A stretch of DNA of 64,000 bases, taken from contig NZ_CP060398.1 of NCBI RefSeq assembly GCF_015840915.1, positions 3,162,001 through 3,226,000 on the forward strand. The letters are read 5' to 3'. Numbering within the stretch: position 1 is the first letter of the stretch; each line of letters begins with the position of its first letter. The notes beneath the pieces are model-generated. The model had not been told where the DNA came from, did no database searches, and saw only the letters and a list, made by a program, of their open reading frames with translations. This DNA comes from Synechococcus sp. CBW1002 (GTDB lineage: Bacteria > Cyanobacteriota > Cyanobacteriia > PCC-6307 > Cyanobiaceae). This document shows, in pieces, positions 1 to 64,000 of this stretch. A program made the position numbers and the translations under genes.

Positions 1-534
1 CTCCAGGCCCTGCAGGTCCGCCTCGAGCCCCAGGGGGTCATGACCGTAGGGCCCGTTCCCATAAAGCTGCTGGCGTAGACGGTCGTGGCAGAGCTGGAAC
101 GGATCCTCCTTCTGGCGCTGCAGGGCCTGCAGATTGAGCTGCCGCTCCAGCTCAAACTGATCGGCCCGCAGCCAGGGGCTCTGCACCATGGTCAGCAGCA
201 GCGGCAGGAGTAGATCGGCATCCTCCCTGGCGCATTTGAGGCTCAGCAGCACGTTGTCTTCGGAGGCCTCGCAGCGGAGCGCGGCGCCGCATCCCTCCAC
301 CAGATCGGCGAGGGCTTCCGGACCCAGGTCGCCGCAGCCGCGGGTCATCAGGCCAGCCAGGATCTGGTGGGCACCGCAAGCTCCCGCTGGATCGAGGCTG
401 CTGCCTCCCCGGATCCAGAGCCGTGCCGACAGGATTGCCGGCCCGGGGCGATGGACCACCGCAAGGGGCAGGCCGCCTGGTAGCAGCATGGTCTCCGGCG
501 TGGTGCGGAACAAAGACAACGTCGCGAGGGGCAT
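1..534 (-). CDS. M16-family peptidase-like protein, catalytically degenerate, C-terminus outside window
   Basis: The reading frame opens with an ATG at 534 and stays open to base 1 (178 codons), so the C-terminus lies beyond the left edge. The ATG overlaps the stop of the preceding gene (ATGA), which indicates one operon and translational coupling. The N-terminal part has the M16 beta-sheet pattern (a 'PGGLPLAVVHRPGPAILSA' stretch followed by 'RLWIRGGSSLDP'). Where active members have HxxEH, this protein has AHQILAG: the first His is kept but the Glu-His pair is missing. In M16 heterodimers an active and an inactive subunit form the proteolytic chamber, and this gene fits the inactive partner of its neighbour. 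Substrate is unknown. Confidence 0.8.
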   Translation of the reverse strand, partial: MPLATLSLFRTTPETMLLPGGLPLAVVHRPGPAILSARLWIRGGSSLDPAGACGAHQILAGLMTRGCGDLGPEALADLVEGCGAALRCEASEDNVLLSLKCAREDADLLLPLLLTMVQSPWLRADQFELERQLNLQALQRQKEDPFQLCHDRLRQQLYGNGPYGHDPLGLEADLQGLE

Positions 535-1829
535 CAGGCGGGAACGGCTTCCAGCACGCAGGCCAGGGCTGGATCAAACAGGGGCAGCATGCTCCGCTGC
601 AGGCGAGCGGGGCTCCAGGTCTCGAGCAGCTGCAGGGGGTGCTCGAGAGGAGCATGGCGGCCCCAGAGCCCATTGGCGCCGATCAGTCCGGCTACCCCAC
701 CAGCGGCTTCGAGCCCGAATCGATAGGCATGCGCCACCAGGCGCCGACTTCGCTGCCACTCGGCCTCCGGCAGGGCCGTCTCGCCGAGCTCCTGCCACAC
801 CTGGGCTATCACCCGGCGCACTTCCGGCAGATCCTCGGGCTCGCACACCGCTTCCAGCAGGGCCAGGCTGCCGCACTCGAGCACGTGCAGGTCGAGATCG
901 ACGCTCTCAACGATCCGCAGATCTTCCCGCAACCGATCCACCAGCCGGCTGCGACGCCCCTCCGCCAGGGCGGTGGTGAGCAGGTCGGCGCCCATCACGG
1001 CCTCCTGCTCAACGGCCGCGGGCAGGGCCCAGGCCATCAGCAGGCGGGCAGCTTCCAGCCTGGGGATGGCGAGACGGTGGACTCCAGGGCGGAGACGCAG
1101 GGCCGGCGGCGAGGGTGGATCGCTGCTGGCGTCGAGCTCGGCCAGGGCACTGCCGCTCAGCCGATCGAACCGCTGGTCCGCGGCCAGGGGACCCGTCTCC
1201 AGGCAGCCGCTGAGGGCCAGGATGCAACGGTCTGCCCCATAGAGCCGCCGCTGGAACTCGCCCATCACAGCGGGCGTGTGCTGCAGCAGGGCGTCGCGGC
1301 GGCCCAGGATCGGCAATCCATAGGGGTGATCCGGGCAGGCCAGAGTGAGCAGGCGCTGCATGGCGATCTCCTCGGGCTGGTCTTCGCTCTGGGCCAGTTC
1401 CTCCAGCACCACCTGGCGCTCCATGGCGAAGGCCTCCTCCTCCAGGCGAGGGCGCAGCACCAGATCCAGCAGCAGATCGAGGGCCTGATCGGCCGCGTCG
1501 GGTGGAATCAGCACGTGATAGTGCACGTCATCGAAGCCGGTGGCGGCATTGCTGCTGCCACCCAGGGCCTCGATGCGCCGGTCAAACTCACCGGCCTCGA
1601 GGTGGGCACTGCCCTTGAACACCATGTGCTCGAGAAAGTGGGCCACACCGCTCTCCTGCGGAGCCTCCCAGGCACTGCCGGCCCGGCACCAGAGGTTGAG
1701 GCAGATGAGCGGCGCGTCCGGCAGGGACAGGCTGACCACCGGAGCCCCGTTGGCGAGATGGTCGAGCTGAGGGGGCGCCAGCTCCGGCAGCAGCAGCGGC
1801 GACGCCCCCTGGGGCACGGCAACGGGCAC
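534..1829 (-). CDS. M16-family zinc metallopeptidase (active subunit)
   Basis: About 431 residues with the inverted zinc motif HFLEH (roughly residues 64-68 from the chosen start) in the context SGVAHFLEHMVFKGS. That is the signature of M16 proteins such as processing peptidase and insulinase-type enzymes. The family degrades or processes peptides using a zinc ion held by the two His and a downstream Glu. The frame stays open upstream to 2072, but that stretch overlaps the divergent pcyA gene. A GTG at 1829 is therefore taken as start, with GTG 1817 as alternative. The stop overlaps the ATG of the degenerate paralogue downstream, so the two are co-translated. Substrate cannot be told from sequence. 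Confidence 0.85.
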   Translation of the reverse strand: MPVAVPQGASPLLLPELAPPQLDHLANGAPVVSLSLPDAPLICLNLWCRAGSAWEAPQESGVAHFLEHMVFKGSAHLEAGEFDRRIEALGGSSNAATGFDDVHYHVLIPPDAADQALDLLLDLVLRPRLEEEAFAMERQVVLEELAQSEDQPEEIAMQRLLTLACPDHPYGLPILGRRDALLQHTPAVMGEFQRRLYGADRCILALSGCLETGPLAADQRFDRLSGSALAELDASSDPPSPPALRLRPGVHRLAIPRLEAARLLMAWALPAAVEQEAVMGADLLTTALAEGRRSRLVDRLREDLRIVESVDLDLHVLECGSLALLEAVCEPEDLPEVRRVIAQVWQELGETALPEAEWQRSRRLVAHAYRFGLEAAGGVAGLIGANGLWGRHAPLEHPLQLLETWSPARLQRSMLPLFDPALACVLEAVPA

Positions 1830-1899
1830 GGTGGCAGACGCATGGCAGGATCTGCATTCTGCTGCTGCCCACGGCGGCACGCGCCCGTCCCTGCCGCCC

Positions 1900-2640
1900 A
1901 TGCCCACCACCGAGGCCCAGCGCGCCGAGGGTGTCCATCCCCTGGTGGATGCTCTGGCCGAGAGAATCCGCCAGCAATGGGCGCTCCTGCCGGAGCTGGC
2001 CCCGCTGGCGGTGGACCCAGCCCTGGAGGCCATCACCGGCAGCCTCGATGGCGAGCACCTGTTCATCCGCAACGAGCTGCGTCAGTGCCGAGGATTGCGC
2101 AAGCTGCACCTGGAAACGGCACGGTTAGGGGCCGGCCTGCAGATCCTCCACTGCGTCTTCTTTCCGGATCCTCGCTACGACCTGCCCGTCTTCGGCGCCG
2201 ACATCGTGGCGGGGCGCGGCGGAGTGTCGGCCGCCATCGTGGATCTCTCTCCGGTGCGTGGGGATCTCCCTGAAGGAATCGATGCAGCCCTGGAGGGGCT
2301 AGAGCGCCACACCTACGAAGGCGAACGGGAACTGCCGCCCTGGGGCTCGATCTTTTCGCGGCATGTGCGCTTTGTGCGGCCGGCCAATCCCCAGGAAGAG
2401 GAGTGGTTCATCGAGGAGGTGGCCTGTTTCCTGCAGATCCTGGGCGAGGCGATCAGGGGCACGGAACCGCAATCCAGCCAACATCCGAATACGATCAAGC
2501 GCTGGGCTGGTCAGCTCCACTATTGCAAGCAGCAGAAACAAAACGACAAGACCAGGCGGGTCCTGGAGAAAGCCTTCAACCCCGAATGGGCCGACCGCTA
2601 CATCGAGGAGCTGCTGTTCGACGACCCGGCCCCGCTTTGA
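1900..2640 (+). CDS. pcyA: Phycocyanobilin:ferredoxin oxidoreductase
   Basis: 246 residues, the usual length for PcyA. The enzyme reduces biliverdin IX-alpha to 3Z-phycocyanobilin in four one-electron steps from ferredoxin, giving the chromophore of phycocyanin and allophycocyanin. The conserved catalytic triad is visible with exact spacing: Glu72, His84 and Asp101, in HLETARL, LHCVFFP and PVFGADIV, equal to Glu76/His88/Asp105 of the Synechocystis enzyme. The ATG at 1900 gives the standard N-terminus; an in-frame ATG at 1831 would add 23 residues overlapping the divergent peptidase start. The stop TGA overlaps the TTG start of the following exporter subunit. Confidence 0.95.
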   Translation: MPTTEAQRAEGVHPLVDALAERIRQQWALLPELAPLAVDPALEAITGSLDGEHLFIRNELRQCRGLRKLHLETARLGAGLQILHCVFFPDPRYDLPVFGADIVAGRGGVSAAIVDLSPVRGDLPEGIDAALEGLERHTYEGERELPPWGSIFSRHVRFVRPANPQEEEWFIEEVACFLQILGEAIRGTEPQSSQHPNTIKRWAGQLHYCKQQKQNDKTRRVLEKAFNPEWADRYIEELLFDDPAPL

Positions 2641-3557
2641 GTCTCGAAGGGCTCCACTCCCGCCCCCTGGTCCTGGGTCTTGGCCTGCTGGTGCTGGTGC
2701 TCGGCGGAGTGATCCTGTTGCGACAACGGTCCACGCCTCCGGCCCGACCTGCTCCGGCCCCTGCGACTGCCACGACCCAGACGCTGGAGGCGGTCTCCGC
2801 CCTGGGCCGGCTTGAGCCGGACGGTGATGTGCGCAAGCTGGCCGAACCGATGAACGGCATGGGGGGGAGCCCACGCATCCAAACCCTGCTGGTCGAGGAA
2901 GGCGATTTGGTGCGGCGCCAACAGGTTCTGGCCACCTTCGACAGCCGACCTGGCCTGCTGGCTCAGAAGAATGTGCTCTTCACCCGGATCAACAGTCTCC
3001 AGAATCAACTGGTGCTGCTGGAGCGGGAAACCAGCCGCTACCGCCGCCTCGCCAGCGCCGGAGCCACCGCCACTGGTGATCTGGAGGTGAGGGAGATCAA
3101 GCTGCTCGAACTGAAAGGCAATCTCGACGAGGCCCGATCGGAGCTGCGCCGGGTCGAAACCGACCTGGTGGACAGTGAACTCAGGGCCCCGATCGATGGC
3201 ACCGTGCTGCACATCTGGACCCGGGCGGGCGAGCGTCCGGGGGCGAACGGCATTCTCGAGCTTGGTGGTGGCACTGGCATGGAAGCCATTGCCGAGGTCT
3301 ACGAGAGCGATATCGACCGGATCAGGCTGGGGCAGAAGGTGCGGATCACCAGCGAAAACGGCGGGTTCAGTGGCAGCCTGGCCGGCCGCGTGATCCGGAT
3401 CAGCCCGCAGGTGCGCCAGCGGGATGTGCTCTCCACCGACCCCACCGGCGATGCCGATGCCCGGGTGGTGGAGGTTCGTCTGGCGATTGATCCAGCCGAT
3501 ATGGAACGGGTGCGTCGCCTCGCCGGCCTCAAGATCGTCACCCGCTTCGAGAGCTGA
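2637..3557 (+). CDS. DevB/HlyD-type membrane fusion protein of an ABC exporter
   Basis: About 306 residues: a short cytoplasmic N-terminus, one membrane anchor (residues ~10-28, LVLGLGLLVLVLGG), then a periplasmic biotinyl-lipoyl-like half, a coiled-coil hairpin rich in Leu/Glu/Arg (NSLQNQLVLLERETSRYRRL ... LDEARSELRRVETDL), the second lipoyl half (RAPIDGTVLHI) and a beta-barrel domain. This is the adaptor of the DevBCA exporter family, linking the inner-membrane pump to an outer-membrane channel. The likely start is TTG at 2637, overlapping the pcyA stop (TTGA); no ATG or GTG lies nearby in frame. Homologues are often longer (~390 residues), so the hairpin is short. devC and devA follow. Confidence 0.85.
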   Translation: MSLEGLHSRPLVLGLGLLVLVLGGVILLRQRSTPPARPAPAPATATTQTLEAVSALGRLEPDGDVRKLAEPMNGMGGSPRIQTLLVEEGDLVRRQQVLATFDSRPGLLAQKNVLFTRINSLQNQLVLLERETSRYRRLASAGATATGDLEVREIKLLELKGNLDEARSELRRVETDLVDSELRAPIDGTVLHIWTRAGERPGANGILELGGGTGMEAIAEVYESDIDRIRLGQKVRITSENGGFSGSLAGRVIRISPQVRQRDVLSTDPTGDADARVVEVRLAIDPADMERVRRLAGLKIVTRFES

Positions 3558-3567
3558 GGTGAATCGG

Positions 3568-4755
3568 ATGCAACCCCTGGCGGCACTGGCTTCGCTGTGG
3601 TCGTCCAGGCGCATTCCGATGTCCTGGCTGCTGCTCACCCGTCAGCCGGCCCGGTTGGCCGTGGCCCTGGCGGGCATCTGCTTCGCCGGCATCCTGATGT
3701 TCATGCAGTTCGGCTTCCGCGACGGACTGTTCGATGCCAGTGTCACGATCCACAAGCTCTTCGATACCGACCTGGTGCTGCTGAGCCCCCGCTCCAGCAG
3801 TTCGGTGAGCATGGCGGGCTTCCCTCGGCGCCGGTTGGTTCAGACCCTGGCCGATCCGGATGTGGCCGGGATCACCCCGGTGCACTGGAGTCTGCTGCTC
3901 TGGCGCAATCCCCAGACCCGGGCCACCCGCTCCCTGCTCACCCTGGGCTTCGAGCCCGACGACCCCCTGTTCACCGATCCCAGCCTGGCTGCCAAGAGCC
4001 AGGTGCTGACCCAGCGGGGTCGGGTGCTGTTCGATGAGCTGTCCCGGCCGGAATTCGGCCCTGTGGCCGAATGGTTCCGCCAGGGCCGGCTGGTCGAGAG
4101 TGAAATCTCCGGCAAACGGGTGCGGGTGGCGGGGCTGGTGGCCCTGGGAACCTCGTTCGGCGCCGATGGCAATCTGCTGACCAGCAGCGAGACCTATCTC
4201 AGCCTTCTGCCCGAAACGCCACCCGGCAGCATCGAAGTCGGTCTGATCCGCCTGCGACCGGGAGCCGACCCCGCAGCTGTGCAGCGTCGCCTGGAGGCGG
4301 CCCTGCCGCAGGACGTGCGCGTCTACACCAAGCAGGGCTTCATCAACTTCGAGATGAACTACTGGCGCGACAGCACCTCGATCGGCTTCATCTTCACCCT
4401 CGGTGCGGCAATGGGCTTCATCGTGGGCTGTGTGATCGTTTACCAGATCCTTTATTCCGACGTCAGTGATCACCTGCCCGAATACGCCACCTTGATGGCC
4501 ATGGGTTACCGCCTCTCCACCCTGCTGGGCGTGGTGGCGCGTGAAGGCTTCTTTCTGGCGATCCTCGGCTACCTGCCGGCCTACGCCGCCGGCGAAGGCC
4601 TCTACGTGCTGGTGCGCAACGCCACCAACCTGCCGGTGGGCATGGACACGCCTCGGGCGGTGCTGGTCTTCGGCCTGATCCTGGTGATGTGCATGGGCTC
4701 AGCGGCCCTGGCCATGCGCCGGTTGGCCGATGCCGATCCAGCTGAAATCTTCTGA
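3568..4755 (+). CDS. DevC-type ABC exporter permease (MacB-like fold)
   Basis: 395 residues: one N-terminal membrane helix (VALAGICFAGILMFMQFGF), a large extracytoplasmic domain, and three C-terminal helices (around GFIFTLGAAMGFIVGCVIVY, the GVVAREGFFLAILGYLP region and VLVFGLILVMCMGSAAL). It is the transmembrane subunit of DevBCA exporters, which in heterocyst formers export envelope glycolipids; in unicellular strains the substrate is unknown. The ATG at 3568 is used; an in-frame GTG at 3559, two bases after the devB stop, is possible. It lies between devB and the ATPase gene, and the three are probably one transcription unit with pcyA. Confidence 0.9.
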   Translation: MQPLAALASLWSSRRIPMSWLLLTRQPARLAVALAGICFAGILMFMQFGFRDGLFDASVTIHKLFDTDLVLLSPRSSSSVSMAGFPRRRLVQTLADPDVAGITPVHWSLLLWRNPQTRATRSLLTLGFEPDDPLFTDPSLAAKSQVLTQRGRVLFDELSRPEFGPVAEWFRQGRLVESEISGKRVRVAGLVALGTSFGADGNLLTSSETYLSLLPETPPGSIEVGLIRLRPGADPAAVQRRLEAALPQDVRVYTKQGFINFEMNYWRDSTSIGFIFTLGAAMGFIVGCVIVYQILYSDVSDHLPEYATLMAMGYRLSTLLGVVAREGFFLAILGYLPAYAAGEGLYVLVRNATNLPVGMDTPRAVLVFGLILVMCMGSAALAMRRLADADPAEIF

Positions 4756-4764
4756 TGCTCTTCT

Positions 4765-4787
4765 CTGAATCTCTGTTCTGAATCTCT
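4765..4787 (+). repeat. Short direct repeat in the devC-devA spacer
   Basis: CTGAATCTCT occurs at 4765-4774 and again at 4778-4787, a 13-base period inside the spacer. It may be a slippage product. No function is evident. Confidence 0.6.
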
Positions 4788-4832
4788 CTTCAGGACCTCC
4801 TTTCAGACCGCTTCCGTTCCCCTTCCCCGGCC

Positions 4833-5585
4833 ATGTCCGTCGACCCTCTTGCCACCGCGAATGCGCCCCAGCAGGGCGGCCCCAGCGTGGCGCTGCGGGG
4901 CCTGAGCCACTGGTACGGAAGCGGCGCCATGGAACGGCAGGTGCTGCAGGGGATCGATCTGGAGATTCATCCCGGCGAGGTGGTCTTGCTCACAGGACCA
5001 TCCGGCTGCGGCAAGACCACCCTGCTCACCCTGGTGGGGGCCTTGCGCCAGGTGCAGGAGGGATCGGTGCGGGTGCTCGGCCAGGAGCTGCTCGACTCCA
5101 ACAGGCGCCAGCTTCAGCGGCTTCGCCGTCAGATCGGCATGATCTTCCAGGGGCACAACCTGCTGGGCTTCCTCAGCGCTGAGCAGAACGTGCAGATGGG
5201 CTCCGACCTGCTCCCCGGTCTCGGCTATCGCGCCCGCCGCGACCAGGCCCGTGAATGGCTGCGGGCCGTGGGCCTGGGCGATCACCTCGGCAAGCTGCCC
5301 CACGATCTGTCCGGTGGCCAGAAGCAGCGCGTGGCGATCGCGCGTGCCCTGGCTTCCCATCCGCGCCTGCTGCTGGCCGACGAGCCCACCGCCGCCCTTG
5401 ACAGCCGCAGTGGGCGTGAAGTGGTGGAGCTGCTGCGGGGGCTGGCCCGGGAGCAGGGCTGCGCGGTGCTGATGGTGACCCATGATCCCCGCATCCTCGA
5501 TGTGGCGGATCGTCTGGTGCGGATGGAGGATGGCTGCCTGCAGGAGCAGGCAGATCCACGGCCGCTGGTGAATGCCACGGCCTGA
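4833..5585 (+). CDS. DevA-type ABC exporter ATPase
   Basis: 250 residues with a complete ATPase set: Walker A GPSGCGKT (residues ~55-62), Q-loop Gln (IFQGHNL, ~106), signature LSGGQ (~159-163), Walker B LLLADEP (~179-185), D-loop AALD and switch His (THDP, ~217). It belongs to the LolD/MacB/DevA class that powers periplasm-spanning exporters and drives the neighbouring DevC permease. The 77-base gap from devC contains a short direct repeat and C/T-rich sequence but no clear terminator, so co-transcription is likely. Confidence 0.9.
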   Translation: MSVDPLATANAPQQGGPSVALRGLSHWYGSGAMERQVLQGIDLEIHPGEVVLLTGPSGCGKTTLLTLVGALRQVQEGSVRVLGQELLDSNRRQLQRLRRQIGMIFQGHNLLGFLSAEQNVQMGSDLLPGLGYRARRDQAREWLRAVGLGDHLGKLPHDLSGGQKQRVAIARALASHPRLLLADEPTAALDSRSGREVVELLRGLAREQGCAVLMVTHDPRILDVADRLVRMEDGCLQEQADPRPLVNATA

Positions 5586-5699
5586 GCCAGGTCTGGAGCG
5601 GGGTGTTGGGCTGGGCGGTGTTTCGGGAATCCCCAGCCGGACGCTGTCTGACGATTGGCTAGGGTTGAAGTTCAGTCATTTCCACTTACCGCAGGCCGT

Positions 5700-5855
5700 A
5701 TGTCCAAGCGCAGGAATCTCAAGAAGGAAAAACAGGAACGCAATCGCGCTTACGCGCGCAAGTTCAAGAAGCGCAAGCTGCGCAACGATGGCCGCGGTGA
5801 AGGGGCCGGCAATGGCGTGACCGGCACGGCCAACAACGGCGGCGCTGCTGATTGA
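5700..5855 (+). CDS. Small highly basic conserved-type protein (51 aa), function unknown
   Basis: 51 residues, N-terminal half strongly Lys/Arg-rich (MSKRRNLKKEKQERNRAYAR...), C-terminal half Gly/Asn/Ala-rich. The charge suggests binding to RNA, ribosome or DNA, but no domain is recognisable. I recall similar small basic proteins in picocyanobacterial genomes without assigned function. It stands alone and is followed within 30 bases by a strong intrinsic terminator, which supports a genuine, separately terminated gene. The in-frame extension to 5655 lacks a convincing start context. Confidence 0.7.
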   Translation: MSKRRNLKKEKQERNRAYARKFKKRKLRNDGRGEGAGNGVTGTANNGGAAD

Positions 5856-5884
5856 GTCCAGCTGCTTGCTGGGCCCGGAGAGTC

Positions 5885-5910
5885 AAGGATCCTGCGGGAT
5901 CCTTTTTTTT
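5885..5910 (+). terminator. Intrinsic terminator after the 51-aa protein gene
   Basis: Perfect 8-bp stem AAGGATCC/GGATCCTT with a TGCG loop, followed by an unbroken T run to 5910: a textbook rho-independent terminator for plus-strand transcription. Confidence 0.9.
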
Positions 5911-6033
5911 CGCCCGACTGTTGTCCCGGCGCCCGACCGACCGCCTCGTCATCACCGGCGCGCCCCTTGCTCTGCGCCTTGCTGCTGCCTCTGCTTCTGC
6001 AGACCCGCAGCCTGTACCCCCTCCTGAGCGGCC

Positions 6034-6957
6034 ATGTTTCTGAGCGTCGTCATCCCCACCTACAACCGCCTGCCGATCCTGCGGAAATGCCTGCTGGCAC
6101 TGGAGGCTCAGCAGCTGGCAGCGCCGGTTGAGGATTTCGAGGTGGTGCTGGTCGACGACGGCTCCACCGACGACACCGTCACCTGGCTTGAGCAGCAGGC
6201 CGATCTGCTTCCCCATGTGCGCCTGATCCGCCAGGAACACGGAGGCCCGGCCGAAGGGCGCAACCGCGGTGTCGATCATGCCCACGGCGATGTGATCGTG
6301 TTCATCGACAGCGATCTGGTGGTGCTGCCCGACTTCCTCTGCTGCCATGCCCGCGCCCTGCAGCGCAGCTGGCAGAGCCGCGGCGACAAGCTCTGCTTCA
6401 CCTATGGCGCCGTGATCAACACCGCCAACTTCGAGGAACCCACCAGCGAACCGCACAAGCTCAACGACCACTCCTGGGCCTACTTCGCCACCGGCAACGT
6501 GGCGATCGATCGGGAGCTGCTGGAGCGCGCCGGCCTGTTCGACACCAGCTTTCGCCTCTACGGCTGGGAGGATCTGGAGCTGGGGGAACGACTGCGCAGG
6601 CTTGGTGTGGTGCTGGTCCGTTGTCCTGAAGCCGCCGGCTATCACTGGCATCCGCCCCTGAGCCTTGAGCAGATCCCTGATCTGATCCGGGTCGAACGCG
6701 AGCGGGCCAAGATGGGGCTGGTGTTCTTCCGCAAGCACCCCACCCGGCGGGTGCGCTTCATCATCCAGTACACCTGGCTGCATCGCGCCCTCTGGGAGCT
6801 GCTCACGCTGGGTGGTCTGCTCAATGAACGCAGCCTCAGACCTCTGCTGGCCTGGCTGATTCGCCATGGCAAGGCAGGGCTGGCGATGGAGCTGCTGCGG
6901 CTGCCGCTCAACCGCATCGGCGTTCGGGCGCTGTATGGGGAAGCGCGCCAGGCCTGA
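6034..6957 (+). CDS. Family 2 glycosyltransferase
   Basis: 307 residues with a GT-A fold: N-terminal SVVIPTYNRLPIL, nucleotide-binding VLVDDGSTDDT (~residues 45-55), and the metal-binding DxD in VFIDSDLVVLP (~90). An acidic region, YGWEDLELGERLRRLG, resembles the ED catalytic-base motif of inverting enzymes. No membrane helix is obvious. It would transfer a sugar from a nucleotide donor to a polysaccharide, lipid or protein; donor and acceptor are not readable. It is a single gene between the terminator at 5.9 kb and rpsB. Confidence 0.85.
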   Translation: MFLSVVIPTYNRLPILRKCLLALEAQQLAAPVEDFEVVLVDDGSTDDTVTWLEQQADLLPHVRLIRQEHGGPAEGRNRGVDHAHGDVIVFIDSDLVVLPDFLCCHARALQRSWQSRGDKLCFTYGAVINTANFEEPTSEPHKLNDHSWAYFATGNVAIDRELLERAGLFDTSFRLYGWEDLELGERLRRLGVVLVRCPEAAGYHWHPPLSLEQIPDLIRVERERAKMGLVFFRKHPTRRVRFIIQYTWLHRALWELLTLGGLLNERSLRPLLAWLIRHGKAGLAMELLRLPLNRIGVRALYGEARQA

Positions 6958-7136
6958 GGGGCTGTGGAGCCAGCAACACCATTTGATACGGTGTCTGGGT
7001 CCTATTCACCGCACACCTGTCCGTTTCGGGTGATCGGGCATGACATTGCCAATCCCTCCTTCCAGGGTAGTTGGCGTCTTTCAGTCGTGCCAACGGATCC
7101 CAGGCAGGTGGAGGCCAACCCGAAACTTCCCGATTC

Positions 7137-7853
7137 ATGGCTGTTGTCACCCTTTCCGAAATGATGGAGGCGGGTGCCCACTTTGGGCACCAGACCCGCC
7201 GCTGGAATCCCAAGATGTCGCGCTACATCTATTGCGCGCGCAACGGGGTCCATATCATCGATCTCGTGCAGACTGCCGTCTGCATGAACAATGCCTACAA
7301 GTGGGTGCGTAATGCCGCCCGCAGCGGCAAGCGTTTCCTGTTCGTGGGCACCAAGAAGCAGGCCTCCGAGGTGATCGCCATTGAGGCCACCCGCTGCGGC
7401 GCCTCCTATGTGAACCAGCGTTGGCTGGGCGGCATGCTCACCAACTGGACCACGATGCGGGCCCGCATCGACCGCCTCAAGGACCTGGAGCGCATGGAGA
7501 GCTCCGGTGCCATCGCCATGCGCCCCAAGAAAGAAGGCGCTGTCCTGCGGCGTGAACTGGAGCGTCTGCAGAAGTATCTGGGTGGCCTGAAGAACATGCG
7601 CCGCCTGCCGGACGTGGTTGTTCTGGTGGACCAGCGCCGTGAGACCAACGCGGTGCTCGAGGCCCGCAAGCTGGACATCCCCCTGGTGTCGATGCTCGAC
7701 ACCAATTGCGATCCGGACCTCTGCGACGTGCCGATTCCCTGCAACGACGACGCCGTGCGTTCGGTGCAGCTGGTGCTCGGCCGCCTCGCCGATGCCATCA
7801 ATGAAGGCCGTCACGGTGCGCAGGACCAGCGCGGTGCCGACGACGAGAGCTGA
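7137..7853 (+). CDS. rpsB: 30S ribosomal protein S2
   Basis: 238 residues. The start [20 protein letters not shown] and the internal [11 protein letters not shown] and [12 protein letters not shown] are S2 hallmarks. S2 joins the small subunit late and helps recruit S1. Upstream in-frame ATG codons exist, but 7137 gives the canonical N-terminus. As in most bacteria, tsf follows, here after an unusually wide 247-base spacer. Confidence 0.97.
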
Positions 7854-8100
7854 GTCGTCTCGAACAAACCCGGTTACACCATCGTCGTCTGAACTGTCCG
7901 CCCTGGTGGTGGACGCGATCCAGAGGGGGAGAGTCTGGCGGCCTCTCCTCCATTCCTCATTTCCTCTTTCGAGAGACTCGGGCGCTACGCCACGCCAGTT
8001 CGCCGGTCCACCGCATTGGCGCTGGCTGGTCACACGGGTCTGCCGCGACGCCCAGGCGGCTTCAGACACTGGGCACCTTTCCTTCCTTTCCACCCCACCC

Positions 8101-8763
8101 ATGGCTGAGATTTCAGCGAAGCTTGTCAAGGAACTGCGCGACAAGACCGGCGCAGGGATGATGGACTGCAAGAAGGCCCTGGCCGAATCCGCCGGGGACA
8201 TGACCAAGGCCAGCGAGTGGCTGCGCCAGAAGGGCATTGCCAGCGCCGAAAAGAAAGCTGGCCGCACGGCCGCTGAGGGCGCCATCGGCAGCTACATCCA
8301 CACGGGTGCCCGTGTTGGCGTGCTCGTGGAGGTGAACTGCGAGACCGACTTCGTCGCTAGAGGCGAAGTGTTCCAGGAACTGCTGCGCAACGTCGCCATG
8401 CAGATCGCCGCCTGCCCGGGTGTGGAATATGTCGCCGTCGACGACATTCCTGCCGAGATCGCCGAGCGCGAGAAGGCGATCGAGATGGGCCGCGATGACC
8501 TGGCGGGCAAGAAAGAGCAGATGAAGGTGAAGATCGTCGAAGGCCGCATCGGCAAGCGTCTTAAGGAGATGGCCCTGCTGGAGCAGGCCTTCATCAAGGA
8601 CAACACCCTGACCGTGGCGGAACTGGTCAAGCAGGTGGCCGGCAAAGTGGGCGAAAACATCCAGGTGCGTCGCTTCACCCGCTACACCCTCGGCGAAGGG
8701 ATTGAAGTGGAGCAGTCTGACTTTGCCGCCGAAGTGGCCGCCATGTCCGGCAAGGCAGCCTGA
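8101..8763 (+). CDS. tsf: Elongation factor Ts
   Basis: 220 residues, the short EF-Ts form typical of cyanobacteria. The N-terminal UBA-like domain starts [20 protein letters not shown] with DCKKAL following, and the core carries the nucleotide-exchange motif [10 protein letters not shown]-Ts regenerates EF-Tu-GTP. Partner of rpsB upstream; the intervening 7854-8100 stretch shows no gene, terminator or obvious structured element. Confidence 0.97.
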
Positions 8764-8788
8764 GCCGCTGATCACTCCCGACTCACCG

Positions 8789-10258
8789 ATGTCCCTGCTC
8801 GAAGCCAGACGAACCCGTCTGGCCCTGATCGACCAGGTGAAACGTGGCAATGCCAAGCGATACAGAGCCCTGGCCCTGTATCTCCAGGTGCTGCGCGAAG
8901 GCCTGCTGAACCGGATTCAGCAGGCCTGTTTTCATCTGGCCACGCAGGTTTTTCCCCAACGCTATGCCGCTCTGCGGCCGCCCCAGCGTCTGGAACTGCA
9001 TCGCCGTCTTGAGGCGCTGGTGGAACGGTGCAGCACCCTGCTCACGGTGGAGCAGCTCGCGGTTCTGGCTCACCAACAGGCCCAGCAGAAGATTGCTCGC
9101 AGTCAGCGCCAGCAGCGCCGGTTTCTGCAGTCGCTGCGCGACTCCGTCGAGGAGACGGTGCAACCTCCTGAGCGAGAGCAGCTTGAACCACTGCCTCAGG
9201 GGTCGATCCGTCTGGGACTCGATCTGCCCCTGTCCACTGATCTGTTGGCCGGCCAGGAATTGTTCACCTCCGGGTTGCCATCACCGCTGGCAGCTTCGGA
9301 AGCAGCGGCCCGTGGAGCCGTTTCCATCGATCAGCCCAGCGACGCCGAGGGGCCTGCTGATCCAGACAGCGATGTGTTTGACCTCGAGGGGCTTGATGAC
9401 GGCCTCGACGACGGACTGGATGACGGCCTCGCAGAGGAGGATCTGGACATCCCTGGGGTGGAGTCCCCCGGATCATCCGATCCAGAGTCCGAGGGCTCCC
9501 ATTCGGCCTTGATGGCGGCCTTCGGGCAGTTGCTGGAGGCTTCCCTGCGTGATGGTCCCGCCGGCCTGAGTGACCAGACTCGATCCGGTCGTGTTGATCA
9601 ACAGGATCAAGCTCAGTCGAATCAGTTTCGCTCGGGTCTTCCTGAATCAGCTCTGCCTGAGATTGATCAGCCTGAGACTGCCCAGGATGAGCCAGGTCAG
9701 CTTGCGCCGGACTCCACCACACAAGAGTCTCTCTGGACTCAGGGATCGTTGCCTGCGGATCCTGTGGGGCTGACGCTGTGGTTCGAGGGCATGGAGGCGG
9801 CGCTGACACGCCGGCTGCGCAATCTCTCCCATGCGATCAATGTGGAGTTGCTGCGCCTGGGGCTGATCCGCAGCCTGCTGCCTGTGAACCTGCTTGATGC
9901 GGTGCTGCAGGGCCAGGTGGATACCCTGCCAGCAGGACCCAACCTGGTACGACTGGCTCTGTCCTTCCCCGATCCAAGTGGGCAGGGCAGTCTCGAGTCG
10001 ATCGCGCTGTTGTTGCGTTCGGCTGATCTCGAACTGGAGCTGCCCAGCCTGCGAACCTGCCGGCGAAGGCTGGAGCAGATGCTGCAGGAGGATCGCAGAA
10101 TGGCTGAGCAGTTTCGCCGTCTGGAGCGGCGGATCCAGGTGCTGGAAGCCGAGGTTCTGTGGCTGGAGGACAACAACAGGCTGAATCCAACTCAGGAGCC
10201 ATCCCCACAGGAGATCTCCCAGCGGGAAGGCTCCCCGCAGGAGCCACCGGCGAGCTGA
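8789..10258 (+). CDS. Large hypothetical protein with an acidic LDDG-repeat linker
   Basis: 489 residues, no known domain recognised. The N-terminal ~130 residues are helical and basic (SLLEARRTRLALIDQVKRGN...). The middle ~200 residues are acidic and low in complexity with three perfect LDDG units (codons ~201-216) and many Gln/Ser/Pro. The C-terminal ~140 residues are again ordered, with a helical segment (MEAALTRRLRNLSHAINVEL) and a final coiled coil (EQFRRLERRIQVLEAEVLWL). It starts 25 bases after tsf and its end overlaps the recG frame by 100 bases, so it sits in a rpsB-tsf-X-recG run. The two ordered ends joined by a disordered linker suggest a scaffold or adaptor role (inference). Confidence 0.7.
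   Translation: MSLLEARRTRLALIDQVKRGNAKRYRALALYLQVLREGLLNRIQQACFHLATQVFPQRYAALRPPQRLELHRRLEALVERCSTLLTVEQLAVLAHQQAQQKIARSQRQQRRFLQSLRDSVEETVQPPEREQLEPLPQGSIRLGLDLPLSTDLLAGQELFTSGLPSPLAASEAAARGAVSIDQPSDAEGPADPDSDVFDLEGLDDGLDDGLDDGLAEEDLDIPGVESPGSSDPESEGSHSALMAAFGQLLEASLRDGPAGLSDQTRSGRVDQQDQAQSNQFRSGLPESALPEIDQPETAQDEPGQLAPDSTTQESLWTQGSLPADPVGLTLWFEGMEAALTRRLRNLSHAINVELLRLGLIRSLLPVNLLDAVLQGQVDTLPAGPNLVRLALSFPDPSGQGSLESIALLLRSADLELELPSLRTCRRRLEQMLQEDRRMAEQFRRLERRIQVLEAEVLWLEDNNRLNPTQEPSPQEISQREGSPQEPPAS
9390..9437 (+). repeat. 12-bp tandem repeat encoding LDDG
   Basis: Three close copies of a 12-base unit (xxCTxGAyGACG) at 9390-9425 plus a decayed fourth to 9437, in frame and encoding Leu-Asp-Asp-Gly repeats. 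Copy number could vary by slippage without shifting the frame. Confidence 0.75.
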
Positions 10259-12759
10259 ACGCGGAGCGGTGGCTCCGGGATCTGCAACAGGCCCTCCGCC
10301 TTGAGGTGGAGCGGGGTTGTGTCAATCTGATGGGCCGTCAGCAGCGCTTCAGTGCCTTTGCGGCGGAGTGCTGGCAGGCGGTGCCGCTATCGCTCCGGAC
10401 GGAGGAACGGAGCCAGGCCCGGAGTTTTGCCGAGGCCTTCGCCACCTATGGCCAGTTGAGTGTGGCCCGCCGTCAGAGCCTGGTGCGCCGCTGCCGCCAG
10501 TGGCTGCACGACTGGCAACGGAGCCGGCAACCCAGCAGCCCCGTGGCACCACCCCGACTGCGGCTCTCTCCCGATTCCTGCCAGGCCCCGCGTCGTGGCT
10601 CCGGGCGGCTGCAGCTCGACACCCCTCTGGCAGAGATGCCCGGCGTCGGGCCGAAAACCGCCGCTCGCCTGGCGGCCCTGGGACTGCTGCTGGCCAGAGA
10701 CCTGCTGCACTACTACCCACGCGACTACCTCGACTACGCCCATCTGGTGCGCATCTCCGCCCTGGAACCGGGCCGAACCGCCACGATCGTGGCCAGCGTG
10801 CGGCGCTGCCATGCCTTCAACAGCCCGCGCAACCCCAACCTCTCGATCCTGGAGCTGCATCTGCAGGACTGCACCGGTCGTCTGCGGGTCTCCCGTTTCT
10901 TTGCCGGAAAACGCTTCGCCTCGCCGGGCTGGCTGAAGGGCCAGCAGCGTCTCTATCCGCCGGGCGCTGATGTGGCTGTGAGCGGGCTGGTCAAGGACAG
11001 CCCCTACGGCCCCTGTTTCCAGGATCCGCTGATTGAGGTGCTGGAGGACCCCCGTGCCCTGGTGCGATCCGAGCAGATCGGCCGCATGGTGCCGGTCTAT
11101 GGCCTCACCGAAGGGCTGGGTGCCGATCGGCTGCGTCAGATCGTGGCAGGGGTGCTCGGCCTGGCGTCGGCTCAGCCCGATCCATTGCCCCTGGCGATCC
11201 GTCAGCACCACGCGCTGATGGAACGGTCCGGCGCCCTGGTGGCGATCCACCGTCCTACCGATGCAGCCCAGCTGCAGGCGGCCCGGCGGCGTCTGGTCTT
11301 CGATGAGTTCCTGTTGCTGCAACTGGCGCTGTGCCGCCGCCGGCAGGAGTTCCGCAGTCGGATCGCACCGGTGCTGCAATCTCCGGCCGGCGGCACCACT
11401 GATGGCACGACCGGCACTGCCAGTCCAACTCCCACTCCCACATTGGTGGAGCGCTTCCTGGACCTGCTGCCCTTTCCCCTCACCGGTGCCCAGCAACGGG
11501 TCTTGAGCGAGATCCGCCGCGACCTGGCCCGCCCCCAGCCCATGGCCCGCCTGGTGCAGGGGGATGTGGGCAGCGGCAAGACCGTGGTCGCCCTGGCGGC
11601 CCTGCTGATCGCCGTCGAGGCCGGTTGCCAGGGGGTGCTGATGGCCCCGACGGAGGTGCTGGCCGAGCAGCATGTCGCCAAGATCGGTGCCTGGCTGCCG
11701 CAGCTCCATGTCAGCAGCGCCCTGCTCACCGGATCCACTCCGGCGGCGCGGCGGCGGGAGCTGCTCCAGGACCTGATCAACGGCCAGCTGCAGGTGCTGG
11801 TGGGAACGCACGCGCTCCTGGAAGACCCGGTGCAGTTCCAGCGGCTGGGTCTGGTTGTTGTGGACGAGCAGCACCGGTTCGGCGTGCGTCAGCGCAACCG
11901 TCTGCTGGCCAAGGGCCTGCAGCCGCACCTGCTCACGATGACGGCCACGCCGATTCCCCGCACCCTGGCGTTGTCGTTGCATGGCGATCTGGACGTGAGT
12001 CAGATCGACGAGCTGCCCCCCGGTCGCCAGCCGATCCGGACCCGCTGCCTGCGTGCCAGCCAGCGCCATGAGGTTCATGCCTTGATCCGGGAGCAGGTGG
12101 CCGCGGGGCAGCGCGCCTACGTGGTGCTGCCCCTGGTGGAGGAATCGGAGAAGATCGACCTGCTCTCAGCGGTGGCCGTGCACCGGCAGCTTCAGGAGGA
12201 GGTCTTCCCCGATCTGCAGGTGGGTCTGCTGCACGGCCGGCTCGGCAGCGACGACAAGCAGAGGGTGCTCACGGCCTTCGCCAACGGCGACTGCCAGGTG
12301 CTGGTCAGCACCACGGTGGTGGAAGTGGGGGTGGATGTGCCGGAGGCGAGCGTGATGGTGATCGAGCATGCCGAGCGCTTCGGACTGGCTCAGCTGCACC
12401 AGCTGCGCGGCCGCGTCGGTCGTGGCAGCGCCGCCTCCCAGTGTCTGCTGATCCATGACGGCAACAACGCCCTGGCACGGCAGCGGCTGGAGGTGCTGGT
12501 GGGCAGCAGCGATGGCTTTGCCATTGCCGAGATGGACCTGCAGTTGCGTGGGCCCGGTGCGGTGCTCGGAACCCGGCAGTCCGGTCTGCCGGATCTGGCC
12601 CTGGCCAGCCTCACGGACGATGGCTCCGTGCTGGAGCTGGCCCGGGATGTGGCCCAGGCGTTGATCGCAGCGGATCCCAATCTGGAGCACCATCGTGGCC
12701 TGGCCGAAGCGCTGGCGGAGCAGCGGCAGCGGCAGCTGGAAGCGGCCCGCTTGAATTGA
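10159..12759 (+). CDS. recG: ATP-dependent DNA helicase RecG
   Basis: 866 residues. RecG remodels stalled replication forks and Holliday junctions. Order: a cyanobacteria-style N-terminal extension (~residues 30-130), the helix-hairpin-helix-like MPGVGPKTAARLAALGL, a wedge/OB region (RLRVSRFFAGKRF), then the helicase core with Walker A GDVGSGKT, DExH-box VVDEQHRFG, motif III TMTATPIPRTLALS, and motif VI RGRVGRG. The only plausible initiation codon that keeps the extension is GTG at 10159, 100 bases inside the upstream gene; initiation further in (ATG 10330) would lose conserved-looking sequence. Start therefore uncertain, product secure. Confidence 0.95.
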   Translation: MAGGQQQAESNSGAIPTGDLPAGRLPAGATGELNAERWLRDLQQALRLEVERGCVNLMGRQQRFSAFAAECWQAVPLSLRTEERSQARSFAEAFATYGQLSVARRQSLVRRCRQWLHDWQRSRQPSSPVAPPRLRLSPDSCQAPRRGSGRLQLDTPLAEMPGVGPKTAARLAALGLLLARDLLHYYPRDYLDYAHLVRISALEPGRTATIVASVRRCHAFNSPRNPNLSILELHLQDCTGRLRVSRFFAGKRFASPGWLKGQQRLYPPGADVAVSGLVKDSPYGPCFQDPLIEVLEDPRALVRSEQIGRMVPVYGLTEGLGADRLRQIVAGVLGLASAQPDPLPLAIRQHHALMERSGALVAIHRPTDAAQLQAARRRLVFDEFLLLQLALCRRRQEFRSRIAPVLQSPAGGTTDGTTGTASPTPTPTLVERFLDLLPFPLTGAQQRVLSEIRRDLARPQPMARLVQGDVGSGKTVVALAALLIAVEAGCQGVLMAPTEVLAEQHVAKIGAWLPQLHVSSALLTGSTPAARRRELLQDLINGQLQVLVGTHALLEDPVQFQRLGLVVVDEQHRFGVRQRNRLLAKGLQPHLLTMTATPIPRTLALSLHGDLDVSQIDELPPGRQPIRTRCLRASQRHEVHALIREQVAAGQRAYVVLPLVEESEKIDLLSAVAVHRQLQEEVFPDLQVGLLHGRLGSDDKQRVLTAFANGDCQVLVSTTVVEVGVDVPEASVMVIEHAERFGLAQLHQLRGRVGRGSAASQCLLIHDGNNALARQRLEVLVGSSDGFAIAEMDLQLRGPGAVLGTRQSGLPDLALASLTDDGSVLELARDVAQALIAADPNLEHHRGLAEALAEQRQRQLEAARLN

Positions 12760-12798
12760 GCGGGTGGCCATTCTGCCAACCCCCTGCTTGATTCCCCG

Positions 12799-13542
12799 AT
12801 GCTGCGTCCCTGGAGTGCCATCCCGATCGATGACGCTGGCGAGCCGCTCGAGGCGCTGCCGATGGCGCTGCTGCGGCTGGAACCCCATCCGTACCAGGTG
12901 CTTGGCGCCCCCTATGGCACGGCGGAAGGGCCCTTTCGCCTGCGTCGCGGTGTGATCGAGCGGCTGTTGCAGGCTCAGGAACAGCTGCAGCGCCAGCACC
13001 CGGGCTGGAGGCTTGCCATTTTTGATGCCTGGCGGCCGGTGGCCGTCCAGAGCTTCATGGTGCGCCATACCGTGATCGAGGAGTGTGGTCGACTGGGCTT
13101 GGATCCAGCTCCGGCACTCGCCCTGGTACAGGGCGACGCAGAGGCCGACGCCATCGCCCCTGCCCAGCGGCAGGTGGTGGAGCAGGTGGGTCGCTTCTGG
13201 GCTCCACCCAGCGACGATCCGGCCACGCCACCGCCCCACAGCACCGGAGCAGCCGTGGATCTCACCCTGGCGGACTCCGCCGGAGTTCCTCTGGCGATGG
13301 GGGGCGCCATCGATGCGCTCGATGCTGTATCGGAACCCGATCACTACCGGGCCGCCGCGGAGCAAGACCCCTCGAGTGAGGCGGGCACCTGGCAGCGGCG
13401 ACGCCATGGGCTACGGCAGGCGATGGAGTCGGCCGGGTTCCGGCAACACCCCAATGAATGGTGGCACTTCAGCCACGGCGACCAGCTCTGGGCCTGGCGG
13501 CAGGGAGCTGCACAGGCCCGTTACGGGCGCTGTCTGGATTGA
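12799..13542 (+). CDS. D-alanyl-D-alanine dipeptidase, VanX/DdpX-like (M15D)
   Basis: 247 residues. Zinc ligands are present: PHSTGAAVDLTL matches SxHxxGxAxD, and EWWHFS supplies the catalytic Glu and third ligand His. Upstream AIFDAWRPVAVQ holds the transition-state Arg region. VanX-type enzymes cleave D-Ala-D-Ala; outside resistance clusters they recycle cell-wall peptides. No van regulatory or ligase genes are nearby, and there is no signal peptide, so a cytoplasmic recycling role is the simplest reading. Confidence 0.85.
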   Translation: MLRPWSAIPIDDAGEPLEALPMALLRLEPHPYQVLGAPYGTAEGPFRLRRGVIERLLQAQEQLQRQHPGWRLAIFDAWRPVAVQSFMVRHTVIEECGRLGLDPAPALALVQGDAEADAIAPAQRQVVEQVGRFWAPPSDDPATPPPHSTGAAVDLTLADSAGVPLAMGGAIDALDAVSEPDHYRAAAEQDPSSEAGTWQRRRHGLRQAMESAGFRQHPNEWWHFSHGDQLWAWRQGAAQARYGRCLD

Positions 13543-13557
13543 TGGGCTGCGGCAGGC

Positions 13558-13941
13558 CTAACGGCCTGGGGCCGTGGGGCCTGAATGCAGGCCGAGCTTG
13601 CGGCGTAACTGGGCAGCCTCGCCGGCACTGAGCAGGCCCTGGGAGAGGCAGCCATCAATCGTTCGGCTGGTCATGTCCGCCTGCATCCCGCGCAGCTTCT
13701 GTTTCACGGCCTCTGGCTGGTCGGCGAAGGGCGCCAGATGCCGCTGGTACGCCGCGGTGATCGTGCTCACCTGACAGGTCTGCTGATCGGGCTGGTAAAT
13801 GGTGGGCTTGCCGGGGGGACGGGGCGGTTTGGCCGGTTCCGCCAGGGCGGCCGTTCCGATCGACAGACAGACAACCGCCAGCAGATACAGCTGCCGGGCC
13901 CTGGGCATCAGACGACGCTGGGTGGAACGGTGCTGCTGCAT
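13558..13941 (-). CDS. Small exported protein, function unknown
   Basis: 127 residues (116 if the ATG at 13908 is used). The second start gives a clear signal peptide, MPRARQLYLLAVVCLSIG with TAALA cleavage region. The mature part is Pro/Lys-rich at first (EPAKPPRPPGKPTIY) and then helical with two Cys (QTCQVST and DGCLSQG), which could form a disulfide. No family recognised. It is convergent with the dipeptidase gene and lies downstream of sir on the same strand. Confidence 0.65.
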   Translation of the reverse strand: MQQHRSTQRRLMPRARQLYLLAVVCLSIGTAALAEPAKPPRPPGKPTIYQPDQQTCQVSTITAAYQRHLAPFADQPEAVKQKLRGMQADMTSRTIDGCLSQGLLSAGEAAQLRRKLGLHSGPTAPGR

Positions 13942-13994
13942 GACCCGGAGCGGGATGAGGAGATGGGAACGGATACGGACTGAGCTGATCAGTC

Positions 13995-15812
13995 TCAGAG
14001 GCTGGCAGCGGTCAGCAGATCACGCACGGCTGCATCGCCTTCACGGGCCACGAAGTCGCCGAAGCTGCGCCGCCCTCCCCGTTCAGCCCAGGCCCTGAGC
14101 AGCGGCTCCAGGGTGGCCTCAAGATTCTCAAGAGGCATGCGCTCCAGGTAAGGCTGGGCCAGCCGGGTGAGGTTGGGCGAGCCGCCGAGCCAGAGCTGGT
14201 ACTGATCGACGCCACTTCCCACCAGACCGATTTCCGCCATGTACGGCCGGGCGCAACCGTTCGGGCAGCCGGTCATGCGCACCAGAATCTGCCGATCAAT
14301 GCCGAGCCGGCCCAGAAGTGCCTCCAATCGATCCAGTACCGCCGGCAGGATGCGCTCCGATTCGGTGATCGCCAGTCCACAGGTGGGCAGGGCTGGGCAG
14401 GCGATCGCGTGGCGGGCAAGCAGCGGCGGCGCCTCCGGCGTTTCGAAACCGAGATCAGCCAGGGCCAAGCGCAGGCTGGCCCGCTGGCTGGTGCCGATGT
14501 TGCAGAGCAGCAGGTCCTGGTTGGGAGTGAGGCGCACCTCCAGCTTGAAGGTATCGACAATCTTGCGGAGGCCCAGCTTGAGATCTCCCTCGAGGCGGCC
14601 ACAGAGGACGGGCAGTCCCACGAACCAGAGGCCACTGCTCTGACGATGCCAGCCGAGGTAGTCGGTGAGCTTGGTGGTGGGCTCCTGGCGCAGACCCTTG
14701 ATCGGATGGGAGAAGTAACGCTGCTGCAGTTCGTCGCGGAACCAGGCGATGCCGCGGTCGTGGATCAGATATTTCATGCGCGAGTGGCGCCGCTGGTGGC
14801 GGTCACCGTGATCGCGCTGCAGGGCCACGATCGCCTGCAGAAGATCGAAGATCCCATCCGCCGCCACATAGCCGAGCGGATCGGCGATGCGGGCAAAGGT
14901 TTCCTCCTTGTTGTGGGTGCGGCCCATGCCGCCTCCCACATACACGTTGCAGCCCTGGGGACGGCCGGAAGGATCGGTGAACAGCACCAGGCCCACGTCC
15001 TGGGTGAGCAGGTCAACGGAGTTGTCACCGGGAACGGTGACCGCCACCTTGAACTTCCGCGGCAGATAGGTGGTTCCGTACAGGGGCTCTTCGGGCGTGC
15101 CGCTGTAGATGTGGCCGTCCACCTGCCGCTGCCGCGCCTTGCGGACCGGAGCCGCCGCTTTGATGCGGTAGCTGAGGTCGCCATCCACCCAGAGGTCCAG
15201 GTAGGTGCCCTCCGCAGCCTGGGGAGCAAGCAGGTCGGCGATCTGATCGGCCAGCTCTCGGGCCGCTGGATAGCCACCCTTCTCAAAGGGAGCGGCGGGG
15301 GCCATCACATTGCGGTTGATGTCGCCGCAGGCCGACAAGGTGGAGCCCAGGGATCGGATGATCGTGCCGATCACCTCCTTGATGTTCCCCTTGCGGATCC
15401 CATGCATCTGGAAGGCCTGGCGGGTGGTGATCCGCAGAGTTCCGTTGCCGAGCCGGTCGGCCAACGTATCCAGGGCGAGATAGAGATCGGTGGGGATACG
15501 ACCACCCGGGTTGCGCAGGCGCAGCATCAACTGCCAGTCCTTCTCCTTGCCCTTCTCGCGGTTGTCGCGGTTGTCCTGCTGGTAACTGCCGTGGTACTTG
15601 AGGATCTGAACGGCGTTCTCACTGAAATGTGAGACACCATTGACCAGTTCCGTGGCCAGAGGTTCTCGCAGAAAGCCGCTTTCGCGTTTGAGACCCTCCA
15701 GCTTGGACGGGGCTTTGGCGGCAATGGCTGGATTCAGGCTGGTCTCGGATCCCGTCTCTGCCTCAGGGGTCGACACCGCCGACGCGCTGGCGGGGGCCGT
15801 CGTCTTGGGCAT
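13995..15812 (-). CDS. sir: Ferredoxin-sulfite reductase
   Basis: About 605 residues. It reduces sulfite to sulfide with six electrons from ferredoxin, using a siroheme and a [4Fe-4S] cluster. The cluster ligands are in the standard C-x5-C and C-x3-C pair (CPALPTC and GCPNGC). The two repeated ferrodoxin-like halves are recognisable (RITTRQAFQMHGI; YLGWHRQSSGLWFVGLPV). Length and the latter motif favour Sir over the shorter nitrite reductase. ATG at 15812 is chosen; ATG 15830 adds six residues. Divergent from glyS with about 110 bases between starts. Confidence 0.93.
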   Translation of the reverse strand: MPKTTAPASASAVSTPEAETGSETSLNPAIAAKAPSKLEGLKRESGFLREPLATELVNGVSHFSENAVQILKYHGSYQQDNRDNREKGKEKDWQLMLRLRNPGGRIPTDLYLALDTLADRLGNGTLRITTRQAFQMHGIRKGNIKEVIGTIIRSLGSTLSACGDINRNVMAPAAPFEKGGYPAARELADQIADLLAPQAAEGTYLDLWVDGDLSYRIKAAAPVRKARQRQVDGHIYSGTPEEPLYGTTYLPRKFKVAVTVPGDNSVDLLTQDVGLVLFTDPSGRPQGCNVYVGGGMGRTHNKEETFARIADPLGYVAADGIFDLLQAIVALQRDHGDRHQRRHSRMKYLIHDRGIAWFRDELQQRYFSHPIKGLRQEPTTKLTDYLGWHRQSSGLWFVGLPVLCGRLEGDLKLGLRKIVDTFKLEVRLTPNQDLLLCNIGTSQRASLRLALADLGFETPEAPPLLARHAIACPALPTCGLAITESERILPAVLDRLEALLGRLGIDRQILVRMTGCPNGCARPYMAEIGLVGSGVDQYQLWLGGSPNLTRLAQPYLERMPLENLEATLEPLLRAWAERGGRRSFGDFVAREGDAAVRDLLTAASL

Positions 15813-15921
15813 TGCGGATCCGGCGGGCACGGGAAGGACTCGAAACTAGCGAATGGTGTGCCAAACAGAGGGGGTCGTCCCCACACCGTTCAATACAGTC
15901 GTCCATTGCTGTGGCTGGAGC

Positions 15922-18099
15922 GTGTCCACCTTCCTGCTGGAGATCGGTACCGAGGAACTGCCCGCCGACTTCGCTCAATCCGCCCTGTCTCAGCTGGAAC
16001 AGCTGGTGAGCGCCGATCTGCTGGTGAGCCGCCTCAGCTTTGGGCGTGTGCGCTGCCTCGGCACACCGCGGCGGCTGGTGGTGCTGATCGATGGACTTGC
16101 CGAACGGCAGGAGGATCTGGAGGAGGAACGCAAGGGGCCCCCTGAAGCCCAGGCCTTCCGGGATGGTGCCCCAACAGCGGCGGCCATCGGCTTCGCCCGC
16201 CGTTGCGGCGTGGCCGCCGAGCAGCTCGAGGTCCGGGACACCCCCAAGGGTCCCTTTGTCTTCGCCCGCATCCTCGACCCGGGCCGGGCCGCTGCGGATC
16301 TGCTCACCGACCTGGTGCCGGCCTGGATCAACGGGCTTCAGGGCCGTCGTTTCATGCGCTGGGGCGAGGGCGACGATCGCTTCAGCCGGCCGATTCGCTG
16401 GCTTGTGGTCTTGCTGGGAGAGAAGGTTCTGCCTGTGACGCTGGCGGGCAGTGATCCCCAGGTGACGGCGGGAAACCGCAGCCGGGGGCATCGCCTCTCC
16501 GGCACCGATGTGACCATCGCGTCAGCAGAGTCCTATGAGGCCGCTCTCGCGGCTTCTGGTGTGGTCGTGGATCGCCAGCTCCGTGCCGATCAGATCCGCC
16601 GGATGATCGAAGCGTCTGCCACCGCCTTGGCGGCCCAGGCCGATCTGCCTCAGGAGCTGTTTGAGGAGCTCACCGATCTGGTGGAGGCACCGCTGCTGAT
16701 CGAAGGGGCCATCAGTGATCACTCCCTGGACCTGCCACCCGAGGTGCTCAGCACCGTGATGCGGGCCCATCAGCGCTACGTGCCTCTCTATCGCCTCAAG
16801 GCGGAGCGGGATCCCCTGGCCCTGGAGGCTCGCTCCAGCCTGCTGCCTCGGTTCCTCTGCATCGGCAACGGCCTGCCGGAAGCCAAGGACACCGTGCGCC
16901 GTGGCAACGAGCGCGTTCTCAAAGCCCGCCTCGCTGACGCCGCCTTTTTCCTCGAGGCCGACCGGGCCGTGGCCAGCATCGATCGGCGCGATCAGCTGCA
17001 CCGGGTGGCCTTCGCCAAGGGACTGGGCAGCCTGCGGGATCGCTGCGAGCGGCTGGAGTGGTGCACCGATGTGCTGCTCGAGCAGCTCGATCTTCCGACC
17101 GTCACCGCGGATCACGCCCGCCGTGCTGCCCATCTCTGCAAGCACGATCTGGTCAGCCAGATGGTGGGCGAGTTCCCCGAGCTTCAGGGGGTGATCGGGG
17201 GCAAATATCTGCTGGCCGAGGGAGAACCGCGGCCGGTTGCTTTGGCGGTGTTGGAGCATTACCTGCCCAGGGGAGCCGGCGACGCTCTGCCCGGCTCCGA
17301 TGCCGGCGCCATTGTTGCCCTGGCTGAACGGCTGGAACTGCTGCTGAGCATCTACGCCAAGGGAGAACGCCCCAGCGGTTCCTCCGACCCCTACGCCCTG
17401 CGCCGCGCCGGCAACGGCCTTCTTCAGATCCTCTGGGAGCGCAACTGGATTCTGGATCTGCATGCCCTGCTCCATCGGGCTGCAGGCCATTGGGCCGAGC
17501 TGCTGCCCCACTTCGCGGTGGATCCCCAGGCTCTGGCCGCCGAACTGGGCGACTTGCTGCGGCAACGTCTGATCAGCCTGCTGGAGGAGGAGGGCATCGA
17601 TGCGGATCTGGTGCAGGCGGTCGCCGGGGATGCGATGGCCCTGGAGCGGGTGCTCAGGGATCCGGCCGATGCCCGGCGGCGGGCCGAGTTGCTGCGCAGT
17701 CTTCGGGGTTGCGGCACCCTTTCGGCCCTGCAGGCGGTGGTGACCCGAGCCGCCAGGCTCGCCGCGAAGGGAGATCTGGACCCCTTGGTGCTGAATCCGG
17801 CTGGGGTGGTGGAGGCGCAGCTGTTCGAAACGAGCAGTGAAGTGGCCATGCTGGAGGTGCTGCAGCAGCTCGAACCCCTGGCGGTCGCCAGCTCCCTGAG
17901 CGGCAAGCAGGACGGCTACCAGGCACTGGCCGATGGCCTGGTGGGCAGCGCCGAAGTTCTGGCCGCCTTCTTTGATGGCGACGACAGCGTCCTGGTGATG
18001 GTGGACGATCCGGCCGTGCGCCGCAATCGCCTCAATCTGCTGGGGGTACTGCGCAATCAGGCCACCGTGCTGGCCGATTTCAGCCGGATCAGCGGCTGA
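15922..18099 (+). CDS. glyS: Glycyl-tRNA synthetase beta subunit
   Basis: 725 residues. The start is GTG at 15922, giving the canonical N-terminus STFLLEIGTEELP; the frame extends upstream to 15853 without a typical start. Middle motifs FMRWGEGDDRFSRPIRW and MRAHQRYVPLY are characteristic, as is the HD-like region PSGSSDPYALRRAGNG. It is the tRNA-binding half of the alpha2-beta2 enzyme; glyQ is not in this window, as is usual where the two genes are unlinked. Confidence 0.96.
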   Translation: MSTFLLEIGTEELPADFAQSALSQLEQLVSADLLVSRLSFGRVRCLGTPRRLVVLIDGLAERQEDLEEERKGPPEAQAFRDGAPTAAAIGFARRCGVAAEQLEVRDTPKGPFVFARILDPGRAAADLLTDLVPAWINGLQGRRFMRWGEGDDRFSRPIRWLVVLLGEKVLPVTLAGSDPQVTAGNRSRGHRLSGTDVTIASAESYEAALAASGVVVDRQLRADQIRRMIEASATALAAQADLPQELFEELTDLVEAPLLIEGAISDHSLDLPPEVLSTVMRAHQRYVPLYRLKAERDPLALEARSSLLPRFLCIGNGLPEAKDTVRRGNERVLKARLADAAFFLEADRAVASIDRRDQLHRVAFAKGLGSLRDRCERLEWCTDVLLEQLDLPTVTADHARRAAHLCKHDLVSQMVGEFPELQGVIGGKYLLAEGEPRPVALAVLEHYLPRGAGDALPGSDAGAIVALAERLELLLSIYAKGERPSGSSDPYALRRAGNGLLQILWERNWILDLHALLHRAAGHWAELLPHFAVDPQALAAELGDLLRQRLISLLEEEGIDADLVQAVAGDAMALERVLRDPADARRRAELLRSLRGCGTLSALQAVVTRAARLAAKGDLDPLVLNPAGVVEAQLFETSSEVAMLEVLQQLEPLAVASSLSGKQDGYQALADGLVGSAEVLAAFFDGDDSVLVMVDDPAVRRNRLNLLGVLRNQATVLADFSRISG

Positions 18100-18125
18100 A
18101 ATCGGATCTGATGCTCGTTTGATCC

Positions 18126-18155
18126 AAAAAAAAATGGCCCGCTCCAGGGGCCATT
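18126..18155 (-). terminator. Intrinsic terminator of chlP
   Basis: Read on the minus strand: perfect 8-bp stem AATGGCCC/GGGCCATT with a 7-base loop, running directly into nine T. It sits 30 bases past the chlP stop. On the plus strand it could also stop glyS transcripts but lacks a T tract there. Confidence 0.88.
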
Positions 18156-18186
18156 GATTCCCGTGGTGTTGTGTACTGGCCGGGCT

Positions 18187-19587
18187 TCACTTGCCCGCCA
18201 GTGCCGGTTCTCGCTCTTCACTGCTGCCTTCGGGTCTGCTGCTGGCTTCTGGACGGGCCAATGGCTTCTTCTGATTGGCCACCTTGATGCCTCCTTTGAT
18301 CGCGCTCACGGCCAGAAGCGCTCCGGCCTCCTCCTCGGATCGCACGGCACTGGGCACCGGCTTGTAGGTGCCGGGCGCGAGGGCGTTGCCGCGCAACACA
18401 GCGCCCAGAGTGAGCAGGGTCAGCTTGAGCTGCTGCCAGGGATTCATCGCCACAACGCGTTTGTAGAGATAGCTGTCGAAGGTGAGTCTCTGCACATCCT
18501 TGTCGTCGCACATCTCGACGAAGGCCTCGCGGGCGGCATCGTTGCGGTAGAAGATGTTCTGCAGAATCTCGAGCACTTTGTACGTGGCACCGTACTTTCG
18601 GTCCCACTTCTTCAAGTATTTCTTCAGATCAGCTTCGCTGGGAATTCGGGTTCCACCAGCACTGGCAGCCACGATCTCCTCAGCGCACATGCGCCCGCTC
18701 TTGGCAGCGAAGTAGATGCCCTCACCCGAGCTCTTGGTCACATAGCCGGCGGCATCCCCCACCAGAGCCATACGTCCGACAACGCGGCGAGGACGGGGAT
18801 GTTCTGGGATCGGGTGGGCTTCCACCTTGACCACCTCACCGTTGAGCAGGCGCATCTTGGCCCGCTCGCGAATGCCGACCTGCAGACCCTTGATCAAGGC
18901 CTGGTTCTCCTGCATGGTGCCGGTGCCGACAGCCACATGGTCGTACTTGGGGAAGACCCAGGCATAGAAATCGGGGGACACATCGGTGCCCACATACATC
19001 TCTGCCAGATCTTCGTAATAGGCCATCTCCTCGGGCGGTAATTTGATCCGCTCCTGGAAGGCGATGGCCACGTTGTAGTCGCCGGCATCCATGGCCTTGG
19101 CCACCCGGCTGTTGGCGCCATCGGAGCCGATGATCAGGTCCACTTCCAGGGTCTTGGCCTCGCCGGTCGCCTCACCGGAGGCGTAATCGGAATAGGTGAG
19201 GGTGTATGGACCCTGGCGGGCCACACCAGTGTCGATCTTCGTGACCAGTCCGTTGATCAGGTGAGCGCCCAGATCAGCGGCACGGTTGCGCAGGAAGGAA
19301 TCCATCACCTCGCGCCGGCACATGCCGATGTATTCATTCTGATTGTCCAGATGAATGTCCACCTCCCGATTGGAGGGGGAGATCATCCGCATGTTTCGCA
19401 CCTTGCGGTCGATGATCGATTCGGGCAGATCAAACTCTTCGACCATGCAGAGCGGAATCGCTCCGCCGCAGGGTTTGGCATTGTCGAGTTTCCGCTCGAA
19501 CAGCCAGGTCTCGATTCCCGCCTTGGCGAGCACTTCCGCAGCACAGGACCCGCTCGGGCCACCGCCCACTACCGCAACGCGCAACAT
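18187..19587 (-). CDS. chlP: Geranylgeranyl reductase
   Basis: 466 residues. ChlP reduces the geranylgeranyl chain to phytyl for chlorophyll a and tocopherol synthesis at the thylakoid membrane, using NADPH and FAD. The N-terminal FAD site VAVVGGGPSGSCAAEVLA and GxP/FERKLDNAKPCGGAIP motif are clear, with RVVGRMALVGDAAGYVTK near the middle binding FAD again. The C-terminal tail has a hydrophobic segment (LKLTLLTLGAVL) and a charged end. Own terminator downstream; divergent from the VanY-like gene. Confidence 0.95.
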   Translation of the reverse strand: MLRVAVVGGGPSGSCAAEVLAKAGIETWLFERKLDNAKPCGGAIPLCMVEEFDLPESIIDRKVRNMRMISPSNREVDIHLDNQNEYIGMCRREVMDSFLRNRAADLGAHLINGLVTKIDTGVARQGPYTLTYSDYASGEATGEAKTLEVDLIIGSDGANSRVAKAMDAGDYNVAIAFQERIKLPPEEMAYYEDLAEMYVGTDVSPDFYAWVFPKYDHVAVGTGTMQENQALIKGLQVGIRERAKMRLLNGEVVKVEAHPIPEHPRPRRVVGRMALVGDAAGYVTKSSGEGIYFAAKSGRMCAEEIVAASAGGTRIPSEADLKKYLKKWDRKYGATYKVLEILQNIFYRNDAAREAFVEMCDDKDVQRLTFDSYLYKRVVAMNPWQQLKLTLLTLGAVLRGNALAPGTYKPVPSAVRSEEEAGALLAVSAIKGGIKVANQKKPLARPEASSRPEGSSEEREPALAGK

Positions 19588-19654
19588 CTTGAAACCTGCT
19601 CCGCCAGAAGGATCCTCGGCTGGAAGCTAACACTGTTGCCGATCCGTTCGGGGG

Positions 19655-19674
19655 CTTGAAAGGACTTGAAAGGA
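19655..19674 (+). repeat. Perfect 10-bp tandem duplication
   Basis: CTTGAAAGGA is repeated twice without spacer between chlP and the divergent peptidase gene. No regulator is known to match. Confidence 0.7.
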
Positions 19675-19700
19675 GCTGTCCGTACGATTGTTGAAACGCT

Positions 19701-20438
19701 GTGGATGGAGGGGTGCCGGCACCCGTGATCGGTGAAGACATTCCTCTGGCCCGGCGATCGCCCGCGACCCTGGCGCGCCGGCCCTCCAAGCGCACCGCCT
19801 TCGTGGGACTGGTCCTGGGCCTGATCGGCGCCACTGCCGTGCTGCTGCTGGTTCCAGGACCATGGCGTCGCTGGCTGGAGCCCCTGCCGGTGGAGGGGCT
19901 CAATGCCCGGCTCAGTGCCGATGGGCGCCTGCTCGGCCATCACCCCTACCCCGAGGTCCCCCGCGACCAGCTGGTGGAGCTGGAGCTGTCGCCAGGACTG
20001 CAGTTGAAGCCGGAAGCCGCCGCTGCCGTGGGTGCGATGCAACGGGCCGCCGCTGCGGATGGGGTGGATCTGGTGGTGCTGAGCGCCTTTCGCTCGATTG
20101 CGCTGCAGAAGTCGATCTTTTTTGATATCAAGGCCGAACGCAACCAGAGCGCCCAGGAACGGGCTCGTGTCAGTGCGCCGCCGGGGTTCTCCGAGCACAG
20201 CACCGGGTATGCCGTGGATCTGGGCGATGGGCGCGATCCCGCCACCAATCTGTCTGAGGCTTTCGATCGCACCGAAGCCTTCCGCTGGTTGCAGGCCAAT
20301 GCCGCTCGCTTTCACTTTCAGCTCTCCTTCCCGCAGAACAATCCCCAGGGCGTGAGCTATGAGCCCTGGCACTGGCGGTTCGAAGGATCAGCGGACGCCC
20401 TGAAGGTGTTTGAGCCCGCCCAGAGACTGGCGCGATGA
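19701..20438 (+). CDS. D-alanyl-D-alanine carboxypeptidase, VanY-like (M15B)
   Basis: 245 residues from a GTG start. An N-terminal basic stretch is followed by one membrane helix (AFVGLVLGLIGATAVLLLV, ~residues 33-51), so it is a membrane-anchored periplasmic enzyme. Zinc motif SEHSTGYAVDLGDG gives His and Asp, and EPWHWRF gives the catalytic Glu and third ligand. LSAFRSIALQ holds the conserved Arg. It removes the terminal D-Ala of peptidoglycan stems. The stop overlaps the ATG of the U32 gene (ATGA), so the two are coupled. Confidence 0.87.
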   Translation: MDGGVPAPVIGEDIPLARRSPATLARRPSKRTAFVGLVLGLIGATAVLLLVPGPWRRWLEPLPVEGLNARLSADGRLLGHHPYPEVPRDQLVELELSPGLQLKPEAAAAVGAMQRAAAADGVDLVVLSAFRSIALQKSIFFDIKAERNQSAQERARVSAPPGFSEHSTGYAVDLGDGRDPATNLSEAFDRTEAFRWLQANAARFHFQLSFPQNNPQGVSYEPWHWRFEGSADALKVFEPAQRLAR

Positions 20439-23077
20439 GCAACAACCCTGCCACGGCCATCCAGGTCCCGCTGACCATGCCGGAACTGCTTGCGCCGGCG
20501 GGCTGCTGGGCGTCGCTCAAGGCTGCAGCTGCCAATGGCGCCGACGCGGTCTACTTCGGTGTGGAGGCTTTCAACGCCCGCCTGCGGGCCGAAAACTTCA
20601 GCCGCCAGGATCTGCCGGAGCTGATGGACTGGCTGCACCGGCGCGGAATCCGGGGGTTTCTGACCCTCAACGTGCTGATCTTCCCCGATGAGCTCGAGCA
20701 GGCCGCCGATCTGCTGCTGGAGGCGGAGGCCGCGGGTGTGGATGCGGTGATCGTGCAGGACGTGGGTCTGTGTCGGCTGGCGCGCCAGGTCGTGCCGAGG
20801 CTGAGCCTGCATGGCTCCACCCAGATGTCGATCACCAGTGCAGCAGGGGTGGCCCAGGCCGAGGCGCTGGGGTGCGATCGGGTGGTGCTGGCCCGCGAGC
20901 TCAGCCTGCGGGATCTCAGGCGGATCGATCGGCAACAGCGCCAGCGCGGTATGGCGATGCCCCTGGAAGTGTTCGTGCATGGAGCCCTCTGCGTGGCCTA
21001 TTCGGGCCAGTGCCTGACCAGTGAGGCCCTGGGCCAGCGCAGCGCCAACCGGGGGGAATGCGCCCAGGCCTGCCGCCTGCCCTATCAGCTGATTGTGGAT
21101 GGGGTGGAAAGGGATCTTGGAACGCAGCGTTATCTGCTGTCGCCCCAGGACCTGGCCGCCTGGGAGTTGCTGCCCCAGCTGGTCGATACCGGTGTGGCCA
21201 GCCTCAAGATCGAGGGGCGCCTCAAGGACCCCACCTATGTGGCGGCGGTGACCTCCGCCTACCGCCAGAGCCTTGATCGTCTGGCAACGGCAACGAGCCC
21301 TGCGCAGCTCGTCTCGGAATCCCGCTCGGAGGTCTCTGCCGATCAGCCCCCCGAGCCTTCCAGGCGCCATGAACTGGAATTGAGCTTTTCGCGGGGGCTC
21401 TCCAGCGGCTGGCTGCACGGTGTGGACCACCGCCAGCTGGTGCATGGTCGCTGGAGCAAGAAGCGGGGCCCCCAGATCGGTCACTATCGCGGCCAGGAGG
21501 CGCGCGGCGGCTGGTGGCTGTTGGACACCATCACGTCGCTCAAGCCTGGGGATGGCTTGGTGTTCGAACTGGCGGGCTCCGCCCCCCTGGTGCCACCGGA
21601 GGAGATCGGTGGCCGGGTGATGGCAGTGGAGTCGCGCGGTGAAGGCCGGCTGGCCCTGCGGCTCGGCCCGGGGAGGATCAGCGCGGAGACGCTGCCACCT
21701 GGTTCCCCCTGCTGGTTGAGTAGCGATCCCGCCCTGGAGAAGCGCTGGCGACGCCTGGCAACGGCGGACACACCCGAGCTTGCCCGTGCTCTGCACCTGC
21801 ATGTGCGCGGGGCCCTCGATCAGCCCTTGCAGCTGGAACTGCTGGCTGTGGATGGCACTGGGACCCTGCCTGAGCCCCCACTTCAGTGGTACACGGATTT
21901 ACCGCTGCAGAGCGCCAGGGGCCCAGGCCTGGATCGCCAGCGGCTGGAGCAACAGCTGGGTCGGCTGGGTGGGACGGGATGGCGGCTTGGATCCTTGGAT
22001 GTGGACCTGCCAGCCGGGTTGTTCCTGCCGGTCACCGAACTCAATCGCCTGCGCCGGGGGCTGGTCGCGGCGCTGACCCCCCTGCTGGCCAGTGGCTCGA
22101 GCACCTCAGGGAAACCGTGGCCATTGGGAGCCTTGTCCACCGCTCCAGCACGGACGCCAGCCCAGGCCATTCAGGCCTGGAGTGCCGCCGAGCTGCAGCA
22201 GAGCTCCAGCACTGAGCCGGAGCTGGTGGTGTTGGTGCGCAGCCTCGAGCAGCTGCAGGCCTTACAGGGACTGCCTGTGGCCCAGGTGATCGCCGATCTG
22301 GAGCAACCGGCCGACCTGCGCGAGGCCGTGGCCCTCGGCAGGGGCTGCTGGCCGGGAGGCATCTGGCTGGCCGGCGCCCGCATCACCCGCCCCGATGAAG
22401 CCTGGAGCCTGGAGCCCCTGTGGAGAGCCCGGCCCGATGGTTTCCTGGTGCGCAACGCCGATCAACTGGAGCGGCTGACGCCCCTGGCTCCCTGCATCGG
22501 TGATTTCAGCCTGAACGTGGCCAACCCCCTGGCGGCGCACTGGTATCTCGACCACTGGGGTCTGCAGCGGGTCACCGCCAGCTACGACCTTGCCCTGAGC
22601 CAGCTGCAGGACCTGATCCGCGGCTGCCCGGCCGGTCGTCTTGAGGTGACGGTCCACCAGCACATGCCCCTGTTCCACATGGAGCATTGCCTCTTCTGTG
22701 CCTTTCTCTCCGACGGTCACGACCACACCGATTGCGGCCGTCCCTGTGAGCAGCACGAGGTACGCCTGCGCGATCGCAGCGGCGTGGAGCATCCACTGCG
22801 GGCCGATCTGGGCTGTCGCAACACGCTCTTCAACGGCAAGGCCCAGACCGCTGCCGAGGCCTTGCCCGCGTTACTGGATTCCGGGGTGCGGCACCTGCGC
22901 CTGGAGCTGCTGGAGGAGAACGCCGAGGCGACACGGCGACGCGTCGACCTCTATCGCCAGGCCCTGGACGGCCGCCTCAGCGGCCGTGATCTGTGGCGCA
23001 ACGAGAATCTCGACAGTCGTCTTGGCGTGACGCGCGGCACCCTGCGGGATCGGGTCTCACGCCAATCCAGAGATTGA
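20435..23077 (+). CDS. U32 family protein (RlhA/TrhP-like, long form)
   Basis: 880 residues. The N-terminal TIM-barrel U32 domain is clear: PELLAPAGCWASLKAAAANG, ADAVYFG and the family signature ANRGECAQACRLPY plus SLKIEGRLKDPTYVA. U32 members once called collagenases are now linked to RNA hydroxylation (RlhA on 23S rRNA, TrhP on tRNA) with Cys-bound iron-sulfur clusters. Further Cys occur near the C-terminus (EHCLFCAFLSDG, DCGRPCEQHE). This C-terminal block following a DUF3656-like middle resembles long RlhA-type proteins. Function as RNA modification is inference. Coupled to the upstream carboxypeptidase gene by a 4-base overlap. Confidence 0.85.
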   Translation: MSNNPATAIQVPLTMPELLAPAGCWASLKAAAANGADAVYFGVEAFNARLRAENFSRQDLPELMDWLHRRGIRGFLTLNVLIFPDELEQAADLLLEAEAAGVDAVIVQDVGLCRLARQVVPRLSLHGSTQMSITSAAGVAQAEALGCDRVVLARELSLRDLRRIDRQQRQRGMAMPLEVFVHGALCVAYSGQCLTSEALGQRSANRGECAQACRLPYQLIVDGVERDLGTQRYLLSPQDLAAWELLPQLVDTGVASLKIEGRLKDPTYVAAVTSAYRQSLDRLATATSPAQLVSESRSEVSADQPPEPSRRHELELSFSRGLSSGWLHGVDHRQLVHGRWSKKRGPQIGHYRGQEARGGWWLLDTITSLKPGDGLVFELAGSAPLVPPEEIGGRVMAVESRGEGRLALRLGPGRISAETLPPGSPCWLSSDPALEKRWRRLATADTPELARALHLHVRGALDQPLQLELLAVDGTGTLPEPPLQWYTDLPLQSARGPGLDRQRLEQQLGRLGGTGWRLGSLDVDLPAGLFLPVTELNRLRRGLVAALTPLLASGSSTSGKPWPLGALSTAPARTPAQAIQAWSAAELQQSSSTEPELVVLVRSLEQLQALQGLPVAQVIADLEQPADLREAVALGRGCWPGGIWLAGARITRPDEAWSLEPLWRARPDGFLVRNADQLERLTPLAPCIGDFSLNVANPLAAHWYLDHWGLQRVTASYDLALSQLQDLIRGCPAGRLEVTVHQHMPLFHMEHCLFCAFLSDGHDHTDCGRPCEQHEVRLRDRSGVEHPLRADLGCRNTLFNGKAQTAAEALPALLDSGVRHLRLELLEENAEATRRRVDLYRQALDGRLSGRDLWRNENLDSRLGVTRGTLRDRVSRQSRD

Positions 23078-23278
23078 GACCCGTCCAGAGACTGAGATAG
23101 GATGATCGTTCGCTCCATTGGTCATCGCTTGAGCTACGGATGCTTCAGTGCCCAGGCGCCCGCATTTCAGGATTCAGGGGTGTGACCCCCTGATCAGGGC
23201 ATCTGCGCGCTTGCGATGTGTGGTGTGGCCGGTCATTCCGGCAACGCGGACATCCCGGAATTTCTGAACGACTCGGAA

Positions 23279-23306
23279 GACCGAACCCATAGGACCGAAC
23301 CCATAG
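23279..23306 (+). repeat. 14-bp perfect tandem duplication in the typA leader
   Basis: GACCGAACCCATAG occurs twice in a row, ending 26 bases before the typA start. The rest of the 254-base interval between the U32 gene and typA shows no gene. Confidence 0.75.
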
Positions 23307-23331
23307 ACCCCTCCATCACGAAGATCTGCCC

Positions 23332-25140
23332 ATGAGCGGCGACATTAAAGGCGCCCCGATTCGCAATATTGCGATCATTGCCCACGTTGACCACGGCAAG
23401 ACCACCCTGGTCGATGCCCTGCTGACCCAGTCGGGCATCTTTCGCGAAGGCGAGGCGGTGCCCACCTGCGTGATGGACTCCAACGACCTGGAGCGGGAGC
23501 GGGGCATCACGATCCTCTCCAAGAACACGGCGGTGGATTACAGCGGCATCCGCATCAACATCGTCGACACCCCCGGACACGCCGATTTCGGCGGAGAGGT
23601 GGAGCGGGTGCTCGGCATGGTGGATGGCTGTCTGCTGATCGTCGACGCCAACGAAGGGCCCATGCCCCAGACGCGCTTCGTGCTCAAGAAGGCCCTGGAA
23701 AAGGGTCTGCGGCCGATCGTGTTCGTCAACAAGATCGACCGGGCCAGGGTCGATCCCGAACAGGCGGTCGACAAGGTTCTCGATCTCTTCCTCGAGCTGG
23801 GTGCCGACGACGACCAGTGCGATTTCCCCTACCTCTTCGGCAGTGGCATGGGGGGCTACGCCAAGCCGGACATGGCGACCGAAAGCGACACCATGAAGCC
23901 GCTCTTCGATGCCATCCTGCGCCATGTTCCACCGCCGGTGGGCGATGCCACCAAGCCCCTGCAGATGCAGGTCACCACGCTGGATTACAGCGATTTCCTC
24001 GGCCGGATCATGATCGGCCGGATCCACAACGGCACCATCCAGTCGGGCCAGACCGCTGCCCTGATCCGCGACGACGGCAGCATCAAGCGCGGGCGGATCA
24101 GCAAGTTGCTGGGCTTCCAGGGTCTGCAACGGGTGGAGATCCAGCAGGCCAGCGCCGGTGATCTGGTGGCGGTGGCCGGTTTCGATGAGGTGAACATCGG
24201 CGAAACCATCGCCTGCCCGGATCACCCCGAGGCTCTGCCCCTGATCAAGGTGGATGAGCCCACCCTGCAGATGACCTTCGTGGTCAACGACTCGCCCTTC
24301 GCCGGCAAGGAAGGCAAGTTCGTCACCAGCCGGCAGATCCGCGATCGCCTCCAGAAGGAACTGCTCACCAACGTGGCTCTGCGTGTCGAAGACACCGATT
24401 CACCCGACCGCTGGGCCGTGAGCGGCCGGGGTGAACTCCATCTGGGCATCCTGATTGAAACGATGCGTCGGGAGGGCTACGAATTCCAGGTGAGCCAGCC
24501 CCAGGTGATCTACCGCACCATCGACGGCACCCCCCATGAGCCGTTCGAAGCGCTTGTGATGGATGTTCCTGAAGAGTCGGTGGGCGCCTGCATCGAAAAG
24601 CTGGGCATTCGCAAGGGCGAGATGCAGAACATGGAAACCACCAGTGATGGCCGCACCCAGCTGGAGTTCGTGGTGCCCTCCCGCGGCCTGATCGGCTTCC
24701 GTGGCGAGTTCATCCGCGCCACCCGTGGCGAGGGGATCATGAGCCACTCCTTCCTCGACTATCGCCCGATGCAGGGCGACGTGGATGCCCGTCGCAGTGG
24801 CGTCCTGATCGCTTTTGAGGAAGGTACAGCCACCTTCTATGCGCTCAAGGGCGCCGAAGATCGCGGCCAGTTCTTCATCACTCCAGGCACCAAGGTGTAC
24901 AAGGGCATGATCGTGGGTGAGAACAGTCGCCCCCAGGATCTCGAGCTCAATGTCTGCAAGGCCAAGCAGGTCACCAACATCCGCTCCGCGGGTGCCGAGG
25001 TGCTCGATACCCTGCAATCGCCGATCCAGATGACCCTCGAGCGTGCGCTCGAGTACATCGGTCCCGACGAGATGCTCGAAGTGACTCCCGAGTCGATCCG
25101 TCTGCGCAAGCTTCCCGCCAAGAAGCCCGCCAAGCGCTGA
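23332..25140 (+). CDS. typA: Ribosome-binding GTPase TypA/BipA
   Basis: 602 residues. GTPase motifs G1 [11 protein letters not shown]2/G3 region RGITI and DTPGHADFG, and G4 NKIDR are intact. EF-G-like domains follow, ending with the BipA-specific C-terminal domain and a Lys/Pro/Ala tail. BipA binds the 70S ribosome and supports assembly and growth under stress or cold. It ends eight bases before a DUF309 gene. Confidence 0.95.
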
Positions 25141-25147
25141 CTCCGGT

Positions 25148-25591
25148 GTGACGGATTCCGCAGCCGAGCCGAATGATGTTGATCCGCACGAGTCTCAGCT
25201 GATTGCGGATCCGCGCTTCGATCAAGCCGTGCGCTTGTTCAATGCCGGAGAGTGGTACGACTGCCACGATGGTTTCGAGGAGCTCTGGCATGAAACTCAG
25301 GGCCCCCTCAGGCCGGTGCTGCAGGGAATCCTGCAGATTGCCGTGGCCCAGATTCACCTGGGGCGCGGCAATCTCAGGGGGGCCATGGTGCTGCTGGGAG
25401 AGGGCGTGGGGCGCCTTGGGCCCTGCGGACCCACAGCCCTGGGCCTCGATCTCGAGCGGTTGCGCCAGCCAGCTCTCACCCAGCTGCAGACCCTGCAGCT
25501 GGGTGGCGAGCCCTTGCCCCTTGCCATGGATCAGCTGGCATTCGTGCAGCTGCGTCCCCCATGCCAGAAGGCCCCTCCGGGACCTCTGTAA
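25148..25591 (+). CDS. DUF309 domain protein
   Basis: 147 residues from a GTG start. The family signature FNAGEWYDCHDGFEELWHET is present (residues ~33-52), with conserved His/Glu residues in a helical fold; a second helix QGILQIAVAQIHLGRGN follows. DUF309 proteins are common in cyanobacteria and have no established biochemical role. Only seven bases separate it from typA, suggesting co-transcription. Confidence 0.8.
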   Translation: MTDSAAEPNDVDPHESQLIADPRFDQAVRLFNAGEWYDCHDGFEELWHETQGPLRPVLQGILQIAVAQIHLGRGNLRGAMVLLGEGVGRLGPCGPTALGLDLERLRQPALTQLQTLQLGGEPLPLAMDQLAFVQLRPPCQKAPPGPL

Positions 25592-25745
25592 ATTGTCGTG
25601 CTGTGCTGCCGTGGCTCTTCTCTTGGGGTTGGATGTTGACCACGGCCACGCTTCGGGGGTTCACCTTGCTACCGGGGAATTCCCGGAGTTCCGGGTCAGG
25701 GCGACACCGCCTGCATCAACGCACCGAAGGCTGCAGCTGGGCTGG

Positions 25746-26369
25746 ATGCTGGCCCTTCTGCTTGGACATGTCTCGTTGACCGGGGTGCCGGTCAAGGCTC
25801 AAGAGGGGGCGGTTGGCGTCCCCGAGGCTCCGCCAGCGGCGCTGACGACTCCTGTCAGCACACCCCAACCAGGATCGGCAGAACCGCAAGTCCCAGCTGC
25901 GGCAACTCCCCCGGCAGCAGCCCCGGCAGCAGCTGGGCCACCCGCCAAAACGCCCACCACCGGTCTGGTGACGATTGAATCCGACCTGCAGCAGGCCGAC
26001 AACCGCACCGGGGTGATCACGGCCACAGGCAACGTTCGCATCGTCTATCCCGATGAACGGGTCGTGGCGACGGCCCGCCAAGCGCAATATTTCAGCCAGG
26101 AGGGTCTGGTGATCCTCAGTGGCGATGTGGACGTGATTCAGAGCGATGGCCATTCGATCAAGGCCGAGCGCGTGTACTACTGGGTGGAGAACGAGCGCGT
26201 CAAGGCCGAACCCCTTGGCGAACAGCAGGTGTTCAGCAAGCTGAAGGTTGATGCCCTTCAGAAGCCTGCCCCTGTTGCCCCGGGCGCGGAAGGCACGGCC
26301 AGGAGCCCAGTGTCAGCACCCGAGCCATCTGGTCCGGCCGACTCCACCTCGGGCGCCAACCAGCCATGA
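25746..26369 (+). CDS. LptA/OstA-like periplasmic protein
   Basis: About 207 residues from ATG 25746: short signal peptide (MLALLLGHVSLTGVPVKA), an Ala/Pro-rich linker, then the beta-jellyroll OstA repeat pattern (IESDLQQADNRTGVITATGN, VRIVYPDERVVATARQAQYF, VILSGDVDVIQSDGHSIKAE). LptA bridges the periplasm in lipopolysaccharide export. The frame is open further upstream, so a longer N-terminus with GTG is possible. Its stop overlaps lptB (ATGA), making an lptA-lptB-lptFG unit. Confidence 0.82.
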   Translation: MLALLLGHVSLTGVPVKAQEGAVGVPEAPPAALTTPVSTPQPGSAEPQVPAAATPPAAAPAAAGPPAKTPTTGLVTIESDLQQADNRTGVITATGNVRIVYPDERVVATARQAQYFSQEGLVILSGDVDVIQSDGHSIKAERVYYWVENERVKAEPLGEQQVFSKLKVDALQKPAPVAPGAEGTARSPVSAPEPSGPADSTSGANQP

Positions 26370-27094
26370 GCCTGGTGGTTCAGGAGGCGGCGCTCACCAT
26401 CGCTGGCCGCCCGTTGGTGCAAGACGTGAGCCTTGAGCTTGCCCCTGGAGAGGTGGTGGGCCTGCTCGGCCCCAATGGTGCCGGCAAGACCACCACCTTC
26501 AACCTCGTCACCGGCCTGCTGCGGCCAGACCGGGGGCAGGTGCTGCTGGATGGGATGCCTGTTCAGAAACTGCCGATGCCGCGCCGCGCCCGACTCGGTA
26601 TCGGCTATCTGCCCCAGGAAGCAAGTGTGTTCCGCACGCTCACGGTGCGCGAAAACCTGCGGCTGGCCCTTGAGCAGAGCCGCACACCCCGCAGCCTGCG
26701 CCGGCAGCGGCTTGAGACCCTGATCGAGGAGTTTCACCTGGGTCCGTTCCAGAACCGCAAAGGGTTTCAACTCTCCGGCGGCGAGCGCCGCCGCACGGAA
26801 GTGGCGCGAGCCCTGGCCGTAGGAGCGACTGGCCCGCGTTACCTGTTGCTCGATGAGCCATTTGCCGGGGTCGATCCCATGGCCGTGTCCGATCTGCAGG
26901 AGCTGATCGCCAATCTGCGCAGCCGCGGCATGGGTGTGCTGATCACCGATCACAACGTGCGCGAGACCCTTTCAATCACCGATCGGGCCTACATCCTCAC
27001 CGAAGGACGCATCCTCGCCTCGGGCACCTCCACCGCGATGGCCAACGATCCGCTGGTTCGTCGCCACTATCTCGGCGAGGCTTTCCAACTGTGA
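26366..27094 (+). CDS. lptB: Lipopolysaccharide export ABC ATPase LptB
   Basis: 242 residues. Walker A GPNGAGKTTT (~36-45), Q-loop GYLPQEASVFRTLTV, signature LSGGERRRTEVARAL, Walker B YLLLDEPFAGVDP and switch TDHN are all intact; LSGGERRR and the DEPFAGVDP pattern are typical of LptB. It powers LptFG to extract LPS from the inner membrane. Overlaps both neighbours by 4 bases. Confidence 0.95.
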   Translation: MSLVVQEAALTIAGRPLVQDVSLELAPGEVVGLLGPNGAGKTTTFNLVTGLLRPDRGQVLLDGMPVQKLPMPRRARLGIGYLPQEASVFRTLTVRENLRLALEQSRTPRSLRRQRLETLIEEFHLGPFQNRKGFQLSGGERRRTEVARALAVGATGPRYLLLDEPFAGVDPMAVSDLQELIANLRSRGMGVLITDHNVRETLSITDRAYILTEGRILASGTSTAMANDPLVRRHYLGEAFQL

Positions 27095-28278
27095 CCACCG
27101 CCTCGATGCTGCAGCGCTTTCAACGCCACCCGATTCGCTTCAGCCTCCACTGGCTGCCCCTGATGGATCGCTGGCTCATCGCTGAGCTGGTTGGTCCGTT
27201 GCTGTTCGGCATCGCCGCCTTCACGGCCGTCTCGTTGTCCGTGGGCGTTGTCTTTGAGCTGGTCCGCAAGGTGGCGGAGGCCGGCCTGCCGCTCACCGCG
27301 GCCATGCAGGTGCTCGGCCTGCGTCTGCCGGGCTTTCTGGTGCTGTCCTTCCCCATGGCCACCCTGATGGCCACCCTGCTGGCCTATAGCCGGCTGTCCG
27401 GCAACAGCGAACTCACCGCTCTTCGCAGCGTGGGGGTGAGCACCAAGCGGATGGTGGCACCCGCCGTTGCCCTTGCGGTGGCCATGAGTCTGCTCACCTT
27501 CGTGTTCAACGATGTGATCGTGCCGAGGGCCAACCTCTCCGCCTCGATCACGCTGGATCAGGCTCTCGGCAAGGCCATCGCGGCTGAACGGGGACGTCAC
27601 ACTCTTTATTCGCGGTTTGGAAGGATCTCACGACCCGATGGAGAAAGCGTTCGTGGCATGACCCAGCTGTTCTATGCCCAGGAGTTCAGCAATGGGGAGA
27701 TGAAGGATGTCACCCTGATTGACTTCTCACGGACCGGCCAGCGTCAGATGCTGATGGCCAATACCGGCCGCTGGAACGAGGCCAAAGCGATGTGGGAGTT
27801 CCGCAATGGCCGCATCGTCAGTGTCGATGAGGCGAACGACACCACGACCTCTGCCAATTTTGACCGCTACTTCTATCCACTCAGTCGGGATGTCGAGGAG
27901 GTGGCCAAGCTCCCCACCGATGCCAACCTGATGACGGTGGGCCAGGCTCGCCGTGCTGAAAGGCTCCTGCTGGCGGCCAACAATCAGAAGGAAGCCCGGC
28001 GGTTGCGGGTGCGTATCCAGGAGAAATTTGCCTTCCCCGCCATCTGTCTGGTGTTCGGCCTGATCGGCAGCAGTCTGGGGGTCCGTCCGAATTCCCGCAC
28101 AAGCCGCAGCCAGGGCTTTGGAATCAGCGTGCTGTTGATCTTCGTGTATTACCTGATGTCGTTCATCTTCAGCTCGCTGGGCATCACCGGTACCCTCTCT
28201 CCCGTGATGGCTGCCTGGCTGCCGGTTGGCATCGGTTTGGCCGGTGGACTGGTGCTGCTGCGTCAGGCCAGCCGCTGA
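27091..28278 (+). CDS. LptF/LptG family permease
   Basis: 395 residues from a GTG start overlapping the lptB stop; ATG 27106 is an alternative. Three membrane helices precede (ELVGPLLFGIAAFTAVSLSV; the LRLPGFLVLSFPMATLMATL region; VAPAVALAVAMSLLTFVFN), then a periplasmic jellyroll domain, then three C-terminal helices. YjgP/YjgQ (LptFG) proteins pair to form the LPS exporter channel. Cyanobacteria often carry a single gene of this type, which would act as homodimer (inference). Confidence 0.9.
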   Translation: MTTASMLQRFQRHPIRFSLHWLPLMDRWLIAELVGPLLFGIAAFTAVSLSVGVVFELVRKVAEAGLPLTAAMQVLGLRLPGFLVLSFPMATLMATLLAYSRLSGNSELTALRSVGVSTKRMVAPAVALAVAMSLLTFVFNDVIVPRANLSASITLDQALGKAIAAERGRHTLYSRFGRISRPDGESVRGMTQLFYAQEFSNGEMKDVTLIDFSRTGQRQMLMANTGRWNEAKAMWEFRNGRIVSVDEANDTTTSANFDRYFYPLSRDVEEVAKLPTDANLMTVGQARRAERLLLAANNQKEARRLRVRIQEKFAFPAICLVFGLIGSSLGVRPNSRTSRSQGFGISVLLIFVYYLMSFIFSSLGITGTLSPVMAAWLPVGIGLAGGLVLLRQASR

Positions 28279-28311
28279 AGCGGCAGACTGGCGCGGTCGC
28301 TGCAGTTTCTG

Positions 28312-29226
28312 GTGATTGATCCGGTTCTTGGACTTGGGCTCACGGCTTTCGGCCTGCTCCTGCTGGTGCTGCCTCTGTCCTTCTGGTCCCTCAGCTCTGG
28401 CCGCAGAAGTTCAGCGGTGACCGTGCTGGTGGCCGCCGCCAACCTCTGCCTCACCGCCCAGCTGGTGCTGCGCTGGTGGGATTCAGGTCACTTTCCGATC
28501 AGCAACCTCTACGAGTCGCTCTGTTTCCTGGCCTGGGGTTGCACGCTGACCCAGCTGCTGGTGGAACGCTCCTGGCCCTCCCCCCTGGTGCCGGCGGCAT
28601 CCACCCCGATTGCCCTCGGCTGTGTGGCCTTCGCCAGCTTCGCCCTGCCGGACACGATGCAGGAGGCTTCGCCCCTGGTTCCGGCCCTTCGCTCCAGCTG
28701 GCTGATCATGCACGTGAGCGTGATCATGGTGAGCTATGCAGCCTTGCTGGTAGGGTCACTGCTCTCGATTGCCGTGCTGTTCACGGATCGCGGCAATGAT
28801 CTGGTGCTGCGCAGCAGCTCGATCGGCACGGGTGCCTACCGAAAATCCCAGCTGGTCGGTGCCGGAGCGCCCGACGCTGTGGAATTGCACAGCACAGGTT
28901 TTGCGATCAGCGAGCAGCTCGACAGCCTCAGCTATCGCACGATCACCGTGGGGTTCCTGCTCCTGTCAGTGGGACTGGTGAGCGGTGCCGTCTGGGCCAA
29001 CGAGGCCTGGGGAAGCTGGTGGAGCTGGGATCCCAAAGAAACCTGGGCCTTGATCTGCTGGCTGGTCTATGCGGCCTATCTCCACACCCGCTTGATCCGG
29101 GGCTGGCAGGGTCGTCGCCCTGCGCTCGTGGCCTCTGCTGGACTGGTGGTGATTGTGGTGTGTTACATCGGCGTCAATCTTCTCGGCATCGGCCTGCACA
29201 GCTATGGCTGGTTCCTAGGGGCTTGA
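28312..29226 (+). CDS. ccsA: Cytochrome c biogenesis protein CcsA
   Basis: 304 residues from GTG 28312. About eight membrane helices and the heme-handling WWD motif ([18 protein letters not shown]; Trp-rich segment at ~225-240). Flanking His residues (in IMHVSV and LHSYGW) would ligate heme. With Ccs1 (not here) it carries heme across the thylakoid/plasma membrane and attaches it to apocytochromes c such as c6 and f. It follows the lpt genes by 33 bases. Confidence 0.93.
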
Positions 29227-29270
29227 CATGCCATCAGAGAGAGGCGTCCTCGCAACGGCTCAAACCAAAA

Positions 29271-29295
29271 GAAAGCCCCCTGGAACCAGGGGGCT
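29271..29295. terminator. Intrinsic terminator between convergent ccsA and rpe
   Basis: Ten-bp perfect stem AGCCCCCTGG/CCAGGGGGCT with an AA loop. On the minus strand it runs into TTTCTTTTGGTTT, a proper tract for rpe; the plus-strand side lacks a T run but the hairpin is strong enough to help stop ccsA transcripts. Confidence 0.85.
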
Positions 29296-29344
29296 GAATC
29301 GTAATTAGATTGTCAGCCTGTTGGTGCTGAGCAACCAGTCCGAT

Positions 29345-30028
29345 TCAGACCAAGGCCGGCTGGGGCCGCTTGCTGTTGCGGATTCCGGTGATCGCTTCGG
29401 CATAGCTGGGCTGGTTGAACACCCCGGAGCCACTGACGATGGCGTTGGCTCCAGCCTCGATCACCATCCAGGCATTCTCAGCCTTGATGCCGCCATCCAC
29501 TTCGATCCAGGGATCCAGGCCCTTCGCGTCACACATGCGTCGCAGGTCCCGGATTTTCTGCACCTGGCTCTCAATGAAGCTCTGACCGCCAAAGCCGGGG
29601 TTGACGCTCATCACCAGCACCAGGTCGCAGAGCTCGAGGCAGTACTCGAGGGTGTCGATCGGTGTGCTGGGGTTCAACACGGCTCCAGCCATCTTGCCGA
29701 GATCCTTGATCTGGGCCAGATTGCGATGCAGATGGGGGCAGGCCTCGACCTGAACGCTGATGATATCGGCGCCGGCCTTGGCAAAGTCAGCCACATACTT
29801 TTCCGGCTCCACGATCATCAGGTGCACGTCGAGAGTCTTGGAGGTGACCGGCCGCAGGGCCTGAACGATCAACGGACCGATGGTGATGTTCGGCACGAAG
29901 CGCCCATCCATCACGTCCACATGGATCCAGTCGGCTCCGGCTTCGTCCACCGCCCGCACGTCGTCGCCGAGGCGGGAGAAATCGGCCGACAGGATCGATG
30001 GGGAGATCACCAGGGGCTTGGTGCTCAT
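29345..30028 (-). CDS. rpe: Ribulose-phosphate 3-epimerase
   Basis: 227 residues, TIM barrel. Motifs [28 protein letters not shown] and [13 protein letters not shown] are diagnostic; VDGGI carries the phosphate/catalytic Asp region. It interconverts ribulose-5-P and xylulose-5-P in the Calvin cycle and pentose-phosphate pathway. Divergent from glpX across a 284-base gap in which I see no further gene; the gap must hold both promoters. Confidence 0.97.
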
Positions 30029-30312
30029 GGTTGGGACCTGTCGGACGAAGGGGTGCTCCGATTGTAGGAAGCGGCCCTTCCTGGCCCTGGCTGGAGGGCA
30101 ATGCAGGGGTCTTGCAGTGGGCGCTGATACAGTTGGCCCGCTTCAAGTCTGAGAGGCCCTGCAGCGGCTGGAACCTTCCGCCGAGACCGGCCATCCGCCG
30201 GACCTGGCCCTGGTCTCCGAAGCGTTTGCACAGCAGCTCCGAGGTCAGGCGTTTCTCCGCCTGCCCGGTCTGCCGGTCCCCTCGTTGAGGCAGTCACCCC
30301 TGCCGCACTGCT

Positions 30313-31317
30313 GTGGATCGCACCCTTATCCAGGAAATTCTCGAGGTCGTCGAACAGGCCGCCATCGCCTCCGCTGAGCTCACCGGCCTGGGCAAGAAGG
30401 ACGAGGCCGACGCAGCGGCGGTGGAAGCCATGCGCAAGCGCATGGGCCAGATCCAGATGCAGGGCCGCATCGTGATCGGCGAAGGCGAGCGCGACGAAGC
30501 GCCGATGCTTTACATCGGTGAAGAGGTGGGCAGTGGCACCGGTCCCGGCGTCGACTTTGCCGTTGATCCCTGCGAAGGCACCAACCTCTGCGCCAACAGC
30601 CAGCGTGGCTCCATGGCCGTGCTGGCCGCCTCCGACCGCGGTGGCCTGTTCAATGCGCCCGACTTCTACATGAAGAAGCTGGCCGCGCCCCCGGCAGCCA
30701 AGGGCAAGGTGGATATCCGCAAGAGTGCCACCGAGAACATCGCCATTCTCAGCGAGTGCCTCGGCCTCGCCACCAGTGAGCTGGTGATCGTGGTGATGGA
30801 CCGCGCCCGCCACAAGGACCTGATCGCCGAGATCCGCACCACCGGCGCCCGTGTACAGCCCATCTCCGATGGCGATGTGCAGGCTGCCATCGCCTGCGGC
30901 TTCGCCGGCACCGGCACCCACTGCCTGATGGGCATCGGTGCGGCACCTGAGGGTGTGATCTCCGCCGCCGCCATGCGGGCCCTGGGTGGGCATTTCCAGG
31001 GTCAGCTGGTCTACGACCCGGCCGTTGCCCAGACGTCCGAATGGGCCGACTACACCAAGGAAGGCAACATCGCCCGCCTCAACGAGATGGGCATCACCGA
31101 CGTGGACAAGGTCTACGAGGCCGAGGAGCTCGCCTCGGGTGAGAACGTGGTCTTCGCCGGCAGTGGCATCACCGATGGCCTGCTGTTCAACGGGGTGAAA
31201 TTCGAGAAGGACTGCACCCGCACCAGCTCCCTGGTGATCAGCACCCTCGACAGCACCGCCCGCTTCACCGACACCATCCACATGAAGCCCGGTGCCCAGA
31301 GCATCGCGCTGCGCTGA
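30313..31317 (+). CDS. glpX: Fructose-1,6-/sedoheptulose-1,7-bisphosphatase class II
   Basis: 334 residues from GTG 30313. The GlpX-type bisphosphatase binds metal through [12 protein letters not shown] and [21 protein letters not shown] and [20 protein letters not shown] are also family landmarks. In cyanobacteria this enzyme performs both the FBPase and SBPase steps of the Calvin cycle. First gene of the glpX-hemA-glgC-gnd-pgl run. Confidence 0.96.
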
Positions 31318-31326
31318 TCACCCCAA

Positions 31327-31368
31327 CTGTCCGCGTCAATCCGTCCGCGACAAACCGTCCGCGCCAAG
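31327..31368 (+). repeat. Three 14-bp tandem repeats in the hemA leader
   Basis: Units C-(T/C)-GTCCGCG-n-CAA-n at 31327-31340, 31341-31354 and 31355-31368, occupying most of the 63-base glpX-hemA spacer and ending 12 bases before the hemA ATG. Confidence 0.75.
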
Positions 31369-31380
31369 AGGTCTGCCTCC

Positions 31381-32691
31381 ATGCACATTGCCGTTGTCGG
31401 CCTGAGCCACCGCACGGCTCCTGTGGAGATCCGGGAGCGCCTGAGCATCCCGGAGCAGACCATGGAGGCCTCTCTCCAGCAACTGCGCTCCGATGAGCAG
31501 GTGCTGGAGGCCTCCATCCTCAGCACCTGCAACCGGCTGGAGATCTATGCCCTGCTGCGGCATCCCGACCAGGGCATCTCGGCTGTGGGCTCCTTCCTCA
31601 GCCAGCATTCCGGCCTGAGCGTCGATGAGCTCAGCCCGCATCTCTTCACCTTTCATCATGAAGATGCCATTGCCCACCTGCTGAGGGTGGCTGCCGGCCT
31701 CGACTCGTTGGTGCTGGGCGAGGGCCAGATCCTCTCCCAGGTGAAGAAGATGGTGCGGCTCGGCCAGGAGCACCGCTCCCTCGGCCCGATTCTCAACCGC
31801 CTGCTGAACCAGGCGGTGAGTACCGGCAAGCGGGTGCGAACCGAAACCAATCTCGGCACCGGGGCCGTATCGATCAGCTCAGCGGCCGTTGAGCTGGCCC
31901 AGCTGAAGGTCGGCCAGGCCCGAGGAGTGGACGACCTGGTCCCGCTCGACCAGGAGCAGGTGGCCGTGGTGGGGGCTGGACGCATGTCCCGGCTGCTGCT
32001 GCAGCATCTGGCGGCCAAGGGCTGTCGGGGTGTGGTGCTGCTGAACCGCACCGTGAGTCGGGCCGAAACCCTGGCGGCCGATTTCCCGGATCTGCCCGTG
32101 CAGTGCAGACCCCTGGTGGACCTGGATCACTGCCTCAGCACCTGCTCACTGGTGTTCACCAGCACCGCCGCTGATGACCCGATCATCGATGCGGAGCGAC
32201 TGAACCGGCTGAACCGCCGATCCAGCCTGATGCTGGTGGACATCGGTGTCCCCCGCAACATCGCCTCCGATGCCGGCGACCTGGCTGGTGTCGAGGCTTT
32301 TGATGTGGACGACCTCCAGGAAGTGGTGGCCCGCAACCAGGAGGCCCGTCGAGAGATCGCCGCCGAAGCCGAAGGCCTGCTGGAGGAGGAGGCAAGGCTG
32401 TTTCTGGAATGGTGGGATGGCCTCGAAGCCGTGCCCGTGGTGAACCGGCTGCGGATCCAGCTGGAGGACATCCGCGAGCAGGAACTTCAGAAAGCCCTGA
32501 GCCGCATGGGCCCGGATCTCTCGGCAAGGGAGCGCAAGGTGGTGGAGGCGCTCAGCAAGGGAATCATCAACAAGATCCTCCACACTCCCGTGACCAACCT
32601 GCGGGCCCCCCAGCCGCGTCAACAACGCCACACGGCGATGAAGGTGCTGCAGGATCTGTTCGAGCTGGTCGACGGCAGCAACGAGACCTGA
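31381..32691 (+). CDS. hemA: Glutamyl-tRNA reductase
   Basis: 436 residues. The catalytic Cys50 is in LSTCNRLEIY, the N-terminal GLSHRTAPVEIRERL and VLGEGQILSQVK are standard, the NADPH-binding domain has VVGAGRMSRLLLQHL, and a C-terminal dimerisation helix follows. It commits glutamyl-tRNA to tetrapyrrole synthesis for chlorophyll, heme and bilins. Its position between Calvin-cycle and glycogen genes is common in this lineage. Confidence 0.97.
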   Translation: MHIAVVGLSHRTAPVEIRERLSIPEQTMEASLQQLRSDEQVLEASILSTCNRLEIYALLRHPDQGISAVGSFLSQHSGLSVDELSPHLFTFHHEDAIAHLLRVAAGLDSLVLGEGQILSQVKKMVRLGQEHRSLGPILNRLLNQAVSTGKRVRTETNLGTGAVSISSAAVELAQLKVGQARGVDDLVPLDQEQVAVVGAGRMSRLLLQHLAAKGCRGVVLLNRTVSRAETLAADFPDLPVQCRPLVDLDHCLSTCSLVFTSTAADDPIIDAERLNRLNRRSSLMLVDIGVPRNIASDAGDLAGVEAFDVDDLQEVVARNQEARREIAAEAEGLLEEEARLFLEWWDGLEAVPVVNRLRIQLEDIREQELQKALSRMGPDLSARERKVVEALSKGIINKILHTPVTNLRAPQPRQQRHTAMKVLQDLFELVDGSNET

Positions 32692-32795
32692 TCTGGTGAT
32701 CTGGGACAGGCATCGAAGTGCTGCGGAGACTCGCCTGACAGCAGGTCACTCAAGTACGGTCGACCAAGACGACGAACATTGAGAGGCGCTGATTC

Positions 32796-34091
32796 ATGAA
32801 GCGAGTTCTGGCAATTATTCTCGGCGGAGGAGCCGGAACTCGCCTGTACCCTCTCACCAAGATGCGGGCCAAGCCTGCTGTTCCTCTGGCTGGTAAATAC
32901 CGTCTGATCGACATCCCGATCAGCAACTGCATCAACTCGGAGATCAACAAGATCTACGTGTTGACCCAGTTCAACAGTGCCTCGCTCAATCGTCACCTCA
33001 CGATGAGCTACAACCTCTCGGCTGGCTTCGGGCAGGGTTTTGTCGAGGTGTTGGCTGCTCAGCAGACCCCAGACAGCCCCAGCTGGTTTGAGGGCACGGC
33101 CGATGCGGTGCGCAAATACCAGTGGCTGTTCCAGGAATGGGACGTGGATCACTACCTGATTCTGTCCGGTGACCAGCTCTACCGGATGGATTACAGCAAG
33201 TTTGTCCAGCACCACATTGATACCGGTGCCGATCTGTCTGTCGGGGCTCTGCCGGTCAATCCGGCAGACGCCGAAAGTTTCGGCCTGATGCGCACCAATT
33301 CAGCCGGGCAGATTCAGGAATTCCGCGAGAAGCCCAAGGGAGAGGCTCTTGAGGCGATGCGAGTGGACACCCGCAGCCTTGGGCTCTCCGAAGAGGAAGC
33401 CGCGAAACGGCCCCATCTGGCGTCGATGGGCATCTACGTGTTCAGCCGGGACACACTGTTTGATCTGCTGGCATCCCATCCCAAGTCCACGGATTTCGGC
33501 AAGGAGATCATTCCGGCTTCCCTGGAGCGGGGCGACAATCTGCAGAGTTTTCTATTTGATGACTACTGGGAAGACATCGGAACGATCGGTGCCTTCTACG
33601 AAGCCAACCTTGCGCTGACCGATCAACCTAATCCTGCCTTTTCATTCTACGACGAAAAGTTTCCCATCTATACACGCCCTCGCTATCTACCCCCCAGCAA
33701 GCTTTGGGATGCTCAGGTCACGCAATCGATCATCGGGGAAGGGTCGATGCTGAAAGCCTGCAGCATTCACCACTGCGTCCTCGGGGTTCGTACCCGGGTG
33801 GAAAACGAGGTGGTTCTTCAGGACACCCTGGTGATGGGATCGGATTATTTTGAATCGAGTGAAGAACGGCTGGTGCTTCGGGAACGTGGCGGGCTGCCGA
33901 TCGGTATCGGCAAGGGCACCACGATCAAGCGGGCAATCATCGACAAGAATGTGCGGATCGGCTCCAATGTGGCGATCGTGAATAAGGATCAAGTGGAGGA
34001 AGCCGATCGTCCTGAGCTCAATTTCTATATTCGCAATGGCATTGTGGTGGTTGTGAAGAACGGCACGATTCCCGATGGCATGGTGATCTGA
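32796..34091 (+). CDS. glgC: Glucose-1-phosphate adenylyltransferase (ADP-glucose pyrophosphorylase)
   Basis: 431 residues. N-terminal nucleotidyltransferase motif [12 protein letters not shown], substrate motifs [11 protein letters not shown] and [10 protein letters not shown], and a C-terminal left-handed beta-helix with hexapeptide-like repeats ([29 protein letters not shown]). It makes ADP-glucose for glycogen and is allosterically controlled by 3-phosphoglycerate and phosphate in cyanobacteria. Wobble positions here look less GC-rich by eye than in neighbours. Confidence 0.97.
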
Positions 34092-34253
34092 TCACCGTCC
34101 AGCCTGTATCGCTCTGCGGCTCAGGCGACCAGTCGCCCAAGCCAGGAATCGCTGACATCCCAGCCCAATCCTGTGACAAGCCTGACCATTGGGCCTGAGC
34201 CTGGCCACACTTGAGGTCTACGGTTTTTCGACCGGATCCTCAATTTCGAATTC

Positions 34254-35672
34254 ATGAGTAAGGCGCATTTCGGCCTCATCGGTCTCGGCGTGATGGGAGA
34301 GAACCTGGTGCTCAACGCCGAGCGCAATGGCTTCTCCAGCGTCGTCTACAACCGCACCACCGCCAAGACCGACGAATTTCTGGCCGGCCGCGGTGCCGGC
34401 AAGGACATCGTGGGCGCCGCCACCCTCGAAGAGTTTGTGGCGGCCCTGGAGCGGCCGCGCCGCATCCTGATGATGGTCAAGGCGGGGGCACCGATCGACG
34501 CGATGATCGCCCAGCTTTCACCGCTGCTTGAGGAAGGCGACCTGCTGATTGATGGCGGGAATTCCCTCTACACCGACACAGAACGCCGGGTGGCGGAACT
34601 CGAGAGCAAGAGTTTCGGCTACATCGGCATGGGTGTGAGCGGTGGCGCCAAGGGCGCGCTTGAGGGTCCCAGCATGATGCCGGGGGGCACCCGCGCCGCC
34701 TACGACGCCATCGAGTCCCTGGTACGCAAGATGGCCGCCAAGGTTGAAGACGGCCCCTGTGTGACCTACATCGGGCCCGGCGGTGCCGGCCACTTCGTCA
34801 AGACCGTCCACAACGGCATTGAATACGGGATCGAGCAGATTCTGGCCGAGGCCTACGACCTGATGAAGCGGGTGGCCGGCCTCAATGGCGATGCCATGGC
34901 CGACGTGCTTGGCCAGTGGAACAGCATGGAGGAGCTCGCTTCCTTCCTGGTCGAGATCACCGAAGTCTGCCTGCGCACCAAGGATCCCGAGAGCGGAGCC
35001 GATCTGGTGGAGTTCATCGTCGATGCGGCCGGCCAGAAGGGCACCGGCCTCTGGACGGTGGAGAGCGCCCTGCAGATGGGGGTGCCGGTTCCCACCATCT
35101 ACGCGGCTCTCAATGCCCGTGTGCTGAGTTCCCTGAGGCCGGAGCGCCTGGCGGCCGAATCCGTGCTGGCGGCACCGGCACCCCACAGCTTTGATCTGGG
35201 CGAACCGGCCTCGGGGATGGAGCCCCTCAGGGATGCCTGCATCCTGGCCTGCATCGTGAGCTACGGCCAGGGCATGGCTCTGCTGCAGGCGGCCTCAACA
35301 ATCCACGACTACCAGCTCGATTTCTCGGCCATCGGCCAGATCTGGAAGGGAGGCTGCATTATTCGGGCCCGCCTGCTCCAGCGGATTCAGGATGCCTATG
35401 CCACTGATCCAAACCTGCCCAACCTGATGCTCGATCCCTGGTTCGCCGACCAGGTGAACCGCCGCCTGCCGGGCCTGCGCCAGGTGGTGGCCGGCGCCGC
35501 CCTGGCGGGCATTCCGGTGCCCTGCCTGAGCAGCAGCCTCGACTACATCGACAGCTATCGCACCGGCCGCCTGCCCCAGAACCTGGTGCAGGCCATGCGC
35601 GACTGCTTCGGCTCCCATACCTACGAGCGCACGGATCGCCCGGGGAGTTTCCACACCGAGTGGCTCGATTGA
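34254..35672 (+). CDS. gnd: 6-phosphogluconate dehydrogenase (decarboxylating)
   Basis: 472 residues. N-terminal NADP-binding GLIGLGVMGENL, active-site motifs MGVSGGAKGALEGPSMMPGG and PGGAGHFVKTVHNGIEYG (Lys and Asn/His), and C-terminal tail with TYERTDRPGSFHTEW that reaches into the partner subunit. It is the oxidative pentose-phosphate step giving NADPH and ribulose-5-P, the main night-time route in cyanobacteria. pgl, the preceding enzyme of the pathway, follows directly. Confidence 0.97.
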   Translation: MSKAHFGLIGLGVMGENLVLNAERNGFSSVVYNRTTAKTDEFLAGRGAGKDIVGAATLEEFVAALERPRRILMMVKAGAPIDAMIAQLSPLLEEGDLLIDGGNSLYTDTERRVAELESKSFGYIGMGVSGGAKGALEGPSMMPGGTRAAYDAIESLVRKMAAKVEDGPCVTYIGPGGAGHFVKTVHNGIEYGIEQILAEAYDLMKRVAGLNGDAMADVLGQWNSMEELASFLVEITEVCLRTKDPESGADLVEFIVDAAGQKGTGLWTVESALQMGVPVPTIYAALNARVLSSLRPERLAAESVLAAPAPHSFDLGEPASGMEPLRDACILACIVSYGQGMALLQAASTIHDYQLDFSAIGQIWKGGCIIRARLLQRIQDAYATDPNLPNLMLDPWFADQVNRRLPGLRQVVAGAALAGIPVPCLSSSLDYIDSYRTGRLPQNLVQAMRDCFGSHTYERTDRPGSFHTEWLD

Positions 35673-35687
35673 AGACAAGCCAACCGA

Positions 35688-35712
35688 CGGCAACACAGCC
35701 ATCGGCAACACA
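35688..35712 (+). repeat. Short direct repeat in the gnd-pgl spacer
   Basis: CGGCAACACA at 35688-35697 and 35703-35712, a 15-base period, about 40 bases before the pgl start. Confidence 0.6.
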
Positions 35713-35748
35713 ACGGAACGCCACGCACCGGAGCTGGAGCTGCCTGCC

Positions 35749-36465
35749 ATGACCACCTACCGCCTTGTCGTTACCTCCTCCGCTGACGACCTCGCCCGTC
35801 GTGTTGCCGAGACGATCGCCTCTCGCCTCGATCTGGCACTGGCCGAACGCGACCGCGCCCTGATCGCCCTGGCGGGTGGCGAAACACCTCGGGCGGCTTA
35901 CACCCTGCTGGGACAGGAACACCTGCCCTGGGAGCGGGTGGATGTGCTGCTCGGCGATGAGCGGATGGTGCCCCCGGATGCTGCGGCCAGCAATGCGCGC
36001 ATGCTGCGGGAAACCTTGTTGGAGAGTGGACCCGGTCACGGCGCCCGCTTCCACCCGGTTCCCACCGAGGTCGGCTCGGCTGAGGCCTGCGCCGAGGCCT
36101 ACACCGCCCTGCTGGCTCAACTCAGCCCTGGTGCCATCCCCATCTTTGATGTGGTGCTGCTGGGCCTGGGCGATGACGGCCACACCGCCTCCCTGTTTCC
36201 TGGGACGGCAGCCTGCCTGGAGCGGGTCAAGCCGGTCACGATCGGCGAAGGCAAAGGGCTGCCGCGCCTCAGCCTTTCAGCCCCGGTGCTCTCGGCGGCA
36301 CGGCAGGTGATCTTTCTGGTGAGCGGCGCCACTAAGGCGGAGGCCCTGCGGCGCTTGCTGGATCCCCAGGAATCCGTGGAACGCACCCCAGCCCGGCTGG
36401 TAAGTCCGGCCACTGAGGTGCTGATCCTGGCCGATGCCGCTGCCGCCGGCACGGCGACTGCCTGA
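35749..36465 (+). CDS. pgl: 6-phosphogluconolactonase
   Basis: 238 residues. SIS-like/glucosamine-isomerase fold with LIALAGGETPRAAY (phosphate loop), WERVDVLLGDERMV and GLGDDGHTASLFPGT, all typical of Pgl. It hydrolyses 6-phosphogluconolactone between Zwf and Gnd. Located 76 bases after gnd, likely one operon. Some databases label this family DevB; it is unrelated to the exporter adaptor at 2.6 kb. Confidence 0.95.
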   Translation: MTTYRLVVTSSADDLARRVAETIASRLDLALAERDRALIALAGGETPRAAYTLLGQEHLPWERVDVLLGDERMVPPDAAASNARMLRETLLESGPGHGARFHPVPTEVGSAEACAEAYTALLAQLSPGAIPIFDVVLLGLGDDGHTASLFPGTAACLERVKPVTIGEGKGLPRLSLSAPVLSAARQVIFLVSGATKAEALRRLLDPQESVERTPARLVSPATEVLILADAAAAGTATA

Positions 36466-36507
36466 GAGGCGCCAGGATTGGCTGAAGCCAGTTCTGGTTC
36501 CTTCGTC

Positions 36508-37089
36508 ATGGCGTCTTCCAGCCCCTCCACCGAAAAGCCCGCGTCGCTCACCCTGGTGGCCGGCGATGGCTTCAGCGGCTGGCATGCCCTCAACGACACC
36601 GTGATGGGGGGCCAGAGCCGCGGCAGCACTCAGGCGGGCAGCGGTGGGCTGGTGTTCGATGGCGAGGTGATCGAAGCGGGCGGTGGCTTCATCAGCTGCC
36701 GCTCCCCCGTGTTCGGCCCGCCGCTCGATCTGTCGGCCTACGCGGCCTTTGAACTGGATCTCAGGGCCGATGGCCGCCGCTACAAGCTGGCGGTTGCCTG
36801 CGCCGATGGCCTGGGTGGCATGACGGAGCTGATCCCCGGTGGTCTGCGCTGGGTCGCGGAGTTCGCCACCCAACCCGCCGGTGAGCTCAGCCGGATCAGG
36901 ATTGCCTTTGCTGATCTGCGGCCATCGGTACGGGCCAGACCCCTGGGGCTGCCCCTGCGCTTCGATCCCAGCCGGATCACGCGCCTGCAGCTGCTCCATT
37001 CCCGATTCGCCGATGATGGCGGCTCCAACAGTGGCTTCCGTGCCGGGCCGATCCACCTGGTGATTGAAGCGATCCGGGCCGTGGCCTGA
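36508..37089 (+). CDS. CIA30-like (NDUFAF1-type) domain protein
   Basis: 193 residues. The motif FSGWHALNDTVMGGQSRGS near the N-terminus and GGGFISCRSP, LDLSAYAAFELDLRADG mark the CIA30 galactose-binding-like fold, named for complex I assembly factor 30 in mitochondria. In cyanobacteria the role is not settled; proposals include complex I or membrane-related assembly. ATG 36508 chosen; the frame is open to a TTG at 36478. No signal peptide, so cytoplasmic. Confidence 0.8.
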   Translation: MASSSPSTEKPASLTLVAGDGFSGWHALNDTVMGGQSRGSTQAGSGGLVFDGEVIEAGGGFISCRSPVFGPPLDLSAYAAFELDLRADGRRYKLAVACADGLGGMTELIPGGLRWVAEFATQPAGELSRIRIAFADLRPSVRARPLGLPLRFDPSRITRLQLLHSRFADDGGSNSGFRAGPIHLVIEAIRAVA

Positions 37090-37093
37090 GGCG

Positions 37094-37498
37094 ATGGCCA
37101 CCGATCTGTCCCAACTGGTGGCTGCCGCCGCCGACCTCTGCCGCAAGCCCCTGCGCCATGCCGTGCTGCTCGATCGCGAGGCTGATCAGGTAGCTGGTCC
37201 GCCGCACGAAGACCTGGGCGACTGCTGCCTGCGCCTGGAGGCACGGGCGATCGATGGGGAACGTCGGCCAGACGATGACCTGGATCTGGAGCTCTACCGC
37301 AGTGGTGGAACCCTGAACCTCACTCTGGCCTGGCGCCACGACCCGGATCGACCGATGCTCTGGCATGGCAACCATCCGGTCTGGATGGATGGGGTCACCG
37401 GTCTGCGTTGTGAGAGGCCCGCCGACGGCGCAGGGCTTGAGGCCCTGGCCCGGCGGTTGCGAGCCCTGCTGGGCTCAAAGGCAGACCCTCAGGCTTGA
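37094..37498 (+). CDS. Hypothetical protein (134 aa)
   Basis: 134 residues starting 4 bases after the CIA30-like gene. No family recognised. The sequence alternates hydrophobic and charged residues like an alpha/beta protein, with an acidic stretch RRPDDDLDLELY and the Trp-rich AWRHDPDRPMLWHGNHPVWM. Codon use matches neighbours, and close spacing suggests joint expression with the CIA30-like gene. Confidence 0.65.
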   Translation: MATDLSQLVAAAADLCRKPLRHAVLLDREADQVAGPPHEDLGDCCLRLEARAIDGERRPDDDLDLELYRSGGTLNLTLAWRHDPDRPMLWHGNHPVWMDGVTGLRCERPADGAGLEALARRLRALLGSKADPQA

Positions 37499-37521
37499 AC
37501 TCTCGGAGCTGAGCGCAAGGG

Positions 37522-39192
37522 TCAGACCGGATCGGTCACAGCCCCGAGGCTGCTGCTGCTGACCAGCCGGGCGTACTTGCCCAGCACACCCGTGCGGTAA
37601 CGAGGTTCAGGCCTGACCCAGGCGGCACGGCGCCGCTGCAGTTCGGCCTCATCCACGTTGAGCTGCAGCAACAGCTGCCTGGCATCCACGGTGATGCTGT
37701 CGCCCTCCTCCACCAGAGCGATAGTGCCTCCCACGGCGGCCTCTGGGGCGACGTGACCCACCACGAGGCCGTAGGAGCCACCGGAGAAGCGGCCGTCCGT
37801 GATCAGGGCCACCGATTCGCCCAGACCCTGACCGATGATCGCGGCGGTGGGGCTGAGCATCTCGCGCATGCCGGGACCGCCAACGGGGCCCTCGTAACGG
37901 ACCACCACCACGTCGCCGGGTTGAATCTGGCCATCGAGGATGGCGGCCAAGGCGGCTTCCTCACTTTCGTAGACCCGGGCCGGGCCAGTGATCACCGGGG
38001 TCTTCACTCCTGAGATCTTGGCCACCGCACCCTCCTGAGCCAGGTTTCCCTTGAGGATGGCCAGGTGTCCCTTCGCATAGAGAGGGTTGGAGAGGGGACG
38101 GATCACGTCCTGATCGGCGGGGGGCTGGCTGGGAACGTCGGCCAGCACCTCCCGCAGGGTCTTGCCTTCGATCGTGCGGCAATCGCCATGCAGCAGGCCG
38201 GCATCCAGCAGCAGCTTCATCACCTGGGGAATGCCTCCGGCTTGGTGCAGATTCACCGTGACATAGCGGCCGCTGGGTTTGAGATCGCAGATCACCGGCA
38301 CCCGCTGGCGGATCTGCTCGAAATCATCGATCGAGAGTTCCACGCCGGCCGTGCGGGCGATCGCCAGCAGGTGCAGCACTGAATTGGTGGAGCCGCCCAC
38401 CGCCATGATCACACTGATCGCATTCTCAAAGGCCTCGCGGGTGAGCAGGTCGCGCGGGCGGATGTTGTTGGCGATCGCCTCCACCAGCACCTCGGCTGAT
38501 CGGGCCGCACTCTCGGCTTTCTCCGGATCTTCGGCCGCCATGGTGGAGCTGTAGGGAAGGCTCAGCCCCATCGCCTCAAATGCGGAGCTCATCGTGTTGG
38601 CGGTGAACATGCCGCCGCAGCTTCCAGCACCCGGGCAGGCGTTCTTCTCGATCGCCACCAGTTCCTCCTCGGCGATGCGTCCGCCGGAGAACTGACCCAC
38701 CGCCTCAAACGCACTCACCACGGTGAGATCGCAGGGGCCGAGCTTGCCGGGCTTGATGGTGCCGCCATACACAAAGATGGCCGGAATGTTCATGCGGGCC
38801 ATGGCCAGCATGGCGCCTGGCATGTTCTTGTCGCAGCCACCGATCGCCAGCAGCCCGTCCATGCTCTGGGCGTTGCAGGCGGTTTCGATCGAATCGGCGA
38901 TCACCTCCCGGCTGACCAGGGAATATTTCATCCCCTCGGTACCCATCGAGATGCCATCGCTCACCGTGATCGTGCCGAAGGTCTGGGGCATGGCCCCGGC
39001 GGCATGGGCAGCCTGCTCGGCGCAACGGGTGAGATCGTTCAGCCCCAGATTGCAGGGCGTGATCGTGCTGTAGCCGTTGGCGATGCCGATGATCGGTTTG
39101 TTGAAGTCGCCGTCTCCAAAACCAACGGCCCGCAACATGGCCCGGTTGGGTGAACGCTGGATGCCCTGGGTGATGGCAGCGGAGCGGAGCAT
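37522..39192 (-). CDS. ilvD: Dihydroxy-acid dehydratase
   Basis: 556 residues. Iron-sulfur Cys ligands lie in [16 protein letters not shown] and [37 protein letters not shown] near the C-terminus is diagnostic. It forms the 2-oxo acid precursors of valine, isoleucine, leucine and pantothenate. Convergent with the hypothetical gene at 37.1-37.5 kb; only 23 bases separate the stops. Confidence 0.97.
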
Positions 39193-39237
39193 GGCGGGCG
39201 AGCGGAACTGGCTGTGAGAGCAACCTACCGATCCGGC

Positions 39238-39630
39238 TCAGCTGTCTCCGTTGGAAGCCCGATTCACAGCACGATTACCGTTGGTGGTGAGGCTTTCGAG
39301 CTGTCGCCGCACATCTTCAATGGCCTGGTTGAGCTGCTGCACCTTGTCGTGCAACTGGGCCTCGCTGGGGCTGCCATCGCCTGGTCTGGAGGTCAGGCCC
39401 TCATCCGAAGATCCGCTGTCCCCGGCTCCAGCGCCCTGCAGGCGTGAGAGGCGCAGCAGTCGCTCCTGCCGCAGTCGCTGGCGGCGGCGATCCGCTTGAT
39501 TGAGCAGCCACCAGCCCAGTCCTGCCGCCCCCAGTGCCGCACCGGCGAAGGCGCTGAGCACCAGACTGCTTCTGCCATAGCCAGGGTTGCCGCCTGCATC
39601 CGGACCCGAGGAACGGCGAGAGGTGGACAT
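39238..39630 (-). CDS. Small single-span membrane protein with coiled coil
   Basis: 130 residues from ATG 39630. A polar N-terminus (STSRRSSGPDAGGNPGYG), one membrane helix (LVLSAFAGAALGAAGLGWWLL), a basic segment (RRRQRLRQERLLRLSRLQG), and a C-terminal heptad-like helix (LHDKVQQLNQAIEDVRRQLE). The frame extends upstream to 39804 but that part overlaps the upp-like gene and looks non-coding. Function unknown; membrane scaffold is a guess. Confidence 0.65.
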   Translation of the reverse strand: MSTSRRSSGPDAGGNPGYGRSSLVLSAFAGAALGAAGLGWWLLNQADRRRQRLRQERLLRLSRLQGAGAGDSGSSDEGLTSRPGDGSPSEAQLHDKVQQLNQAIEDVRRQLESLTTNGNRAVNRASNGDS

Positions 39631-39664
39631 GGGCTCTTCCGGTACGGGAGCGACAAACCTGAGC

Positions 39665-40327
39665 CTAGGCAGCAGCCCCGAGACTGCCGAATAAGCGAAG
39701 GACAACGTCGCCGATTCCCGGTGAGAGCCTGCCGGCCGGATCCAGCTCAGCGTCGATGCAGGCGCAATAGATGGTGAGATCCGGGAAAGCTTCAGCGATG
39801 GCACTCAGACCGGGACGGGCCGCCAGGGTGGAGATCACCCGCAGCCGCTGGCCCTCCACGCCCCGCTGCTGCAGGCGCTGCAGCACGGCGATCAGGTCGC
39901 GCCCATCGCCGATTTCCGGGGCGTAGACCAGCACCCCCACCCGGGAAGCGATCACCGCGGGCAGGGCGTCGAGTGCCCAGAACAGATCGCCGGAGCCGGT
40001 GGGTTGCACTGCCACATGGGCCACCGTGGCGACGGGCAGCACGGTCTGGCCTCCCTGCCAGAGCCCCAGCCCGCCCCGCAGCATCGGCACCACCAGCACC
40101 GGCACCGAGGCATCCACCACCGTGCCTTCGGTCGAGGCCAGGTCGGTCTGGACGGTCACCCGCTGATGGGGCAACCAGTCGCGCAGGGCTTCGTAGGTGA
40201 GCCAGCGTCCCAGCTCGGCCATGCCGGTGGCAAAGAGGGCGGGCGGGGTCTGGGCATCGCGCAGCAACGTGAGCCAGTGGCCGATCAGGGGATGGGGTGG
40301 CACCACCACCCGCAGGGACATGCTCAT
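39665..40327 (-). CDS. Uracil phosphoribosyltransferase-like protein with degenerate PRPP loop
   Basis: 220 residues. The N-terminus VVVPPHPLIGHWLTLLRD, the middle VPMLRGGLGL and the C-terminal SPGIGDVVLRLFGS match the Upp family (pgIGDagdRlFG). The loop that should bind PRPP diphosphate (DPMLATGGT in active enzymes) reads APEIGDGRD here, and the conserved RDxxT-type region near the N-terminus is partly altered. It may therefore have low or no uracil salvage activity, as in some cyanobacterial/plant homologues. Gene symbol withheld for that reason. Confidence 0.75.
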   Translation of the reverse strand: MSMSLRVVVPPHPLIGHWLTLLRDAQTPPALFATGMAELGRWLTYEALRDWLPHQRVTVQTDLASTEGTVVDASVPVLVVPMLRGGLGLWQGGQTVLPVATVAHVAVQPTGSGDLFWALDALPAVIASRVGVLVYAPEIGDGRDLIAVLQRLQQRGVEGQRLRVISTLAARPGLSAIAEAFPDLTIYCACIDAELDPAGRLSPGIGDVVLRLFGSLGAAA

Positions 40328-40407
40328 GAACAGGAGGCCGTTGCCAGGGGTGCTCGCGCTGGCGAACCCCTTGGCATAACTTGAAGGGCCACCGTACCCG
40401 CGCCGTG

Positions 40408-40968
40408 ATGCTCCGCCGTTGTCTGCGGTTCCTGGCCCGTTGTGGCGGCTGGATGCTCAGCAGGAAGGCCCCACTCGCTCTGCTGCTGAGCACGTCCGTG
40501 CTGCTCGCCGGACCCGCCTGGCTCGGCGGAGCCCTTCCAGCTGGGGCGATCACGGCGCCGGAGCTGCGCGGCCAACGGTCCGTCCAGGACCTGCAACCGG
40601 ACATGCACGGCCGCGACCTGAAGCAGCAGGAATTTCTCAAGGCCGAGCTGCAGGGCTACGACCTCAGCGACACCGATCTGCGGGGTGCCGTGTTCAATTC
40701 CAGCAACCTGCGCGGCGCCAATCTGCAGGGGGCCGACCTGGGCGATGTGGTGGCCTACGCCAGTCGGTTTGATGGTGCCGATCTGCGGGACGCCCGGCTG
40801 CGCAACGCCATGCTGATGCAGAGCCGCTTCCGCGATGCCGAGATCAGCGGCGCCGATTTCAGCGATGCGGTGCTGGATCTGACCGAACAGAAGGCCCTCT
40901 GCAAGCGAGCCAGCGGCTCCAATCCAGTCACAGGCGTCAGCACAGCCGAAAGCCTGGGTTGCCGCTGA
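40408..40968 (+). CDS. Pentapeptide-repeat protein, probably thylakoid-lumenal or periplasmic
   Basis: 186 residues. Signal-like N-terminus with a hydrophobic core (APLALLLSTSVLLAGPAWLG) after a basic stretch. Pentapeptide repeats of A(D/N)LxG type run from residue ~95: DLSDTDLRGAVFNSSNLRGA, NLQGADLGDVV, DGADLRDARLRNAML, ISGADFSDAVLDL. They fold as a right-handed quadrilateral helix. A C-terminal Cys pair (ALCKRA, SLGCR) could be a disulfide. Lumenal pentapeptide proteins are common in cyanobacteria with largely unknown roles. ATG 40453 is an alternative start. Confidence 0.78.
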   Translation: MLRRCLRFLARCGGWMLSRKAPLALLLSTSVLLAGPAWLGGALPAGAITAPELRGQRSVQDLQPDMHGRDLKQQEFLKAELQGYDLSDTDLRGAVFNSSNLRGANLQGADLGDVVAYASRFDGADLRDARLRNAMLMQSRFRDAEISGADFSDAVLDLTEQKALCKRASGSNPVTGVSTAESLGCR

Positions 40969-41104
40969 GCAAACCTAGCCGAGGCCAGTCGAGCTATGGC
41001 CAACCAGACCGAAGCCGACCAAGCCCAGGTGAGACGAATCCCTTGATGCGTTGGATTGCCATGGCGACCGCTGCAAAGCCCGCTGCTTGTCTGACCGCAT
41101 AGAT

Positions 41105-41230
41105 TCGAGCTCCGGTTTCGGAGGGGAACAGCCTCCGGAGGTAACGGGGAAAGTCCGGTGAAAATCCGGCGCTGTCCCGCAGCTGTGATGGCTCCAGTCC
41201 TGGAGCCCAGCCAGAACGCCCACCGGTTGC
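41105..41230 (+). promoter_or_regulatory. Cobalamin (B12) riboswitch
   Basis: The conserved core is readable: GGGGAAAGTCCGGTGAAAA (5' part of the receptor), followed by the B12 box region CGCTGTCCCGCAGCTGTGA around 41170-41188, and an AGCCAGAACGCCC segment near 41209-41221. Paired arms such as CCTCCGG/CCGGAGG-type helices surround it. It lies 33-160 bases before the hupE-like start, in the sense direction. In this class adenosylcobalamin binding turns expression off. Exact ends are approximate. Confidence 0.9.
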
Positions 41231-41262
41231 TCTCTCGATCCCGGCGCGGACCGGACCCCTGC

Positions 41263-41955
41263 ATGTCTTTCCCTGGTTCCCAGGAGGGCTCCGGCCCCCT
41301 CTGGCTTCGCACGCCACAGCCCCCGGAATCTGTTGCCCCAGTCCGACGTCTTCGCTCCAGTCTCCTGCCGCTCTGTGGCCTGCCGATCCTTCTCCTGGCT
41401 GGTCTGTTGCTGTCGGGGCCGGCACAGGCGCACCATGCCATGGAGCTGATGGGGCTGAAGCCCACGCCGATCCATGGACTGATCAGCGGCCTGGCCCATC
41501 CGCTTCTGGGTCCCGACCATCTGCTCTTCCTGCTGGCCCTGTCGCTGGTGGGGCTGCAGCAGCGTGCCACCTGGATGGTGGCCCTGCTGGCCACCGGTCT
41601 GGGTGGCAGTGCTCTGGGGCTGGCCTTGCCCAACCTGCCCGGAGCCGAAGCAGCCGTGGCGTTCACCCTCACCCTGGTGGGCCTGGTTCTGCTCGACAGG
41701 CTGCCCCGATGGGTTCTGGTGCCTGCCTTTGCCTTGCATGGCTACGTGCTGAGTGATGCCGTTCTGGGTTGGACGGCCGGTCCGACCGGCAGCTATCTGA
41801 TCGGCCTGATGCTCAGTCAGATGGCTCTGCTGCTGGTGTCGCTCTGGGCGATGCGCCGGGCCGCTGCCAGCCTCACCCCGACCCGCCAGCGCCTGATTGC
41901 GGCCGGGCTGATCGGCTGCGGTGGCGCCTGGGCCTGGTCGAGCCTGGTGGGCTGA
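41263..41955 (+). CDS. HupE/UreJ-family membrane protein, probable cobalt uptake
   Basis: 230 residues from ATG 41263, downstream of the riboswitch. An N-terminal signal region (LLPLCGLPILLLAGLLLSGP, AQA cleavage) is followed by the metal-motif HHAMELMG, then HPLLGPDHLLFLLAL, which matches the HPxxGxDHxL signature of HupE/UreJ nickel/cobalt permeases. About six further helices. Cyanobacterial hupE genes under B12 riboswitch control have been predicted to import cobalt. The cobW-like gene follows eight bases later. An earlier ATG at 41158 would lie inside the riboswitch and is rejected. Confidence 0.85.
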   Translation: MSFPGSQEGSGPLWLRTPQPPESVAPVRRLRSSLLPLCGLPILLLAGLLLSGPAQAHHAMELMGLKPTPIHGLISGLAHPLLGPDHLLFLLALSLVGLQQRATWMVALLATGLGGSALGLALPNLPGAEAAVAFTLTLVGLVLLDRLPRWVLVPAFALHGYVLSDAVLGWTAGPTGSYLIGLMLSQMALLLVSLWAMRRAAASLTPTRQRLIAAGLIGCGGAWAWSSLVG

Positions 41956-41963
41956 ACCCAACC

Positions 41964-43064
41964 ATGGCCCCCTTGAATTCCCGCCTTCCAGTCACGGTGG
42001 TGACCGGCTTTCTTGGCGCCGGCAAGACCACCCTGCTGCGCCATCTGCTTCTGAACAGCGGTCAGCGTCTCGCCGTTCTCGTTAACGAATTCGGTGATGT
42101 GGGCATCGATGGATCGCTGCTGCGCGATTGCGGCTTCTGCCCGGAAGAGGAAGCCGAAGGCCGGTTGGTGGAACTGACCAACGGCTGCCTCTGCTGCACC
42201 GTGCAGGACGACTTCCTGCCCACCATGACGCGGCTGCTGGAGCGCTCGGACCAGCTCGACGGCATCGTCGTCGAAACCAGTGGCCTCGCCCTGCCGGCTC
42301 CGTTGGTGGATGCCTTCCGCTGGCCTGAGATCCGCACCCGCACGCGGGTCCATGCCGTGGTCACCGTGGTGGATGGTGAAGCGCTGGCGGCTGGCCATGT
42401 GGTGGCGGATCCGGCTGTGCTGGAGGCGCAACGCCTGGCGGATCCGAGCCTGGATCACGCCACGGCGATCGAGGACCTGTTCGAAGACCAGCTCGAGGCG
42501 GCGGATCTGGTGCTGATCAGCAGAGCCGATCGCATCAGCCCAGACGATCTCGATCGCCTGCGCCAGCAGCTCCATCCACGCCTGCGCAGCGCCACGGCCG
42601 TTCTGCCGATGCAGCGGGGTGACATCAGCCCGGAGCTGGTGCTGCAGCTCCGCCGGCCAGACGAGGCTGACGCTCATCAGCACGGCGAGCACCTCGACGA
42701 CGACCACGACCACCATCCCGACGACCACGATCAACACCACGACCACGCCCACGTGGCGATGGGATCGGCGGTGTTGCGCCTGGCCGGCGACTGGTCGCGT
42801 CAGCAGGTGGAGCCAGCCATCGCTGAGCTGATCCAGCGCCAGGGGCTGATCCGGCTCAAGGGTTGGTTGTGGCAGCAGGGCCGACCACGCCCCCTGCAGA
42901 TTCAGGCCGTGGGTCCGCGTCTGGAGTGCTGGTACGAAACCGCCCCCTCCAGCCAGCTGGCCGGCGAGCCTGGGCTTGAACTGGTGGCCCTGGGGCTGGG
43001 TCTCGACGCGGAGGCCTGCAAGGTCTGCCTGCTCGATGCACTCGACTCTGCCCCTGCACCTTAA
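41964..43064 (+). CDS. CobW-family GTPase/metallochaperone with His/Asp-rich loop
   Basis: 366 residues. P-loop VVTGFLGAGKTTLLRHL, the metal-binding CxCC motif (NGCLCCTVQDD), ETSGLALPAPLVDAF, and the G4-like SRADR. Between the two domains is a His/Asp-rich run around residues 240-265 (HQHGEHLDDDHDHH and following), a likely metal-sensing loop. CobW proteins are GTP-dependent metal chaperones; the riboswitch-hupE context points to cobalt delivery for cobalamin synthesis (inference). The stop TAA lies inside the TTAA target site of the downstream IS, so the protein is not truncated. Confidence 0.9.
   Translation: MAPLNSRLPVTVVTGFLGAGKTTLLRHLLLNSGQRLAVLVNEFGDVGIDGSLLRDCGFCPEEEAEGRLVELTNGCLCCTVQDDFLPTMTRLLERSDQLDGIVVETSGLALPAPLVDAFRWPEIRTRTRVHAVVTVVDGEALAAGHVVADPAVLEAQRLADPSLDHATAIEDLFEDQLEAADLVLISRADRISPDDLDRLRQQLHPRLRSATAVLPMQRGDISPELVLQLRRPDEADAHQHGEHLDDDHDHHPDDHDQHHDHAHVAMGSAVLRLAGDWSRQQVEPAIAELIQRQGLIRLKGWLWQQGRPRPLQIQAVGPRLECWYETAPSSQLAGEPGLELVALGLGLDAEACKVCLLDALDSAPAP
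43061..43064. repeat. Left TTAA target-site duplication of the IS
   Basis: TTAA abuts the left inverted repeat and recurs at 44434-44437. It fits the YTAR 4-bp duplication usual for IS5-type elements and contains the cobW stop codon. Confidence 0.8.
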
Positions 43065-43081
43065 GAGTTTGCTGAAAAACC
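43065..43081 (+). repeat. Left terminal inverted repeat of the IS
   Basis: GAGTTTGCTGAAAAACC; differs at one position from the complement of the right end. Confidence 0.9.
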
Positions 43082-43120
43082 CGGCCATCTCTGCGAGAAT
43101 GGGCCAGCTGTCCAGCCCAG

Positions 43121-44257
43121 ATGCGAGGTCAACGGGAGCGCAGCGGCTCCCTGTTCTCCTACGTGTCGATTGAGGATCGGATCCCGGCCGGCCATCCGCT
43201 GCGGCGGATCCGCAAGCTGGCCGATCAGGCCCTCGATCGCCTCAATCCCACCTTCTGTGATCTGTACGCCGCAGAAGGCCGGCCATCAGTGCCGCCGGAG
43301 CAACTGCTGCTGGCCTCGTTGCTGCAGGCGTTCTACGGCATCCGCTCGGAGCGGTTGCTGCTCGAGCAGCTCCACTACAACCTGCTGTTCCGCTGGTTTG
43401 TGGGGCTGAGCCCAGATGATCCGATCTGGCATCCCACCACATTCACAAAAAACCGGGAGCGGCTGCTGAACGAGCAGGTGATGGGGAAGTTCCTGGAGAA
43501 GCTGATGGGTGCTCCGGAGGTCAAGCCGCTGCTCAGTGACGAGCACTTCTCCGTCGATGGCACCTTGCTGCAGGCCTGGGCCTCCCATGCCTCACTGGAG
43601 CGGATCGATGGGCAGGACGATCCGCCGCCACCGCCGTCAGGCCCTGGCGAGGGTTTTGGCGCTCCAAAGCCCGGCAAGAAGCGAGCGAAAGGGGATTTCC
43701 GAGGCATCAAGCTCAGCAACAAGACCCACCGCTCCGGCAGTGATCCCGACGCCTTGCTGGCCCGGAAATCCAACGCCCACCCGGCTCAACCGAGCTACCG
43801 GGGTCATGTGCTCATGGACAACCGCCATGCCCTGATCGTCGATTGCAAGGTCACGCAAGCCACGGGCACCGGGGAGCGGGATGCCGCCAAAGCCATGGCC
43901 GCGGATCGTCCCGGTGCCCACCAGAAAACCATCGGTGCCGACAAGCACTACGACACCAGGGGCTTTGTCGCCGAGATGCGCCGCATCGGCGTGACGCCGC
44001 ACGTGGTGCAGAACACCGCCCGATCTGGTGGTTCCGCCATCGATGGCCGCACCACCCGCCACGTGGGCTACGCCAAGTCGATCCATGCCCGCCGCGGCAT
44101 CGAGAAGGTGTTTGGCTGGATCAAACAGTGGGGAGGTCTGCGCCAGTTCAAGCTGCGCGGCACCGAGAAGGTGAGTGCGGTGTTCGGCCTGAATGTGATC
44201 GCCTACAACCTGATCCGCCTGGGCAACCTGCTCAAACCGGCGATGGCGGCGGCGTGA
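43121..44257 (+). CDS. IS5-like DDE transposase
   Basis: 378 residues, full length. The N-terminal DUF772-like DNA-binding region (RPSVPPEQLLLASLLQAFYG) precedes the catalytic core: first Asp in HFSVDGTLLQAW, second in IGADKHYDTRGF, Glu in HARRGIEKVFGWIK, which fits the R-x3-E-x6-K signature of IS5-type enzymes. A Pro/Gly insertion (DPPPPPSGPGEG) interrupts the core. It cuts and rejoins the inverted repeats. No frameshift or stop is seen. Confidence 0.93.
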   Translation: MRGQRERSGSLFSYVSIEDRIPAGHPLRRIRKLADQALDRLNPTFCDLYAAEGRPSVPPEQLLLASLLQAFYGIRSERLLLEQLHYNLLFRWFVGLSPDDPIWHPTTFTKNRERLLNEQVMGKFLEKLMGAPEVKPLLSDEHFSVDGTLLQAWASHASLERIDGQDDPPPPPSGPGEGFGAPKPGKKRAKGDFRGIKLSNKTHRSGSDPDALLARKSNAHPAQPSYRGHVLMDNRHALIVDCKVTQATGTGERDAAKAMAADRPGAHQKTIGADKHYDTRGFVAEMRRIGVTPHVVQNTARSGGSAIDGRTTRHVGYAKSIHARRGIEKVFGWIKQWGGLRQFKLRGTEKVSAVFGLNVIAYNLIRLGNLLKPAMAAA

Positions 44258-44416
44258 ACAGGTGGTTGCCCAGAAGTGTGCCCAGACGGCAGTGATCAGG
44301 GAGCCCCAAAGGGGCAAAACACACCAAAAGGGGAGCTCTGAGCCGCTGAAACTCTGAAAACCAGACCGAAATGAGCTGCACCAGCTCTCAGGAGGGAAAA
44401 ACGCTGCTTCTCAGGC

Positions 44417-44433
44417 GGTTTTTCCGCAAACTC
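44417..44433 (-). repeat. Right terminal inverted repeat of the IS
   Basis: Plus-strand GGTTTTTCCGCAAACTC, complementary to the left end with one mismatch; followed by TTAA at 44434-44437. Confidence 0.9.
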
Positions 44434-44444
44434 TTAACGGTGAT

Positions 44445-44834
44445 TCAGTCGAGGGGGATATCACCTCGGGCGCAGAGTCCATCCCAGCAGAGGGAAGCAT
44501 CGGCGCTCCAGGTGCTCTCCACCTCGCGCCAGCCTCCAGCGGCCTGGTCCTGGCGCATGCGCACGCTGCCGGATCCGTCGTGCTGGAAGTCGTAGCGGCG
44601 CTCACCCACCTGCAGCTGCCAGCGCTCACCGATGCTCATCACCGTCATCGCGCAGGGTTGCCAGGGCCCATCGGCCAGGCGGCAATCAAGACTCACGATC
44701 GGAGAGCTGGAGCTTGGTTCCGGATCGGAGCCGCCAGGATCCGCCTGGGCCGGCAGTGCAGCGATCGGTCCAAGCAACAGCGCCAGCATCACCACCGGTT
44801 GCCACAGATCCAGCGATGGAGACACGGGCAGCAC
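44445..44834 (-). CDS. Small exported protein, function unknown
   Basis: 129 residues: hydrophobic signal segment (WQPVVMLALLLGPIAALPAQA) and a mature part with four Cys (SLDCRLADGPWQPCAMT, ASLCWDGLCARG) suggesting two disulfides. Beta-rich pattern (ERWQLQVGERRYDF). No family recognised. Its stop lies eight bases beyond the right TTAA of the IS; before insertion it was convergent with cobW with a gap of about 11 bases including TTAA. Confidence 0.65.
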   Translation of the reverse strand: MLPVSPSLDLWQPVVMLALLLGPIAALPAQADPGGSDPEPSSSSPIVSLDCRLADGPWQPCAMTVMSIGERWQLQVGERRYDFQHDGSGSVRMRQDQAAGGWREVESTWSADASLCWDGLCARGDIPLD

Positions 44835-44925
44835 GGCAGGGCAGCTGGTACCCCTTCAAGCTGACTACCGCGGCTGTCAAGGGGGCGATGGGCTGCCAAG
44901 ATTTAACAAATCTCCGACAGCCCCG

Positions 44926-45183
44926 GTGCCCCTCTACAGCGCTCGCGTTCAGGTGTCCCTGCGCCCCTCGGTGCTCGATCCGGCCGGCGAAGCCACCCGG
45001 GCCGCCGCTGCCCGCCTGGGGGTCGATGGGGTGACGCGGTTGCGGATCGGCAAGGCGATCGAACTGGAGCTGGAGGCGCCGGACCGCGCCACGGCCCAGG
45101 CCCAGGCTGAACTGCTCAGCGATCGGCTGCTGGCCAACCCGGTGATCGAGAACTGGACCCTCGACCTGCAGGAGCTCGGTTGA
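44926..45183 (+). CDS. purS: Phosphoribosylformylglycinamidine synthase subunit PurS
   Basis: 85 residues from GTG 44926, the normal PurS length. Motifs ARVQVSLRPSVLDPAGEA and RIGKAIELELE are typical. PurS bridges PurL and PurQ in the fourth step of purine synthesis. purQ begins 75 bases downstream; purL is not in the window. Confidence 0.92.
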   Translation: MPLYSARVQVSLRPSVLDPAGEATRAAAARLGVDGVTRLRIGKAIELELEAPDRATAQAQAELLSDRLLANPVIENWTLDLQELG

Positions 45184-45258
45184 TCCAGGCGGCTCCAAAG
45201 CGCTTCGGACCAGGCTCGGCTTCACCCACTCGCAGTACCCGCACCCCACTTCCCCCTC

Positions 45259-45912
45259 ATGACCATCGGCATCGTGGTGTTCCCCGGTTCCAACTGCGAC
45301 CGGGATGTGCGCTGGGCCATGGAGGGCTGCCTGGGTCGCTCCACCCGTTTCCTCTGGCATGAGGAGCGCGATCTCGCCGGGCTGGAGGCGGTGGTGCTGC
45401 CCGGAGGCTTCAGCTATGGCGACTACCTGCGCTGCGGCGCCATCGCCCGGTTCGCGCCGGTGCTGCAGGAGGTGCTCGCCTTCGCGGAGCGGGGCGGACC
45501 GGTGCTGGGCATCTGCAATGGCTTTCAGGTGTTGACGGAACTGGGCCTGCTGCCTGGGGCGCTCACCCGCAACGAGAAGCTGCACTTCCTCTGTGAACCC
45601 AGCCGCCTGGAGGTGCAACCGGGTCACTGCCGCTGGCTCGGCGGCTATGGAGCCGGTGAGAGCATCACCCTGCCGATTGCCCACGGTGAAGGTCGTTATC
45701 AGGTGGAACCCGAGCGGTTGAAGCAGCTGGAGGATCAGGGCTGCGTGGTGTTGCGCTATGCCGACAACCCCAACGGCTCCGTGGGCAACGTGGCCGGCCT
45801 TACGAATGCCGGTGGCAATGTGCTTGGTCTGATGCCCCACCCGGAACGGGCCTGCGATCCCGTCACCGGCGGCATGGATGGACGGCGCCTGCTGGAGGCG
45901 GTGGGCTCCTGA
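45259..45912 (+). CDS. purQ: Phosphoribosylformylglycinamidine synthase subunit PurQ
   Basis: 217 residues, class I glutamine amidotransferase. Nucleophile Cys in [10 protein letters not shown], and the His-x-Glu of the triad in [10 protein letters not shown]-terminal [11 protein letters not shown] is diagnostic. It supplies ammonia from glutamine to PurL. Follows purS on the same strand. Confidence 0.96.
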
Positions 45913-45928
45913 GCCAGCCCGTCTGCAG

Positions 45929-46936
45929 ATGACGTTGCACCGCCGTTCCTTTCTGGCTGCGCTGGGGGGGGCTGGTGGTGTTGGGATGGCGGCGGCGGTC
46001 CGAGCGGCAGGGGTTGGCCCAGCAGATGCCCTTTCCCAAGGACCCGCCGGGCAGGCTCCGGCCCTGCCCATGCCACCGCCCCTGACGGCCGGCAGCCGGC
46101 TGGTGGCGATCGCACCCGGCACCTGGTGGGAGGATCCCGAATCGGAACAGACCAGCCTGGAAGCGCGAATCGCGAGCGCCGGCTGGGAGCTGCTGGTGCC
46201 GCCAGCGACCCGTCAGCGCTGGCACTGGTTCTCGGGTACAGACCGCCAACGCTGCCTGGCCTGGGAGCAGGCGATCGGTGACCAACGGGCGGAGGGCGTA
46301 CTGGCCGTCACAGCCGGCTGGGGCAGTGCCCGGCTGCTCGAGAGTGGCTGGCAACCGCCGCCTCGGCCGATCTGGCTGATGGGCTTCTCCGATGCCAGCG
46401 CCTTGCTGCTGGCCCAGTGCGCGGCTGGTCTGGGCGGCGCGATCCATGGGGGCCTGCACGGCGACGCCGGCCAATGGCAGCGGCTGGTGCACCTGCTGCG
46501 GCGCCAGCCGGTCGACCCCCTCCAGGGACAGGGCTGGCGCAGCGGCATCACGGAAGGGCCCCTGGTGGTGACCAACCTCACGGTGGCGACGCATCTGATC
46601 GGCACCGCTTGGTTGCCGGATCTGCGGGGGCGGATTGTGGTCTTTGAGGATGTGGGTGAGGCCCCCTACCGGGTGGATCGGATGCTCACCCAATGGAGGA
46701 GCGCCGGGCTGCTGGCAGGGGTGACCGGGATCGGACTGGGCCGCTTCCAGTGGACGCCAGACGACGTGATGCCTGGCGATCTCTCGATGGAGGAGGTGCT
46801 GCGGGAGCGCCTCGGTGATCTGGGCATCCCCCTGGTGGGTCGATTGCCCGTGGGGCATGGCAGGCCGAATCTGGCCCTCCCACTGGGCCATCGGGCCCGA
46901 CTGGACGGCGGCGCCGGAACCCTGACGCTGCTGTGA
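45929..46936 (+). CDS. LD-carboxypeptidase-like protein (S66), putative Tat substrate
   Basis: 335 residues. N-terminus LHRRSFLAALGGAGGVGMAA is a twin-arginine-like signal (RRSFLAA), so export through Tat is likely. The S66 fold follows: GSRLVAIAPG, nucleophile Ser in LMGFSDASALL, Glu in VFEDVGEAPYRVDRML and His in VGHGRPNLALPLG, completing the Ser-His-Glu triad. LD-carboxypeptidases trim tetrapeptides to tripeptides in peptidoglycan turnover; most are cytoplasmic, so an exported copy is slightly unusual. Begins 16 bases after purQ. Confidence 0.85.
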   Translation: MTLHRRSFLAALGGAGGVGMAAAVRAAGVGPADALSQGPAGQAPALPMPPPLTAGSRLVAIAPGTWWEDPESEQTSLEARIASAGWELLVPPATRQRWHWFSGTDRQRCLAWEQAIGDQRAEGVLAVTAGWGSARLLESGWQPPPRPIWLMGFSDASALLLAQCAAGLGGAIHGGLHGDAGQWQRLVHLLRRQPVDPLQGQGWRSGITEGPLVVTNLTVATHLIGTAWLPDLRGRIVVFEDVGEAPYRVDRMLTQWRSAGLLAGVTGIGLGRFQWTPDDVMPGDLSMEEVLRERLGDLGIPLVGRLPVGHGRPNLALPLGHRARLDGGAGTLTLL

Positions 46937-46973
46937 AGCAGCGCTGCGGCGCCAGGTCTGGACGCCAGACATG

Positions 46974-46994
46974 AAAAAGGGCCCTTTCGGGCCC
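46974..46994 (-). terminator. Intrinsic terminator on the minus strand
   Basis: Read on the minus strand: GGGCCC-GAAA-GGGCCC followed by TTTTT. It lies about 100 bases after the peroxiredoxin stop and would end that transcript; it also faces the end of the S66 gene. Confidence 0.8.
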
Positions 46995-47095
46995 AAAACC
47001 TTGAAAACAAACGACGAGTAGCTGATGAAATCAGCAATGTGGGGCAAAGTTAAGCTGCCACCAGGAGAGAAGCTGCCTGATCTGCTGAGTTGCGA

Positions 47096-47686
47096 TCAGT
47101 TCACAGCCGCAAAGAAGTCCTTGCTCTTGACGGGATCCGGATTCATGGTCTTATCGCCAGGGGTCCAGTTAGCGGGGCAGACTTCATCCGGATTGTTGCG
47201 GATGTGCTGGAAGGCCTGCAGCAGGCGCAGGGTTTCATCGACGCTGCGGCCCACGGGCAGGTTGTTGATCGTGCTTTGCATGATCACACCATCGGGATCG
47301 ATGATGAACAGACCCCGCAGGGCCACGCCAGCCTCTTCATCCAGCACCTCGTAGGCGCGGGCGATGTCCTTTTTGAGGTCTGCCACCAGGGGGTAGGCGA
47401 TATCGCCGATGCCGCCGCTCTTGCGCTCGGTCTGAATCCAGGCCAGGTGGCTGAACTGACTGTCGACCGAAACACCCAGAACTTCGCAGTTGCGGCTGGA
47501 GAATTCGCCGTAACTGTCAGAGAAGGCGGTGATCTCCGTGGGGCACACGAAGGTGAAGTCGAGCGGGTAGAAGAAGAGCACCACGTACTTGCCGCGGTAC
47601 TGGGACAAGGTGACCTCCTGGAACTCCTGGTCGATCACGGCGGTGGCTGTGAAATCAGGAGCGGGCAGACCGACGAGCCGGGACAT
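47096..47686 (-). CDS. 2-Cys peroxiredoxin
   Basis: 196 residues, typical 2-Cys (AhpC/Prx1) type. Peroxidatic Cys48 in [10 protein letters not shown] and resolving Cys170 in [10 protein letters not shown], with the GG(I/L)G motif ([11 protein letters not shown]) and the C-terminal segment that make eukaryote-type enzymes sensitive to over-oxidation. It reduces hydrogen and alkyl peroxides with thioredoxin. ATG 47686 is the canonical start; the frame remains open to 47947 without meaning. The region 47687-47906 separates it from a divergent small gene. Confidence 0.94.
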
Positions 47687-47906
47687 GGCGGAAGCGAAGT
47701 GGGAATCAGAAGGATTGAAAGTCCAGCTGGCAGAAGCGAACAGACTCGAAGCGCGGTCCCAAAATCCCGACCTCGGGCCTGTCCCAATGCGAAGTCGTAT
47801 CGGCTTCCAGTTGGACTTCAACAATTTATCACGGATCTCGCGTGCCTCGGCGAAGCAGGGCCTAGCGGCGCCGCCATAGGCTGGTGCTACAAGACGCGAT
47901 GACCCC

Positions 47907-48206
47907 ATGGGCTGGGATCCCCTGATCCTCCGTAAATTCAGCACCACCGGTCATTTCCGGCTGCTGAACCAGCTGCGCAGCGAACTGCAGGCCCATCCCC
48001 TGGAGCGGCAGGTGGAGACCGATCCCGCCGCTGGAGCCGGACGGGGCAAAGCCGTGATCCGCACGGTGGCCGTCCGTCGGGGCGGTCAGAGCCAGGGCCG
48101 AATCCGTCGCCCCCAGGCCCGTATGGACAGTGGTGGCGCAAGCCTGACCTCCTCAGATGCCGGGCAGTCCTTCCGTGATCGGCTCAACGCCATTGAAATG
48201 CGCTGA
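47907..48206 (+). CDS. Small conserved-type hypothetical protein
   Basis: 99 residues. Start [20 protein letters not shown] looks like a structured N-terminal helix; the rest is Arg/Gly/Ser-rich and probably disordered (basic [15 protein letters not shown]). The first 30 residues recall short proteins seen across cyanobacteria, but I cannot name a family. Promoters of this gene and of the peroxiredoxin share the 220-base gap. Confidence 0.6.
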
Positions 48207-48342
48207 TGGGCCGGCAGGTTCTGCTTGGTCGCCAGGATCTGAAAAGAGTTGTTTGCGGTTCCTGTCCGTCACATCACGATTCTGAGACCGCTGGCCTGCC
48301 AACGAAATTCTTGAATTTGCCGTCTGCTTGCCTGGTAGATTG

Positions 48343-48588
48343 TTAATCATTCAGCAGGTCAAAGATGGCTTTCTGCAGATCCTTCGACTGCTCCAGCTGG
48401 TCAAACACCCAGGCCATCGCCGTGGCAGGTTTCTCAAAACCAAGCTCTTTGCAGAGCTTCTGAATGATGACAGAGTGATCCTCATAAAGCGAAAGATCAC
48501 TGACATTCCGCACGCTGAGGTGGCTACCAACAAACTGCCGCGAGCTGGATTGAATCGGGGAGAGGTCTGACGAATTCATGGCCATCAT
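48343..48588 (-). CDS. Small hypothetical protein (81 aa)
   Basis: 81 residues, relatively low GC compared with neighbours. A Ser-rich N-terminus leads to a likely helical C-terminal part (IIQKLCKELGFEKPATAMAW, VFDQLEQSKDLQKAIFDLL). No family recognised. Two ATG codons at the start leave the first residues open. Confidence 0.5.
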   Translation of the reverse strand: MMAMNSSDLSPIQSSSRQFVGSHLSVRNVSDLSLYEDHSVIIQKLCKELGFEKPATAMAWVFDQLEQSKDLQKAIFDLLND

Positions 48589-48666
48589 GAAGGATTTCCT
48601 AATTTAGATCAGCTCTCGCAACCAATGCCAAGCCTTTCAGTCGCGTGAAGGCCGCATTCAGCAGAC

Positions 48667-48975
48667 TCAGCGAGGAAGCAGACATTCCAGCTCCCGCAGG
48701 CGGTGTTCCAAGGCCTCGATCTTTTCCAGGTAAGTGAGGGCAAGGGCCATGCCGGGGGGGTTGAGGCCAAACGTATTGCGCAGGTCTGCGGCACGACGCG
48801 CCTGGTGAATCGTGCAGGAATGAAAGCTCCAACCCGACGCACTCACTCTGGTTTCGAAAACACCGAACTGCACCAACTCCACCACTTCCCCATGCTCCAG
48901 GCCTGAGGCCGCCAGTAACTCCTCCAGCTCGACTCGGCTTTCGCTCTCCACCGGAATCAACAGGTCATCAGCCAT
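48667..48975 (-). CDS. CbpM-like chaperone modulator
   Basis: 102 residues from ATG 48975. MerR-like helical fold: LEELLAASGLEHGEVVELVQ then FGVFE, and AADLRNTFGLNPPGMALALT plus coiled C-terminus YLEKIEALEHRLRELECLL. That matches CbpM, which binds the J-domain of CbpA and blocks its co-chaperone activity. It overlaps the upstream cbpA gene by eight bases, the classic cbpA-cbpM order. Confidence 0.8.
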   Translation of the reverse strand: MADDLLIPVESESRVELEELLAASGLEHGEVVELVQFGVFETRVSASGWSFHSCTIHQARRAADLRNTFGLNPPGMALALTYLEKIEALEHRLRELECLLPR

Positions 48976-49918
48976 GGGTCGTAGCTCCAGGGAATGAGGT
49001 GCGCGGGTTGAAGGAGGTGGCAGCAGCCAGCTCACGATAGAGCTCCCGTTCGCGGTCGTCGATCTGCTTCGGCATCACGATCTGCAGCACGCAATAGAGA
49101 TCGCCCGCCCCCTCCTTGCGCTTTGGCAGCCCCTTGCCGGTCAGGCGAAGCTTCTGGCCGGCCTGAGCGCCCTCCTTCACCGTGACACGCACCTGGCCAT
49201 CAAGGGTTGGGACCTCGATCTCTCCACCCAGGGCCGCTTCCCATGGGGTCACCGGCAGCTCGAGGTAGAGGTCATGCCCCACGGCGCGAAAAAGTGGATG
49301 GGGCTGGAGGTGGATGTCGAGATAGACGTCTCCCGCCGGCCCGCCGCCACTGCCTGCCAGGCCCCGCCCGGGAATCCGCAACCGCTCTCCATCGATCACT
49401 CCCTTCGGCACCCGAATGCGCACCGTGGTCGAGGCACGCTCCATGGTCCCGTCGGGGCGCAGGCGAGGCTCCTTCCGCTCCAGGGTCACCTGGGTGCCAT
49501 GGCACACCTCTTCAAGGCTGAGGTTGGCCACAGCCTCCACATCCTGACCGCGGATCGGAAAGCCAGGCCCCCCCTGGTGTCGCCGCTGCGCCGAACGGAA
49601 GCCCATCTGCTCGAACAGATCGGCCAGATCCACCTCCTCGCCGGCCTGGCCCTGCCAGAAGCGGGTATCCCAGTCTGGTGATGGTCGGAAGTCTTCACCG
49701 GGGCGATGGCGACCCAGTTCGTCGTAGGCCCGGCGCTTTTCCGGGTCGGAGAGGGTCTGGTTGGCCTCACTGATCTCCTTGAACCGCTCTTCGGCTCCCT
49801 TTTCCTTGGAAATGTCCGGGTGAAATTTGCGGGCCAGTCGGCGATAGGCCTGTTTGATCTCGTCCTCGCTGGCCCCACGCTCGACGCCGAGAATCTCGTA
49901 ATAATCCTTGAACTTCAT
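48968..49918 (-). CDS. cbpA: CbpA-type DnaJ co-chaperone
   Basis: 316 residues. N-terminal J-domain with HPD (ARKFHPDIS, ~residues 32-36), Gly/Phe-like linker, and two C-terminal substrate domains (LSLEEVCHGTQVTLERKE; ELPVTPWEAALGGEIEVPTL) without the zinc-finger of DnaJ, which defines the CbpA type. It stimulates DnaK and in enterobacteria also binds curved DNA. Coupled to the cbpM-like gene. Confidence 0.92.
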   Translation of the reverse strand: MKFKDYYEILGVERGASEDEIKQAYRRLARKFHPDISKEKGAEERFKEISEANQTLSDPEKRRAYDELGRHRPGEDFRPSPDWDTRFWQGQAGEEVDLADLFEQMGFRSAQRRHQGGPGFPIRGQDVEAVANLSLEEVCHGTQVTLERKEPRLRPDGTMERASTTVRIRVPKGVIDGERLRIPGRGLAGSGGGPAGDVYLDIHLQPHPLFRAVGHDLYLELPVTPWEAALGGEIEVPTLDGQVRVTVKEGAQAGQKLRLTGKGLPKRKEGAGDLYCVLQIVMPKQIDDRERELYRELAAATSFNPRTSFPGATTHG

Positions 49919-49934
49919 CGGGACTCACTCCTGA

Positions 49935-51329
49935 TCAATGCCGGAAACCAAGTTCGTCGCTGGAAGATGGCAGCGGTGTTTCAGCCGTGGCCAGCCAGGC
50001 AAGGTTCCGTTGCACGTCTGCCAGTAACTGGTCGGCCATGTCTTGATTGAAGCCGGCTCGAATCACGAAACGCAGCACGGCACGGTCTTGCAGGTTGGCC
50101 GGAAGTGTATAAGCAGGCACCTGCCATCCACGAGAGCGCATCATTTTTGAAAGGTGAAAGACCGTCCAGTTCTTGATGCTCGGATCACACTCCACCGCGA
50201 ACACGGGCAGCTGGCCGCGGGGATGGCTCACCAGCCTCAGGGGTTCCATCGCTGCCAGGCCATCGGCCAGGTGACAGGCAATCGCTTCGAGAGAGGCCAT
50301 CCGCTGGCTGTACCCCTGTCGCCCCAGATGCAGGAAGTTGAAGTATTGACCCACCACCTGGGCGCCTGAGCGCGAGAAGTTGAGCCCGATCGTGGGCATC
50401 TCGCCGCCGAGGTAATTCACATTGAAGCGCAGGTCTTCCGGCAGATGGTCACCACTGCGCCACAGCACCCAGCCCACCCCGGGCAACACCCCCCCATACT
50501 TGTGGCCACTGGAGCTGATCGAAACCACCCGCGAGAGGCGGAAGTCCCACGCCCAATCCGGCGAATTGAACGGAGCCACGAAACCACCGGACGCCGCATC
50601 CACATGGATCGGAATGTCAAGACCGCTGCGCTGGTGCAGAGCATCGAGAGCGGTCTGCAGGGCGTCAATGGGTTCATAACTTCCATCGAACGTGCTGCCC
50701 ACGATGCCGACCACACCGATGGTGTTCTCGTCGCATTGCTTCAGGGCTTCCTCGGGAGTGAGGTGCAACCGGTTCTGCTCCAGGGGCACCAGCCGCGGCT
50801 CCACATCGAAATAGGTGCAGAACTTCTCCCAGCAGATCTGGGTGTTGATCCCCATCACCAGGTTGGGGCGCGAGGCGTCCAGACCAGCTCCCCGGCGACG
50901 CTCCCGCCAGCGCCACTTTAGAGCCAGTCCCCCCAGCATGCAGCCTTCACTGGAGCCTGTGGTGGAGGTACCAATCGCTTGATCAGGATCGGGCGCATGC
51001 CAGAGATCGGCCAGAATCTTCAGACAACGCTCCTCGAGTTCAGCGGTCTGGGGATATTCATCCTTGTCGATCATGTTCTTGTCGGCGCATTCCTCCATCA
51101 GGCGCCGCGCCTCGGGCTCCATCCAGGTGCCCACAAAGGTGGCCAGATTCAGCCGTGCATTGCCATCCAGCATCAGATGGTCGTGCACCAGCTGATAGGT
51201 CAGGTCTGCCGGCAGACCCTCTTCGCTCAGGCGGTCGCGGGGTACGTCAGCAGCCGGCTTCTGATGACGGAGGCGGCTGCCAAGCTGGGACGTGAGATCC
51301 AGCTGAGACGAACGCATGCGCTGGGCCAC
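49935..51329 (-). CDS. gad: Glutamate decarboxylase
   Basis: 464 residues, fold-type I PLP enzyme. The PLP Lys is in SISSSGHKYGGVLPGVGWV; HVDAASGGFVAPF holds the Asp that binds pyridoxal and the catalytic His/Asp region, and GTSTTGSSEGCMLGGLA the phosphate-binding loop. Length and motifs match bacterial GadA/GadB, making GABA and CO2 from glutamate while consuming a proton. It feeds the GABA shunt that helps close the cyanobacterial TCA cycle. A nitrilase-family gene diverges 60 bases away. Confidence 0.95.
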   Translation of the reverse strand: MAQRMRSSQLDLTSQLGSRLRHQKPAADVPRDRLSEEGLPADLTYQLVHDHLMLDGNARLNLATFVGTWMEPEARRLMEECADKNMIDKDEYPQTAELEERCLKILADLWHAPDPDQAIGTSTTGSSEGCMLGGLALKWRWRERRRGAGLDASRPNLVMGINTQICWEKFCTYFDVEPRLVPLEQNRLHLTPEEALKQCDENTIGVVGIVGSTFDGSYEPIDALQTALDALHQRSGLDIPIHVDAASGGFVAPFNSPDWAWDFRLSRVVSISSSGHKYGGVLPGVGWVLWRSGDHLPEDLRFNVNYLGGEMPTIGLNFSRSGAQVVGQYFNFLHLGRQGYSQRMASLEAIACHLADGLAAMEPLRLVSHPRGQLPVFAVECDPSIKNWTVFHLSKMMRSRGWQVPAYTLPANLQDRAVLRFVIRAGFNQDMADQLLADVQRNLAWLATAETPLPSSSDELGFRH

Positions 51330-51389
51330 TGAAGATTGCCTGCAGGGTTGTCTCAGTATTTAAGTCGGAAGGCATCCCCCCATCGGCCC

Positions 51390-52325
51390 ATGGTTCCTCA
51401 CCATCGCTTGCTCAGTTACACCCTGACCCAGCCACCAGCGGCCGGGGAGGGCATCAGGCTCGGTCTCTGGCAAGGCACGGGTTCGGCTGCCACAGCTGAT
51501 GCGGTGGAGGAGAACCTCCTACGTCTGGAGCAGGTCTGTGCCCATGCTGCCAGCCTTGGGGTGCAGCTGCTGGCCTTCCCGGAGCTCTACCTGAGCGGTT
51601 ACATCGTGACGCCGGATCTGGCTCGGCAGCTGGCGGAGCCGCTGGATGGAACCAGTCTCCAGAGGGTGGCGGCAGCCGCCCGCAGGAACGGGCTGGCGGT
51701 GGCCTGTCCCTATCCGGAACGGGCTGTGGTGGCCGGAGAGGAGCGCTTCTACGACGCCATTGCCCTGTTCGATCACAGCGGCCGCCTGTTACGCAACTAC
51801 CGAAAAACCCATCTGTGGGGACCGGATGAAAAACGCTGCTGGCATCCTGGGTACCTGCATCCTGAAGAGGGCCCTGCCTTTTCGGTGCACCCGGTGAACG
51901 GGATCTCCGTGGGCTTGCTCAACTGCTACGAAGCCGAGTTCCCCGAGCTCTTCCGGCGACTGGCACTGGAGGGGGCCCAGCTGATTCTGATTCCGACGGC
52001 CGCCGACACCTGGGCTGAGCTGAGCACTGGCCAGCGGACGACCCAGCCATACCCCGATGTCTCGAGAACCCTGGTGCCGGCCCATGCCTTCCAGAACGGC
52101 TGCTTCGTGGCCTACGCCAACCGCTGCGGGGAAGAACACGTCAATGGTCAGGTCAAGGCGGCGTATCTGGGCAACAGCATCATTTGCGGGCCCCACGGCG
52201 ACACTCTGGTGGCTGCCCGTGCCGAGCCCACACTGTTGATGGCTGACTGCCTTCCTGGTGACTACGGCCCAAGCCATCCAGAAAACACCAACTATCTCAA
52301 GGATCGGCGCACGGATTTGTATTGA
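51390..52325 (+). CDS. Nitrilase-superfamily carbon-nitrogen hydrolase
   Basis: 311 residues. The Glu-Lys-Cys triad is complete: Glu in LLAFPELYLSGY, Lys in NYRKTHLWG and Cys in GLLNCYEAEFPEL. The pattern resembles aliphatic-amide hydrolases (R-selective amidase type) rather than true nitrilases. Substrate unknown. Start ATG 51390 is in keeping with family; upstream in-frame ATG 51336 overlaps the gad leader. Divergent from gad, sharing a 60-base promoter region. Confidence 0.87.
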   Translation: MVPHHRLLSYTLTQPPAAGEGIRLGLWQGTGSAATADAVEENLLRLEQVCAHAASLGVQLLAFPELYLSGYIVTPDLARQLAEPLDGTSLQRVAAAARRNGLAVACPYPERAVVAGEERFYDAIALFDHSGRLLRNYRKTHLWGPDEKRCWHPGYLHPEEGPAFSVHPVNGISVGLLNCYEAEFPELFRRLALEGAQLILIPTAADTWAELSTGQRTTQPYPDVSRTLVPAHAFQNGCFVAYANRCGEEHVNGQVKAAYLGNSIICGPHGDTLVAARAEPTLLMADCLPGDYGPSHPENTNYLKDRRTDLY

Positions 52326-52434
52326 AACCTGCCTCCCCGGCAGCGGGCACCCGACCAGCCACGAGACCGGCCAGCCGGGCGACATGGCTTGGCCGGCTGG
52401 TGCTCAGCTCACTGGATCGCCGGTGTGATGGTGC

Positions 52435-52773
52435 TCATGGGCAGGGGGTAGCGGGCGTGCTGCACTGGGCACCCAGCTCCGCCAGCCAACCGCGCAGCTG
52501 TTCGATCGCTTCAGAGCGCAGGCGATAGTAGATCCAGCGGCCCTCCTGACGGTCGTCCAGAAGCCCGGCCTGCTTGAGCACCTTAAGGTGGAAGGAGAGC
52601 TTCGACTGGGCCAGGCCGAGGTCAGTGGTGAGATCACAGACGCAGCGCTCGCCGCTGCCGAGGGTTTCGATCACCCGCAGGCGCAGGGGATCGGCAAGGG
52701 CCTTGAGCAGCGCTCGGGCCTGGTCGGCCTGCAGAGAAGAGCGGGCAACAGCGCCGGGAGAGCTCATGTGCAT
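52435..52773 (-). CDS. ArsR/SmtB-family repressor
   Basis: 112 residues. Winged-helix pattern ALLKALADPLRLRVIETLGS, GERCVCDLTTDLGLAQSKLS (helix-turn-helix), FHLKVLKQAGLLDD and the wing RQEGRWIYYRL. The CVCDL motif in the recognition-helix region is the ArsR site for As(III)/Sb(III). A third Cys lies in LGAQCST at the C-terminus. The gene faces a palindromic operator and a broken GAPDH gene, so it likely represses its own transcription and formerly an arsenic operon. ATG 52767 is an alternative start. Confidence 0.9.
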   Translation of the reverse strand: MHMSSPGAVARSSLQADQARALLKALADPLRLRVIETLGSGERCVCDLTTDLGLAQSKLSFHLKVLKQAGLLDDRQEGRWIYYRLRSEAIEQLRGWLAELGAQCSTPATPCP

Positions 52774-52787
52774 AGCGATACCTATTT

Positions 52788-52805
52788 AATCAATTCTAGT
52801 TGATT
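52788..52805. promoter_or_regulatory. Probable ArsR operator palindrome
   Basis: AATCAA-TTCTAG-TTGATT, a perfect 6-bp inverted repeat with 6-base spacer, 15 bases upstream of the arsR start and 29 bases before the GAPDH remnant. It matches the ATCAA-N6-TTGAT arrangement I recall for cyanobacterial ArsR sites, and lies in an unusually AT-rich patch. Confidence 0.75.
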
Positions 52806-52833
52806 TATGGTCGGCACACCCCGTGCCTTCCGG

Positions 52834-53155
52834 ATGACGATCGGCATCACCGGCTTCGGTCGCATCGGTGCATGAACCAGCACACCGATCCCACCGCCGT
52901 GCCCTGCAAGGTTGCCGGTGTCGACCTGATGCTCGACTGCAGCGGTCGGTTCAAGACAGCCGAAACCCTTGGGCCCGACTGCGCCGAACCGGGTCTGAAG
53001 CGGGTGATCGTGGCCTCCCCCGTGAAGGGGGTGATCGCCGGCGAGGAGGCGCTGAACGTGGAATTCGGCATCGTCACTAAGCTCGGTGGTGCTCGGCACT
53101 GCTGGTGGGGCTGTCGAAGCTGACCAGCCTGCGGCTGCCGGTGCCGCAGGGCTGA
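52834..53155 (+). pseudogene. Remnant of an arsenic-associated GAPDH-like gene
   Basis: Pieces of glyceraldehyde-3-phosphate dehydrogenase survive in order: the N-terminus MTIGITGFGRIG (52834-52869) followed by a stop, then in another frame VDLMLDCSGRFKTAE and SPVKGVIAGEEALN (about 52920-53060), then LSKLTSLRLPVPQG resembling the GKLTGMAxRVPxP segment before a stop at 53153. The catalytic Cys region and most of the NAD domain are deleted. arsR-linked GAPDH normally forms 1-arseno-3-phosphoglycerate for efflux by ArsJ; no arsJ is present here. The gene is broken by frameshift and internal deletions. Confidence 0.8.
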
Positions 53156-53193
53156 CGCTCCGCCGCCAGAGTGCAGCACCCATTCCCTGATCG

Positions 53194-53490
53194 ATGACGC
53201 CGACCCGTGAGCAAATCCTTGCTGCCTCCGCCGGCTGGGTGGCGGTTGTCCTGAATGTTCTCCCCGGCCTTGGGGCCGGCTATCTCTATCAACGCCGCTG
53301 GAAGGCGTACTGGATCACATCAGCTCTCGCCACCGCCTGGTTCGTATCTGGAGCCGTGTTGGGCCAGAACGCCGATGCGGCAGCCGAGGCTCAGAACCAG
53401 TTGGTGGGGCTGATCGGTCTGGTGCTGTTGGCCACCGTCACCGCAGCAGAGGCGGGCCTGGCCGTGAAGCGGGTCCGACAGAGCAGCTGA
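53194..53490 (+). CDS. Small membrane protein
   Basis: 98 residues with probable helices at WVAVVLNVLPGLGAGYLYQ, AYWITSALATAWFVSGAVLG and LVGLIGLVLLATVTAAEAGL. The first helix ends in a GLGAGYLYQRRWKAYW motif like that of TM2-type or DUF-type small membrane proteins with Gly-rich turns. Function unknown. Confidence 0.65.
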   Translation: MTPTREQILAASAGWVAVVLNVLPGLGAGYLYQRRWKAYWITSALATAWFVSGAVLGQNADAAAEAQNQLVGLIGLVLLATVTAAEAGLAVKRVRQSS

Positions 53491-53511
53491 CGATGGGTCT
53501 GCGGAGGGCTC

Positions 53512-53727
53512 TCAGCCCAGGTACCAGCGCAGCAGCGCCAACACCTGCCCGGCTGGCCCATGACCCGTGATCCACTCACCAGCAACCGCCGCAGCAAAAC
53601 CGAGCATGGCGACGCGGCCATTCAGCCGCTCCACGCCTGCCAACGCTGCTGCATTCCAGGGTCGGCTGGTGGTGAGTCCTTCTCCGAACCGCTCCAGCGG
53701 CTCGTAGTGGAACGAACGGTCAGGCAA
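53512..53727 (-). CDS. High-light-inducible protein (Hlip)
   Basis: 71 residues. The chlorophyll-binding helix motif ExxNGRxAMxGF is present (ERLNGRVAMLGFAAAVAGEW). Hlips bind chlorophyll and carotenoid, dissipate energy and help photosystem II assembly. The single helix is preceded by a ~35-residue polar N-terminus, longer than in the 47-aa Hlip at 54.95 kb. Convergent with the small membrane protein. Confidence 0.88.
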   Translation of the reverse strand: MPDRSFHYEPLERFGEGLTTSRPWNAAALAGVERLNGRVAMLGFAAAVAGEWITGHGPAGQVLALLRWYLG

Positions 53728-53799
53728 GGGAGTGCTGCGGAGGTGCTCAGAGCCTATGGGTCCGCCTGCGCGGGCCTGCTCACAGAGGGATGTCAGTGG

Positions 53800-54124
53800 T
53801 CACAACCCAGGGAGGCAACGCGCAGCTCCTGGATGGTGCGTTGTACGGGCGCGAGGAATGGGAGGAGGGCCAGGCTCTGCCCCAGAGTTGCCGCCACCGC
53901 AGTTGAGGGTGTTGATCGCGGCGAAGAAGGGCTCTGAATCACCGGCCGGGCGCGACGGCACCACCACCACGGCCACGGCCACGGCATCGTCGAAACTCAC
54001 GATTGTCAGCCGGTCGGAAGCGGTGAGCTGCTCCATCAACCGCTCGGTGAGACACTGCAACCAGCGGAGACACCGTTCTCCCGGGGGCGGGGATCGAGAC
54101 GGTGCCGCTGATGTGACGCTTCAT
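53800..54124 (-). pseudogene. Remnant of a von Willebrand factor A domain gene
   Basis: On the minus strand the segment LTERLMEQLTASDRLTIVSF followed by DDAV and VPSRPAGDSEPFFAAINTLN looks like the middle of a bacterial VWA domain (LSLVxFDDxVxVLVP pattern), ending at CGGGNS where a GGTN motif is expected. The metal-site DxSxS at the start of the domain is not found in frame, and the frame decays on both sides. The frame in 53939-54124 may hold a shifted upstream piece. Treated as a gene wreck. Confidence 0.45.
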
Positions 54125-54304
54125 CCCTCGCAGCCAAGCCAGCGGCTGGCCGCCATGTGGCTGGTTGCCACCGGAATGCGACGAGGCGCGAGATGGGGGA
54201 GACGGGGAGCCCAGGGAATCAGACCCCTGAGCAGCAACGCGCGCAGAGGAGCGGGTCGCGGAAGGAGCATGAAGCGATTGAAGGTACGCAAGAGCCGGCT
54301 TGCC
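54125..54304. other. Non-coding or decayed stretch
   Basis: Open frames on both strands exist here but are rich in Arg/Pro/Ser with no domain pattern; nothing can be supported. Confidence 0.4.
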
Positions 54305-54529
54305 TCAACCCGGATTGGCGCTGTCTTCCGCATGGGCCCGCAGCTCTGCGAGGCCATAGACCCCGCGATCGTCAGACAACGTTTCGGGTTGCAGCAGGGG
54401 AAGCAAACCCGGCCCACCAGGAGGGGAAAGGGCTGGCCACAGCGTTTCAGCGTCTGTAGAGACCAGCCCCCGGAGCTCCGAAGCCAGCACCAGGAAGAAC
54501 ACCGGCACCAGATGCAGGCCCACCAGCAT
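54305..54529 (-). CDS. Possible short membrane protein, doubtful
   Basis: 74 residues if started at ATG 54529: one hydrophobic segment (MLVGLHLVPVFFLVLASELR) and a Leu/Pro-rich tail. It overlaps the end of the Gly-rich gene and may be a fragment. Included at low confidence because the hydrophobic N-terminus looks deliberate. Confidence 0.25.
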   Translation of the reverse strand: MLVGLHLVPVFFLVLASELRGLVSTDAETLWPALSPPGGPGLLPLLQPETLSDDRGVYGLAELRAHAEDSANPG

Positions 54530-54824
54530 CACCGGGATTGCCGAGCGGACGCCGCTCCAGCCCAGCGCCAGCCTCACCGAAACCGGCCCCCGGCAAGACA
54601 CCCGCACCCGAGGCCGGCCCACCGAAACCACCGGCACCCACTCCGGGTTCTCGATCCAGTCCTGCCCCTGCCGCTCCGAACCCAGCACCGGGAGCCAGTC
54701 CAGCTCCTGAAGCAGGACCCCCAAGGCCGCCTGGATTCGGCCTGGCCAGCCCCGATCCAGGCGCTGACAGGGAGAAGGCCAGGCCAGCGGCCATCCCAAG
54801 CCAGACGTTGCGGATTCCGGTCAT
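54447..54824 (-). CDS. Secreted Gly/Ala/Pro-rich repeat protein
   Basis: 125 residues: signal peptide (IRNVWLGMAAGLAFSLSAPG) followed by three ~30-residue repeats of GGPASGAGxxPGAGFGxxGAGL, separated by short charged linkers (DREPGVGAG, ERRPLGNPGDA). Low-complexity sequence of this type can be a surface or matrix protein, or an expanded spacer left in decaying DNA. No family recognised. Repeats are also visible at nucleotide level, so recent expansion is plausible. Confidence 0.55.
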   Translation of the reverse strand: MTGIRNVWLGMAAGLAFSLSAPGSGLARPNPGGLGGPASGAGLAPGAGFGAAGAGLDREPGVGAGGFGGPASGAGVLPGAGFGEAGAGLERRPLGNPGDAGGPASGAGVLPGAGFGAPGAGLYRR

Positions 54825-54921
54825 GGCTCAGGCCTGGCGGATGCCCTCAAGACCTAGCAAGGGCTTCTGATCGGGGCCGGCCAGATCAGACAGGCTCTGT
54901 CCCGATCGCTTCAAAATCTGT

Positions 54922-54927
54922 TACAAT
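54922..54927 (+). promoter_or_regulatory. Possible -10 element of the Hlip operon
   Basis: TACAAT in an AT-rich patch 24 bases before the 54951 start. No convincing -35 box, so tentative. Confidence 0.35.
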
Positions 54928-54950
54928 TCAAGAAACAAACCGCAATACCC

Positions 54951-55094
54951 ATGACTGACTCTTCGACCCGCTTCGGCTTTGTGGCCTTCGCCGAGACCTG
55001 GAACGGCCGCCTGGCCATGCTCGGTTTCGTGATCGGCCTGGGCACCGAGCTGCTCACCGGCCAGGGCATCCTGTCCCAGATCGGTCTGGGTTGA
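54951..55094 (+). CDS. High-light-inducible protein (47-aa Hlip)
   Basis: 47 residues: MTDSSTRFGFVAFAETWNGR with LAMLGFVIGLGTELLTGQG, which carries the ExxNGRxAMxGF chlorophyll-binding motif in a single helix. This is the compact Hlip form common in marine and freshwater Synechococcus. A small membrane protein gene starts five bases later and a hairpin terminator follows, so the two make a tiny operon. Confidence 0.92.
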   Translation: MTDSSTRFGFVAFAETWNGRLAMLGFVIGLGTELLTGQGILSQIGLG

Positions 55095-55099
55095 TCATC

Positions 55100-55219
55100 A
55101 TGAGTACCGATTACACCGCTGCCATCACCGGCCTGATTGCTCTGGTCGTGGTTCTCACCGGGATGGTGACCTTTGTGCTCAGCCGCCCCAGCGATCTGGC
55201 ACCGACGAACTCCCGCTGA
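55100..55219 (+). CDS. 39-aa single-helix membrane protein, unknown
   Basis: MSTDYTAAITGLIALVVVLT then GMVTFVLSRPSDLAPTNSR: one membrane helix with a short polar tail, no Hlip motif. The size and topology recall the small subunits of photosystems and cytochrome b6f, but it matches none I know. Co-transcription with the Hlip gene suggests a role near thylakoid stress proteins (inference). Confidence 0.7.
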   Translation: MSTDYTAAITGLIALVVVLTGMVTFVLSRPSDLAPTNSR

Positions 55220-55252
55220 TCTTCCAGAGCTTCGCCCTGGCATGAATCCCTG

Positions 55253-55281
55253 ACAACCCCTGGGCACTGCCTAGGGGTTGT
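55253..55281 (+). terminator. Hairpin terminator of the Hlip operon
   Basis: Nine-bp perfect stem ACAACCCCT/AGGGGTTGT with an 11-base loop, 33 bases after the small-protein stop. The trailing T tract is weak. Confidence 0.65.
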
Positions 55282-55349
55282 CCGTTGTCCAACTCTGGGG
55301 CAATTCCTTCCCTGGTTCCATCGCTCCGTTCGCTGGGCTTGGCAGCTGT

Positions 55350-55724
55350 TCAGGCCTTGTTGTGCTGATCAGCCACCAGCAGAAGACCACCCATGATCGC
55401 CAGGTTCTTGAGCAGCTGAATCCTCTCGCCGCTGTCATTCACATCAGCGTGGAAGAGCAGCGTGGTGGGTACAAGAAACACCAGCAGCAGCACCGCTCCC
55501 AGTCGTGCTTTCCAGCCACTAATCACCAGCACTGAGCCTACGGCCATCAAGGCCATGGCGATCCCCAGCAACAACGGTGCCAGCGGCAATCCCTTGGCGG
55601 CAATGGCACCAGCCACGCCGGTGAAGCCCGTCAGCTTGCCGATCACCGCATGGATGAACACCAGGCACAGCAGCACCCGCGCGATTCGGTTCAGCAGGGA
55701 GAGACCCGATGGCTGCGCACGCAT
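55350..55724 (-). CDS. DoxX-like membrane protein
   Basis: 124 residues, four helices: VLLCLVFIHAVIGKLTGFTG, LAPLLLGIAMALMAVGSVLV, ARLGAVLLLVFLVPTTLLFH, LLKNLAIMGGLLLVA. The FxxaGxxKL-like start and the final LLKNLAIMGGLLLV are DoxX/SURF4-type features. The family is linked to quinone or thiol stress but biochemical function is mostly unknown. ATG 55724 is chosen; the same frame stays open far upstream without biological sense. Confidence 0.82.
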   Translation of the reverse strand: MRAQPSGLSLLNRIARVLLCLVFIHAVIGKLTGFTGVAGAIAAKGLPLAPLLLGIAMALMAVGSVLVISGWKARLGAVLLLVFLVPTTLLFHADVNDSGERIQLLKNLAIMGGLLLVADQHNKA

Positions 55725-56183
55725 GGGTGTCGGTTCGTTGTGACGGCATTGTGGGGTGCCGCGCACTCCCTGGGTGTGCAGAACCCGGCTCTGCAACAAC
55801 ACACGACTGGCTTGCAGCTCACCGCCACCGAGCTTGGATGGAGGATGGTGTGAGCGGAGCTCCTGACGCTGGCACCTGGGGCCAGAGATCCAGTGGGGCT
55901 TCCCGTCGGATCCTGGGCACCTAGCTGGAGCGGTGGCTTGTGGGCCGGGCTCGTGAACGGTGCCATGGACGTGTGCCATGGACGGCGACGTTGACACATG
56001 CCAGGGAAGCCAGTGATCCGTTGAAAGTGATGGAGCAGGGGCCGGATCGTCAGCGCACTCCTGGCTGTTGCTGGGATGGGGTGTCATCCATGGTCTGGAG
56101 TCTTCCGATTTCGATGGATTCACGATCGGACGGGCGACGGCCTCGGGCAATCGCGGTACATGCCTGACATCCAGACTGTGGCG
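55725..56183. other. Intergenic stretch without recognisable gene
   Basis: About 460 bases. The minus-strand frame of the DoxX gene stays open through it, but its translation is compositionally unlike a protein. No repeat, terminator or RNA was recognised. It must contain the promoters of the DoxX-like gene and of the nuclease gene. Confidence 0.5.
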
Positions 56184-56696
56184 ATGGCCCGCATCCTTCT
56201 TCCACTGCCTGGCCTTCTGGGGTTGGTCACCCTGTTGATGCCGTTGGCCGGCGCCCAGACGGCTCAGCCCCCGATCAGTCGTGCCACGGTGCTCTCGATC
56301 GGCGATGGCGACACGATCCGTGTCAAGCAGGCCGGCCGGCTGATCACGGTGCGGCTGGCCTGCATCGATGCACCGGAGTTGGATCAGAGCCCCTACGGCC
56401 CTCAGGCCCGCCGGTACCTGCAGATGCGTCTGCCGATCGGCACGCCGGTGGCGCTGGCGGTGAAAGCAACTGACCGCTACGGCCGCACCGTGGCCGAAGT
56501 GATCGGCGCGATCAACCTGGGTCTGGCGCTGGTGGAAGACGGCCAGGCCTTCGCGTACCGCAAGTACCTGGGCCAGTGCGACTCCAAGGAGTATCTCGAC
56601 GCTGAGTACCGGGCCTCCCGGCATCGTCATGGTGTGTGGCAGGTGCCTGGAGGGATCACCAGGCCCTGGGTGTTCAGACGGAAGGGATCGTTTTAA
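56184..56696 (+). CDS. Secreted thermonuclease-like (SNase) protein
   Basis: 170 residues from ATG 56184 (178 from 56160). Signal peptide MARILLPLPGLLGLVTLLMP ending at AGAQ. SNase fold: SIGDGDTIRVKQAGR with the calcium Asp, then VRLACIDAPELDQ with catalytic Arg and Asp, and DRYGRTVAEV with the second Arg/Glu region. LALVEDGQAFAYRKYL follows. It probably degrades nucleic acids outside the cytoplasm for nutrient recovery. Confidence 0.88.
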   Translation: MARILLPLPGLLGLVTLLMPLAGAQTAQPPISRATVLSIGDGDTIRVKQAGRLITVRLACIDAPELDQSPYGPQARRYLQMRLPIGTPVALAVKATDRYGRTVAEVIGAINLGLALVEDGQAFAYRKYLGQCDSKEYLDAEYRASRHRHGVWQVPGGITRPWVFRRKGSF

Positions 56697-56699
56697 TCG

Positions 56700-56780
56700 C
56701 CACCGCCACCGCCACCGCCGGCTCCTGCTCTGACTCCGGCTCCGGCTCCGGATCGAACGCCGCAGCAATCGGCTGAAGCT
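56700..56780 (+). pseudogene. Proline-rich gene fragment, copy 1
   Basis: Read in the frame of base 56700 the sequence gives PPPPPPPAPALTPAPAPDRT then PQQSAEA, related to the fragment at 58390-58524 (PPPPAPD, TPQGSAAAE). No start codon or domain accompanies it, so it is a scrap of a larger gene. Confidence 0.4.
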
Positions 56781-57091
56781 GGCGTCAACTTCCTGGTAGG
56801 GGGCACCCGCCTGCCGGGCTCGACGCGGTGGATCCAGCACTGCCCCGTGGATGAGGATTCGCGGGTGAGGCTCTGGCTCTCCCAGTAGCCGCTCGCTCTT
56901 CTTGAGGGTGACGAAGCACACGTCACAACGCGTCGCCTCATCGAAGCTGGAGATTCCTGCGAAGCTGCACCCAGGCTGTGCAGGATCTTCCTTGGTACCG
57001 GTCAAGGTCACGTCGCTTGATCCGATGCGCAGTGGTCCATGCAAGGCATGATTCGCCCAGCCCGATCGTGATGGATCCCGGTGGTTTCTCG

Positions 57092-58393
57092 ATGAAGCGA
57101 CAAGGCGACGTAGCGTTGCCGCTTCCTGCTCGAGCGGGTATGGATGGCCGCTGGTTCGCCCTACGGGCCAGGCGCGTCCTGGGCGGTGTGCTCGCATTCT
57201 GCCTGAGCGGAGCTGACCCCGTCTGGGCCATGCAGGCCAGCGAGGCAGCCGCGGCGGATTCGCCCCAGGCGGCCGCCATCCTTCGGATCGTTCGCAACCG
57301 TATGGCTGTTGATCACCTGCGGGCGGTGATTGTGCGCGTCACGATCGACGGCAAGGAGGTTGTCACCGAGGCGATGGGCGAGTCGATCACGGGCGTGCCC
57401 GCCACGGAGGGCATGCATTTCCGCAACGGTGCGGTCGCCATCTCCTACGTGGCGACGCTGCTGCTGCAACTGGTCGACGAGCACAAGGTGCGTCTCGACG
57501 ACAAGCTCTCGACCTGGCTGCCGGACATCCCGAATGCGGATCGGGTCACGCTTGGTCAGCTCGCCCAGATGACCTCCGGCTACCGCGACTACGTGATCGG
57601 CAACGACGCGTTCGTCCAGGCTCTGCTCGAAAACCCGTTCCGTCAGTTTTCGGTACAGGATCTGCTCTCCTACGCGAACCTTCAGACGCTCTGGTACGAG
57701 CCCGGAACGAGCTGGAATTACGCGCACACGAATTACGTTCTCCTCGGTCTGGCGCTGGAGAGAATCACGGGCAAGACCATGCCCGTGCTGATGCAGGAGC
57801 GGATCTTCGGACCCCTGAACATCCGTAACACCCGGGATCCCGGCGGCACGCCCGTGATCGCGCCGCCGGTGCTTCACGCCTTCTCGTCGGAACGGCGCCA
57901 GGCCCTCGGCATCGCCCCAGGAACGCGCTTCTACGAGGAGTCGACCTACTGGAACCCGTCGTGGACGCTCAGCCGCGGCGCAGTCCAGTACACCACCATC
58001 CACGACATGGCGACGTCCGCCGAGGCGATCGGGACGGGTCGGCTGTTGTCGCCGGAGACCCACAGGCAGCAGATCTCTCCGAAGCTTCGGGGCTTCGGCA
58101 AGCCGATCGAGGGCTGTGCGACCTGCGCCACCCTCAACGACTTCTACACCTATGGGATCGGGATCGTCCTCTCAGGCCCCTGGCTGCTGCAGAACCCGCT
58201 GTTCTCTGGACAGGCCGGGGTGATGGCCTACCTGCCCTCGCAGAAGATCGCGATTGCGGTGGCGGTCACCTTCGACGAACAGGCCTTCGACTCCAGCGGT
58301 GCGTACCGCAACTCAGCTGATGACATCTTTCGCGCGATCGGCGCCTACCTGGCGCCGGAGGAACGCCCGCCCATCAGGCCCAGCAGCCGGTAG
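57092..58393 (+). CDS. Beta-lactamase-fold (class C/serine hydrolase) protein lacking the catalytic residues
   Basis: About 433 residues. An N-terminal signal-like segment ends near ADPVWAMQA. The beta-lactamase/DD-peptidase fold is evident (VTLGQLAQMTSGYRDYV, SWNYAHTNYVLLGLALE, ERIFGPLNIRNT), but the SxxK motif, expected as FRxGSVTK, reads FRNGAVAI: both nucleophile Ser and general-base Lys are absent. The YxN motif is YAH and the third motif is SGQAG. It is therefore probably a non-enzymatic binding protein, or uses other residues. Codon use looks different from neighbours and it is bracketed by gene scraps, pointing to acquisition. Starts at 57071 or 57140 are also possible. Confidence 0.8.
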   Translation: MKRQGDVALPLPARAGMDGRWFALRARRVLGGVLAFCLSGADPVWAMQASEAAAADSPQAAAILRIVRNRMAVDHLRAVIVRVTIDGKEVVTEAMGESITGVPATEGMHFRNGAVAISYVATLLLQLVDEHKVRLDDKLSTWLPDIPNADRVTLGQLAQMTSGYRDYVIGNDAFVQALLENPFRQFSVQDLLSYANLQTLWYEPGTSWNYAHTNYVLLGLALERITGKTMPVLMQERIFGPLNIRNTRDPGGTPVIAPPVLHAFSSERRQALGIAPGTRFYEESTYWNPSWTLSRGAVQYTTIHDMATSAEAIGTGRLLSPETHRQQISPKLRGFGKPIEGCATCATLNDFYTYGIGIVLSGPWLLQNPLFSGQAGVMAYLPSQKIAIAVAVTFDEQAFDSSGAYRNSADDIFRAIGAYLAPEERPPIRPSSR

Positions 58394-58524
58394 AACTCCT
58401 CCAGGACGTCGTTGACGAAGAAGTGATCATCCCCCTGGATCCCGTCACCGTGGCCAGCCTCGATGTCACACCGCCACCGCCAGCTCCGGATTGAACTCCG
58501 CAGGGATCGGCTGCTGCTGAATGA
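58390..58524 (+). pseudogene. Proline-rich gene fragment, copy 2
   Basis: In-frame residues VELLQDVVDEEVIIPLDPVT, VASLDVTPPPPAPD, then a stop, then TPQGSAAAE and a second stop. The residue pattern looks like a natural protein C-terminus interrupted by one nonsense or indel event. The PAPDxTPQxSA core matches copy 1 upstream of the beta-lactamase-fold gene. Confidence 0.45.
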
Positions 58525-58555
58525 ATCCAGGAGATGGCGAAGGAGGGTGCGAAGG

Positions 58556-61500
58556 TCATTCTGGTTTCCTTCCCAGAGCATCAGCTGATCCACGGCTTCG
58601 TTCACGTGGATGATGCGGTTTCACCAACCGTGATGATCGCGCTTGCGGTGCTGCGGACGCTGTTGTGGGCACTGGACACAGCGTGCCCCGCATCAGCAGG
58701 CTGTGGGCGGCCGGCACATAGAACAGGGCCAGGGCGGTGGCCCCCAGCAGACCGCCCGACACCGCGATCGCCAGCGGCGGCCAGAAGCCGGTGGGATCCA
58801 GCATCAGCGGCAGGAAGCCGGTCACGGTGGTGAGCGTGGTGGTGATCACGTGGCGGGTGGCGGGCAGCACAACGGTGGTGGTGGCGGCAGGGTCGCCGCT
58901 GGCGGCGAGTGGATCGGTGCGGATGGCGTTGAGCACCACGATCGCGTCGTTGATCGCCAGGCCGATCAGGCCGAGCGTGCCCAGGATGGCGGTGAAGCCG
59001 AACAACGATCCGCTCAGCTTCAGGGCCAGGGCCGCCAGACCGACCGACAGCAACGCCACCGAGGCGATCAGAGCCGCCAGGCGGAAGGAGCGGAACGACA
59101 GCACCAGGGTGGCGGTCATCAGGATCGTCAGCACCCCCACCGTGGAGAGCAGGTTGGCGATGGCATCACCGCGGGCATCGGCTTCACCGCCGTAGGACAG
59201 CGTCACCCCGGCCGGCAGTTGCCAACCCTCCTGGTCCAGCTGCTGCCGGAACCCGCCCAGCACGGCATCGGGCAGCGACCCGGCGGAAAGAAAGGCCTGC
59301 ACGGTGTTGATGCGCTGCCCGTCACGCCGATCGATGGAGGCCAGCTCCGGTTCCAGCCGCAGGCGTGCCAGGGCCGAGAGCGGCAGGCTGTCGCCACTGC
59401 TGGGAGACACCACATCCAGGGAGGCCATCTGCTGAAGATCCTCCCGCTGGGCTTCGGCCACCTGCACCCGCACCGGCAGGCTGGTGACGCCTTCGAGGAT
59501 CGAACCGCCCACGACCCCTTCGAGGCCGGCCTGCAGTTGCCGGGCGATGGCGCGGTTGTTGAGGCCGCTGCGCTGGGCCTGCTGTTCATCCACCGCCAGG
59601 GCCAGACGGGGCAGGGCTTCGCTGAGGCTCGCACTCGTGTGGGTCACCGCCGCCTGTTGCGCCAGGCGCTGCCGCAGCTCATCACCGATCTGCCGCAGCT
59701 GCGTCAGGTCGGGGCCCTGCAGGCGCAGCTCGATCGGTGCCTCGAAGGGCGGACCCTGCTCCAGCTGCTTGACCAGCATCTGCGCTTCCGGGAAGGTCCG
59801 GTCCAGGCTCTCCTGAAGGGAGCGAAGGGTGTCACGGAGGCGAGAGATGCTGTGAAGCTGCACCAGGCCTTGGGCGTAATGGGGCGCGTTCTCCTGGGAG
59901 GCGACCACGTTGTAGAAGAACAGCGGCGCGCTCTCGCCCAGGAACCAGTGCACATCGGCGACGCCGGGATGCTCGCGCAGGCGCTGGCGGGCGGCCAACG
60001 CCAGCGCTTCGGTGCGGTCCAGGGTGCTCTGCTGCGGCAGGCGCATCTCGATCTGGAACTGGTCGCGGTTGGTGGGCGGAAAGAACTGCTGCTCGAGGCT
60101 GCCGAAGGCCACGAAGCCGAGCACCGGCAGCACCAGCGACAGGGCCACCCCCTGTCAGGGATGCCGCAGGGCGTGCTGCACGGTGCGGCGGTATCGGGTC
60201 GCGAGCAGGGGCAGCGACAGCCCCTGCTCCCACCAGCGCGCCCGTGGCCCCAGAGGCCGCCAGTGCTGCAGACGGGCGGTGAGCGCCGGGATCACCGTGA
60301 GGGAGAGGAACAGGGAACTGGCCAGCGCCAGGATCACCGTGAGGCCGATCGTGCCGATGAATTCCCCGGTGGCCCCCGGTGAGGTGGCGATCGGCACGAA
60401 GGCCAGCACCGTGGTGAGCGTGGCGGCCAGCATCGGCACCAGCAGGTAGCCCACCGACTGACGCACCGCGGCGCCGGCGGAGACACCGCTGCGCAGGCGT
60501 TGCTGCATCTCATCGACCACCACGATGGCGTTGTCGATCAGCAGCCCCAGAGCAATCACCAGGCCGGTGGCTGACATCTGATGCAGAGGAATCGCCAGGA
60601 GCCGCATCCAGCCGAACACCATCAGGGCGGCGAGGGGCAGGGCCGTCCCCACCACCAGCGCCGCCCGGCCACCGAGCATCAGCACCGACACGGCCACCAC
60701 CATCAGCGCGCCGGTGATCAGGTTGCCGATCACACCATCGAGGCGCTCCTGCACGTAGCGGCTCTGATCCAGCACCGTGTGCAGCCCGAGGCCTTCGGGC
60801 AGGGCTGCGCGAACCTCCTCCAGCTGCGCGCGCGCCTGCTGCGCCCAGCGGTCCACACGTTCACCGGAGGCCACCGTGGCCGACACCACCACGGCGGGAT
60901 GGCCGTGCACCAGCGCCAGCCGACTGGCGGGGCTGCGCACGCCCCTGCTCACCGCTGCCACCTGCCCCAGGCGGGTGCTGGCGCCATCGGCGCCCGTTTG
61001 CACGGGGATGGCGCGGATGCGCTCCAGCGAATCCAGGGCGCCATCCACCTGGAGCAGCAGCGCGCTGCGAGCGCCCCGCACCTGCCCGGCCGCCTCCTTG
61101 GCATCACTGGCGGCGATGCGCTCGGAGAGGCCCTGGGCCGTGAGCCCGAGTCGGGCCAGGTCTCGGGCACCGATCGCCACCTGGATCTCCTCGTCTGGCT
61201 CGCCGCTGAGTTCCAGTTTGTCGGTGCCGGGAAGGGCGCGCAGGCGGGTTTCCAGATCCTCCGCCAGGCGGGCCAGCAGCCCCAGATTGGCGGGTCCGGG
61301 CAGGTCCCAGGTGAGCCCGACGATCAGGGCACTGGCGCCGATGTTGCCGTCGCGGAATTCCGGACCTGAGGCCTCTGGCGGCAGCAGGGGGGTGGCATTG
61401 TCGAGCTTGCTGCGCACCTTGCTCCAGGCCGGCTCCACATCTCGGATCGAATCCTTCAGAGCCACGGCGATCATTGAGGTGCCGGCGGACGAGGTGGAGT

Positions 61501-61735
61501 CGAGATGGTCCACCTCCTGCAGTTCCAGCAGGGCATCTTCGAGTGGTTCGGTGAGCAGCGATTCGACCCGCTCCGGCGTGGCCCCCGGCAGGGCGGTGAT
61601 CACCAGGGCATTGCGCTGGGTGATCAGCGGATCCTCCAGCCGCGGCAGGGTGAGCAGCGACGACAACCCCCAGACCACCACCAGCAGCAGGGTGAGCAGC
61701 AGCAGCTGCCGGTTGCGATGAAAGAGATCGAGCAT
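58556..61735 (-). pseudogene. RND efflux transporter gene split by one in-frame TGA
   Basis: About 1060 codons in a single frame, the normal length for an AcrB/HAE1-type inner-membrane pump, interrupted by one TGA at 60157-60155. The first half (RNRQLLLLTLLLVVVWGLSS, GLLIDNAIVVVDEMQ with the proton-relay Asp region, and periplasmic PN/PC domains) ends HALRHP; the second resumes directly with QGVALSLVLPVLGFVAFGSL and keeps PPTNRDQFQIEMRLP, GLAINDAIVVLNAIR and the last helices. Start is ATG 61735, overlapping the fusion-protein stop (TGATG). Unless the TGA is a base-call error, suppressed or recoded, the pump is not made in full length. A Trp codon (TGG) is the likeliest ancestor. Confidence 0.9.
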
Positions 61736-62982
61736 CAGATCGCTGCCTGCACCCATTGGCCCGGCACGACGCGATGGGTGCCGGTGGCGATCACCTGTTC
61801 ACCGGGGCGAAGGGTGCCGCGCACCAGCGAGCGATCGCCTTCGGTGTGCACCATCTCCACCAGGCGCCGGGCCACCTGCCGTGCCGGTTGTGGGCCTTGC
61901 GCTGCAGCCGCCTTGCCTTGGGTCGTCGAAGCGGGCACGAGCACGAAGACCGACCAGAGGCCCCGTTCCGCTGCCACCAGGGCGTCGGTGGGCAGCCAGA
62001 AGCCCGCCCCCCGTTCGCTGCGCTGCAAGGAGAGGCGGGCCGTCGCTCCCACCGGCAGATCCGCTGCCGGCAACCGCAGGACCACCGTGGCCGTGCGGCT
62101 GCCGGCATCGAGTTGCGGCAGCACGGCGCTGATCGTGGCCGTGAGGCGGCGGTCGCCCACGCTCACAGGATGGCTTTCGCCCACCCGCAGGACCTGGGCG
62201 ACGTCCGGAGGCACCCCCACGCGCAGTTCACGGGGGGCGGCTTCCACCAGGGTGAGCAGTGCCTGGCCGCCACTCACCACCACACCCTCATCAATCAGGC
62301 GCTCGCTGACCGTGGCGGCGAAGGGGGCCACGAGCACGCTGCGGGCCAGGTCGACATCGATCTGGCGCAGGCGGGCGCTGAGGTCATCGACCTGGCTGTC
62401 GGCCTGATCGAGGCGGCTGACCAGTGCCGCGGCGCCATAGATCTGCTGGTCGAGGTCTTCGAGGGAGATCGCCCCCTGGGCATGGAGCTTGCGGCGGCGT
62501 TCCCGCTGCAGCTCCGCCAGGGTGAGCTGCTGGCGCACTTCCTGCACGGCGGCCCGGGCGGTGCGCTGCTGCGCCAGCAGCTGCTGGCGCTGAGCCAGCA
62601 GCCGGCGGTTGTCGAGGCGGGCCAGCGGCCGGCCGGCCAGCACCGGATCCCCCTCTTCCACCAGCACCTGGGCCACGGTGCCGGCGAGCTCGAAGCCGAG
62701 GCTGCTGCTGCGGCCGGCCACCACCTCGCCGCTGTACTCCCGGCTGGTGCGGTACTGACTCACAGGCTGTGCCGTGACCACGGACACGGGCAGGGCCCTG
62801 GCCACAGGCGGACGGGGACGCTGGGCGACGGCCAGGGCGAGGCCCATGGCGGCGGTGAGTGGCAGCAGCCAGCGCAGCTGGCGGGAGGGTAGATGCTGCA
62901 GCAGTTGCCGCAGGGCCGGGTGCCGCAGCTGCGGCGGCGCGTGGGCGCCTGGAGCAGGCAGGGCACCGGAGGCGGAATCCAT
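61735..62982 (-). CDS. RND efflux membrane fusion protein (AcrA-like)
   Basis: 415 residues. N-terminal membrane anchor (LRWLLPLTAAMGLALAVAQ, ~37-55), then the lipoyl domain (SLGFELAGTVAQVLVEEGDP), a coiled-coil hairpin (RRLLAQRQQLLAQQRTARAA to LAELQRERRRKL), second lipoyl half (SVLVAPFAATVSERLIDEGV), beta-barrel (RVGVPPDVAQVLRVGESHP) and membrane-proximal domain (WLPTDALVAAERGLWSVFVL). It links the RND pump to an outer-membrane channel. It overlaps the pump start and is divergent from padR. Confidence 0.93.
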   Translation of the reverse strand: MDSASGALPAPGAHAPPQLRHPALRQLLQHLPSRQLRWLLPLTAAMGLALAVAQRPRPPVARALPVSVVTAQPVSQYRTSREYSGEVVAGRSSSLGFELAGTVAQVLVEEGDPVLAGRPLARLDNRRLLAQRQQLLAQQRTARAAVQEVRQQLTLAELQRERRRKLHAQGAISLEDLDQQIYGAAALVSRLDQADSQVDDLSARLRQIDVDLARSVLVAPFAATVSERLIDEGVVVSGGQALLTLVEAAPRELRVGVPPDVAQVLRVGESHPVSVGDRRLTATISAVLPQLDAGSRTATVVLRLPAADLPVGATARLSLQRSERGAGFWLPTDALVAAERGLWSVFVLVPASTTQGKAAAAQGPQPARQVARRLVEMVHTEGDRSLVRGTLRPGEQVIATGTHRVVPGQWVQAAI

Positions 62983-63004
62983 GGCGGCACGGCGGTGAGA
63001 CCAA

Positions 63005-63019
63005 CGTTGCTAGGCAACG
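63005..63019. promoter_or_regulatory. Palindrome 1, probable regulator operator
   Basis: CGTTGC-TAG-GCAACG, a perfect 6-bp inverted repeat with a TAG centre, 23 bases upstream of the fusion-protein start. It shares the GTTG(n)C-TAG-G(n)CAAC layout with the second palindrome. Confidence 0.7.
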
Positions 63020-63052
63020 CGTTGGGTATTCGCGAAAGTGTATGCACAACAA

Positions 63053-63067
63053 GTTGACTAGGTCAAC
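63053..63067. promoter_or_regulatory. Palindrome 2, probable regulator operator
   Basis: GTTGAC-TAG-GTCAAC, a perfect 6-bp inverted repeat, centred 48 bases from the first. An AT-richer patch lies between the two (around GTATTCG and GTATGCA), suitable for a promoter. Confidence 0.7.
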
Positions 63068-63171
63068 CGCGCCTGCGCGCTGCCGTCGTCGCCTCGGTGG
63101 TCGTCCCAGTGGTCGCGACGGGGGTGCGGGAGGAAGATCGGAAGGCCCAGCACCGCTGCCGATCGTTCCCC

Positions 63172-63717
63172 ATGGCCCTGGCTCACACGATCCTCACGGT
63201 GCTGAGTGAGAAGCCCGCCAGCGGCTACGACATCAGCAAGCAGTTCGAGGAAACCGTCGTCTGCTACTGGAAGGCCACCCAACAGCAGATCTACCGGGAG
63301 CTGGGAAAGATGGAGAAGCAGGGGTGGGTCTGCTGCCAGGTGGTGCCGCAGCTGGGAAAGCCCGACCGCAAGGTCTACGCCATCACCGAGACGGGCCGAC
63401 AGGAACTGAGCCGCTGGTCGGCGGAGCCCACATGGCCCACCCCGATCCGGGAGGACCTGCTGGTGCGGGTGCTGGGTGGTCCGTACGGATCGCGCACGCA
63501 ACTGCTGGAGGAAGTGCAGCGCCGTCGCGCCATCCATGGCCAGCAGCTGGCCTCCTACCAGGAACACGAAGCGGAGGTCCTGGCCCACGCCGCGTTGCCC
63601 CTGCAGGAGCAGTTCCGCTATCTCACCCTGCGCCGCGGCATCCTTTACGAACAGGAGTGGATCCGCTGGTGCGATGAGGTGATCGCCTTCCTGGACGCGC
63701 AGCCGCCAGGCTGCTGA
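63172..63717 (+). CDS. PadR-family transcriptional regulator
   Basis: 181 residues. N-terminal winged helix ALAHTILTVLSEKPASGYDI, SKQFEETVVCYWKATQQQIY and REL, wing LGKPDRKVYAITETGRQELSRW, then a C-terminal helical dimerisation domain (vinculin-like, PadR_C) from ~residue 90. PadR/AcrR-type regulators commonly repress adjacent efflux or detoxification genes on binding aromatic or toxic ligands. The divergent RND operon and two palindromes between support this. Start at ATG 63172; the frame extends further upstream without merit. Confidence 0.9.
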   Translation: MALAHTILTVLSEKPASGYDISKQFEETVVCYWKATQQQIYRELGKMEKQGWVCCQVVPQLGKPDRKVYAITETGRQELSRWSAEPTWPTPIREDLLVRVLGGPYGSRTQLLEEVQRRRAIHGQQLASYQEHEAEVLAHAALPLQEQFRYLTLRRGILYEQEWIRWCDEVIAFLDAQPPGC

Positions 63718-63862
63718 GGCGGGTTCAAGCGCGAACGCACCCTCAGACGGCGTGACACCTGCAGGGCCGCCGCTGATGGCGGCGGGCTCGCCAGGATGAT
63801 GACCTCAGCGTCAGGGCCATGCCCAGGCGGCTCAACACCCCGAGAGACCAGTGCCGACAACA

Positions 63863-64000
63863 GTGACGAAAGGAGTGACGACCACCACCTTCGCGGAGTT
63901 TGCCCAACGGGCCGACTATTCGCTGCTGGATGCACTGCAGCCGGATCCTCAGGCCAGCGGCGACGGCCACGATCACCAGCCCCGCCAGGTGTTCTCCGGT
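63863..64000 (+). CDS. Partial gene at right edge, possibly SelO/YdiU-like
   Basis: An open frame from GTG 63863 (alternatives GTG 63851 or 63875) runs off the window. Its residues TTFAEFAQRADYSLLDALQP and DHQPRQVFSG resemble the N-terminus of UPF0061/SelO-type pseudokinase AMP-transferases as remembered from cyanobacterial genomes. Only about 46 codons are visible, so the assignment is weak. Confidence 0.4.
   Translation, partial: MTKGVTTTTFAEFAQRADYSLLDALQPDPQASGDGHDHQPRQVFSG

Follow-up and report, generated by a model that had tools for sequence, protein, structure and literature searches.

Here we describe an RND efflux pump gene that is interrupted by a single in-frame TGA, and we argue that the stop is probably a very recent nonsense mutation in a pump that is otherwise conserved. 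The gene lies in a stretch of 64,000 nucleotides (the window) from Synechococcus sp. CBW1002, whose genome is a single contig of 3.85 Mb with a completeness of 99.74. Strains of Synechococcus, Cyanobium and Aphanothece are the named sources of related pumps, which places the host among the picocyanobacteria (the Synechococcus/Cyanobium family). In the course of events that we favor, a PadR-linked efflux operon made up of a membrane fusion protein (MFP, the periplasmic adaptor) and an RND permease would have gained one nonsense mutation a very short time ago, probably in this strain or the population immediately around it; the Trp that codon 527 encoded in the common ancestor with the closest known relative would thereby have given way to TGA. 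If the base is real and UGA terminates here, translation would end in a 526-residue N-terminal half, presumably unable to form a working RND trimer, and the pump would most likely be off while the MFP and the regulator stay intact.

The interrupted permease and its operon

The permease occupies a single frame on the minus strand (61735-58556), which translates as 1059 codons with one internal stop, a TGA at codon 527 (plus-strand positions 60155-60157) that is the only lesion in the frame. A preliminary description of this DNA had placed both halves of the pump in the same frame with nothing missing, and had read the junction as HALRHP-TGA-QGVALSLVLP. Translation bears out both points, with VQHALRHP in front of the stop and QGVALSLVLP behind it. 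Read through the TGA, the protein matches the Pfam profile ACR_tran (PF00873) over positions 2-1017 of 1021 (E 4.7e-147; score 491.8 bits, cut-off 28 bits), with both repeats present and the profile covered end to end. Taken separately, the N-terminal half (60158-61735, minus strand; codons 1-526, holding TM1-6 and the first periplasmic domain) covers profile positions 2-527, and the C-terminal half (58556-60154, minus strand; codons 528-1059 and the stop, in the unchanged frame) covers 535-1017; since each half accounts for its own part of the profile, no permease sequence has been deleted. Amino-acid identity with relatives is about 80-85% along both halves, and 83-88% for the N-terminal half against the family relatives, a likeness that, judged from the alignments, is far beyond chance.

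In its full-length profile match, its tandem-repeat architecture and its operon with an MFP, the pump resembles the HAE1/AcrB-type RND permeases (PF00873), but it differs from them in that its frame is not uninterrupted, being broken at codon 527. Its nearest solved relative by sequence is MexK (9xwg), and its score reaches the cut-off of no named NCBIfam subfamily. The C-terminal tail of the pump (58556-58690, minus strand) exceeds the tails of relatives by about 10-35 residues and differs, after ...HSLLMR, from that of the sister locus L017, for which a rearrangement downstream may be the cause. Directly downstream lies a serine-hydrolase/beta-lactamase-like gene (56978-58393, plus strand), whose homologue (about 80-83% identical) flanks the operon at its PadR end in loci L010-L016, so that gene order has been rearranged around the locus.

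The partners of the permease are intact. The MFP gene (61735-62982, minus strand) matches TIGR01730 with 146 bits, over the cut-off. Its stop, TGA, and the start of the pump, ATG, overlap as TGATG. Divergent from it runs the gene of a PadR-family regulator (63097-63717, plus strand; PF03551 and PF10400), which stands beside the MFP gene in relatives as well and may start at the ATG at 63172. The gap between the MFP and PadR genes holds two dyads, GTTGCTAGGCAAC at 63006-63018 and GTTGACTAGGTCAAC at 63053-63067, each a probable operator with a matching dyad in L010, L015 and L020, the last of these being a distant Leptolyngbya locus in which they lie at about 4590 and 4639. The two dyad types, GTTGAC...GTCAAC and GTTG...CAAC, some 47-49 bp apart within window positions 62983-63171, are common to picocyanobacteria and Leptolyngbya, and we regard these shared elements before the operon as probable PadR operators on sequence grounds. 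The earlier claim that the MFP gene, the divergent PadR gene and the operators are intact is upheld, both frames being open and both dyads having counterparts in relatives. Literature searches on a PadR-linked MFP-RND operon and on bacterial UGA context found nothing, and on translated pseudogenes they returned general work only.

Homologues and the ancestral codon

The pump, searched for at E <= 1e-100, is present in 19 of 400 family genomes, the window's own counted, and its distribution in the family is patchy. All 16 intact family pumps are one ORF across the stop position, as are 17 distant homologues from a phylum-wide sample, and encoding by two genes at the RND junction was found in neither group; the homologues normally made as two separate proteins, which the preliminary description had considered, did not turn up. 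Likewise, none of the 17 distant homologues has a stop at the position of codon 527 (four have Trp there), and no homologue shares the stop with the window.

The closest relative, Synechococcus sp. CCY 9618 (L017, identical with L025), is 85% identical and has TGG (Trp) at codon 527, and the two are sisters in a codon-based tree with support of 100/99. The equivalent codon is Trp also in L035-L040, Gly in the Cyanobium/Aphanothece group and Arg in L016; altogether, Trp occupies the position in the closest relative and ten further homologues. Because Trp is shared by the sister and the outlying L035-L040, it is ancestral at this codon, in agreement with the original residue proposed earlier. 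The flanking codons, CCC-xxx-CAG-GGG-GTG, are identical in the window and in L017, so the suggested comparison with the closest strain finds Trp in an unchanged codon context. The sister locus has a peculiarity of its own at the start of its pump, where AGG stands in place of the ATG (L017, position 5998) and translation probably begins one codon earlier, at a GTG that overlaps the stop of the MFP gene. The stops that the genome search flagged in L025, L027, L029, L033, L036 and L111 fall on or beyond the usual C-terminus of the pump and not within it, and were set aside.

The operon is broken in other relatives as well. In Cyanobium sp. CZS25K (L019, a MAG; 4953-7696) both the MFP and the pump carry frameshifts, the latter at about residue 368, and the pump lacks residues from about 447 to 870, a deletion of some 425 residues. 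Microcystis elabens FACHB-917 (L023; 6001-8191) retains only frameshifted pump fragments, with no MFP or PadR gene nearby. These lesions are older than the stop in the window and independent of it. A second genome, the only other one of this genus, contains no such pump and gives only weak MFP matches, and it cannot date the stop. Since the operon is patchy and broken elsewhere, it appears dispensable, and an ordinary inactivating mutation is easy to accept.

Selection on the two halves

Selection was measured with our own implementation of a Goldman-Yang type codon model (F3x4, nine sequences). On the end branch leading to the window, omega is 0.10 for the N-terminal half and 0.106 for the C-terminal half, against background values elsewhere in the tree of 0.129 and 0.111, and the difference between branch and background is significant in neither half (2dlnL 0.78 and 0.03, respectively). 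Purifying selection acted on both halves along this branch, and the codon model rules out an old pseudogene. Forcing a fraction f of this branch to evolve neutrally lowered the whole-gene log-likelihood by 1.47 at f = 0.03 and by 2.85 at f = 0.05; the 95% limit on a neutral phase (interpolated) is about 3.7% of the branch for the whole gene and about 6.7% for the C-terminal half alone. If the stop ended selection, that end fell within the last 4% or so of the window branch.

The window alters 5 of 412 otherwise invariant positions, and the intact sister L017 also alters five. A simple count of amino-acid changes in the C-terminal half gives 17 for the window and 9 for the sister (23 versus 10 in the comparison with L016), a slight excess that was considered as a sign of relaxation and taken as noise; the likelihood fit found no relaxation, and it is preferred because it accounts for silent changes and branch length.

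The low omega leaves three options, namely that the stop is very recent, that it is functionally irrelevant, or that it is not real. A very recent lesion, one of three possibilities raised in the preliminary description, is the best supported of them, with no trace of decay under the codon model. Like other recent nonsense pseudogenes of bacteria, the permease has one stop, no further lesion, no relaxed selection so far and intact partner genes; its homologues are intact and the ancestral codon is a sense codon. It differs from them in that the stop falls on the junction of the RND repeats. The missing decay is not specific to a recent mutation, since it is equally expected under a base-call error or readthrough.

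Competing explanations and their meaning

Ranked second, and unlikely in our judgment, is an error of sequencing or assembly, in which a wrong base was called at codon 527 of an intact pump. A lone substitution without decay, in a gene under selection, is how a base-call error would be expected to look, but a substitution is unlike the homopolymer indels typical of long-read errors. The remainder of the genome speaks against it as well: its eight ACR_tran matches represent six pump genes, with an internal stop in the present pump only and none in the seven other RND matches, and none of the 49 ABC-transporter ATPase matches genome-wide has one, so that no abundance of errors or nonsense codons is visible in the assembly or in the genome at large.

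In this genome UGA serves as a normal stop codon. TGA ends 16 of the 18 clear ORFs that were checked in the window, including both other genes of the locus, and prfB is intact in the genome, which together rule out a genome-wide reassignment of UGA. The anticodons of all 46 tRNA genes of the genome were read, and none is UCA, the Trp tRNA having CCA. The test for a UGA suppressor tRNA that was suggested earlier thus found no dedicated suppressor by anticodon, and any misreading would fall to the near-cognate tRNA-Trp(CCA). Selenocysteine is rejected too: a search with the tRNA-Sec model returned only ordinary tRNAs below the cut-off, and relatives have Trp, Gly or Arg at the codon.

That near-cognate Trp-tRNA reads through the TGA to some degree, giving some full-length pump, is very improbable. 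A UGA followed by C and preceded by a Pro codon is a context linked to slow termination, and this context is present at the stop; the inserted residue would match the ancestral Trp, and the purifying selection on both halves would fit as well. The flanking codons, however, are inherited, being the same around Trp in the sister, and offer no sign that recoding was selected for; a stop at codon 527 was seen in no homologue, and the tRNA searches found neither a UCA anticodon nor a tRNA-Sec over the cut-off. The locus resembles known UGA recoding (readthrough, selenocysteine and codes with UGA as Trp) in that a UGA stands in frame where the ancestor had a Trp codon, but here UGA is the commonest stop among the checked ORFs, no matching tRNA was found, and the stop is not conserved.

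The least probable reading of all is a pump in two pieces, in which UGA would end the N-terminal half, translation would restart at a GTG 6 nt on (60148, minus strand), and the half-permeases would assemble. Codon 527 falls in the linker that joins the RND repeats. Right after it comes a hydrophobic stretch, which alignment with RND pumps of known structure suggests to be TM7, and the cut separates the two profile halves. If all single-base changes that could create a stop in the gene are counted, residues 520-535 receive just 2.7% of them (4.7% when only transitions are taken), and the in-frame GTG opens a C-terminal half of 530 codons. Yet the sister and most relatives have this GTG too, as an ordinary codon for Val, the sole Shine-Dalgarno-like run, AGGGG, abuts it with zero spacer, no split homologue was found, and the argument from position is post hoc. 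A functional two-piece pump, or insertion of Trp at the UGA at a rate that would let selection still act on the pump, is improbable even when the two are taken together, and nothing positive supports either low-level readthrough or a working split pump.

The evidence points to an ordinary gene-breaking mutation or a sequencing error, and not to a new reading of the code; as a recent nonsense mutation, the stop is an ordinary event. The stop would matter more if the half proteins or a readthrough product were shown, since a cut falling exactly between the repeats of an RND pump would let nature test whether two halves can function as separate chains. As a real mutation, it adds a further sign that this patchy operon is dispensable in picocyanobacteria, three lineages of the set each having broken it on their own.

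Follow-up and report, generated by a model that had tools for sequence, protein, structure and literature searches.

The window analysed here is a 64-kb stretch of a 3.85-Mb genome that consists of a single contig, and the region of interest in it is the 189-bp gap that separates padR from mfp, the gene for a periplasmic adaptor (Table 1). The PadR protein has an N-terminal PadR winged helix (PF03551, 60.9 bits against a cut-off of 27) followed by a Vir_act_alpha_C domain (PF10400, 81 bits against a cut-off of 22.4), the domain composition of the AphA class (PadR-s1), and its start codon, an ATG at 63172, is aligned across 14 homologues. Homologues of padR were found in Synechococcus, Cyanobium and Aphanothece. 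The gene is divergent from those for the adaptor and an RND permease and shares a control region with them, which is the layout of a PadR-controlled RND efflux operon. A mid-gene TGA splits the permease into two ORFs; a one-frame tblastn match (1017 aa, 83%) runs through it, and the permease frame remains 83% identical past the TGA to the permease of a relative (L009), where the latter is a single 1049-aa ORF. The stop codon is either a recent nonsense change or a sequencing error and, because of its position within the gene, the pump of this strain may be non-functional.

Table 1. Features of the padR-mfp locus, in positions of the window.
Feature	Position	Strand	Evidence
padR, AphA-class PadR, 181 aa	63172..63717	+	PF03551 1.2e-16, PF10400 1.1e-22
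Periplasmic adaptor (mfp), efflux operon	61735..62982	-	TIGR01730 1.2e-42, exceeds its cut-off
RND permease gene, interrupted by one in-frame TGA at 60155-60157	58556..61756	-	PF00873 on both halves
Predicted operator 1, TAGGCAACGCGTTGGGTA, 6 of 8 pairs	63011..63028		top-2 conserved dyad centre of 130; 3 mismatches to relatives' consensus
Predicted operator 2, TGCACAACAAGTTGACTA, 5 of 8 pairs	63043..63060		best conserved dyad centre of 130; fills -35/-10 spacer of mfp promoter
-35 hexamer TTGACC, mfp promoter	63061..63066	-	only promoter-like match in 62960-63200
-10 hexamer TACACT, mfp promoter, 18-nt spacer	63037..63042	-	promoter scan; TAnnnT conserved across loci
Palindrome 1, made of the left half of operator 1 and a poorly conserved flank	63005..63019		0-4 of 6 pairs, 11 relatives
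Palindrome 2, made of the right half of operator 2 and the -35 hexamer	63053..63067		2-5 of 6 pairs, 11 relatives

Two palindromes, CGTTGC-TAG-GCAACG and GTTGAC-TAG-GTCAAC, had been singled out in a preliminary description of this DNA, and both are indeed present and perfect, with 6/6 arm positions paired; they are the sole perfect inverted repeats with 6-bp arms (spacer 0-10) in the gap. That description also held two such repeats in close proximity to be unlikely by chance, which overstates what is a mildly unusual occurrence. The window contains 30 perfect 6-3-6 repeats, so 0.09 are expected in 189 bp and two or more have P ~0.004. Somewhere in the 64 kb, the number of pairs expected is ~0.65 for a distance of up to 60 bp and 2.6 for up to 200 bp, and the pair in the gap is the only one found at 60 bp or less; when any spacer of 0-10 is allowed, 1.2 perfect repeats are expected per 189 bp.

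A scan of the genome collection for padR yielded 18 loci, of which 11 (L009-L019) come from close relatives whose PadR proteins are 74-78% identical. All 11 have the adaptor and permease genes divergent from padR, and their gaps align to the window with no indels over the site region, where the DNA beneath the palindromes is better conserved than the rest of the gap. The preliminary description had made conservation in relatives that keep the padR-mfp pair the touchstone for its palindromes, and they fail it, neither being perfect in any of the 11 (0/11). When dyad symmetry was profiled over 130 centres in these relatives, 63051.5 came first (5.82 of 9 pairs) and 63019.5 second (5.73), the next best scoring 4.36. 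The palindrome centres, 63012 and 63060, lie 7-9 bp away from these conserved dyads and rank 53/130 and 6/130, respectively. The earlier idea of a PadR site pair thus survives in part, since the gap does hold a related pair of GTTG/CAAC sites that conservation ties to PadR, but its register was wrong.

The conserved dyads define two 18-bp candidate operators of the form TAnnCAAC-NN-GTTGnnTA, whose centres are 32 bp apart (about three helical turns). The consensus taken from the relatives, TACTCAACNNGTTGAGTA, occurs at 3 places in the 3.85-Mb genome at up to 3 mismatches (reversed control, 0), namely operator 1, operator 2 and one further place inside an ORF, and hence gives no sign of a genome-wide regulon there. 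The operators of the window are themselves degenerate (Table 1), agreeing with the AphA consensus at 9 and 7 of 12 positions, and a 9-of-12 match is not rare by itself. Upstream of operator 1, a third and overlapping half-site of the kind found in L021 was sought by eye and judged too weak. The joint motif put forward in the preliminary description, GTTGNCTAGGNCAAC, was rejected as the mark of a genome-wide regulon because its matches at up to 2 mismatches (52 forward and 47 reverse) are fewer than those of the reversed control (125 and 121).

The mfp promoter reads into the efflux operon, and its 18-nt spacer coincides base for base with operator 2. Transcription of mfp would start near 63030, with operator 1 just downstream of the start; no promoter for padR was found on the plus strand in the scan of 62960-63200. 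Since operator 2 exactly fills the spacer, palindrome 2 is an operator half, GTTGAcTA, fused to the -35 box as read on the other strand, GGTCAA. It is perfect because the window has a C in GTTGAC where the relatives have GTTGAG or GTTGGG. The perfect palindromes would therefore be by-products: palindrome 2 arises where an operator half lies beside a -35 box, and palindrome 1 where one lies beside a flank that drifts.

A search across the phylum (386 genomes) then found homologues of padR in 37 at E 1e-40 or better (40 matches), and 30 of these matches were taken as loci. The operator pattern TAnnCAACnnGTTGnnTA, at up to 2 mismatches and within 350 bp upstream of padR, is found in 11/11 close relatives against a shuffle expectation of 0.02, and in 29/32 more distant loci against one of 0.39. 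These counts are not independent, because the loci are related, and they use a motif drawn partly from the loci counted. L024, L025, L026 and L038 were dropped from this comparison, and L020 was scored as a miss. For a second count of 48 loci, the window included, only L038 (the same contig as L024) was dropped, and for L020, where the pair lies farther out, a region of 800 bp was used in place of 350 bp; L029-L036 were left out of the locus counts because their contigs have the lengths of contigs already represented. On this basis the site is present in 43 loci, and 36/43 have a second site 26-36 bp away, mostly at 27, 30, 32 or 33. In 30/43 loci with the site, NGTCAA comes directly after it, and the -10 hexamer placed on the minus strand at a spacer of 18 nt has, among these 30, T in 28, A in 30 and T in 28 at its TAnnnT positions. 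The conservation of both elements across loci argues that use of the operator as promoter spacer is a general layout.

The 5/48 loci without the site are L024, L025, L026, L037 and L070. L026 is from Veronia, with a PadR at 43% identity, and L037 and L070 have only weak sites with 3 mismatches. In Cyanobium sp. Morenito 9A2 (L024/L038), the padR match begins at residue 16 and the locus has neither an adaptor match nor an operator, so that this padR reads as a decayed or rearranged copy. In a MAG of Cyanobium sp. (CZS25K, L025), padR abuts an inverted adaptor gene with zero gap and no operator, which looks like an assembly join. The padR gene of L020 lies ~540 bp farther away, and there the operator pair stays at the adaptor gene mfp. 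Upstream of padR, five loci (L021, L023, L046, L048 and L051) carry extra copies of CAACnnGTTG 14-16 bp from a main site and so have at least three overlapping sites in an array.

When the 386 genomes were scanned for the pattern with no more than 1 mismatch, there was no sign of a wide regulon: it occurs at 15 places, against 12 counted for the reversed control, and only 2 of the 15 (G278 and G361) adjoin a padR of this type. With the pattern barely above control, the regulator looks local. A genome scan with the AphA form of the site gave three weak places, one of them operator 1. Another element seen in this genome is GTTGACTGGTACAAC, which is present in 26 copies (e.g. G000:C1 333686-333700); the copy examined (L089 877-1935) lies within a 352-aa ORF that, as read from its sequence, looks like a DDE transposase, and the element itself like a multi-copy insertion sequence.

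An idea of which protein binds came from the neighbours of padR. None of the 20 distant loci (L052-L071) was found to have an adaptor resembling that of the window beside padR. The neighbour gene was scanned in 10 of the 20, and encodes a HlyD-type adaptor in two, a Monooxy_af470-like protein in three and an RPE65-type oxygenase, a short-chain dehydrogenase, a GAF protein, an ABM-domain protein and a TPR protein (below cut-off) in one each. The site nevertheless tracks padR homologues down to ~40% identity though the neighbour varies. This points to PadR as the binder, and we infer with considerable assurance that the adjacent PadR would bind the candidate operators. In L055, L064, L067 and L071, an AphA-class padR is divergent from genes for an RPE65 carotenoid-type oxygenase or Monooxy_af470-like proteins, the oxygenase being assigned in L055 by family scan and in L064 by a similar N-terminus only; such neighbours possibly hint at the class of ligand that PadR responds to.

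How the two perfect palindromes are to be understood can be viewed in several ways. That PadR binds the palindromes themselves is highly improbable, even though both are perfect, share an identical layout and are suitably located, and even though the centre of palindrome 2 ranks among the best in relatives and the overlapping repeats of the five array loci also make GTTG-N-CAAC dyads. Neither palindrome is perfect in the relatives, the centre of palindrome 1 ranks 53/130, and the conservation that palindrome 2 does show follows from its spanning an operator half and the -35 box. A view that denies the palindromes a regulatory role, and takes them for RNA hairpins or products of chance, can draw on the frequency of such repeats in the window and on the number of close pairs expected there, and as palindromes alone they may well be of chance origin. 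Nevertheless, the gap scan found no terminator-like site, the underlying DNA is the best conserved of the gap and a hairpin leaves the displaced conserved dyads unexplained, which makes this view equally hard to credit.

It is slightly easier to imagine, although still very unlikely, that the sites serve another regulator acting at the same promoter, because the genome codes for further regulators and binding by PadR is predicted from sequence. Such a regulator would, however, have to account for a site that follows padR as the neighbour gene changes and that is, in relatives, the known AphA site. The reading that we favour, and that is in our opinion probably correct, is that the gap contains two operators for the adjacent AphA-class PadR, one of them in the mfp promoter, through which the pump is repressed, the palindromes being by-products. 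Comparison with relatives shows where these predicted operators lie and how they are placed in the promoter, and repression of the efflux pump by PadR is their likely function.

In the mechanism that can be outlined, each operator would be bound by a PadR dimer. The two dimers would sit on one face of the helix and might bind cooperatively, as suggested by the 32-bp spacing and the precedent of AphA. Since operator 2 overlaps the promoter, bound PadR would block RNA polymerase at mfp, and a ligand would relieve repression, leading to production of the pump. On this reading the locus has AphA-type PadR operators in an ordinary switch of a known kind, and the gain lies in better-placed sites. 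It provides a testable operator for a PadR group of many cyanobacteria that is linked to multidrug-type pumps and oxygenases, and ties that group to the AphA site, which is well mapped. A further lesson is that an operator half next to a promoter box can yield a perfect palindrome, and that placing the true dyad requires footprinting. Our literature search, which had little access to subscription journals, found no published operator for a cyanobacterial PadR of this type.

Among known systems, Pex, a circadian protein in the reference list of PMC3506622, is a cyanobacterial PadR. The same paper describes PadR-s2 and classic PadR repressors that recognize ATGT/ACAT with a spacer of 8-10. The preliminary description had set its palindromes apart from the classic operator, ATGT-N8-ACAT, and this contrast is half right: the tetrads differ, and the classic operator is absent from the gap at up to 2 mismatches (with 2 matches elsewhere in the 3-kb locus), but the conserved dyads share its 4-N8-4 geometry and resemble the AphA type of PadR site. 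LmrR, as presented in PMC5050560, is a PadR encoded beside a multidrug pump, with two sites of which one lies over promoter elements. The present locus resembles it in all these respects as well as in 4-N8-4 geometry, and differs from LmrR and PadR-s2 in its tetrads, in its long PF10400 domain and in that the pump is RND rather than ABC. According to the same paper, cdPadR1 of Clostridioides difficile, also of subfamily s2, recognizes TACT-N11/12-AGTA, two such repeats being present in its own promoter, and needs an AT-rich core. The cyanobacterial consensus, TACT-CAACNNGTTG-AGTA, is similarly TACT-N10-AGTA, although with a spacer of 10, G+C in the core and a PadR of another subfamily.

The closest parallel is AphA of Vibrio cholerae. 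Its structure (1yg2) is the nearest solved one to the 14-homologue PadR profile (E 9.3e-48 over profile positions 1-175; the next is 8ioi, 2e-42), and the two proteins share the C-terminal PF10400 domain and a recognition-helix region that is near-identical in the alignment. PMC6855506 gives ATGCAA-N4-TTGCAT as the AphA site defined by ChIP-seq, and describes AphA as able to bind cooperatively to a pair of adjacent sites. The sites of L052, L054, L066 and L071 match this sequence at 12 of 12 positions and those of other loci at 7-11. The odds seem about even that the DNA code of the AphA class is nearly fixed between Vibrio and cyanobacteria, and that in cyanobacteria a set piece, in which an 18-bp operator serves as -35/-10 spacer and a second dimer sits about three turns off, has been kept upstream of padR while its target varies among pumps, monooxygenases and carotenoid-type oxygenases. 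AphA, for which many promoters have been mapped as targets, does not depend on a divergent pump gene, whereas the PadR of the window would be a local switch adjoining its target pump.
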